From positions 1 to 34,355 of the forward strand of contig DYLQ01000018.1 in assembly GCA_020722015.1 (NCBI GenBank): a DNA stretch of 34,355 nucleotides. Reading direction: 5' to 3'. Below the pieces are notes generated by a model. It did no database searches, was not told where the DNA came from, and saw only the letters and a list, made by a program, of their open reading frames with translations. The stretch comes from Thermotoga sp. (GTDB lineage Bacteria; Thermotogota; Thermotogae; Mesoaciditogales; Mesoaciditogaceae). Positions 1 through 34,355 of this stretch are shown here, in pieces. The position numbers were made by a program, and so were the translations under genes. Each line of letters opens with the position of its first letter. Position 1 is the first letter of the stretch.

Positions 1-1
1 G

Positions 2-619
2 GTAGGACTTATCGTTATAGGTTTCGCACTTACAATAGGGCTTATCATGGGTACACTCGCGGCTTACTTCGGAGGTTGGATTGACGAAGTTCTCATGAGA
101 ATAACCGATATCTTTCTCGCCTTTCCGTTTCTTGTGGGAGTGATAGTACTTGTCACAATCCTCGGGCCTGGTTTGAATCACGTCATGCTTGCCATGATAA
201 TCTTCTACTGGATGACCTTTGCAAGACTTATAAGAGGGAGTATCCTTCAGGTTAAAGAAAATCAATATGTAATGGCATCTGTCGCAGTCGGAGCGCCAGG
301 TTATGGCATCATAGTGCACCATCTGATTCCAAATTCGATCTATCCCATCATAATTCAGGTTTCTATGGATATGGCAACAATTCCTTTACTCGCGGCAGCC
401 TTGTCCTTTCTCGGATTGGGAGCTCCCATCGGATATGCGGATTGGGGACAGCTTGTGGCCTTTTCGAGGAACTGGATAATATCTTCGAATGGAGGGAATC
501 CATTTCAGTTTTGGTATACCATCTTCTTTCCCGCAATTACGATAGTACTTTATGCGCTTGGATGGAATTTGCTTGGAGACACGCTAAGGGATATTCTTGA
601 TCCAAAAATGTTGATATGA
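2..619 (+). CDS. Peptide ABC transporter permease, DppC/OppC type (5' end outside window)
   Basis: This is an inner-membrane permease subunit of a peptide-type ABC importer. The reading frame is open to the left window edge, so the N-terminus is missing; about 205 residues are visible. They are strongly hydrophobic, with several membrane segments. The cytoplasmic EAA-type loop that contacts the ATPase is visible as YVMASVAVGAPGYGIIVHHL followed by IPN. The C-terminus (GWNLLGDTLRDILDPKM) is typical of the DppC/OppC branch. The gene overlaps or abuts the next gene, and a family 5 binding protein lies at 3133-4983. The other permease and the ATPases are presumably upstream, outside the window. 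Peptide as substrate is inferred from the family and from the dipeptidase-like neighbours. Confidence 0.93.
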   Translation, partial: VGLIVIGFALTIGLIMGTLAAYFGGWIDEVLMRITDIFLAFPFLVGVIVLVTILGPGLNHVMLAMIIFYWMTFARLIRGSILQVKENQYVMASVAVGAPGYGIIVHHLIPNSIYPIIIQVSMDMATIPLLAAALSFLGLGAPIGYADWGQLVAFSRNWIISSNGGNPFQFWYTIFFPAITIVLYALGWNLLGDTLRDILDPKMLI

Positions 620-633
620 AGGGAGTAAACAAT

Positions 634-1845
634 ATGTACGTGCTAAATCACATGAATTTAATTGACGGTAATGGCAACGTTGTGGAAGATGCCATGTTGG
701 TTATCGAAGGATCGAAGATCCAATATGTGGGTAAAAATAACGGAAAGATACCGAATGGAGCCGAGATTGTAGACATGAAAGGGCGTACGGTACTTCCCGG
801 CATGATAGATTCCCATATGCATTTGGGCGGTAACGGAGAACCAAACAGAGAACTCGAAATGTTAAAAGAATTGCTCCCCATGACGACTCTGAAGGCATAT
901 GTTAACGCCAAAGCCGATCTCATGGCTGGATTTACGACGATAAGATCGATGGGAGACAGAGGTTTTCTTGATATATCTTTAAAAAAGGCCATAGAAAGCG
1001 GTTTGGTTGAGGGGCCGAGAATGAAAGTTTCGGGTCAGGCAATTTCCATGACGGGAGGACACGGAGACAGATGGCTTGCACCTGAGGTTAGCGCGAACGG
1101 ATACGGTGTCATAGCCGATGGCCCTGAAGAAGTAAGAAAAGCCGCAAGGTATCAATTGAAAATGGGGGCCGATTTTGTGAAGATGATGGCCACAGGCGGC
1201 GTCATGTCAGAAGGAGATGAACCTGGATCTCCGCAACTTACGGAGGAGGAAATGAGGGCAGCCACCGAAGAAGCCCATAAAGTCGGAAAAAAGGCCGCCG
1301 CTCATGCCCAGGGTACCGAAGGCATAAAAAACGCGATAAGGGCCGGGATCGATTCGATAGAACATGGCATATTTTTGGATGACGAAGCTATTCAAATGAT
1401 GAAAGAAAAAGGTGTGTTTCTGGTTGCAACTCTCGTTGCCCCATATAACATAAAGAAATACGGTCGAGAAGCCGGCATTCCGGAACATGCCGTGAGAAAG
1501 ACGGAAGAGATAATAAGTTATCATGCCGATAGTTTTTCGAGGGCATACAAAGCCGGAGTGAAAATAGCGATGGGTACAGATGCGGCAACACCATTCAACA
1601 AACATGGTGAGAATGCCCAAGAATTGGTGTTAATGGTGGAAAATGGTGCAAAACCCATGGATGCGATAATGGCGGCAACAAAATGGGGTTCTCAATTGTT
1701 AGGCATGGAAAAGGCAGTCGGCACTCTTGAATTCGGAAAAGAGGCCGATGTGATAGCCGTAGAAGGGGATCCACTTAAAGACATATCTGTTTTGAAAGAT
1801 GTGAAATTCGTCATGAAGGCCGGTAAAATATACAAAAATGGATAA
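634..1845 (+). CDS. Metal-dependent amidohydrolase, probable Xaa-Pro/Xaa-Arg dipeptidase type
   Basis: A 403-residue cytoplasmic amidohydrolase-superfamily enzyme (COG1228-like, TIM barrel with binuclear metal). All metal ligands are visible: HxH at residues 61-63 (DSHMHLG), a probable carbamylated lysine K183 in FVKMMATGG, histidines H224 (AAHAQGTEG) and H244 (SIEHG), and the catalytic aspartate D316 (MGTDA). No signal peptide is present. I chose ATG 634 because GGGAG lies 8 bases upstream; an in-frame ATG at 616 overlaps the permease stop but has no ribosome site. Relatives with this motif set hydrolyse dipeptides such as L-Xaa-L-Pro or L-Xaa-L-Arg/Lys. Its place next to a peptide importer fits that, but the specificity is inferred. 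The next gene is a paralogue with the ligands at nearly identical positions. Confidence 0.88.
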   Translation: MYVLNHMNLIDGNGNVVEDAMLVIEGSKIQYVGKNNGKIPNGAEIVDMKGRTVLPGMIDSHMHLGGNGEPNRELEMLKELLPMTTLKAYVNAKADLMAGFTTIRSMGDRGFLDISLKKAIESGLVEGPRMKVSGQAISMTGGHGDRWLAPEVSANGYGVIADGPEEVRKAARYQLKMGADFVKMMATGGVMSEGDEPGSPQLTEEEMRAATEEAHKVGKKAAAHAQGTEGIKNAIRAGIDSIEHGIFLDDEAIQMMKEKGVFLVATLVAPYNIKKYGREAGIPEHAVRKTEEIISYHADSFSRAYKAGVKIAMGTDAATPFNKHGENAQELVLMVENGAKPMDAIMAATKWGSQLLGMEKAVGTLEFGKEADVIAVEGDPLKDISVLKDVKFVMKAGKIYKNG

Positions 1846-1859
1846 AGAAGGCGAAAATA

Positions 1860-3107
1860 ATGGGCAAACTTGCAGTTGAAGGCAGGATCATAGATGGTAC
1901 AGGAAGAGATCCATTTGATGGCGTTGTGCTTATAGACGGTGAAAAAATAGAAAAAGTGGGGTTAAAAAACGAAGTTACGATTCCCCTCAAGACGAAGACG
2001 ATAAAGGTTAACGAAGGTACAATTCTTCCAGGTCTTATAGATTGCCATGTTCATTTGATGGGGGAACGTACTTTGGACTTCATGAAATCTGCCTTTGAAC
2101 CTTCAGAGTTAAAAGCCATAAGGGCATCAACGGACTGCTCTAAATTGCTTGATGCCGGGTATACCTCCGTAAGAGACGTCGGCGGTCTTGGAATATATCT
2201 TAAACGTGCCATAGAAGCGGGTGAGATAAAGGGTCCGAGGATCTTATCGGCTTTTAAGATACTTTCTCAGACCGGAGGCCACGGGGATATTCATGCTTTT
2301 CCGCTGGATGTAGCCGTAAAAGTCGGATTTTCAAGGCTTTGCGACGGAGCAGACGATTGCAGAAAGGCTGCAAGAGAGCAATTTCGAGAGGGTGCCGATT
2401 TCATAAAAATATGTACGACCGGAGGAGTGTTGTCCGAAAGGGATTTACCTACATCCGCTCAGTTCACAATGGATGAGATTCGTGCGATAGTTGAAGAAGC
2501 ACAGCGAGTTGGCAGTTTTGTCGCGGCGCACGCCGAAGGCACGGAAGGAATAAAAAACGCAATAAGAGCCGGTGTTAAAACGATAGAGCATGGAGATTTC
2601 ATCGACGATGAAGGAATAAAGTTGATGTTGGAAAATGGAAATATCTTGGTTCCGACATTTTCAATAGGAGAAAGAATAATTTCTCAAGGAGAAAAATACA
2701 AAGTTCCAGAATGGGGTATTAAAAAAATGCGCCAATTGTGGGAAGTTCAAAGCACAAATTTCAAGAAGGCAAAACTTGCGGGTGTAAAAATAGCGACAGG
2801 GACGGATTTTGGAGGCGGCCCGCTCACCCCGCTCGGAGAAAATTCACAGGAATTGGAATTGCTCGCCAAAGAAGGATTCACACCTATGGAAGCCATTATG
2901 GCCGCAACAAAGACGGCTTCAGAGGCACTCAACATGAAAGATAAAATAGGAACTTTGGAAGCGGGAAAGTTTGCAGATTTGATCGTGGTAAACGGTGATC
3001 CTTTGTCTGATGTTTCCATCTTGAGAAAAACGGATAACATCAAAGTCGTCATAAAGGGAGGTGTAATCGAAAAGCACTTACGATCCGCTAAGGTATCAGT
3101 CTCTTAA
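1860..3107 (+). CDS. Metal-dependent amidohydrolase, paralogue of the preceding gene
   Basis: A 415-residue amidohydrolase closely related to the gene just upstream, so the pair looks like a tandem duplication. Metal ligands are H63 and H65 (DCHVHLMG), K183 (FIKICTTGG), H224 (AAHAEGTEG), H244 (TIEHG) and D316 (TGTDFGG). The loop after the catalytic aspartate (FGGGPLTPLGENSQE) and the loop after HxH differ from those of the first copy. That suggests a shifted substrate range, not simple redundancy. It starts 14 bases after its neighbour and lies in the same operon as the peptide transporter genes. The likely role is cytoplasmic cleavage of imported dipeptides. The exact substrate cannot be read from sequence. 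Confidence 0.88.
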   Translation: MGKLAVEGRIIDGTGRDPFDGVVLIDGEKIEKVGLKNEVTIPLKTKTIKVNEGTILPGLIDCHVHLMGERTLDFMKSAFEPSELKAIRASTDCSKLLDAGYTSVRDVGGLGIYLKRAIEAGEIKGPRILSAFKILSQTGGHGDIHAFPLDVAVKVGFSRLCDGADDCRKAAREQFREGADFIKICTTGGVLSERDLPTSAQFTMDEIRAIVEEAQRVGSFVAAHAEGTEGIKNAIRAGVKTIEHGDFIDDEGIKLMLENGNILVPTFSIGERIISQGEKYKVPEWGIKKMRQLWEVQSTNFKKAKLAGVKIATGTDFGGGPLTPLGENSQELELLAKEGFTPMEAIMAATKTASEALNMKDKIGTLEAGKFADLIVVNGDPLSDVSILRKTDNIKVVIKGGVIEKHLRSAKVSVS

Positions 3108-3132
3108 ATGAAAATTCCCTTGGAGGTGTTGT

Positions 3133-4983
3133 ATGGAGCATAAGTGGTTTTTAATTGTTTTAACTGGGTTGGTTTTGTTTTCGATCATGACATTTGCTGC
3201 CGTTCCCAATCCGGACACAGTCGTTTATGAACAAGAAAGGGCGGCAGAAACTCTTGATCCGGCCATGGTTATCGATACGGCTTCTGGCGAAGTACTAAGC
3301 AACATATACCAGACTCTTATCACCTTCGATGGCACATTTTTAGCACGTTACGTGCCGGTGCTTGCGACAAATGTGCCTTCCAAAAAGGATGGAACGATTC
3401 TTGATAACGGCCAAACTTATGTCTTTCATGTAAGAGATGGAGTTCATTTTCAAAACGGTGATCTTCTGACGCCTCAAGACGTGGTTTACTCTTTTGAAAG
3501 ATTTGTCGTAACGGGCATGGCGGGCGGCAATTCATACGTACTGACCGAACCATTGCTTCCCAAAATAAACGGCAGTTATGCGGATAACATATCAAAGTGG
3601 GCAGAGAAACTTGCAGGTGTGAAGTCGTGGAGTGATTTATTTGCCACAGGCACAACTAATCCAAAAAACGAGAAGTACAAACAAGCTCTTATAGACACTT
3701 TTAACCTTTTATCCAAAGCCTTTGAGGTAAAAGGAAATGATGTCATAATTCATCTTGCCCATCCATTCTCATCAGATTTGTTTTTCAGTTATTTGGAAGG
3801 AATAGACATTTTGGATGAAAAATGGGCTTCTGATCACGGCGCTTGGCCTGGGACAGCTGACACGTGGTGGAATTATTACAATCCTGAGCGTCAGGCAGAT
3901 CCGCTTTATTCCATAACAAATGGTACAGGACCGTTTGAATTGCAAACTTGGACTCAGGGAAGAGAAGTGGTATTGAAGCGTTTTGACGGTTACTGGGGAG
4001 AACCGGCAAAGATAAAATACGCCGTGATAAAGACCGTCCCTGAATTCACCACAAGAAAGCTCGATTTGATGCGTGGAGATGCGGACATAATATCCGTTCC
4101 GCCTGCGTACATCACTCAGGTTGAAAATATCCCCGGAGTAAAAGTCTCTCAAAATATCCCGGAACTCGCCCAATACCAACTTTCATTCGCTTTCAGTGTC
4201 AATCCCCATAGCAAATACCTTTATTCAGGTAAGTTAGACGGAAACGGAATACCTCCTGACTTCTTCTCTAATTTGGATGTAAGAAAGGGCTTTGAATATC
4301 TTTTCCCGCATCAAATGTACGTAAAAGATGTGTGGAATGGACTCGGAATAGTTCCAAATAGTCCCATTTGCACAGGCCTTATAGGGTATGATCCGACTCT
4401 TCCCATGTATCATCAAGATCTCGCAAAAGCAAAGGAATATTTTCAGAAAGCATACAACGGTGAAGTATGGAAAAAAGGATTTAAATTTGCGATCATCTAT
4501 AACTCAACAGATCCGACTATGCAAGAAGCGTGTGAGATGCTAAGTGCATATGCCAAGCAGGTAAATCCAAAGTTTGATGTCGTACCAATGCCTGTTTTGT
4601 GGCAAACACTCGTAGGAGCATTTCTTGGAAACGATCTTCCGATGGTTGCGCTTGATTGGTTTGCCAATACTTCTTACGATCGCGTTTATGGTTATTTGTA
4701 TTCATCCGGAACTTATGGAGAAGCTCTCGGACACAATTTTCGTGTGTTCGCAAGGGATGAATTTGATCCTCTCATAAATGCGGCAGTTGCGGCAACTTCC
4801 GACAGTGTGGCAGAGAAACTCTACAAAGAGATCAGCGTAAAGGCTTACGAAGATGCCATCATGATATGGTTAATTCAGCCTTCACGTCAACTTGTTTACA
4901 GAGATTGGTTACATGGTCTTTACCCGACAAATTACAATCCAAGTTACGCAAAAAACCTTCATTTTTACGGGTTGTACAAATGA
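3133..4983 (+). CDS. Peptide ABC transporter substrate-binding protein (SBP family 5)
   Basis: A 616-residue extracytoplasmic binding protein of the DppA/OppA family. It begins with a short basic segment, a hydrophobic stretch and a likely cleavage site near FAAVPNP (about residues 22-25). There is no obvious lipobox cysteine, so it is probably secreted to the periplasm-like space, not lipid anchored. Family hallmarks are the N-terminal DPAMVIDTASGEVLSNIYQ block, the HVRDGVHFQNGD block and VVYSFER. A strong ribosome site (GGAGG) precedes ATG 3133. It is the last gene of the operon with the permease and two amidohydrolases, and delivers the peptide ligand to the permease. It is longer than many members (about 500-550 residues), mainly from insertions around residues 150-200. 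Confidence 0.93.
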   Translation: MEHKWFLIVLTGLVLFSIMTFAAVPNPDTVVYEQERAAETLDPAMVIDTASGEVLSNIYQTLITFDGTFLARYVPVLATNVPSKKDGTILDNGQTYVFHVRDGVHFQNGDLLTPQDVVYSFERFVVTGMAGGNSYVLTEPLLPKINGSYADNISKWAEKLAGVKSWSDLFATGTTNPKNEKYKQALIDTFNLLSKAFEVKGNDVIIHLAHPFSSDLFFSYLEGIDILDEKWASDHGAWPGTADTWWNYYNPERQADPLYSITNGTGPFELQTWTQGREVVLKRFDGYWGEPAKIKYAVIKTVPEFTTRKLDLMRGDADIISVPPAYITQVENIPGVKVSQNIPELAQYQLSFAFSVNPHSKYLYSGKLDGNGIPPDFFSNLDVRKGFEYLFPHQMYVKDVWNGLGIVPNSPICTGLIGYDPTLPMYHQDLAKAKEYFQKAYNGEVWKKGFKFAIIYNSTDPTMQEACEMLSAYAKQVNPKFDVVPMPVLWQTLVGAFLGNDLPMVALDWFANTSYDRVYGYLYSSGTYGEALGHNFRVFARDEFDPLINAAVAATSDSVAEKLYKEISVKAYEDAIMIWLIQPSRQLVYRDWLHGLYPTNYNPSYAKNLHFYGLYK

Positions 4984-5037
4984 AGAACAGAAAGATAACG
5001 AAACAAAGTTCGCGGAAGCTATAGCGAGAGAATCAGA

Positions 5038-5062
5038 TAAAAAACTTAAAAGGGCTTTAAGT
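5038..5062 (-). terminator. Weak intrinsic terminator after whiA
   Basis: On the minus strand a 7-base-pair stem (ACTTAAA / TTTAAGT, 5-base loop) at 5044-5062 is followed directly by a run of T. It lies about 25 bases past the whiA stop and between two convergent genes. The stem is AT-rich, so efficiency is uncertain. Confidence 0.5.
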
Positions 5063-5086
5063 CTTCATATCGTACGCACAAGTTTA

Positions 5087-6016
5087 TCATTTTATCTTAC
5101 CACTTTTTTCAGTTATTTTGATTATCTTGGATAGTCTCCTGTAAACAACAGATTTTGAAAGCGGAGGATTCAGCATATTACCTATTTCTCTTAAGGAAAG
5201 CTCTGGATGGTTTAAACGCAGAATGGCTATGTTTTGAATATCTTCCGTAAAATCATCGAGCCCCATATGTTCTTGAACGAATTTTATGGCACTGATCTGT
5301 TTCCAACTTGCATCACCACTTCTTTTTGAATTAGCATCTATGAAATTCATGCTTCGAGTTATGTTAGAATTTATTTTTTTAGATGACATTATAGAAGAAA
5401 ATATCTTTGCCGAATTTATGGCTCCGATAAGATTTAAAAATTCATTTATCATTTCACCATCTTTTATGTAGAACCTGTATCCATAACGAACATCGACTAT
5501 AAATCCTAACATCCCGAGGTTGTTTTCGAGTTTTCCCTTTAACCATTCAAGTGTGTCTATCTGACGACTGTAAAATTCAAGATGATGATACTTGGAAGGA
5601 TTTGCTATGTATCCTGAAGATATGAAAGCTCCTCTCAAGAAGGCGCTGGTGATCACAGGATCCTTGAAAAAATCATCATGAATTTTGCCAATCAAGTCAA
5701 GACCTATTTCCGAGATGAATTTTTTAACATCGTAGACCATGATTTTAATTATGAAAGTTTTACCTGAATTCAGTTTTCCTTGATTTTGATAGTTCACATA
5801 GGTATTCTCGATACCTATAGTCTTTAAAATCAGTTTTGTTCTTCGAATTGCCCCGGGATCTTTAAGCAAAATTTCTATATAAGTAGTTTCTCCTATCTCA
5901 ATGGAGCCTTTAAATTTAATCAATCCAGCAAGTTCAGCCTTAGAAAGCCTCTTTTCTATTGGAAAGTGGTAAAGTTCTTCCCTCACATCAGAAGTGAATG
6001 TCACTCTTATCACCAA
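5087..6016 (-). CDS. whiA: DNA-binding protein WhiA
   Basis: A 309-residue WhiA-family protein, containing a degenerate LAGLIDADG homing-endonuclease fold joined to a C-terminal helix-turn-helix. The N-terminal TSDVREELYHFPI segment and the middle block AFLRGAFISSGYIANPSKYHHLEF are typical. The C-terminal HTH spans about residues 270-302 (LSLREIGNMLNPPLSKSVVYRR). WhiA proteins are non-catalytic; in Actinobacteria they control sporulation and division genes, and in Firmicutes they affect division and chromosome segregation. The start overlaps the end of yvcK by 29 bases, implying translational coupling. The rapZ-yvcK-whiA order is the conserved one seen in many Gram-positive genomes and in Thermotoga. 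Confidence 0.95.
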   Translation of the reverse strand: MVIRVTFTSDVREELYHFPIEKRLSKAELAGLIKFKGSIEIGETTYIEILLKDPGAIRRTKLILKTIGIENTYVNYQNQGKLNSGKTFIIKIMVYDVKKFISEIGLDLIGKIHDDFFKDPVITSAFLRGAFISSGYIANPSKYHHLEFYSRQIDTLEWLKGKLENNLGMLGFIVDVRYGYRFYIKDGEMINEFLNLIGAINSAKIFSSIMSSKKINSNITRSMNFIDANSKRSGDASWKQISAIKFVQEHMGLDDFTEDIQNIAILRLNHPELSLREIGNMLNPPLSKSVVYRRLSKIIKITEKSGKIK

Positions 6017-6962
6017 TGAGATTCATGGAAATTTGTCGGACGGCATGTGCAAGTAAGTAAGGATCGTGTCTGACTTTTTTTTGTCCATCCATTTTGTCAA
6101 CGATTATCTTGACCATGCTGATCTTAAAAAAATTGAAACTTTCTGTTTTACAAATCACAGGTTCCGATTCTTCTTCTTTGTACCTTTTCAGTACTTCCAA
6201 AGGGATTTTTTGGGAATTTATTATCACGCGATCTATCTTAGATTTCAGATAATGTTCAACGGTCTTTACGTGATCTTCAACTGACATACCGGTTGTTTCT
6301 CCCGGCTGAGTCATCAAATTGGCAACAAGTATCTTAGGCTTATCCTTTATGGCTTCGGGTATTCCATCGACGAGGAGATTCGGAATAATGCTTGTGAAAA
6401 GGCTTCCAGGTCCCAAAACGATCGCGTCAGCCATGGAAATTTCGTCGATGACTTTCGGAAATGGTTTTGCCAGACCACTTAACTTTATCTCTTTGATCTT
6501 GCCATTTTTCTTTGTTATATTGCTTTCACCTATGACGATTTGTTCATCTTCAAACTCCGCGATGAGTTTTACAGAAGCTTCTGTTACAGGGAGCACACGT
6601 CCCTTTATCGCTAAAATTGAAGATATGCTCTCTATTGCCGTTGGGAAACTGCCGCTTATCTTTGTTAAAGCCGCTATTATAAGATTTCCAAGGCTTTGAT
6701 CTTTGAATCTTTCCCCATCTTTGAACCTGTATGCCATTATTTGAGCCATCAAAGATTCATCTTCAGCAAGTGCGACTATGTTATTCCTTATATCTCCAGG
6801 AGGTAAAACGCCGAGTTCCTCACGAATGATACCGGAACTTCCGCCGTCGTCCATAACTGTAACTATTGCGGTGATATCAACGTCTGGAAATGCTTTTAGC
6901 CCTTTGAGTAGGGTTGACAATCCTGTTCCACCACCAAAAGCGACGATCTTCAAAAAGATCAC
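5988..6962 (-). CDS. yvcK: Gluconeogenesis/cell-wall regulator YvcK (GlmR, CofD-like fold)
   Basis: A 324-residue protein of the YvcK/GlmR family, which has a CofD-like Rossmann fold. The N-terminal FGGGTGLSTLLKGLK loop (about residues 9-23), the TVMDDGGSSG block and the PPGDIRNN motif are all present. These bind the UDP-sugar ligand in known members. In Bacillus subtilis YvcK/GlmR binds UDP-GlcNAc and is needed for growth on gluconeogenic carbon, by steering carbon into cell-wall precursors. The start ATG overlaps the rapZ stop by 4 bases and the end overlaps whiA by 29 bases. The gene is therefore the middle of a tightly coupled trio. Confidence 0.95.
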   Translation of the reverse strand: MIFLKIVAFGGGTGLSTLLKGLKAFPDVDITAIVTVMDDGGSSGIIREELGVLPPGDIRNNIVALAEDESLMAQIMAYRFKDGERFKDQSLGNLIIAALTKISGSFPTAIESISSILAIKGRVLPVTEASVKLIAEFEDEQIVIGESNITKKNGKIKEIKLSGLAKPFPKVIDEISMADAIVLGPGSLFTSIIPNLLVDGIPEAIKDKPKILVANLMTQPGETTGMSVEDHVKTVEHYLKSKIDRVIINSQKIPLEVLKRYKEEESEPVICKTESFNFFKISMVKIIVDKMDGQKKVRHDPYLLAHAVRQISMNLIGDKSDIHF

Positions 6963-7816
6963 CTCTCGATGTCTCTATGAGAAATTCTCACGGAAGTATC
7001 TTTTCCCAAAATTTCAGAGAGCTTATTCGCTATATAGACCGATCGATGCCTTCCGCCACTGCAGCCAATTGCTACGTATATGACACTTTTCCCTTCTTTT
7101 GAATAACTTTCTATTGCCATTTTTATAATGTTCGCGACTTTATTTATGTATTCTTCGACAATACTGAACTTTTGAAGATAGTCTATTACTTCCGGATCAT
7201 TTCCGGTTTTATCAGCCAAGGATTCCACATAATAAGGATTTGGAAGAAATCTCGCATCGAAAACGAAATCAGCGCCAAGTGGTAAACCATACTTGAATCC
7301 AAAAGACTCAAGAAAGATCCTTAAAACTCTTTCTGATTTGCCTTCAACTATGGCTATAATCTCACTTCTAAGTTGATGAGTGTTTATCAAAGATGTGTCT
7401 ATGACATAATCTGATATTTCTCTTATTTCCAACAAAAGACGCCTTTCTTCTATTAAAAGTTTTTCTATCTCCTGATATTTTTCTCCAGAAAGAGGATGGC
7501 GTCTTCGTGTAAGGTTATATCTGTTTATCAGAATATCATCTTTCGCATCCAAAAAGATGATCTTGATCAAAATACCTTTTAATCTGAGATCCTCGATAAC
7601 AGACTTTATCTGGCCAAGTGTTTGACCTGCCCTTACATCAACTATCGTGGCAATTTTTTTACCGTTAAAAGTCGAGTTCATGAGAGAGAGCATGTCAACC
7701 AAAAGTGCCGGTGGGACGTTATCCATACAAAAATATCCTATGTCTTCCAACGCACCTAACGCTGTTGTTTTTCCGGCTCCTGACATTCCAGATATGACGA
7801 CAAGTTCAGTTGACAA
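6959..7816 (-). CDS. rapZ: RNase adapter / nucleotide-binding protein RapZ
   Basis: A 285-residue RapZ (YvcJ) family P-loop protein. The Walker A motif GMSGAGKT lies at residues 10-17. The C-terminal domain keeps the characteristic IGCSGGRHRSVYIANKL block and ends with HRDIER. In E. coli RapZ senses glucosamine-6-phosphate and controls GlmS through small RNAs; in Gram-positive bacteria the YvcJ role is less clear and includes GTP/ATP binding. The start is TTG at 7816, chosen because the protein then begins directly before the P-loop strand and AAGGAAAG lies just upstream. It overlaps the zapA-like gene by 11 bases. Confidence 0.94.
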   Translation of the reverse strand: MSTELVVISGMSGAGKTTALGALEDIGYFCMDNVPPALLVDMLSLMNSTFNGKKIATIVDVRAGQTLGQIKSVIEDLRLKGILIKIIFLDAKDDILINRYNLTRRRHPLSGEKYQEIEKLLIEERRLLLEIREISDYVIDTSLINTHQLRSEIIAIVEGKSERVLRIFLESFGFKYGLPLGADFVFDARFLPNPYYVESLADKTGNDPEVIDYLQKFSIVEEYINKVANIIKMAIESYSKEGKSVIYVAIGCSGGRHRSVYIANKLSEILGKDTSVRISHRDIER

Positions 7817-8066
7817 TTCTCTTTCCTTGTTTTTCTATCTTTTCTGTTAATTCTGCCAACCGTTTTTTGAGTTCCAAATTTTCTTCAAATGTGTTGAGAA
7901 GCATCATAAGAAAGAAATATTCATTTCCGTATTTCTCAACTTCTTGAGCATGAGATGCAAAATTCATCTTGATCTCGTTTAGAATTTCATCAACCTGGTT
8001 TTGCGGATCACCTGTCTCAAACTTGTAATTCTTGGTTCCCAACTCAAAGTTAACAGTTCTTTTCAT
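7806..8066 (-). CDS. Small ZapA-like cell-division protein
   Basis: An 86-residue protein with the ZapA layout: a short N-terminal beta segment (VNFELGTKNYKFETGDP) followed by two helices. The second helix is a long heptad-rich coiled coil (about residues 55-80, EENLELKKRLAELTEKIEK). ZapA proteins cross-link FtsZ filaments at the division ring. I chose ATG 8066 because it sits just behind the stop of the preceding gene; a longer frame from 8099 would overlap that gene by 29 bases. It overlaps the rapZ start. The assignment rests on size, fold pattern and coiled coil only and needs a profile search; no function besides FtsZ bundling is suggested by the sequence. Confidence 0.65.
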   Translation of the reverse strand: MKRTVNFELGTKNYKFETGDPQNQVDEILNEIKMNFASHAQEVEKYGNEYFFLMMLLNTFEENLELKKRLAELTEKIEKQGKRIVN

Positions 8067-8070
8067 GCCT

Positions 8071-8292
8071 TCAAACACCTTCCTTTTTGTCAGAACCAAC
8101 CATATTTTGAAGTTTCTTCATGAGAATCTCAACTCTAACACTTTGTTCTTTCAACATTTCTTTAAGATCTACATTTTCATTTCTGAGAATTTCTATTTCA
8201 GAATTAGATTTTTCGATATCTTTGATGAGCCTTTCTCTTTCTTCCAAGAGTTTGTCAACGAGACCTTCGAGCTTTTTTAAAATGTCGTCCAT
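8071..8292 (-). CDS. Small coiled-coil protein (ZapB-like in form)
   Basis: A 73-residue, almost entirely helical, highly charged protein. Leucine and isoleucine heptads run from about residue 4 to 62 (for example LEGLVDKLLEERERLIKDI). GAGGTG stands 8 bases before ATG 8292, so expression is likely. It resembles the E. coli division factor ZapB in size and architecture, but coiled coils of this length cannot be assigned by similarity alone. Its stop lies 4 bases from the start of the ZapA-like gene, which supports a shared role with that protein, perhaps at the division ring. The function is inference. Confidence 0.6.
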   Translation of the reverse strand: MDDILKKLEGLVDKLLEERERLIKDIEKSNSEIEILRNENVDLKEMLKEQSVRVEILMKKLQNMVGSDKKEGV

Positions 8293-8337
8293 GGGATCAA
8301 CACCTCAAACACAATTTTAGCAAATTTTCAGATATTC

Positions 8338-9147
8338 TCAAAAGATACAACATTCATCTTGAAATGTCAAATTGTATCCGTCTTTACGAAGAAACTCTGT
8401 TAATTTTTCAGAAGGTTGGGTTATGGTGTTAAATCCCGCTTCAACGGCAACAGTGGCTATTTCGTCGCGAAGTTTTCCTTTCGGGTACATGCATCCAAGA
8501 TTAAGATCGCAATTGAATTTTTTCCTTGCATATTCAAAAACGGATTTTATTTGGTCGATCGTCGGTGGCTGGCATTTTTCAAAATAAGTCAGAGGAGTAG
8601 GTATGAAAACAAGAAAAACTACTTTTTCAAGAGGATAAAGAGAAAGTATATCGATGGCTTTATACTCATGTTTTATCTTTCCACAATCAAGACCAACTGT
8701 GATGTGTGGGTAAATTTCTTTTTTGAATTTCAAAAGATTTTCAAGTGATTCAATGTAATCTGAAACTGTAGCATCGAGATTGTAAACCTTTTTTATGACC
8801 TCATCGTCTCCAACGAAATCAAAAGATATAGCATCGGCTATTTTTGATATTTTCATTGCTTCACTTTCGTTTACAAGTCCTGTGTGAAAATTAAGTTTGA
8901 ATTTCTTCGATTCTTTCAGTTTTTTTATCTCTTCGATGTGATCGATTATCGGTACTTTCCCATCGGAATTGGAACCTCCGCTTATGAGAAGACTTTTTTT
9001 GCTCAAAGGAATTTGATCTGCTTTATTTATAGGGATCATATTTTCAAGGTAATGACCTCCGCAATGCTTACAATTAAGGTAACAAACCGTTCCTGTTACG
9101 CTAACAGAAACGGTCGACTCGATTTTTACGATCTTGACTGCTTTCAA
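8338..9147 (-). CDS. Radical SAM protein, COG1856/LipS1-like (biotin-synthase homologue)
   Basis: A 269-residue radical SAM enzyme. The cluster motif CxxxCxxC is visible in GTVCYLNCKHCGGHYL (about residues 22-37), followed by the SAM-contact segment LLISGGSNSDG. The C-terminus ends in ECCIF, a paired-cysteine tail that could bind a second iron-sulfur cluster. The set of motifs (HTGLVNESEA, NLDATVSDYI, LGCMYPKG) recalls COG1856, which includes LipS1, one half of the two-protein lipoyl synthase of archaea and some bacteria. The start is TTG 9147: GAGGT lies 9 bases upstream and TTG shares bases with the galT stop. A longer frame from 9222 would lie inside galT. The partner LipS2 is not in the window, so lipoate synthesis is a hypothesis only. 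Confidence 0.7.
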   Translation of the reverse strand: MKAVKIVKIESTVSVSVTGTVCYLNCKHCGGHYLENMIPINKADQIPLSKKSLLISGGSNSDGKVPIIDHIEEIKKLKESKKFKLNFHTGLVNESEAMKISKIADAISFDFVGDDEVIKKVYNLDATVSDYIESLENLLKFKKEIYPHITVGLDCGKIKHEYKAIDILSLYPLEKVVFLVFIPTPLTYFEKCQPPTIDQIKSVFEYARKKFNCDLNLGCMYPKGKLRDEIATVAVEAGFNTITQPSEKLTEFLRKDGYNLTFQDECCIF

Positions 9148-10145
9148 GAAATTTTTACCTCTTTTAGATATTTTGCCGCATCTTCCGGCGGCATGGGATT
9201 TATGTAAAATCCAGAACCCCATTCAAAACCAGCAAGTTTTGTCAGCCTTGGTACAATTTCAAGGTGCCAGTGATAATATTCCTTTCCATCTCCATGCGGA
9301 GTGCCTGTGTGTATCATGAAATTGTAAGGAGGATCGTCAAGCGCTATTTTCATCCTTAAAAGTACATCTTTAAGCATTGAAGAGAAATTTTTAACATGTG
9401 TTTCGTCTATGTCTCCAAAGTCATATTGATGAGCTTTTGGAAGGATCCATGTTTCAAAAGGTGCACGCGACGCATATGGCTCAAAAGCAAGAAAATCTTC
9501 ATTTTCCTCAACAACTCGGGTGTTTTCCATCTTTTCTTCTTGGATTATATCGCAATAGATACATCTTTCTCGAAATCCATAGTATTCTTTTGAACCTTCC
9601 ATTTCCTGAAGTACAAGGTTTGGCATTATTGGGGTGGCTATTATCTGGGAATGTGAATGTTCAAGAGAAGCACCCGCATCTGCTCCGTAATTTTTGAATA
9701 TAAGCACGTATTTTATGTTCGGATCTTTAAAAATTGTGTTGTATCTCTCAACGTAAGCCCACACAAGTTCTTGAACCTGTTTGTATTCAAGAGTTGCAAG
9801 TGTTGCATTATGATCCGGTGTTTCTATTATTATCTCGTGAGCTCCGAATCCGGCCATTGAATCGTAAATTCCATGACCTAACCTTACCGGTTGAATTTTT
9901 GGATCAAGTGCCGGGAATTTGTTTGGTACTACCCGTATCCACCAACCTGGAGTGTTTGGAGCCGTGTTGGCAGGTCTGAATGCCATTATTTCTGGTGGGG
10001 TTGAAGATTCGTTTCCAAAATCGAAAGGGCAAAATTTTGAAACTTTTTCAGTCGGCGGTTTTGCAAAATCGTGAGGCCTTTTGGCGCGTTCAGTTGAAAT
10101 TATAACCCAACTTTTCGTTATGATGTCTTTTCTTAGCTCTGGCAT
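9144..10145 (-). CDS. galT: Galactose-1-phosphate uridylyltransferase
   Basis: A 333-residue GalT of the HIT superfamily. It exchanges UMP between UDP-glucose and galactose-1-phosphate in the Leloir pathway. The nucleophile motif is LEHSHSQ, with the likely UMP-accepting histidine at H165 and the metal-ligand histidine at H163. The C-terminal YYHWHLEIVPR block is diagnostic. An oddity is the first metal site: where most relatives have CPFC, this protein reads FCPFDFGNE, so the second cysteine (position 42) is aspartate. A separate CIYC pair is at 195-198. The gene sits 4 bases after glgA, so both nucleotide-sugar enzymes are co-transcribed. Zinc binding may be altered or supplied by other ligands. 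Confidence 0.92.
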   Translation of the reverse strand: MPELRKDIITKSWVIISTERAKRPHDFAKPPTEKVSKFCPFDFGNESSTPPEIMAFRPANTAPNTPGWWIRVVPNKFPALDPKIQPVRLGHGIYDSMAGFGAHEIIIETPDHNATLATLEYKQVQELVWAYVERYNTIFKDPNIKYVLIFKNYGADAGASLEHSHSQIIATPIMPNLVLQEMEGSKEYYGFRERCIYCDIIQEEKMENTRVVEENEDFLAFEPYASRAPFETWILPKAHQYDFGDIDETHVKNFSSMLKDVLLRMKIALDDPPYNFMIHTGTPHGDGKEYYHWHLEIVPRLTKLAGFEWGSGFYINPMPPEDAAKYLKEVKIS

Positions 10146-10149
10146 TTTA

Positions 10150-11589
10150 TCACCTTGCTTTTGAAAGTTCGTAAAGTTTCACGTATTCGGCAGCGGATCT
10201 TTCCCATGAAAGATCGGTATTCATGGCATTTTTTATCAGCGCTGACATGTAATCATCCTGTTTGTAGTAATATAGAGCTTTTAAAATGGATTTGAGCAAA
10301 TAAGATGAATCGTAATTTTTAAATCCGAAACCATTTCCAGACCTTTCGTCGAATTCTGACACTGTATCGGCAAGACCTCCGGTATATCTAACTATGGGAA
10401 TAGTACCATATCTCAGACTGTACATTTGGCCAAGACCACATGGCTCATATCTTGAAGGCATGAGGAAAAAGTCAGAAGAGGCATATATTCTTTGTGCGAG
10501 GTTAACATCAAAGCCGATTTTGACAGCCACTTTTTGAGGGAATTCTTTCGCAAGATTCAAAAAAGCATTTTCGTATTTCGATTCTCCAGTCCCAAGCAGT
10601 ACGAAACTCACATCGCAGGACGCTATCACGTACCTCATTATTTCATCGACAAGATCGAGGCCTTTTTGATCGAATAATCTACTTACAAGTCCTATGAGGG
10701 GAGAATCGTCAACTTTGAGATTAAGTTCCTTTTTAAGAGACATTTTATTTTTTTTCTTACCATCTAAAGCATTGACACTGTAATTGTAAGGAATTCGTTT
10801 GTCCGTTTCGGGGTTGTTTTCCACATAATCGATGCCGTTTAAAACGCCGTACAGAACATCTTTGCGAAGTTGAAGCACACCTTCCAATTTTTCCCCGTAT
10901 TCTGGAGTTTTTATCTCTTCGGCGTAAGTTGGACTTACGGTGTTCACTATGTCGGAAAAAAGAATTCCACCTTTCATGAAATTTATCTGACCGTAAAATT
11001 CTATTCCGTCCATGTTGAAAACGTAATCAGGTAATTTTGCAAAGTCCATGTAAGATCTGTCAAAGACACCTTGGTAACCAAGATTGTGTATGGTGTAAAT
11101 CGTGGAGAAATCTGAAAAGTAAGGATCATCTCTGTAAAGTGTTTTTAGGTAAACCGGAAGTAGTCCGGTTTGCCAATCATTGGCATGAATCACATCAAAA
11201 TGCATGCCCAATTTTTTGATCGAATCTATGACCGCCTTGGTGAAAAAAATGGCTTGCTGTCCTCCATCCGGAGATCCGTACACGTCGTCCGAAGAAAAAT
11301 AATAATCATTCGATACCAGGTAAATGGGGATATCAGTTTCTGGTAAGTTTGTTTTGTAAATGGAAGCTTTTTGATCCGTTCCAATCCCAAGATCAAAATC
11401 ATCGATCACCTTCTTAACTTCAAGATTGAATTTCTTGATATTTCCCCTGACAATCTTATGATAGGGCATGAAAATGGATACATCCATACCTTTTTTCTTC
11501 AACGCTTTTGGAAGAGAGCCGGCAACATCCGCAAGACCTCCCACTTTAGCAAGAGGATAAACCTCAAAAGAAACGAAAGCAATTTTCAT
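10150..11589 (-). CDS. glgA: Glycogen/starch synthase (GT5)
   Basis: A 479-residue GT-B fold glycosyltransferase of family GT5, which extends alpha-1,4-glucan chains from ADP-glucose (or UDP-glucose). The N-terminal nucleotide-sugar loop KVGGLADVAGSLPKAL begins at residue 15. HANDWQTGLLPVYLK appears in the middle. The C-terminal half has the donor-binding region SRYEPCGLGQMYSLRYG and VRYTGGLADTV. Length is normal for bacterial GlgA. The gene follows the CBS-ACT gene by 15 bases and is separated by only 4 bases from galT. No glgB, glgC or glgP is seen in the window. Confidence 0.95.
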   Translation of the reverse strand: MKIAFVSFEVYPLAKVGGLADVAGSLPKALKKKGMDVSIFMPYHKIVRGNIKKFNLEVKKVIDDFDLGIGTDQKASIYKTNLPETDIPIYLVSNDYYFSSDDVYGSPDGGQQAIFFTKAVIDSIKKLGMHFDVIHANDWQTGLLPVYLKTLYRDDPYFSDFSTIYTIHNLGYQGVFDRSYMDFAKLPDYVFNMDGIEFYGQINFMKGGILFSDIVNTVSPTYAEEIKTPEYGEKLEGVLQLRKDVLYGVLNGIDYVENNPETDKRIPYNYSVNALDGKKKNKMSLKKELNLKVDDSPLIGLVSRLFDQKGLDLVDEIMRYVIASCDVSFVLLGTGESKYENAFLNLAKEFPQKVAVKIGFDVNLAQRIYASSDFFLMPSRYEPCGLGQMYSLRYGTIPIVRYTGGLADTVSEFDERSGNGFGFKNYDSSYLLKSILKALYYYKQDDYMSALIKNAMNTDLSWERSAAEYVKLYELSKAR

Positions 11590-11604
11590 GTATGACCATT
11601 CCTT

Positions 11605-12207
11605 TCATAATTTTTCTTCTTTTATTATCGAGTTGTAATGTATCTCGTTGACATCCAAAATCCTTGAAAGTTCTTTTACACTTTTTCCTTCAACTCTTAT
11701 TATGGCCACTTTTTCCCCGACTTTTTCAGTCGGATAGATCAAAACGGATAAAACATTCATGGAATGAAGATAAAGGACATCAAGGATGTGTTTTAACGAT
11801 CCAGGTGCATCTTTAAGATCCACTTCGAGTCTTATACCACCCTCACCAAAACCAGCCATCTGTGTAAAGGCATCCAGAATGTCGAAAATGGATATAACAC
11901 CAACGATCTCATCTTCGGATATGACGGGGAGTATCTCCATGTCTGACTCGAGAAAAAAAACTGCTGCTTCATCTAAAGTATCCTGCGGGCTTAAGGTATA
12001 AGGCACATCATGAATGTAATCGCCAATTGGTAAATCATCGTTCATTCCGAGTATTTCATCGGCTTTTACAATGCCTTCAAAATTCCCTTCGGAAGAGACA
12101 ATGCAACAATCCAATCCGGATGTTCGTAGGATTTTTTTGGCTTCGCCAACCAAGGTGTTTTTTCCAATTACAACGAAATCTTTTTTCATGAAATCTTCAA
12201 TCGACAT
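11605..12207 (-). CDS. CBS-pair plus ACT domain protein (AcuB-like)
   Basis: A 200-residue cytoplasmic sensor-like protein. Two CBS domains span about residues 1-120 (PLSPQDTLDEAAVFFLES and VISEDEIVGVISIFDILDAF mark the second). They are followed by an ACT domain (about 125-195, RLEVDLKDAPGSLKHILDVL). CBS pairs usually bind adenosine nucleotides and ACT domains bind small ligands. The architecture matches AcuB-type proteins of Gram-positive bacteria, whose mechanism is poorly defined. It is the first gene of the long minus-strand run and is followed 15 bases later by glgA, so a role in sensing energy state for carbon storage is plausible but inferred. Confidence 0.85.
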   Translation of the reverse strand: MSIEDFMKKDFVVIGKNTLVGEAKKILRTSGLDCCIVSSEGNFEGIVKADEILGMNDDLPIGDYIHDVPYTLSPQDTLDEAAVFFLESDMEILPVISEDEIVGVISIFDILDAFTQMAGFGEGGIRLEVDLKDAPGSLKHILDVLYLHSMNVLSVLIYPTEKVGEKVAIIRVEGKSVKELSRILDVNEIHYNSIIKEEKL

Positions 12208-12230
12208 AGAATTCTCTCCTTTCCCATAAG

Positions 12231-12258
12231 ATCATACAACAAAAGACGTCAAAAACAA
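12231..12258 (-). promoter_or_regulatory. Candidate promoter of the CBS-glgA-galT-...-whiA operon
   Basis: On the minus strand TTGTTT (12258-12253) and TATGAT (12236-12231) are separated by 16 bases, 23 bases upstream of the CBS-ACT start codon. The -10 matches consensus at 5 of 6 positions. An alternative pairing uses TTGACG slightly downstream. No other gene start lies in this 139-base gap, so a promoter is expected here. Confidence 0.4.
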
Positions 12259-12346
12259 AAATCGTGAAGATAATTTAAGATAAAAAGCGAAAGCAAAAGA
12301 TAAACGCACTTAATTGAGTGTAATTGCAGGAAAACGCTAAAAACGA

Positions 12347-13930
12347 TCAATTATCCTTTAAAATAGGTCTTTCGAGTATGTAAAAAATCAAAAATATCGC
12401 GATCGTGAGCATAGAACCAAAAGCTTGTGCCTCTGGAACATGCATCGATGAAAATAATTTGTAAGCACTTGCAGATATCATTGGAAATCGAGGATTGTAA
12501 AGTACAAGCGTTGCTCCCATTTCTCCCATTGAAATTGCAAAAGAAAAGAAAAAAGTTGAAATTATCTGTGGCTTCAAAATCGGAATTCTTATCATGAAAA
12601 TTTTCTGGATCCAATTTGCACCGTCAACCGAAGCTGCCTCATCTATTTCCGATGGAAATCTCTGCCATCCCGCAAGTAGAGTTTGAAATCCTATCGGAAA
12701 TGACAACATGGTGTATATCGGGATTATCTCAAGCGGAAACGTCAAAGGTACGTAATTTTGGATCACAAGATACCCAAAGGCAAGTGTGACAGGTGAAACG
12801 GCAAGAGCAGATGTGAAAAGCGCATCAAAAATTGGAATTTTGATCTTTGTCACAGCATGTGCTGCCGTTATCGAGAGTACAATGGTTAATATGGCACTCA
12901 AAGTTGAAAAGGTAAGTGTCCATATGATAGATGAAAAAACGGAATTGCCTATGTAAGGATCTATTCTACCGGAAAATAATCTTTCAAACCATTCAAGGGT
13001 TAAAGTTGAGTTTTGAAAATTCCAGAATCCCGTGAAGATCTGGGATAAAATTGGTCCGAATACGAATATGAACACACCTAAGATATAAAAGAAGCCCCAT
13101 AAAGGAAATTTTGAATTTGTCCGGGATATTTCCTGTGAAAATGTACCTGAAGATCTTCTCAGGATCGAAAACACAGACGCTATTAAACCTATAAAACATA
13201 TCTGGATCAGCGTAAGTCCTATCGCTCCTTTGAAATCAAGTAATGTCGTGAGATACATGTAAATTTGAACTTCAAGTGTTGAAAATTGAGCTCCGCCTAT
13301 GACGAGCATAACGGTGAAAGAAGTAAAACAATAGATGAAAATAAGCAAGGCTGATGCTATTACAGATGGTAGAAGAATCGGCAATTCCACAGAAATGAAA
13401 CTTCTCAATCTCGAGGCTCCGTCTATTTTTGCCACTTCAGCGTATACCGGATCGAGAATTGAAATTGCACTTCCGACTATTATCATTGTAAGAGGAAAAT
13501 TGTAGAAAGCATTTCCCATAACAACGCCAAGCAGGGTGAAAAGGGGTTCGAATCTAACGTGAAAAATCGGCCATAAAAAATAGGTGTTTAAAATTCCGCT
13601 GTGACCAAAAAAAGATATAAAACCCAACGTCATGGAAATAGACGGCATAACGAATGGAACAGTCGATAGTGCAGCAAAGATACCTTTGAATTTAAATCTT
13701 GTTCTCCCAACAAGGTACGCCCCCGGCAAGCCCATTGCAACTGCGAGAATGGTTGACAAAATGGCCTGGTAAGTTGTGAATTTGAATATCTGAAAGTTAA
13801 GAGCGTTGAAAATCGAAATTTTGCCACCCATCCCATAAGTGTAGATGAAAAGCATCGCTATGGGAAAGATGTAAGCCCCCACCGTGAAAAGGAGGGCAGG
13901 GGCAAGTTCAAAAAAGGATCTTTTGTTCAT
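12347..13930 (-). CDS. ABC transporter permease, fused two-domain (ThiP-like)
   Basis: A 527-residue integral membrane protein with two homologous permease halves of about six segments each. Each half contains an EAA-type loop: VYAEVAKIDGASRLRSFISV in the first and EIDEAASVDGANWIQKIFMI in the second. This fused architecture is that of ThiP and of related iron or spermidine permeases. The start ATG overlaps the stop of the binding-protein gene by 4 bases, and the operon begins with a TPP riboswitch. Together these point to thiamine (or thiamine-precursor) uptake. The ATPase (thiQ) is not present downstream: the next gene, 139 bases away, is a CBS-ACT protein. Confidence 0.88.
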   Translation of the reverse strand: MNKRSFFELAPALLFTVGAYIFPIAMLFIYTYGMGGKISIFNALNFQIFKFTTYQAILSTILAVAMGLPGAYLVGRTRFKFKGIFAALSTVPFVMPSISMTLGFISFFGHSGILNTYFLWPIFHVRFEPLFTLLGVVMGNAFYNFPLTMIIVGSAISILDPVYAEVAKIDGASRLRSFISVELPILLPSVIASALLIFIYCFTSFTVMLVIGGAQFSTLEVQIYMYLTTLLDFKGAIGLTLIQICFIGLIASVFSILRRSSGTFSQEISRTNSKFPLWGFFYILGVFIFVFGPILSQIFTGFWNFQNSTLTLEWFERLFSGRIDPYIGNSVFSSIIWTLTFSTLSAILTIVLSITAAHAVTKIKIPIFDALFTSALAVSPVTLAFGYLVIQNYVPLTFPLEIIPIYTMLSFPIGFQTLLAGWQRFPSEIDEAASVDGANWIQKIFMIRIPILKPQIISTFFFSFAISMGEMGATLVLYNPRFPMISASAYKLFSSMHVPEAQAFGSMLTIAIFLIFYILERPILKDN

Positions 13931-14916
13931 TTAACGATTATTTCTGTCCATTGCGTGATCCAATTCGAGAGATAATTGGAAATTTGATCGAGTGGGATCT
14001 CTACCGTCTTCGTTATCGAAGGGGCATGATCGATAAAAACTTTTGGAAGTGGTACATTCGTGACTGGGTACATCCATTGATTTAGAGGAATCGCCGATTG
14101 AAAATCCTTCGAGAGCATGAAATCGATGAAATCCTTTGCAAGTGCAAGATGTTTTGCTCCTTTGACTATACCTGCGTATTCAACCATGACATATGCCTCA
14201 TCATTTGGAATGACAACACCTATGTTAGAGCCATTGTAATAGTAATAGTTGTAAGCTTCATCTGTGGCAAAACTTACCATCATCTTTGCTTCTCCACTTT
14301 CAAGCATCTGAAAGGCACTATCCCAGCCACTTGTGACAGTTTTTATGGTCGGAACAAGTTTTTGCCAATAATTCTGCCAATTGTTTCCGTAGATTCCAAT
14401 CGTCCACAACAGAAAATCAAGACCCGTCGTCGAAGTTCTTGGATCTTCGATAACCAAACTGTGTGCATATTCAGGATTTAAAAGCGCCTCAAAAGTTTTT
14501 GGAGGATTGAGAACGGTTTTAAGGTTATAATCTATCGCAAGGGCACCGTAATCGAATGGAATAACCCTGTATTCCGGATCAATAAGGAGAGACTTGTTTA
14601 CAACACTTGCGATATCCGTTGGCTCATAAGATATAAGCAGATCGTCTTTCAAAACTTGTGGAATCTGGCTTTGAGCAAGGCCTATTGCAACATCGGCTTT
14701 GGGATTAGACTTTTCAAGTATCAGCCTTGCCACTATATTTCCGCTTCCCATAGATACAAAGTTAACCTTGCAATCGTACATCTTCTCAAAAATCGGTTTG
14801 ATCTCGTTACCAATTCCGGAAATAAAACTGCTGTAAGTGTATACCGTAAGGGTATCGCTAAAGCCGATCAAGGAGAACAGAACAATTGACGCCATCAACA
14901 AAACGATTTTTTTCAA
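13927..14916 (-). CDS. Thiamine-type ABC transporter substrate-binding protein (ThiB-like)
   Basis: A 329-residue secreted binding protein. It opens with a signal peptide (KKIVLLMASIVLFSLIGFS, residues 2-20), then the mature start TLTVYTYSSFISG typical of ThiB/TbpA. The segment DVAIGLAQSQI and the later YEPTDIASV block fit this family of ferric-iron/thiamine binding proteins. I chose TTG 14916, with GGGTGG 5 bases upstream. An apparent extension to 15009 would run through the riboswitch terminator and is not a real N-terminus. It works with the permease downstream. The TPP riboswitch makes thiamine or a precursor the best substrate guess. Confidence 0.87.
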   Translation of the reverse strand: MKKIVLLMASIVLFSLIGFSDTLTVYTYSSFISGIGNEIKPIFEKMYDCKVNFVSMGSGNIVARLILEKSNPKADVAIGLAQSQIPQVLKDDLLISYEPTDIASVVNKSLLIDPEYRVIPFDYGALAIDYNLKTVLNPPKTFEALLNPEYAHSLVIEDPRTSTTGLDFLLWTIGIYGNNWQNYWQKLVPTIKTVTSGWDSAFQMLESGEAKMMVSFATDEAYNYYYYNGSNIGVVIPNDEAYVMVEYAGIVKGAKHLALAKDFIDFMLSKDFQSAIPLNQWMYPVTNVPLPKVFIDHAPSITKTVEIPLDQISNYLSNWITQWTEIIVK

Positions 14917-14930
14917 AGCAACCACCCCCA

Positions 14931-14962
14931 AAAAATTAAGGCCATCTCTCACGGAGATGGCC
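14931..14962 (-). terminator. Riboswitch-controlled intrinsic terminator
   Basis: On the minus strand a perfect 9-bp stem with a 5-base loop (GGCCATCTC / GAGATGGCC) at 14962-14940 is followed by TTAATTTTTT. It lies between the TPP aptamer and the ThiB-like start codon, so transcription would stop here when TPP is bound. Confidence 0.85.
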
Positions 14963-14973
14963 AGTTTATCCTT

Positions 14974-15061
14974 ATTTCCCTTCGCCGGTATTAACCGGAT
15001 CAGGTTCAAAGGGTCGAGGCTTTAAGCCTCCTCTCAGCCAGTTTACTGGCTCCCCGTTACG
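14974..15061 (-). promoter_or_regulatory. TPP (THI-box) riboswitch aptamer
   Basis: On the minus strand the conserved THI elements appear in order: ACGGGGAGCC, the core GGCTGAGAGG, ACCCTTTGAACCTGATCCGG and TACCGGCGAAGGGA. These are the P2-P5 junction parts of the thiamine-pyrophosphate riboswitch. A local stem GCCAG-TAAA-CTGGC and a second stem GAGGCTTAAAGCCTC are also visible. The aptamer begins about 20 bases after the clp stop, so it belongs to the downstream thiamine-transport genes. Confidence 0.96.
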
Positions 15062-15066
15062 ATCGT

Positions 15067-15095
15067 ATTCTACCACATTTTCATGCTTTTGTTTC
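15067..15095 (-). promoter_or_regulatory. Candidate promoter of the TPP-riboswitch transcript
   Basis: On the minus strand an extended -10 (TGG then TAGAAT, -10 at 15072-15067) lies 17 bases from a weak -35 GAAACA. The predicted start would fall almost exactly at the first bases of the TPP aptamer. The -35 lies inside the 3' end of the clp gene. Confidence 0.45.
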
Positions 15096-17507
15096 GACAA
15101 AATTTTGGTCTTTACTTACCGTTATGGTATCATCCACTTCATCTACGATTATTTTATCTCCTTGCGATATCTTGTTCGCTATTATCATGTCCGCTATTTT
15201 ATCTTCAACTTCGAATTCCATCACGCGTCTTAAAGGCCTTGCACCAAAAGCAGGATCATATCCTTTTTGGGCAAGTAACGCCTTTGCCTTTTGCGTTATT
15301 TCAATTTCAATTTTCCTGTCTTCAAGATTTTTTCGAATCTTCGATATGAAATTATCCACTATGAATTCCATATGAGATTTCTCCAATGGTTTGAAAGCCA
15401 CCATTGCATCTATTCTGTTTAAGAACTCAGGTTTGAAGTATTTTCTCAATTCCTGAACCATGGTTTCGTCAAGATACTCTCTTTTCCCGCTTTCGACACT
15501 TTCGAGTATGTAGTCCGAACCTATGTTTGATGTCATTATTATGATCGTATTTCTAAAATCAACGGTATTTCCCTTTCCATCCGTAAGCCTGCCATCGTCA
15601 AGTACCTGTAAGAGCGCGTTGAAAATTTCCGGATGAGCTTTCTCTATTTCATCAAGAAGAATGACGCTGTATGGACGTCTCCTCACCGCTTCGGTCAACT
15701 GACCGCCTTCTTCATAACCAACGTATCCAGGTGGAGCACCTATAAGTCTTGAAACGGTATGTTTTTCCGAGTACTCTGACATGTCTATTCTTATCAAAGC
15801 ATTATCACTGTTGAAAAGTGCCCAAGCCAAAGACTTGGCAGTTTCAGTTTTTCCGACCCCGGTTGGCCCAACAAACAAGAAGGAACCAGTTGGTCTGTTT
15901 GGATCTTTAAGCCCTGCTCTCGCCCTTCTTATGGTCGCAGCCACCACGTTTACGGCTTCTTCCTGATCGACAACCCTTTGATGGATGATCTTTTCAAGGT
16001 TAATGAGTTTATTTCTTTCATCCTCCATGAGTCTGGTGACTGGAATTCCGGTCCATCTTTCTACTATTTTCGCTATGACATCAACATTAACGACTTTTGG
16101 TATGTTTTCTTGGTGCTTTTTCCATTCTTCCTGAACCTTTGAAAATTCGCTTTTTAATTTCTCAAGTTCTGATTTCTTCATGGCTGCTTTTTCATAGTTT
16201 CCGGCAATGGCAGCGTCGTTTATTTCATCTTCCAACTCTGATATCTTTTTTTGACCTTCGATTATCTCTGATGGAACGAAAGAATTCTCGAATTTCACCC
16301 TTGATGCCGCTTCATCTATAAGATCTATGGCTTTATCGGGAAGAAATCTATCCGTTATGTACCTCGATGAGAGTTTAACTGCCATCTCTATTGCATCGTT
16401 TTCTATTTCAACTCCATGGTGTTCCTCATAAGATGCCTTAAGACCCAAAAGGATTTTTATGGCTTCCTGCTCAGTTGGCTCATCGACATTTATCGATTGA
16501 AATCTCCTTGCGAGTGCTTTATCTTTTTCTATGTATTTTCTGTAATCCTCAAGTGTTGTTGCGCCTATGCATCTTAATTCACCACGGGCAAGAGCCGGCT
16601 TGAGCATATTTGAAGCATCCAAACTTCCACCTTCAACGCTGCCTGCTCCGACGACTGTGTGTAGTTCATCTATGAAAAGTATAACCTTCCCACTCGATCC
16701 CTTCACTGCATCGATGAGGCCCTTGAGTCTTTCTTCAAATTCTCCACGGAATTTGGTGCCAGCTACCAATTTGCCCAGATCAAGTGAAAGTATCCGTTTG
16801 TCCATCATGTAATCTGGAATCTTACCGGAAGTGATAAGTTGTGCAAGCCCTTCAACTATCGCCGTTTTCCCGACACCAGGATCGCCTATAAGGACTGGAT
16901 TGTTTTTTCTTTTTCTTCCGAGAATTTCTATCATTCTTTCCATCTCTTCATCGCGTCCTATCACGGGATCAAGCTTTCCATCTTTTGCCATTTGCGTGAG
17001 ATCTACGGTAAATTTTGAGAGCACATCTAAATTCTCAGATTCTTTTGATTTGCCAGCTTTTCTGACGACAAGGATGGCGTTGTAAACTTTTTCATCATTC
17101 ACTCCAAATCTCATTAAAACACGTGCAGCCATAGAATCGGGAGTTTTCACCATTCCAAGTAGAAGATGCTCTGTTCCTATTTTCTCATCTCCCATTCTGT
17201 TGGCTTCATTTTTGGCACTCTCGAGTACATGTCTGGCATCCGGTGTCACGTACATCTGTTTTATACTTCCAGCTGAGGAAGGATTTCCTCCATATTCTTT
17301 AACAAGCTCTTCGGTTTTATCTTTGAGTTTTTTAATGTTGATCTTTAAATTTTTCAAAGCATCTATTGCCGCATTCTCTTCGTCTTCTATGAGGGCAAGG
17401 AGTATATGCTCGGATCTAAGTTGATCTTGACCGTATCTTGAAAGCAGATCCTGCGTTGACATCATTATATTTGCAGCTTTTTCAGTGTAATCTTCAAGAT
17501 TAAACAT
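15081..17507 (-). CDS. clpC: ClpC-architecture AAA+ ATPase (Clp/Hsp100 family)
   Basis: An 808-residue Hsp100 ATPase. It has an N-terminal Clp repeat domain (about 1-150), a first AAA+ module with Walker A GDPGVGKT at 208-215 and Walker B ILFIDELH near 276-283, and a short middle region with a UVR-like segment (about 417-452). A second AAA+ module follows, with Walker A GPTGVGKT at 547-554. Length and middle-domain size match ClpC, and are too short for the coiled-coil M domain of ClpB. However, the loop after MTSNIGSDY, where ClpC carries a [IV]GF tripeptide for docking on ClpP, is short and has no such tripeptide. It may act without ClpP as an unfoldase or disaggregase. It follows dnaK and hsp20 on the same strand. 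Confidence 0.9.
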   Translation of the reverse strand: MFNLEDYTEKAANIMMSTQDLLSRYGQDQLRSEHILLALIEDEENAAIDALKNLKINIKKLKDKTEELVKEYGGNPSSAGSIKQMYVTPDARHVLESAKNEANRMGDEKIGTEHLLLGMVKTPDSMAARVLMRFGVNDEKVYNAILVVRKAGKSKESENLDVLSKFTVDLTQMAKDGKLDPVIGRDEEMERMIEILGRKRKNNPVLIGDPGVGKTAIVEGLAQLITSGKIPDYMMDKRILSLDLGKLVAGTKFRGEFEERLKGLIDAVKGSSGKVILFIDELHTVVGAGSVEGGSLDASNMLKPALARGELRCIGATTLEDYRKYIEKDKALARRFQSINVDEPTEQEAIKILLGLKASYEEHHGVEIENDAIEMAVKLSSRYITDRFLPDKAIDLIDEAASRVKFENSFVPSEIIEGQKKISELEDEINDAAIAGNYEKAAMKKSELEKLKSEFSKVQEEWKKHQENIPKVVNVDVIAKIVERWTGIPVTRLMEDERNKLINLEKIIHQRVVDQEEAVNVVAATIRRARAGLKDPNRPTGSFLFVGPTGVGKTETAKSLAWALFNSDNALIRIDMSEYSEKHTVSRLIGAPPGYVGYEEGGQLTEAVRRRPYSVILLDEIEKAHPEIFNALLQVLDDGRLTDGKGNTVDFRNTIIIMTSNIGSDYILESVESGKREYLDETMVQELRKYFKPEFLNRIDAMVAFKPLEKSHMEFIVDNFISKIRKNLEDRKIEIEITQKAKALLAQKGYDPAFGARPLRRVMEFEVEDKIADMIIANKISQGDKIIVDEVDDTITVSKDQNFVETKA

Positions 17508-17524
17508 CTAAACACCTCCAAAAG

Positions 17525-17548
17525 AAAAAGGGGCCGAAGCCCCTTTTT
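17525..17548 (-). terminator. Intrinsic terminator between hsp20 and clpC
   Basis: A GC-rich 5-bp stem (GGGGC-CGAA-GCCCC, 17530-17543 as read on the plus strand) is extended by A and T runs on both sides. It directly follows the hsp20 stop and precedes the clpC ribosome site, so it would attenuate transcription from hsp20 into clpC. Confidence 0.8.
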
Positions 17549-18004
17549 TTACTTTATCTCAATCTTTCTGCTTGAAGTCTTCGCTTCTGGGCTCTTTGGA
17601 ATTGATACATTCAAAAGTCCGTTTTCAAATTTAGCACTTATGTTTTTTTCGTCGATGTATTGTGGAAGAGAGAAAGATCTTTCAAATTTGCCGTAACTTC
17701 TTTCGATCTTTTTGTATCCTTTTTTCTCTTCTTTCTTCTCTTCTCGCTTTTCACCTTTTACAGTCAATATTCCGTCATTAACTTCGATCTCGATATCTTC
17801 TCGTTTCATGCCCGGCAATTCGACTTCAAATTCGTAACTTTTATCAGTTTCAGAGATGTCGACCGCTGGCACGAAAGTTTCAGTAGAAAGGGTAGGCAAT
17901 ATCCTTGGAAACTCCTCGAAAAACTTGTCTATCATCTTTTGCATTTCTTCGAAAGGCCTATAAACATCAAGCCATTCAGTCTCTTTTCTCTTTTCAATGG
18001 CCAT
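17549..18004 (-). CDS. hsp20: Small heat-shock protein, Hsp20/alpha-crystallin family
   Basis: A 151-residue ATP-independent holdase. The alpha-crystallin domain covers about residues 38-140 (VPAVDISETDKSYEFEVELPG, then DGILTVKGEKR and the ENGLLNVSIPK strand). The C-terminus has the IxI tail motif (RKIEIK) used for oligomer assembly. I chose ATG 18004: AAGGAG lies 9 bases upstream, while the ATG at 18013 overlaps that ribosome site. The gene starts 33 bases after dnaK and precedes clpC, which suggests a chaperone module in which Hsp20-bound clients are handed to DnaK and the Clp ATPase. Confidence 0.93.
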   Translation of the reverse strand: MAIEKRKETEWLDVYRPFEEMQKMIDKFFEEFPRILPTLSTETFVPAVDISETDKSYEFEVELPGMKREDIEIEVNDGILTVKGEKREEKKEEKKGYKKIERSYGKFERSFSLPQYIDEKNISAKFENGLLNVSIPKSPEAKTSSRKIEIK

Positions 18005-18037
18005 AAAAACCATCTCCTTCCTTTTTATTTTAATTTA

Positions 18038-19879
18038 TTATTTTCCTTGATATTCTGCATTTACCGTATCGTCTTTCGACGGTTCATTCGAATTACCACT
18101 ACCTGTACCATTATTTCCATTTCCGGGTTGCGATGCTGTCTGTTGATACAATTTTTGGCCAATCTCTTGGGTTTTTTTCTGTAGATCATCTGTTAAAACT
18201 TTTATCCTTGCATAATCATTCTTTTCAAGTGCATCTTTGAGATCTTTGGTGATATTTTCCGTTTCAGCACGAATCGCAGGATCTATTTTCGAACCTTGTT
18301 CGTTAAGAAGTTTTTCCGTCTGATAGACAAGGGAATCGGCTTGATTTTTCATCTCAACTTGCTGCTTTCGTTTTGCGTCTTCTTCTTGGAATTTTTTTGC
18401 ATCTTCAACCATTTTCTTTATGTCCTCTTCGGAAAGGTTTGAACTTCCACTTATAACTATCGATTGCTCTTTGCCCGTTGCTTTGTCTTTTGCTGAAACG
18501 TGAACTATACCTTCAGAATCTATATCAAAGGTAACCTCTATTTGAGGAATACCTCTTGGGGCCGGAGGAATACCGGTGAGATTGAACCTTCCAAGTGATT
18601 TGTTATCTCCGGCTAGTTCTCTTTCACCTTGAAGTACATTTATCTCAACCTCTGTTTGGCCATCCTCAGCCGTCGTAAAGACCTCCGATTTCTTTGTTGG
18701 CACAGTGGTATTTCTCGGAATTATACGATGCATGATTCCACCCTTAACCTCAACGCCAAGAGACAACGGCGTAACATCTACAAGTACGACCTCTCTTTTT
18801 GTCTCTCCGGAAAGTATCGATGCTTCAACGGCTGCACCTATCGCAACGGCTTCATCTGGATTAACTGCTTTTGACGGTTCTTTGTGAAATATATTCTTGA
18901 GAAAATCTTGGACAATTGGCATTCTCGTTGGGCCACCAACGAGCAAGATCTCACCTATATCTTCTACGGCTATTTTTGAATCGTTAAGTACTGTCTCTAT
19001 GGGATCTCTCATTTTTTCGACTATATCACGAATCAAACTTTCCAACTTTGCCCTTGTGAGAGACACCTGAAGATGTTTTGGACCGTTCGCATCTGCCGTT
19101 ATGTATGGAAGATTTATTTCCGTTTCCATCTTCGTTGTGAGTTCTATCTTTGCGCGTTCTGATGCGTCTTTTAATCTTTGCAGTGCTTGCTTATCGTTAC
19201 TGAGATCCACTCCTGTTTCCTTTTTAAAGTTGTCGATGAGCCAGTCCATTATTCTCTGATCAAAATCGTCCCCTCCGAGGTGATTGTTTCCACTTGTTGC
19301 CTTAACCTCAATAACGCCGCCACCTATTTCAAGTAAAGAAACATCAAAAGTACCTCCGCCAAGATCACAGACGATTATCATTTCATCTTTGCTCTTATCT
19401 ATGCCATAACCCAAGGCTGCAGCGGTAGGCTCATTTATGATTCTCAAAACATCAAGTCCCGCTATTCTGCCGGCATCTTTCGTTGCCTGGCGCTGCGCAT
19501 CTTCAAAATAAGCAGGCACGGTTATGACGGCCTTTGTTATCTTTCCTCCAAGTACGGCTTCAGCATCGTTTTTCATCTTTCTAAGTATAAATGCGCTTAT
19601 CTCTTGCGGGGTATATTCTTTATTGTCGATCTTGATTCTATTATTTGTGCCCATCTGACGTTTTATGGATCTGATGGTTCTTTCAGCATTCAAAATGGCC
19701 TGTCTTTTTGCCGGTTCCCCCACAAGCACTTCACCTGTTTTGGTGAAAGCCACAACTGAAGGAGTAAGCCTTGAACCTTCGGCATTTGCTATAACTTCTG
19801 ATTTTCCATCTCTTACAATCGCTATTTCAGAATTCGTTGTTCCAAGGTCTATTCCAACAACATATTCTCTTTCGGACAT
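18038..19879 (-). CDS. dnaK: Molecular chaperone DnaK (Hsp70)
   Basis: A 613-residue Hsp70. The nucleotide-binding domain shows GIDLGTTNS (from residue 9), [15 protein letters not shown] and LVGGPTRMP. The substrate-binding domain begins after [15 protein letters not shown], and the lid ends in a glycine/asparagine-rich tail with terminus EYQGK. The start ATG 19879 has GGAGGTG 6 bases upstream. No grpE, dnaJ or hrcA is adjacent; they must lie elsewhere. The gene is first in an operon with hsp20 and clpC and is read from a near-consensus promoter just upstream, with a CIRCE-like dyad covering the -35 box. Confidence 0.97.
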
Positions 19880-19907
19880 TCATGTCACCTCCACATTTTC
19901 AATTAAA

Positions 19908-19936
19908 ATTATAATCAACTCTTAGCCTCATGTCAA
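19908..19936 (-). promoter_or_regulatory. Sigma-70 type promoter of dnaK
   Basis: On the minus strand a perfect -35 TTGACA (19936-19931) and a perfect -10 TATAAT (19913-19908) are separated by exactly 17 bases, 29 bases upstream of the dnaK start codon. This is the best promoter in the window. Confidence 0.88.
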
Positions 19937-19948
19937 GTGGGTGACTAA
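19922..19948. promoter_or_regulatory. Degenerate CIRCE-like dyad over the dnaK -35 box
   Basis: On the plus strand TTAGCCTCA, a 9-base spacer and GGTGACTAA form an imperfect dyad with the 9-9-9 spacing of the HrcA operator CIRCE (TTAGCACTC-N9-GAGTGCTAA). Each arm matches CIRCE at only 5 of 9 positions, mainly the outer TTAGC and CTAA. Placement over the -35 box would suit a repressor. Chance resemblance is possible. Confidence 0.35.
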
Positions 19949-20225
19949 TTTTAATATCAAATTTTTAAGCCATATTTGTCGCGGATATAGATGATGTTAA
20001 TTTTATTTTTTTATAAGTGTTAAGCAATCTTAATTTATAACTGATAATAAATTATGTGTAGTCCTGCAATACGCTTTTACCAAATCGATAACTGTGTTGT
20101 TAGAAGAGAATTTAAACTTGAGTCGGCAGACTCGCAACATCAAGTTGTAACTTTGCATGTCTATCATAAAAAATAAAAATGCCTTAAAATAATATAGAAA
20201 ATTGTTTTCAATAAGGAGGGTAATT
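19949..20225. other. Intergenic region between dnaK promoter and MFS gene
   Basis: AT-rich divergent spacer with no convincing gene. It contains an imperfect nested inverted repeat at 20115-20146: outer arms AACTTG and CAAGTT, and inner arms GAGTC and GACTC at 20120-20133. No clear -35/-10 pair for the MFS gene could be fixed. The only sure element is AAGGAGGG just before its TTG start. Confidence 0.5.
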
Positions 20226-21419
20226 TTGAACAGATCAAATGCGAGAGTTCTTATTTTCACTTCTATAGGGCATTTTTTAAATGATGGCACTTTGCTGCTT
20301 TTTTCTTTGCTAATAGTTTATTATAGTGAATTTTATCATGTGAACTTGACATTTCTTGGTTTGATAGCCGTTGTGTACGGGATCATATCTGGCATCATTT
20401 CACCTGTCATATCCGGATTCGCAGATAAACGTGATTTTGATGTTCCGCTCATGACACTTGGTCTTTTACTTGCCGGAATCTCCGTTTTTCTTTTTGGACT
20501 TGCATTTTTGCTAACTTCTTATATTTACATCATAATAGGTATTGCGGCTGTTTTACTTGGATTTGCACAGTCCTTTTATCATCCGCTTGGAAGTTCGATT
20601 CTTTCTTATACTTTTGGAAAGAATTCTCCCACTGCTTTGGGTGTAAATGGTTCTCTCGGCAGCTTGGGAAGATCTGTTACCCCAATGGTTATAACGGCTC
20701 TTATACTTGCCATCGGGGAAAGTACTGGAATGTTCATAGTGGCACTTTACATGGTGGTCGGAGCCCTTGTAGTATACTTCGGACTGTCGAGTTTTAAAAG
20801 AGGAAATTACGAGAAAACTCAAAATCAAAAAAAAGGTGAAAAAGAAAAATTGGATCCAAAGTACGTGAAATTCCTTTTTGCATTTGGCACGATTGTATTC
20901 ATAAGATCAATGTTCATGTCCGGAACAACGACATTTTTGGGAGAATACGTGTACAAAGTTTACGATTCTAAAACTCTCGTTGGCGTCTTTTTGACTGTTG
21001 CATTTCTTGGTGCAATTATCGGTCAACCTTTTTTTGGTTACCTTACGACAAAAAAAGGAGGAAGGTTCACAGTTTTTTTCACAACTATAGCTTCAATTGT
21101 GGTATTCTTCTTATTTCTTTTGTGGAATAACTTTGCATTTTCCGTTTCTATGTATCTAATCGAAACCTTCTTTGCCATGAGTGGATTTCCAGTTTTACTT
21201 GGTTATCTGACGCAGATCTTTCCTTCCAAATACATTGCAACGGCAAGTTCTTACATATGGGGTCTGTCTAACATCATCGGAGGTGCGACTGGCGTTGGTG
21301 TTATAACATTGCTTTTGGGAGTAGGTATCAATATTTATCTTTCGTTTTGGATCATGCTGATCTTTGGAATTATATCCGCTTTGATGTTACCTTTGATTCC
21401 TCAAAAAGTGGAAGAATGA
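20226..21419 (+). CDS. MFS transporter, fosmidomycin-resistance (Fsr) like
   Basis: A 397-residue membrane protein with about twelve hydrophobic segments and a charged central loop (about residues 195-215, KKGEKEKLDPKYV). The N-terminal ...SIGHFLNDG motif and the following GLIAVVYGIISGIISPVISG are typical of the Fsr subgroup of the major facilitator superfamily, which exports small drugs or metabolites by proton antiport. I chose TTG 20226, with AAGGAGGG 5 bases upstream; an earlier in-frame TTG at 20202 sits before that site. The natural substrate is unknown. It may share a transcript with the DNA glycosylase 82 bases downstream, though a lone TATAAT sits in that gap. Confidence 0.85.
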   Translation: MNRSNARVLIFTSIGHFLNDGTLLLFSLLIVYYSEFYHVNLTFLGLIAVVYGIISGIISPVISGFADKRDFDVPLMTLGLLLAGISVFLFGLAFLLTSYIYIIIGIAAVLLGFAQSFYHPLGSSILSYTFGKNSPTALGVNGSLGSLGRSVTPMVITALILAIGESTGMFIVALYMVVGALVVYFGLSSFKRGNYEKTQNQKKGEKEKLDPKYVKFLFAFGTIVFIRSMFMSGTTTFLGEYVYKVYDSKTLVGVFLTVAFLGAIIGQPFFGYLTTKKGGRFTVFFTTIASIVVFFLFLLWNNFAFSVSMYLIETFFAMSGFPVLLGYLTQIFPSKYIATASSYIWGLSNIIGGATGVGVITLLLGVGINIYLSFWIMLIFGIISALMLPLIPQKVEE

Positions 21420-21501
21420 TGATATACTATAATCGATATGTCATGGAAAATTCAATCAACTAAATGGAGATTGGTTCACAACGTACATCAAGGGAAAATG
21501 T

Positions 21502-22128
21502 ATGGTCAATTATGAGATGGTTTTCGAAAGGTTGTATGAAAATTACGGACCGCAAGGTTGGTGGCCGGCAAATAGTAAGTTCGAGATATCAGTTGGGGCA
21601 ATTTTAACTCAAAACACGATGTGGAGGAATGTCGTCGTTTCGATAAAAAGCCTTGAGAATGCCGGACTTATGGAACCATATCGAATGTACATAGCCTCGT
21701 CCGAGAAACTCGCGCGCCTTATAAGACCTTCTGGTTTTCCCAAGCTCAAAGCGGGAAGACTGAAGAATTTTTTGTCTTTTTTCTCGGAATTTTCATTTGA
21801 TTTTGAAGGTCTCGATCGGTTTGATACCGAAGTGCTTTCTGAGTTACTGCTCAAAGTCAACGGAATAGGAAAAGAAACGGCGAATTCTATGTTGCTTTAC
21901 ATATTCGAAAGGCCTGTTTTTATATCTGACGCTTACTCAAGAAGATTGTTCTCGAGAATCGGAATAAGAGAAAACGTTGAGGTTGAGCACATCATAAAAG
22001 ATCCAAAGATGCTCGGGGAGTTTCATGCCCTTTTGGTGCAGCATTCAAAAGTTTATTGCAGATCAAAACCTATATGCCAAAAATGTCCTTTACTTAGCGT
22101 TTGCGAATATGGAGCGAAATATGTTTGA
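21502..22128 (+). CDS. HhH-GPD DNA glycosylase with [4Fe-4S] cluster (endonuclease III-related, COG2231-like)
   Basis: A 208-residue base-excision repair glycosylase. The helix-hairpin-helix is VNGIGKETAN at about 119-128, and the catalytic aspartate is D143 (ISDAYSRR). A C-terminal iron-sulfur motif has cysteines 186, 192, 195 and 201 (spacing 5-2-5). At the position of endonuclease III Lys120, exactly 18 residues before the aspartate, there is glutamate E125. A bifunctional lyase reaction is therefore unlikely, and a monofunctional alkyl-purine type glycosylase is more likely. ATG 21502 has AAGGG 7 bases upstream. The stop overlaps the start of the methyltransferase gene, so the two are translationally coupled. 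Confidence 0.85.
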   Translation: MVNYEMVFERLYENYGPQGWWPANSKFEISVGAILTQNTMWRNVVVSIKSLENAGLMEPYRMYIASSEKLARLIRPSGFPKLKAGRLKNFLSFFSEFSFDFEGLDRFDTEVLSELLLKVNGIGKETANSMLLYIFERPVFISDAYSRRLFSRIGIRENVEVEHIIKDPKMLGEFHALLVQHSKVYCRSKPICQKCPLLSVCEYGAKYV

Positions 22129-22723
22129 GCATTATTACTCAAAAAACCCAACAAGCAAAACCGTTGAACGTACATTCGAATTCAACATAAAAAACTCTAA
22201 ACTTCAGTTCAAAAGTGTCAGCGGCGTTTTCTCATTTGGTGGCCCAGACAGGGCCTCTGTGGTGCTTGTAAGAAATTTTTTGGAAGATGTGAGTGGAGAT
22301 TTGCTCGATCTTGGATGCGGATATGGATTCATTGGGATATCGTTGAAATTTAAAAATCCTGATATAAACCTTTTCATGAGTGATATCAACGAAAGAGCTG
22401 TAGAATATGCAAAGATGAACGCTAAAAATAACAACGTCTTGGCAGTCGTAAAAGCTGGAAACGGTTTTGAACCTTGGAATGGTACGATATTTGATTTTAT
22501 CGTTTTCAATCCGCCAATCGCTGCCGGTAAAAAAGTTTGGGTAAAGATGATAGAAGAATCGAAAGCACATCTAAAAACAAATGGTTCTATTCTATGCGTT
22601 GGCTTTCATAACGCCGGAGGAAGTGCGATAGAGAGAGAAATGAAAAGGATTTTCGACAAAGTTTCAACACTTGTAAAAGATGGAGGAATAAGAGTTTACA
22701 TTTCGAAAAATGATAAAATTTGA
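22121..22723 (+). CDS. RsmC-like class I methyltransferase
   Basis: A 200-residue SAM-dependent methyltransferase, the single-domain form related to RsmC, which makes m2G in 16S rRNA. The SAM-binding motif is LLDLGCGYGFIGI (about 57-69), the acidic motif II is MSDINERAVEYAKMNA, and the catalytic motif IV is VFNPPIAAG (about 129-137). The NPPI form indicates an exocyclic amino group as the methyl acceptor. I chose ATG 22121: GGAG is 6 bases upstream and the start overlaps the glycosylase stop by 8 bases. Longer in-frame starts lie inside the glycosylase. Substrate (rRNA guanine) is inferred from the family. Confidence 0.85.
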   Translation: MFEHYYSKNPTSKTVERTFEFNIKNSKLQFKSVSGVFSFGGPDRASVVLVRNFLEDVSGDLLDLGCGYGFIGISLKFKNPDINLFMSDINERAVEYAKMNAKNNNVLAVVKAGNGFEPWNGTIFDFIVFNPPIAAGKKVWVKMIEESKAHLKTNGSILCVGFHNAGGSAIEREMKRIFDKVSTLVKDGGIRVYISKNDKI

Positions 22724-23522
22724 AAATGTTAGCTTTGAATATGAAAATGTAAAAGTTCTTGAAAATATAAACCTCGAAATCGGTGAAGGGGAATTCATAG
22801 TCGTCCTTGGATTAAATGGGGCAGGGAAAACATCTCTTTTTAAATTGATGAATGGACTTATCCTTCCCACTTCAGGGACGGTGTCTGTAGACGGTATAGA
22901 CACGAAGGATGATGAAAATATATGGAATTTGAGAAAGAACATCGGAATTGTTTTTCAAAATCCGGAAAACCAAATTGTTGGGACAACTGTTGAAGAAGAT
23001 GTTGCTTTTGGTCTTGAAAATCTTGGTATTCAACGCGATGAGATGCTGAAAAAAATAGATGAAGCCCTTAAATTCGTCGGACTCGAAAATTTAAAAGATG
23101 TAGAGCCCCACAGACTTTCTGGGGGGCAAAAACAATTGTTATGTGTAGCGGACATATTCGCCATGAAGCCCAAATACATGGTGATGGATGAACCGACATC
23201 TATGATGGATCCAGTGAGTAGAGAGGCAATTCTAAAAACACTTGTTAAACTTCATGAAAGTGGACATACCATAATATTTTCGACGCATCTTCTTGATGAA
23301 ATCGTGATAGCAAAAAGGATAATTTATCTTAAAAACAAGCATATACTTTTTGATGGGAATATCGTTCAGATCGTCGAAAAGATAAAAACAGATTTTGGAA
23401 GTTCAAAGTTGGTGGATTTCGAACTCGATCTCTTTGAAGCGGGAATTATAGACCATCTTATGGACGTAGATGAACTCGGAAGGAAGTTGGTGAGTTATTG
23501 TCGATCAGATTTGAAAAGGTAA
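22710..23522 (+). CDS. ecfA1: ECF transporter ATPase (EcfA1-like)
   Basis: A 270-residue cytoplasmic ATPase of the energy-coupling factor (ECF) vitamin and metal transporters. Walker A is GLNGAGKT (34-41), the Q-loop is VFQNPENQIVG, the signature is LSGGQKQ and Walker B is YMVMDEPTSMMDP. The Q-loop plus the C-terminal tail pattern is typical of EcfA/CbiO, which couples to EcfT. Its start overlaps the methyltransferase stop by 14 bases and its end overlaps the second ATPase by 25 bases. No EcfT or substrate-binding S component is present in the window. Confidence 0.92.
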   Translation: MIKFENVSFEYENVKVLENINLEIGEGEFIVVLGLNGAGKTSLFKLMNGLILPTSGTVSVDGIDTKDDENIWNLRKNIGIVFQNPENQIVGTTVEEDVAFGLENLGIQRDEMLKKIDEALKFVGLENLKDVEPHRLSGGQKQLLCVADIFAMKPKYMVMDEPTSMMDPVSREAILKTLVKLHESGHTIIFSTHLLDEIVIAKRIIYLKNKHILFDGNIVQIVEKIKTDFGSSKLVDFELDLFEAGIIDHLMDVDELGRKLVSYCRSDLKR

Positions 23523-24319
23523 GTTATACCTACGATAGAAAAACACCTTTTGAGAAGGAAGCTCTTATCGACACTTCTTTTGAAATCAAGGAAGGTGAAT
23601 CTCTTTCGATACTGGGGAAAACCGGATCGGGTAAGTCGACAATTTTACAGCTCATGAATGGCACAATAAAACCGACCATGGGAAAGGTTGAAATTGATGG
23701 TATGCCTACATCGGATAAGAATTTTCTCTTTGAGATAAGAAAAAGCATAGGACTTGTTTTTCAATATCCAGAGCATCAATTTTTCGCAGACACGGTTTAC
23801 GAAGAAGTGGCTTTCGGCCCAAGAAATTTTGGAATGAACGAAAAAGAAGTCGATACGGCAATAAGGGAATCCATAAAGACCGTTGGATTGGAATTGGACG
23901 TAATTTCAAAATCTCCATTTGCAATTTCCGGTGGAGAAAAGAGAAAAGTGGCAATTGCATCTGTAATAGCGTGTGGTTCAAAATACCTTGTCTTTGATGA
24001 ACCAACCTCATCCCTTGATCCGACAAGCGCACAAGCTTTTTTTAAAATGCTCGAGGATTTTCGCTCAAAAGGTAAAAGTACAATCATTGTAACTCATTCT
24101 GTGGAAGAGGCCATTTCGCATTTTGAAAGGGCCATAATAATTTCAAATGGAAAGTTGGTCTTCGATGGAGAATCAAAAGATATCCTCAAACAAAATTTGA
24201 CCGAATTTGGTCTTCTTCCGCCTCCTATGGAAAGAATCAAAGATATGATAAAAAAAGAATGCGGTGATCTTCACCGCATCAAAGAACTCATTCACAAAGA
24301 TGATTTTAGATCTGTCTGA
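23498..24319 (+). CDS. ecfA2: ECF transporter ATPase (EcfA2-like)
   Basis: A 273-residue ATPase, the partner of the previous gene; ECF modules use such an A1/A2 heterodimer. Walker A is GKTGSGKST (40-48), the Q-loop VFQYPEHQFFADTV is characteristic, the signature is ISGGEKRKVAIA and Walker B is YLVFDEPTSSLDP. The start is TTG 23498, with GGTGAG a few bases upstream. It overlaps ecfA1. The last 60 bases of the gene hold a perfect hairpin that works as a terminator for the convergent SPW gene on the other strand. The EcfT transmembrane partner is not next to it. Confidence 0.92.
   Translation: MSIRFEKVSYTYDRKTPFEKEALIDTSFEIKEGESLSILGKTGSGKSTILQLMNGTIKPTMGKVEIDGMPTSDKNFLFEIRKSIGLVFQYPEHQFFADTVYEEVAFGPRNFGMNEKEVDTAIRESIKTVGLELDVISKSPFAISGGEKRKVAIASVIACGSKYLVFDEPTSSLDPTSAQAFFKMLEDFRSKGKSTIIVTHSVEEAISHFERAIIISNGKLVFDGESKDILKQNLTEFGLLPPPMERIKDMIKKECGDLHRIKELIHKDDFRSV
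24250..24279 (-). terminator. Intrinsic terminator of the acyltransferase-SPW operon, inside ecfA2
   Basis: On the minus strand a perfect 9-bp stem (ATGCGGTGA / TCACCGCAT, 3-base loop) at 24279-24259 is followed by TCTTTTTTT. It lies 43 bases past the SPW stop and overlaps the coding end of ecfA2 on the other strand. Confidence 0.85.
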
Positions 24320-24321
24320 AT

Positions 24322-24672
24322 CTAACTCTTCACTTCGGTTTTTGAATTTGTCTTCTTTGCCCTTTCGAACAAAGCGATTATCAAAATTATTATACCAATG
24401 ACGATGTCATTTGCGAGGTTATGGAGATGATGAGTGCTTGGATCACTTACATATGGTATGAAGGCCGCTATTATCATCCATACTCCACCCAAAAGTCCTA
24501 TTATCCATCCCTGCCATGATGCACCTTCTGGCAACATCATGAAACCAACTATTGCAACGATTATACCAACTATTACATCGTTTAACATGTTACCAGTAAC
24601 ACCCAACGGAAGAAAACCGGCTATTATAAACCAAATACCCGCGACAAGAACCGTCCAACCTTTCCAAGTCAT
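24322..24672 (-). CDS. SPW-repeat membrane protein
   Basis: A 116-residue integral membrane protein with four predicted segments arranged as two SPW-type repeats: WKGWTVLVAGIWFIIAGF near the N-terminus and SWQGWIIGLLGGVWMIIAAF from about residue 52. SPW-repeat proteins are of unknown function. A histidine-containing loop (HHLHN) follows the second repeat, and the basic C-terminal tail is cytoplasmic-like. Its ATG 24672 sits directly next to the stop of the acyltransferase, with GGAGGG upstream, so the two form an operon. Confidence 0.8.
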   Translation of the reverse strand: MTWKGWTVLVAGIWFIIAGFLPLGVTGNMLNDVIVGIIVAIVGFMMLPEGASWQGWIIGLLGGVWMIIAAFIPYVSDPSTHHLHNLANDIVIGIIILIIALFERAKKTNSKTEVKS

Positions 24673-25416
24673 TTAATTCCCTCCTTTATCGAGTAATTGC
24701 TCTTTTGGAACATCTTTGAAATACCTTGCCGGTACACCGGCAACTATAACTGCGGGAAGCACATCTTTAGTTACGACTGCGCCAGCGGCTACCACTGCAT
24801 CTTTTCCAATCGTGACACCCGGCAACAAAGTTGCGTTAACTCCTATCCTTGATCCTTTCTTCAAAGTTGGCCCTTTGAAGTGCTTAAATCTCTCTTCTGT
24901 TCTTCCAAGATAGTTATCATTCGAAAAAGCAACTTCCGGTGCTATAAAGCATCGATCTTCTATTGTTGACATGGCCGTTATGTAAGATCCCGTTTCTATT
25001 TTAACATATTTTCCGATTGTCGTCTGGTTTTCTATGGTAACTCCTCTACCAACAATTGTATACTCGCCGATTTCCACATCTTCACGTATGGAGGCAAGGT
25101 CTCCCACAAAGACGTTATCGTGAAGTATTGATCCCCTGTAGATCACACAATTTGCGCCGATCATGACGTGATCACCTATAAACAGCGAAGAAAGATCTTT
25201 TATCTTCGTTGTCGCACTTGCAGATGCTTTTAATGGGACTTTTCCGAGCACCGTGTTATCAGATACGATACTTCCCTCTCCGATTCTAACGCCAGAATGG
25301 ATCACAACGTTGTGACCTATCTTTACATTTTTAGATATCTCGACGTCATCTTCAACGATGACATTTTCACCAAAATCAACATCAACATCTATCTTCACGT
25401 TTTTGCTTATACTCAT
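24673..25416 (-). CDS. Left-handed beta-helix (hexapeptide repeat) acyltransferase
   Basis: A 247-residue protein built almost wholly of hexapeptide repeats, each turn starting with I, V or L (for example VKIGHNVVIHSGVRIGEGS). It forms a trimeric left-handed beta-helix as in LpxA, DapH and sugar O-/N-acetyltransferases. The C-terminal PAVIVAGVPARYFKD block is common to the CoA-dependent acetyltransferases of polysaccharide synthesis. The helix is interrupted at about residues 60-75 and 165-185, where substrate loops are expected. No glycosyltransferase neighbours fix the acceptor. It is divergent from the SDR gene and co-transcribed with the SPW membrane protein. Confidence 0.88.
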   Translation of the reverse strand: MSISKNVKIDVDVDFGENVIVEDDVEISKNVKIGHNVVIHSGVRIGEGSIVSDNTVLGKVPLKASASATTKIKDLSSLFIGDHVMIGANCVIYRGSILHDNVFVGDLASIREDVEIGEYTIVGRGVTIENQTTIGKYVKIETGSYITAMSTIEDRCFIAPEVAFSNDNYLGRTEERFKHFKGPTLKKGSRIGVNATLLPGVTIGKDAVVAAGAVVTKDVLPAVIVAGVPARYFKDVPKEQLLDKGGN

Positions 25417-25435
25417 GACAACTCGCCTCGTTTAT

Positions 25436-25472
25436 TTTTTTAGATTATAGCATGAGGGTATAATCTATACAA
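25436..25472. promoter_or_regulatory. Overlapping divergent promoters with an inverted repeat in the -10 boxes
   Basis: On the minus strand TTGTAT and TATAAT (25449-25444) are 17 bases apart, facing the acyltransferase. On the plus strand a perfect TATAAT (25459-25464) faces the SDR gene but has only a T-run as -35. The two -10 boxes form a perfect inverted repeat, AGATTATA, 9 bases, TATAATCT (25442-25466). Confidence 0.5.
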
Positions 25473-25497
25473 ATGAAAGAAGTTTGGAGGCAATAAA

Positions 25498-26271
25498 ATG
25501 AATTTTGGCATAAAAGACAAAAAGGTGCTTGTTTGTGGTGGAACAAAGGGAATTGGTCGTGCCGTGGCGAATGAATTTGCGAAAGAAGGTGCTCTGGTTC
25601 ATATCGTTGCCAGGAATGATTCAAACAAAGTGGCAAAAGAAATATCAGAAAAATATGGTACAAAAGTTTTTGGCCATAACGGAGATCTCTCAAAAGCCGA
25701 TGACATAAAACGTATTTTGGGAGAGATCGAGAACGTAGATGTACTTTTCATAAATGCAGGAGGCCCGAAACCCGGGAACTTGGAAGATCTCACAGACGAA
25801 GATTGGCATACGGCATATGATCTGACCATGATGAGTGCCGTCAGGCTCATAAACGCATTTTTACCCGGCATGTTATCAAAGAAATGGGGCCGTATAATAG
25901 CATCGACATCTGTATCCGTTTATGAACCGATCCCAAGGCTTTTGTTGTCTAACGCTGTAAGAATGGCGGTGATAGGATTGATGAGAAGCCTTTCCGCGGA
26001 GTACGCAAAAGATGGCATAACTTTCAATTGTATTGCCCCAGGTTATACACTTACAGAAAGGATCAAGGCACTATTCGAAGATACGGCAAAAAAGTCCGGA
26101 ATTACAGTTGAAGATGCCAGCAAAAAAATCGTGGAAAAAACAGACATAAAAAGACTTGGTAAGCCTGAAGAAATCGCAGCTACCGTTGCTTTTCTTGCTT
26201 CTGAACGTGCATCATACATAACTGGAACGGTAATAAGAGTTGATGGGGGCTATGTGGCATCAACCTTATGA
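25498..26271 (+). CDS. SDR-family protein with altered catalytic residues
   Basis: A 257-residue short-chain dehydrogenase/reductase fold, similar in length to FabG. The cofactor loop is GGTKGIG (14-20) and NAG lies at 86-88. The catalytic tetrad is changed: Ser138 is present, but the expected Tyr at 151 is serine and the expected Lys at 155 is arginine (S151-N-A-V-R155). The numbering matches E. coli FabG exactly. The C-terminal ITGTVIRVDGG is normal. Loss of the tyrosine predicts either no ordinary carbonyl reduction or a different chemistry; SDR subfamilies with an SNxxR signature exist. It should therefore not be taken as the missing FabG of the nearby fatty-acid operon. Strong GGAGG precedes ATG 25498. 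Confidence 0.85.
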   Translation: MNFGIKDKKVLVCGGTKGIGRAVANEFAKEGALVHIVARNDSNKVAKEISEKYGTKVFGHNGDLSKADDIKRILGEIENVDVLFINAGGPKPGNLEDLTDEDWHTAYDLTMMSAVRLINAFLPGMLSKKWGRIIASTSVSVYEPIPRLLLSNAVRMAVIGLMRSLSAEYAKDGITFNCIAPGYTLTERIKALFEDTAKKSGITVEDASKKIVEKTDIKRLGKPEEIAATVAFLASERASYITGTVIRVDGGYVASTL

Positions 26272-26580
26272 CACCAGCATTTCGAAAATTTTGATTTCAT
26301 ATGTTTAAAAAAGCAATCTCTTTTGCTTATACTAAATCTTTTTCAAAGCCAACATATAAATTCAAGTTCGGCAGGTTGCAAGTGGCGAGTGGCTTGTGGT
26401 CTTTCATTCTTGACCTGATCGGGAATTCCATACGATAAAGTCAAATGACTTCGTTTTTTAAAGTTGGTTCTATCTTTGCGATTACATTTCCAAAGGTTGA
26501 TTTTACTCCTCTTGGAATGTTTTACCACATTTCCATATCCAGAAATTGAATACCATAGACCATGTACAGTTCAAAAAATA
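26272..26580. other. Intergenic region with repeat relic upstream of fab operon
   Basis: No credible gene is seen. The stretch 26370-26405 is made of near-repeats of GGTTGCAAGTGGCGAGTGGC type. Next comes CCTGATCGGGAATTCC, which resembles dispersed intergenic repeats in many genomes. At 26438-26459 a short stem AAGTCA-AA-TGACTT is followed by CG and six T, a weak plus-strand terminator that could serve the SDR gene. Confidence 0.4.
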
Positions 26581-26602
26581 GATGATTTGAATTCAAATCA
26601 TC
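26581..26602. promoter_or_regulatory. Perfect 22-bp palindrome, candidate operator of the fab operon
   Basis: A perfectly symmetrical sequence with half-site GATGATTTGAA followed by its complement, about 90 bases upstream of fabF. The core TTTGAATTCAAA resembles the TTTGA-N-TCAAA form of MarR-family (FabT-like) operators, with a spacer of 2 not 3. It is not followed by a T-run, so a terminator is unlikely. Confidence 0.5.
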
Positions 26603-26626
26603 CCTTAAAACGCCTATTTTAAAGGG
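26602..26626. repeat. Imperfect inverted repeat next to the palindrome
   Basis: CCCTTAAAA (26602-26610) and TTTTAAAGGG (26617-26626) form an inverted repeat with one bulged base. It abuts the 22-bp palindrome. Its role is unknown; it may be a second regulator half-site or an RNA hairpin. Confidence 0.4.
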
Positions 26627-26634
26627 AAAAGGTT

Positions 26635-26665
26635 TTGGCATGAATTTTGCTAATAAATTTATAGC
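26635..26665 (+). promoter_or_regulatory. Weak candidate promoter of the fab operon
   Basis: TTGGCA (26635-26640) is followed by AT-rich sequence with TATAGC (26660-26665), 19 bases apart. Neither the spacing nor the -10 is good. It is the best candidate between the palindrome and fabF. Confidence 0.25.
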
Positions 26666-26692
26666 TTTCATAAAGAAAGGAGAATTTTTTTG

Positions 26693-27922
26693 ATGAAAAG
26701 AGTTGTCGTTACAGGCATAGGAATAATAGCAGCTTCTGGAACTGGCAAAGAGGCATTTTTCAGAGGAATGCTTTCAGGTGAGAGTTTTGCAAATAAAATA
26801 AGCACATTTGATCCGACGGATTTCAAATGCCAAGTTGCGTTTGAAATAAAAGACTTCGATCCGAATAAATATATGGATCCAAAAGATGTGAGGCATTATG
26901 ATAGATATACTCAATTAGGAATTGCGGCAGCAAAAGAAGCCATCGAAGATGCAAATCTTTCAAAAGAAAGTCTTGAAAATGCCGGTGTTATAGTATCATC
27001 GGGCATAGGTGGAATAAAATCTCTTGAATCTGAAATGGAAACCATGATCTCAAAGGGGCCTTCCAGGGTTAGCCCTTTTCTTGTTCCAATGATGATTTCA
27101 GATACGCTGGCTGGTACCATAGCAACAAAATATGGTGCGAAGGGGCCGAACTTTGGTACCGTCAGTGCATGCGCTTCAAGTGCACATGCCATTGCCATTT
27201 CTTATGACATGATAAGACACGGAATTGTTGATACCGTTATAGCAGGTGGTTCAGAGGCAGCTATATGCAAAATATCCATAGCGGGTTTTGGAAACATGAA
27301 AGCTTTATCGACGAGAAATGATGACCCAAAGCATGCATCAAGACCATTTGATAAGGATAGAGATGGATTTGTCATGGGAGAGGGAGCCGGCATAGTTGTT
27401 CTTGAATCTTTGGAATCGGCAAAAAATCGCAATGCAAAAATTTACGCCGAAATTAAAGGATACGGAATGAGCGATGATGCATATCATATGGTTCAGCCGG
27501 ATCCGAACGGCTTGGGAGCTTATGCTGCGATGGAAATGGCCATAAAAAGTTCCGGCCTTTCGGTAGAAGACATTGATTATGTAAACGCCCATGCAACATC
27601 CACGCCTGTGGGAGATATGGCAGAAGCCAATGCTATAAAGAAAATATTTAAGGAAAGAACAAAGTACGTCTTTGTGAGTTCAAACAAAGGCGCCATCGGT
27701 CATACACTTGGCGCTGCCGGTGCAATAGAATTCATATCATCAATCCTTGGAATGGAAAGATCTGTTATATTTCCAACTGTCAATCTTGAAAATTTAGATC
27801 CTCAGATCGATTTTAACTGTGTACCTCAAAGGCCACAAAATATGAAAATAAGAAACTTTATTTCCAATTCTTTTGGATTTGGAGGGCATAATGTATCTTT
27901 ACTCGCGGGAGAAATTGAATGA
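26693..27922 (+). CDS. fabF: 3-oxoacyl-ACP synthase II (FabF)
   Basis: A 409-residue KAS II condensing enzyme that extends acyl-ACP by two carbons from malonyl-ACP. The Cys-His-His triad is visible: C160 (VSACASSAH), H300 (VNAHATSTPVGD) and H337 (NKGAIGHTLGAAG), with K332. Length is normal. It begins MKRVVVTGIG. An in-frame TTG 3 bases upstream at 26690 has slightly better spacing to AAGGAG (7 versus 10 bases), so the start is ambiguous by one codon. It is the first gene of the fatty-acid operon and its stop overlaps the next start by 4 bases. Confidence 0.96.
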   Translation: MKRVVVTGIGIIAASGTGKEAFFRGMLSGESFANKISTFDPTDFKCQVAFEIKDFDPNKYMDPKDVRHYDRYTQLGIAAAKEAIEDANLSKESLENAGVIVSSGIGGIKSLESEMETMISKGPSRVSPFLVPMMISDTLAGTIATKYGAKGPNFGTVSACASSAHAIAISYDMIRHGIVDTVIAGGSEAAICKISIAGFGNMKALSTRNDDPKHASRPFDKDRDGFVMGEGAGIVVLESLESAKNRNAKIYAEIKGYGMSDDAYHMVQPDPNGLGAYAAMEMAIKSSGLSVEDIDYVNAHATSTPVGDMAEANAIKKIFKERTKYVFVSSNKGAIGHTLGAAGAIEFISSILGMERSVIFPTVNLENLDPQIDFNCVPQRPQNMKIRNFISNSFGFGGHNVSLLAGEIE

Positions 27923-28653
27923 AGATACTTTTCGATGATTCCGTTGATGTCAAAGGCATTGAAAAGATACCACTTTACATCGAATGGAAGAACAGAAAAT
28001 TAAGAGTCTCCGAAATAGATCGAAGATCTTATTTTTCTTTGAACAAAAAAAGTACCATAGTACTTCCCACTTTCGATGAACTCAATGACTTTATTTCTAA
28101 ACTCGTACCGGTTAAGATATTTTTACCAACAAGACCTTTCGGCTTTTTAAAGGATGAACTCATATTTCTTTCTTCTCTTGTTTACGGAATCAGTGTTGTG
28201 GAAGAAAAGATGGATGCCGTGGCACTTTCTTTGTTCCTAAATAGTGGTATGCCATTGGACAAGGATATTTCTTTTGCAAAATCAGCCACAACATATCTGC
28301 TATTTTCGGATCTTTCTTTCTTGAGAAAAAACGATGTTATCTCTGAGAGAAAAGCATCTATGATCGTCACAAAGATGATCAACATAGTCAAATTCAGTTT
28401 TGGCCGAACAGCGGTCAAAAGCATGTGGAGTTTAAAGAACGCAATTTCATCCGTAATCGATGATATAGATAATCCATCTACGATAGCCTTAAGGTACAGT
28501 GGACGAGAAAAAACAGTTGAATCGATAACAAAAGAATTCTCTGAAAAATTTGGTTCAAAGGTATCATCTGATTTCATGAACCCTGCTTTGGCTTCAATCT
28601 ATGGTCATGATACTTTAACAATAACGGTAATATCGGAGGGAAATAATGGATAA
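27919..28653 (+). CDS. Unrecognised protein within the fatty-acid synthesis operon
   Basis: I do not recognise this 244-residue protein. It is soluble-looking, rich in serine, lysine and isoleucine, and has no signal peptide, membrane segment, cysteine motif, P-loop, HTH or obvious catalytic triad. It has a basic middle part with a conserved-looking [17 protein letters not shown] segment (about 155-171). The C-terminus ([20 protein letters not shown] then LTITVISEG) looks like a small alpha/beta domain of ACT or FtsZ-C-terminal type; that is impression only. GGGAG lies just before ATG 27919. It overlaps fabF by 4 bases and fabZ by 8 bases, so it is translationally coupled to both. This points to a role in, or control of, fatty-acid synthesis. 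Confidence 0.85.
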
Positions 28654-29047
28654 GATAACAGACATACTTCCTCATCGTTATCCTTTTTTAATGGTCGATG
28701 GTGTGATATCTAAAGATGAAAAAGCAGTTGTGGCTTTTAAAAACGTTACTTACAACGAACCACAATTTCAGGGTCATTTTCCAGATAACCCCATTATGCC
28801 CGGCGTACTTATACTCGAAGGTATGGCTCAAGCGGCCGGTCTTATAACTTTGGTTCCGGGCAAAACACCGCTTTTCATCGGAGCAGATAAAGTTAGATTT
28901 AGAAAACCCGTAAGGCCTGGAGATAAAATAGTTTATGAGATAAAGGTAATTGGAGAACATTTAGGCATGATAAACGTAGACGCTGTGGCAAAAGTTGATG
29001 GCAACGTGTGTGCAACGGCAACGCTGCTTTTAGGAATGCAAAAATGA
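28646..29047 (+). CDS. fabZ: 3-hydroxyacyl-ACP dehydratase FabZ
   Basis: A 133-residue hot-dog fold dehydratase that removes water from beta-hydroxyacyl-ACP. The catalytic pair is visible as H44 in [13 protein letters not shown] and E58 in [11 protein letters not shown]. The opening [11 protein letters not shown] is diagnostic of FabZ. GGAGG lies before ATG 28646. It overlaps the unknown upstream gene by 8 bases and its stop overlaps the fabH start. Confidence 0.96.
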
Positions 29048-29958
29048 TTTTCTCCAAGATCGTTGGCGTTGGAGGATATCTTCCTCCAAAGGTTATCGAA
29101 AACTCCCAGATTGAAAGCATGCTTGGTGTGGGAGATTGGATCTTTGAAAGAACGGGCATAAAAAGGCGTCACATAGCGGAAGAGAATGTCGTCGATATGG
29201 GTGTTAAAGCTTTAAAGGATGCCATGAAAAATGGCGGAATTGAAACTTTCGATTATCTTATAGTCGCTTCAAACACTCCAGATACGCTTATTCCCGGAAT
29301 CTCCGGAAGGATTCAACAAGCTTTCGGAGAGAAGATTGGAGGTATAGATATTCAAGCAGGATGTTCAGGGTTCATTCAGGCAATGGAAGTAGCAGATTCC
29401 ATGATAAGATCTGGAAGTTTTTCAAGGATAGGCATCGTTGGAACTGAAAAATTATCGGGAATAATAGATTTCAAAGATAAATCAGTAGGACCACTTTTCG
29501 GAGACGGTGCAGGGGCTATTTTAATGGAAAGATCGGATAAACCCGGAATAATCGCAAATTATTCCAGAATTCAGGGAGATGGTTATGAATCTATAATTCA
29601 AAGATCGGGACAGACTCTTCAAATGGACGGCAAAGCCGTATTCAGATTTGCAGTGGAAGCAATCGCTGAAGCCATAGAAGAAGTGCTCAAAAAGGCTAAG
29701 TTGGATACAAAAGATATAGACCTTTTTGTACCACACCAATCCAATTACAGGATAATAGCAAAGGTAGCTGAAAAATTAAATCTTTCCATCGATAAATTTC
29801 AAATTTCCATAGGGGAACACGCAAATACGGCAGCGGCATCTGTTCCGTTGGCAATAAAAGATGCTTTAGATTCAGGTAAAATAAGAAATTCAAGTATCGT
29901 GCTGACGGTTGGGTACGGTGCAGGTCTTGGAATAGCGGCAAGCATTTTTAAATTCTAA
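29044..29958 (+). CDS. fabH: 3-oxoacyl-ACP synthase III (FabH)
   Basis: A 304-residue KAS III that starts fatty-acid synthesis by condensing acyl-CoA with malonyl-ACP. The Cys-His-Asn triad is C107 (IQAGCSGF), H231 (VPHQSNYRI) and N261 (EHANTAAAS). [10 protein letters not shown] is also typical. I chose ATG 29044, which overlaps the fabZ stop (ATGA) and has AGGA 8 bases upstream. A longer frame from 29008 lies inside fabZ. It is slightly shorter than E. coli FabH, with trimmed loops. Confidence 0.95.
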
Positions 29959-29970
29959 GGAGGTTGTTAG

Positions 29971-30924
29971 ATGTTTTCGAGAGTTTGTGAGATTTTAAAA
30001 ATAGAATATCCTATAATTCAGGGAGGAATGGCTCAAGTTTCAACGGCAAAACTCGCTGCGGCCGTTTCAGAAGCAGGAGGCTTTGGAATAGTCGCCTCCG
30101 GAGGGCGCGATCCGGAATGGGTAAGATCTGAGATAAGGAAAACAAAAGAAATGACTGACAAGCCATTCGGCGTTAACGTCATAGTTTACGAGAAATGGGC
30201 AGATGATATAGTCAAAGTCATAATTGAAGAAGGTGCAACAGCCGTTACATTTGGAGCCGGTAATCCTTCTAAATACGTAGAGTCCCTTAAAGAAAAAGGT
30301 ATAAAAGTTATTCCAGTCGTTGCTTCCGAAGCATTTGCAAAAAGGCTTGAATCTTACGGCGTTGATATGGTAATAGCCGAGGGAATGGAATCAGGGGGAC
30401 ATATCGGCGAGGTAACGACGATGGTACTTGTACCTGCCGTCGTTGAGACTGTCGAAATACCAGTCATAGCAGCGGGAGGAATAGCAAACGGAAATCAAAT
30501 AGCGGCATCATTTGCCCTGGGTGCTGAAGGTGTTCAAATAGGAACAAGGTTTGTGGCAACTCAAGAATGCGAAGTGCATCCAAATTACAAAGAGAAAATT
30601 CTTAAAGCCTCAACCCGCGATACGCTTGTAACGGGAAGAGTTACAGGTCACCCTGTGAGGGCTTTGAGAAATCCTTTGACCAATGAGCTTCTTAAAATAG
30701 ACGAAAGAGGCGGAAAGTCAGAAGAAGTTGAAAAACTTGGGAAAGGTGCTCTCAGAGCGGCAGTTGTCAATGGAGATGTTGATCATGGTTCCTTTATGTC
30801 AGGACAGTCTGCAGGACTTATCGACGATATTCCATCGGTAAGAGAACTCATATCTAAACTTTGGAACGAGACGCTTGAAACGATAGATTCATTTAAAACA
30901 ATAGATGTGGAGGTAAAAGCATGA
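29971..30924 (+). CDS. fabK: Enoyl-ACP reductase II (FabK), FMN-dependent
   Basis: A 317-residue flavoprotein with a TIM barrel of the nitronate monooxygenase/FabK family; it performs the last reduction of each elongation cycle. The N-terminal IIQGGMAQVSTAKLAAAVSE and the phosphate loops IPVIAAGGIANG and GVQIGTRFVA are visible. GMESGGHIG, with the catalytic-site histidine, is the FabK signature. It has a very strong ribosome site (AAGGAGG). FabK replaces FabI in many Firmicutes and in Thermotoga. Its stop overlaps fabD by 4 bases. Confidence 0.94.
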   Translation: MFSRVCEILKIEYPIIQGGMAQVSTAKLAAAVSEAGGFGIVASGGRDPEWVRSEIRKTKEMTDKPFGVNVIVYEKWADDIVKVIIEEGATAVTFGAGNPSKYVESLKEKGIKVIPVVASEAFAKRLESYGVDMVIAEGMESGGHIGEVTTMVLVPAVVETVEIPVIAAGGIANGNQIAASFALGAEGVQIGTRFVATQECEVHPNYKEKILKASTRDTLVTGRVTGHPVRALRNPLTNELLKIDERGGKSEEVEKLGKGALRAAVVNGDVDHGSFMSGQSAGLIDDIPSVRELISKLWNETLETIDSFKTIDVEVKA

Positions 30925-31859
30925 ATGCTTTGATGTTTCCGGGACAAGGATCACAAAAATTGAATATGATGAAAGATTTTTACGATGAATACCCAGAATC
31001 AAGGAATGTCATGGACAGTGCTTGTGAGATTCTCGGTTTTGATTTGAAAAAAATAGTCTTTGGAAATGACGAACATGAACTTACCAAAACCTACAACGCA
31101 CAACCAGCCTTGCTTACAACGTCCATGATGGCTTTTGAAGCTCTGAAATCAAAAAACATCATCGATTTCGAAGTCGTTGCGGGCCACAGTCTTGGAGAAT
31201 ATTCAGCTCTTGTCGCATCAGGGGTAATTTCATTTGAAGATGCACTTAAAGCCGTAAGACTTCGCGGAGAACTTATGGAAAATGCCATTCCAAGTGGGGC
31301 AGGTTCGATGCTCGCAATTCTTGGGCTATCTCCTGAAAAAGTCGAGGAAATTGTGGAAAAATTAGATGGAGTTTACGTTGCAAATTACAATTCCCCACTT
31401 CAGATCGTTGTAAGTGGTGAGATAACGGCACTTTTAGGCTCTGTTGAGATGTTTAAATCAGCGGGAGCAAAACGAGTAGTTCAACTCAATGTCTCCGGTC
31501 CATTTCATTCACCTCTCATGATGCCTGCCAAAGAAAAGCTTTCCGAATTTTTGAACAAGATAGAGTTTAATAAGCCAAATGTACCTGTGATACTAAACGT
31601 TACCGGTAAAGTGGCCGGAACGATAGACGAAATAAAATCTAAATTGATAGAGCAACTTACATCTCCTGTCAGATGGATCGAAACGATCCAAACGATGAAT
31701 GAAATGTGTGTAACGAGGTACGTGGAAGTCGGATCTGGTAACGTGCTTTGCGGCCTTGCAAAGAAGATCACGAATGTCGAGGTTTACTCAACTGACACAA
31801 TAGATGAAATGGATAAATTGGAAGGAGTGGTGAAAAATGCCGAAATTGCAGAATTCTGA
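30921..31859 (+). CDS. fabD: Malonyl-CoA:ACP transacylase (FabD)
   Basis: A 312-residue acyltransferase that moves malonyl from CoA to ACP. The opening FPGQGSQ, the nucleophile S90 in AGHSLGEYSAL and the catalytic histidine in SGPFHSPLM (about 195) are visible. The arginine that holds the malonyl carboxylate lies in VRLRGELME. The start overlaps fabK by 4 bases and the end overlaps acpP by 23 bases. Confidence 0.96.
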   Translation: MNALMFPGQGSQKLNMMKDFYDEYPESRNVMDSACEILGFDLKKIVFGNDEHELTKTYNAQPALLTTSMMAFEALKSKNIIDFEVVAGHSLGEYSALVASGVISFEDALKAVRLRGELMENAIPSGAGSMLAILGLSPEKVEEIVEKLDGVYVANYNSPLQIVVSGEITALLGSVEMFKSAGAKRVVQLNVSGPFHSPLMMPAKEKLSEFLNKIEFNKPNVPVILNVTGKVAGTIDEIKSKLIEQLTSPVRWIETIQTMNEMCVTRYVEVGSGNVLCGLAKKITNVEVYSTDTIDEMDKLEGVVKNAEIAEF

Positions 31860-32085
31860 GGTCTTAGACGAAGTTAAGAAAGCCATAGCGAATCATCTTG
31901 GAGTTAACATCGATTCGATAAAAGAAAGTTCAAAACTCGTCGATGATCTTGGTGCCGATTCCTTGGATCTTGTTGAATTAACGATGGATCTCGAAGAAAA
32001 ATTTGGAGTAAAGATTCCGGATGAAGACATCTCAAAACTTTCAGATGTGAAAAGTGTAGTAGATTACCTTATTTCAAAACAATGA
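31837..32085 (+). CDS. acpP: Acyl carrier protein
   Basis: An 82-residue acidic four-helix ACP. The phosphopantetheine attachment serine is S42 in GADSLDLVEL. All enzymes of the operon use this carrier. GGAG lies 9 bases before ATG 31837, inside the fabD 3' end; the overlap of 23 bases is large. The gene is last in the operon and is followed by a strong hairpin terminator. Confidence 0.96.
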   Translation: MPKLQNSEVLDEVKKAIANHLGVNIDSIKESSKLVDDLGADSLDLVELTMDLEEKFGVKIPDEDISKLSDVKSVVDYLISKQ

Positions 32086-32105
32086 TCGTTGTTAGATGAG
32101 GGTAA

Positions 32106-32131
32106 AAAAGAGAGCCGTCACGCTCTCTTTT
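32106..32131. terminator. Bidirectional intrinsic terminator after acpP
   Basis: AAAAGAGAGC and GCTCTCTTTT form a 10-bp stem with a 6-base loop, flanked by A and T runs. It lies between acpP and the convergent kinase gene and can stop transcription from both sides. Confidence 0.88.
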
Positions 32132-32161
32132 ATTTGTTTGAAGTTAAAATCGAAAAGCTTA

Positions 32162-33688
32162 CTATAACGACACTTTGGCCATGATTTCTTTGGTTTGGTT
32201 GTAGAGTTCTTTGTAAATCTCGTAATATCTTTCATAAACAACTTTATTTTCTTCTTCAGGTTTTATTTCCGATCTGAATTTAACCCACTCTTTTATTCTT
32301 TCGGGTTTATCTATAACCTTCGTTCCAAGACCCGCCAAAAACGCATCTCCGTAAGGAGCCTCGACATCGTTGACAAGTCTCTTCATGGAATAACCCGTTA
32401 CATCCGCAAAAATTTTGACCCAGTATTCCGATTTCGCAACTCCTCCGACTATCCAACAATCGCGATTCAATTTTATTCCGGATCTTATGGCAGTTTCCAT
32501 GTTGTGTTTCAGTGAATAAGCCGCAGACTCGAGCATTGCCTTGTAAATATGCGCTCTTGTATGGTAAAGACTCAGTCCGAATATGACTCCTCTTGCATCC
32601 GGATCCCATATGGGAGAGCGTTCACCCATTAAGTAAGGAAGCACTATAACACCTTCGCTTCCTGCGGGTATATGCTTCGTCTCCATTTCGAGCAATGTGT
32701 ACGATGGTATTCCGGTTTTTTCACTCACATCTTTTTCATATTTTCCAAAATTATCCCTGAACCATCTTGCCATTTCACCGGATGTAGCGCCTCCCCCGAA
32801 AGTGTAAATGAGTTTATCATCGTGAACCACGTAAGGATAACTGACGAGTTCGGGAGTTAGGTATTTCCCGTCGTGGACTGTTCCCCAGCACATCGATGTA
32901 CCGGCCATCGCAACATGTTCGCCTTCAAAAAGAGCTCCGGCACTTAGTTGGGCAACGGGGGCATCTATACCACCGGAAACAACGGGAGTGCCTTCGAGCA
33001 AACCTGTAAGACCGGCATATGCTTTGTTCAGATGACCGGCGATATCGGAAGAACTAAGAATTCTTTGCGGCAACTTGTTTTTATCTATTCCCAATATCTT
33101 GCACATCTCATCGGACCATGATTTTTTACGTATATCAAAAACGCCGCCCAAATTTCCCGCGGATGTGTAATCCGTCATCAATTCTCCCGTCATTTGATAT
33201 ATCACGAAATCCTTCGGCGTTACAAACTGATAAGTTTTCTTCCATACATCCAAAAGATTGTCCCTTATCCACATCATCTTCGTAAAACCGAAATAGGAGT
33301 CGACGTAATTTCCGGTTATCCCGAAGATCTTCTCCTTCGGAACGTTGTCTTTGACCCATTCTGTTTCTTTTTTTGCACGCCTGTCCATCCATATCAAGCA
33401 TGGGTAAAGCGGTTCAACATGTTCATCCACCGGCACCCCAGAGCCACCGTAAAGACCGCTTACGGAAAGACCTGCGATTTCTTTTGGCGATACCTTTGAC
33501 TTTGCAAGTGATTCCTTTATGGTCTCTATAACGGCCTTAACCCAAACTCCCGGCCATTGTTCAGCCCATGAAGGACGCGGAGTTGTAACTTTGTATTCTC
33601 GAAAACTGTCGGATATCAGTTTACCCTTTTCATCGACTATAATCGTTTTCGTACCTTGAGTTCCTATGTCCGTTCCCATTAAATACAT
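32162..33688 (-). CDS. FGGY-family carbohydrate kinase, probable L-ribulokinase/xylulokinase type
   Basis: A 508-residue sugar kinase of the FGGY family (FGGY_N about 1-245, FGGY_C from about 255). The phosphate-1 loop is GTDIGTQGTKT (about 5-15). The substrate region reads GLYGGSGVPVD, then WMDRRA. MAGTSMCWG and the adenosine-loop area IVGGVAKSEYW complete the fold. I chose ATG 33688, with AGAGGTG 5 bases upstream; longer frames run into the aldolase gene. It starts 4 bases after the AraD-like gene. In Thermotoga an FGGY kinase of this kind beside AraD is considered to be the L-ribulokinase. Xylulose, ribulose or fuculose remain possible. Confidence 0.85.
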   Translation of the reverse strand: MYLMGTDIGTQGTKTIIVDEKGKLISDSFREYKVTTPRPSWAEQWPGVWVKAVIETIKESLAKSKVSPKEIAGLSVSGLYGGSGVPVDEHVEPLYPCLIWMDRRAKKETEWVKDNVPKEKIFGITGNYVDSYFGFTKMMWIRDNLLDVWKKTYQFVTPKDFVIYQMTGELMTDYTSAGNLGGVFDIRKKSWSDEMCKILGIDKNKLPQRILSSSDIAGHLNKAYAGLTGLLEGTPVVSGGIDAPVAQLSAGALFEGEHVAMAGTSMCWGTVHDGKYLTPELVSYPYVVHDDKLIYTFGGGATSGEMARWFRDNFGKYEKDVSEKTGIPSYTLLEMETKHIPAGSEGVIVLPYLMGERSPIWDPDARGVIFGLSLYHTRAHIYKAMLESAAYSLKHNMETAIRSGIKLNRDCWIVGGVAKSEYWVKIFADVTGYSMKRLVNDVEAPYGDAFLAGLGTKVIDKPERIKEWVKFRSEIKPEEENKVVYERYYEIYKELYNQTKEIMAKVSL

Positions 33689-33692
33689 ATTT

Positions 33693-34331
33693 TCACCTCT
33701 GCCCATAGTGTGTGTGATGATACTCGTAAAGCCTTTGGGCTTCTTCCACGTCCAAAGGTTGCGGCTTTCCCATAGTCCTCGCAAAATAAGCGGTCTTGGC
33801 AACCTCTTCCAAAAAGATCGCTTCTCTTAACGTACTTTTGAGATCTTTTCCAAAAACAAGCACGCCGTGTTTGGCCAATAAAACCGCTCCGGCTTGGTTT
33901 GCGACTTTCAAAGCAGCCTTTCCGATTGCCTCAGATCCTACTGGCGCGTATTCCGAAACAGGGATCTCAACTCCGAAAACATCGGCATGAGCGGTGCTGT
34001 AGACTGGCAGCGGCTCGTTTAAAATGGCAAAAGCAGATGCATACGGAGAGTGTGTATGTATTATGCAGCCTACGTCCGATTTGTTTTTGTAAATGTAAAG
34101 ATGCGTTGCGGTGTCAACTGAAGGTTTTAGTTTTCCATCTATAACTTTACCATCCAAATCAACGACGACGAAGTCTTCAGGTTTTAACTCATCGTAAGGT
34201 ACACCGGATGGCTTTATAACGACATGATCATCGATTCTGACACTTATGTTGCCGCTTGTGTACATGACAAGACCGTAATTCTCAAGGTTCATGTGAGCTT
34301 TGTGAAGTGTTCTTTTGATGTTCTCGTACAT
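33693..34331 (-). CDS. araD: L-ribulose-5-phosphate 4-epimerase / class II aldolase (AraD-like)
   Basis: A 212-residue class II aldolase-fold enzyme. The zinc ligands are H92 and H94 (IHTHSPYASA) and H155 (AKHGVLVFG). YTSGNISVR and PSGVPYDEL hold the phosphate site. THL after D73 and D117 in HADVFG follow the epimerase pattern, not the fuculose aldolase one. The C-terminal YHHTHYGQR also matches AraD, whose terminus ends in YGQ. It would turn L-ribulose-5-P into D-xylulose-5-P. I chose ATG 34331, with GAGAGGTG 5 bases upstream. A TTG at 34346 would include that ribosome site. The FGGY kinase follows directly. Other pathway genes must lie past the right edge. Confidence 0.88.
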   Translation of the reverse strand: MYENIKRTLHKAHMNLENYGLVMYTSGNISVRIDDHVVIKPSGVPYDELKPEDFVVVDLDGKVIDGKLKPSVDTATHLYIYKNKSDVGCIIHTHSPYASAFAILNEPLPVYSTAHADVFGVEIPVSEYAPVGSEAIGKAALKVANQAGAVLLAKHGVLVFGKDLKSTLREAIFLEEVAKTAYFARTMGKPQPLDVEEAQRLYEYHHTHYGQR

Positions 34332-34355
34332 TTCATCACCTCTCAATATTTTACC

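Follow-up and report, generated by a model that had tools for sequence, protein, structure and literature searches.

Why would a Clp ATPase of ClpC-like build be encoded behind dnaK and hsp20, the partners of the disaggregase ClpB, and does it work with the peptidase ClpP at all? The question is raised by a gene in the window, by which we mean the whole stretch of 34,355 nucleotides of Thermotoga sp. analysed here (contig DYLQ01000018.1, assembly GCA_020722015.1). The 808-aa open reading frame is genuine and encodes a double-ring Clp ATPase, with the following parts:

15081..17507, minus strand: clp, loopless Hsp100/Clp ATPase, 808 aa (Clp_N repeats, D1, short M-domain, D2)
17058..17507, minus strand: N-terminal domain, two Clp_N repeats, residues ~1-150
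16095..16304, minus strand: M-domain region, residues 402-471, two-helix coiled coil of ClpC length
15438..15524, minus strand: site of the ClpP-docking [LIV]GF loop of canonical ClpC, here shortened and without the tripeptide, residues 662-690

Domains and motor of the window protein

Pfam assigns two Clp_N repeats, AAA, AAA_lid_9, AAA_2 and ClpB_D2-small to the protein, which begins at its Clp_N domain with no N1; a ClpG-type additional aggregate-binding domain was not found at the N-terminus. Invariant or near-invariant alignment columns hold the Walker A and B motifs of both modules, the KFRG pore loop of D1 and its D2 counterpart GYVG, and the arginines of RRF and NRID, so the motor looks functional. 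Among solved structures the best sequence matches are ClpC of B. subtilis (826 bits) and of S. aureus (822 bits), followed by ClpB of T. thermophilus (790 bits), and the best fold match of the AlphaFold model (mean pLDDT 81, pTM 0.48) is again ClpC. None of the curated NCBIfam families claims the protein: it scores 1029.5 bits against the ClpB model TIGR03346, below the cut-off of 1232.1, 756-760 bits against the ClpG/ClpK models, whose cut-offs are 1900, and below the cut-off of each of the ClpA, ClpK, ClpG and TssH models. The initial annotation had given the middle domain a ClpC-type length, and this is borne out by a sequence measure and by the AlphaFold model, which places two helices at residues 413-434 and 438-468.

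The ClpP-docking loop is absent

It had also been claimed that the second AAA+ module carries no [ILV]GF tripeptide, and the comparison with other Clp proteins upholds this. In the window protein MTSN and FKPEFLNRID are separated by 29 residues (IGSDYILESVESGKREYLDETMVQELRKY). An identical count yields 37 for B. subtilis ClpC (VGASELKRNKYVGFNVQ...), 38 for the canonical ClpC that this genome also encodes, which has GLGF, and 37-41 for the sampled canonical ClpC proteins of Thermotogota, firmicutes and others, all with a GF tripeptide. Pairwise alignment shows that the YVGF segment of B. subtilis ClpC is missing from the window protein, and in the AlphaFold model a short turn (674-678), flanked by the helices 664-673 and 679-690, takes up the loop site.

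The full-length protein was also searched for [ILVMFTA]G[FLIY], and no docking loop turned up at another place. The search returned only LGL354, TGI486, AGL531 and VGY596; LGL354 sits in D1 and the rest fall on motifs conserved among Clp proteins (WTGIPV, RAGLKDP and the pore loop GYVG), so none is a docking loop, and D2 holds no docking-like tripeptide. Moreover, the loop is absent in all ten genomes of f1, the window's own family (f1 to f11 are labels of this analysis, not taxon names), which together with its absence in 41 of 51 members of the wider clade described below means that its absence here is not due to chance.

A conserved dnaK-hsp20-clp operon

The genes dnaK, hsp20 and clp follow one another in that order on the minus strand, 24 and 41 nt apart, and the operon comprises these further features:

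18038..19879, minus strand: dnaK, operon partner, over the cut-offs of TIGR02350 and NF001413
17549..18013, minus strand: hsp20, small heat-shock protein, operon partner
19908..19936, minus strand: perfect sigma-70 consensus TTGACA-17-TATAAT upstream of dnaK, the sole 12/12 match in the region
17523..17550, minus strand: GC-rich hairpin and T-run between hsp20 and clp (GGGGC-TTCG-GCCCC-TTTTT)
14940..14962, minus strand: terminator-like hairpin after clp, the likely end of the transcription unit

The three genes are consecutive and co-directional in five families (f1, f3, f6, f8 and f11); in f4 an hsp20 and in f5 a dnaK lies near clp, and the sampled orthologs of f9 and f10 do not adjoin dnaK. 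No dnaK or hsp20 was found in the flanks read beside loci of canonical ClpC or of the second subclade, and the operon contains no peptidase gene. A thiB-like binding-protein gene follows clp in the window (13927-15009) and also in two f9 genomes whose clp is M-less (loci L183 and L184), and this shared neighbour supports the orthology of the clp genes.

Every one of the 21 operons examined (the window and 20 relatives) carries a stable hairpin downstream of the hsp20 stop codon and ahead of the ribosome-binding site of clp; its position is constant and its sequence varies. Each is more stable than nearly all of its mononucleotide shuffles (p of 0.03 or less), and T-runs often come after it. 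This suggests partial termination, a possible attenuator that would set clp lower than dnaK and hsp20. The promoter is an ordinary sigma-70 box, and a search for CIRCE with up to 3 mismatches allowed found none in the window, so the case for heat induction of the operon is weak. Elsewhere in the window, on the plus strand at 25498-31859, lies a fatty-acid synthesis cluster with a short-chain reductase, a ketoacyl synthase, ACP synthase III, a member of the nitronate monooxygenase family (FabK-like) and an acyl transferase.

A phylum with ClpP and without a recognised ClpB

The genome encodes exactly two double-AAA+ Clp proteins, the window protein and a canonical ClpC (GLGFVEES, contig C140), neither of which qualifies as ClpB, so that ClpB was not found there. 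ClpX and ClpP are adjacent on contig C122, where a further AAA_2 protein is taken to be HslU, and GrpE is also encoded. The genome search for ClpB and ClpP that the initial annotation had proposed thus returned the peptidase and no ClpB, and the pattern extends to the phylum: with the curated TIGR03346 cut-off of 1232.1 bits as the threshold, ClpB was called in 0 of 103 Thermotogota genomes and in 8 of 14 control genomes, and no other recognised disaggregase was found in Thermotogota. ClpP was detected in 100 of the 103 genomes, including all 82 of good quality (the three without a match are 60-80% complete); since the peptidase is nearly universal, the loss of the loop is not due to its absence.

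A Thermotogota-specific clade with and without the loop

Orthologs and paralogs were gathered across the phylum and a tree was built with the M-domain and loop columns removed. Fifty-one sequences, drawn from each of the eleven families except f2, form one Thermotogota-specific clade of two subclades, separate from 15 canonical ClpC sequences (SH-aLRT 100). All 15 of these canonical paralogs keep the loop. The ten clade members that bear a loop are nine of the ten sampled f7 sequences (we infer f7 to be Petrotogaceae) and one f5 sequence, and at least four changes of loop state are needed on the clade tree. On this evidence ClpP independence is not a universal property of the clade. Some less complete genomes (e.g. 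G001, G004 and G005) showed canonical ClpC only.

Five f7 loci (L140, L138, L142, L198 and L199) have an LGF, VGF or MGF loop inside an otherwise loopless clade. The loop segment of L140 is 54% like the canonical ClpC of its own genome, versus 17-28% for clade relatives, which suggests gene conversion or retention. In the second loopless subclade, the clp of L186 (G090:C1) is apparently split into ORFs at 895097-896014 and 895999-897414. Outside Thermotogota, the WOR-3 locus L017 encodes a loopless Clp with a short M-domain (83 residues) and a 25-residue loop site; DnaK or Hsp20 was not seen in the 10 kb read around it.

The M-domain is short, and lost in two families

From IDLIDEA at the end of D1 to WTxIPV the window protein has 84 residues, and the f8 orthologs have 23-24; in f9 the span is equally short by inspection, D1 passing straight into the D2 linker. 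The remaining Pfam domains of these M-less orthologs are complete, and in f8 the gene still stands behind dnaK and hsp20. The M-domain of ClpB is two-winged and is the part that binds Hsp70 (PMC8129007); the window protein possesses a single wing, and the f8 proteins lack both. If these proteins disaggregate, this excludes the ClpB handshake with DnaK in its known form, and it favours recruitment by the N-domain, as in ClpL and ClpG, followed by a downstream role of DnaK. Of the proposal that the operon unites clp with the partners of ClpB, the arrangement itself thus stands, its order being kept in five families, and a ClpB-like action of DnaK is weakened, the M-domain being too short for the second wing of ClpB and gone in f8.

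Comparison with known Hsp100 systems

The nearest precedents are ClpIb, ClpG/ClpK and ClpL, and the nearest described idea is ClpI. According to Jiang and Schmitz (2023, PMC10149685), ClpIb of Actinomycetota resembles the window protein in its ClpC-length M-domain, a Tyr near the tip (Y438 here) and the missing LGF, and ClpI, like our clade, has members with and without the loop; its authors believe it to be the sole Clp group of that kind, and they leave an LGF-independent contact of ClpIb with ClpP possible. ClpI is described only from Actinomycetota and together with ClpB and ClpC, unlike the Thermotogota clade, and no M-less form of it was found in the sections consulted, whereas one is known in this clade; its N-terminal domains lack both phosphoarginine sites, whereas the window protein keeps the aligned glutamates E33 and E113 in an alignment of these positions only. 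The ClpI-like sequences from our protein search (L306-L317), some bearing the loop and some lacking it, cluster with ClpK in the core tree and apart from this clade, though a union of the two fits almost equally well in the AU test. A DNA pattern for the Tyr M-tip in Actinomycetota was discarded, the inspected matches looking mostly like UvrB/UvrC-type UVR motifs and none being a Clp.

ClpG/ClpK shares the reduced M-domain and the missing ClpP loop, and the Klebsiella clpK adjoins an hsp20, as in the window; ClpG differs in its additional aggregate-binding N1 domain and C-terminal extension (PMC8129007), both lacking here. ClpL likewise has two AAA+ modules, a short M-domain and no ClpP motif (PMC11006417), but its N-terminal region is different from the Clp_N domain found here and it forms a long separate branch. 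For both ClpL and ClpG, neither of which has the ClpP motif, stand-alone disaggregation has been proven (PMC11006417, PMC8129007). ClpB shares the lack of the loop (the E. coli loop site has 29 residues, as here) and the partner genes dnaK and hsp20, but its M region has 145-154 residues against 84 by the same kind of measure. ClpC shares the M-domain length, the Clp_N repeats and the best sequence and fold matches, but has the docking loop, and in the trees the canonical ClpC of the same genomes lies outside this clade.

Two further sequences deserve mention. A ClpB-like protein of Candidatus Firestonebacteria (L238, G115:C115:8480-11089) has an M region of 149 residues and a GF tripeptide in its D2 loop (KTKKEIGFGTGD); it groups with ClpB in the core tree and may be a naturally occurring ClpB that has a loop for docking ClpP. 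L039 (WNZI01000005.1), titled Vibrio cholerae, is an Arthrobacter-type ClpC, probably from a mislabelled or contaminated assembly.

No published description of a loopless Thermotogota Clp was found in a literature search that left out most subscription journals, and the search for ClpB or ClpC of Thermotoga or Thermotogae gave nothing relevant. ClpP-motif-free stand-alone disaggregases (ClpG/ClpK, ClpL) and the loopless ClpIb are already known; what sets the present case apart is that no ClpB is recognised in an entire phylum, that the dnaK-hsp20 operon is conserved and that some members are M-less.

Origin of the clade

The window protein had been proposed to be ClpC-derived, and this was not confirmed. 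A quick AAA+ core tree, from which N-domain, M-domain and loop columns were removed, placed the loopless clade on the ClpB side (SH-aLRT 97). When the clade was instead constrained to join the ClpC of its own phylum, the likelihood rose slightly above that of the core tree (AU p 0.51), and a union with ClpI came out almost level (AU p 0.50; 0.495). In a larger sequence set the union with the ClpC of the phylum had p 0.086. We have therefore withdrawn the placement of the clade as sister of ClpB, since the AU test fits other placements equally well, and a duplication within the phylum and other origins would fit the data equally well.

A candidate disaggregase in place of ClpB

The window protein is, in our estimate, probably a ClpP-independent threading chaperone or disaggregase that fills the niche of ClpB. 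The missing docking loop, the M-domain of ClpC-type length, the conserved operon and the lack of ClpB make this the most economical reading; its support from sequence is that the ATPase modules and pore loops are intact, the loop is absent, a canonical ClpC and ClpP are present, ClpB is not, and the operon is conserved. We hypothesise that Hsp20- and DnaK-coated aggregates would be its targets, and that substrates would be threaded through the two-ring pore at the expense of ATP and released for refolding instead of being passed to ClpP, with which no stable complex would form. Since the protein lacks the second M-domain wing of ClpB, and the f8 and f9 orthologs lack the M-domain altogether, recruitment would most likely occur through the N-terminal domain; as in ClpL and ClpG, this domain may directly bind the aggregate or a substrate coated with Hsp20. 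DnaK would then refold the released chains and not dock at the M-domain.

Against this reading stand the GF loops of the ten f7 and f5 members, the weak case for heat induction and the f9 and f10 orthologs that do not adjoin dnaK; even a loopless protein may also touch ClpP with another surface. We nevertheless regard it as improbable that the protein is an unfoldase still partnering ClpP, or another peptidase, through a docking site other than the [LIV]GF loop. Such a partnership would suit the near-universal ClpP, the loop of some clade members and the LGF-independent contact considered for ClpIb in PMC10149685, but D2 offers no alternative tripeptide, a loop-bearing canonical ClpC is already at hand in the genome and no peptidase gene accompanies the operon. 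A ClpB-like bi-chaperone, offering DnaK a docking site on the short M-domain or elsewhere on its surface and disaggregating only with DnaK, agrees with the dnaK operon conserved across five families, with the lack of ClpB in the phylum and with the presence of GrpE; we consider it unlikely, albeit less so, since Hsp70 binding in ClpB belongs to a two-winged M-domain (PMC8129007), while the M-domain here has two helices only, of ClpC length, and the f8 orthologs have none in the same operon. There is also little to recommend a regulatory unfoldase that remodels a few specific clients and shares with dnaK and hsp20 only their stress control: ClpX does have ClpP-independent roles (PMC8129007) and the f9 and f10 orthologs lie outside the dnaK locus, but the operon partners hsp20 and dnaK speak for a role in bulk protein quality control, and the phylum has no other recognised disaggregase that we could find.

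How bacteria without ClpB or ClpG recover aggregates is an open question according to a 2021 review (PMC8129007). For Thermotogota, which are mostly heat-loving and have no recognisable ClpB, the ClpP-independent disaggregase proposed here supplies a specific, conserved and testable candidate beside dnaK and hsp20. The clade is also the second Clp group, after ClpI, with and without an LGF-type loop, its thermophilic proteins should suit structure work, and the naturally M-less f8 orthologs offer a direct test of an Hsp100 protein in a DnaK/Hsp20 pathway without the M-domain. It is possible, at somewhat less than even chances in our view, that Thermotogota swapped ClpB for an Hsp100 class of their own that is free of the ClpP loop, M-less in f8 and f9, and in f8 co-encoded with DnaK and Hsp20. 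If so, this phylum would possess a heat-shock disaggregase that is independent of the M-domain, which the handover between ClpB and DnaK needs.
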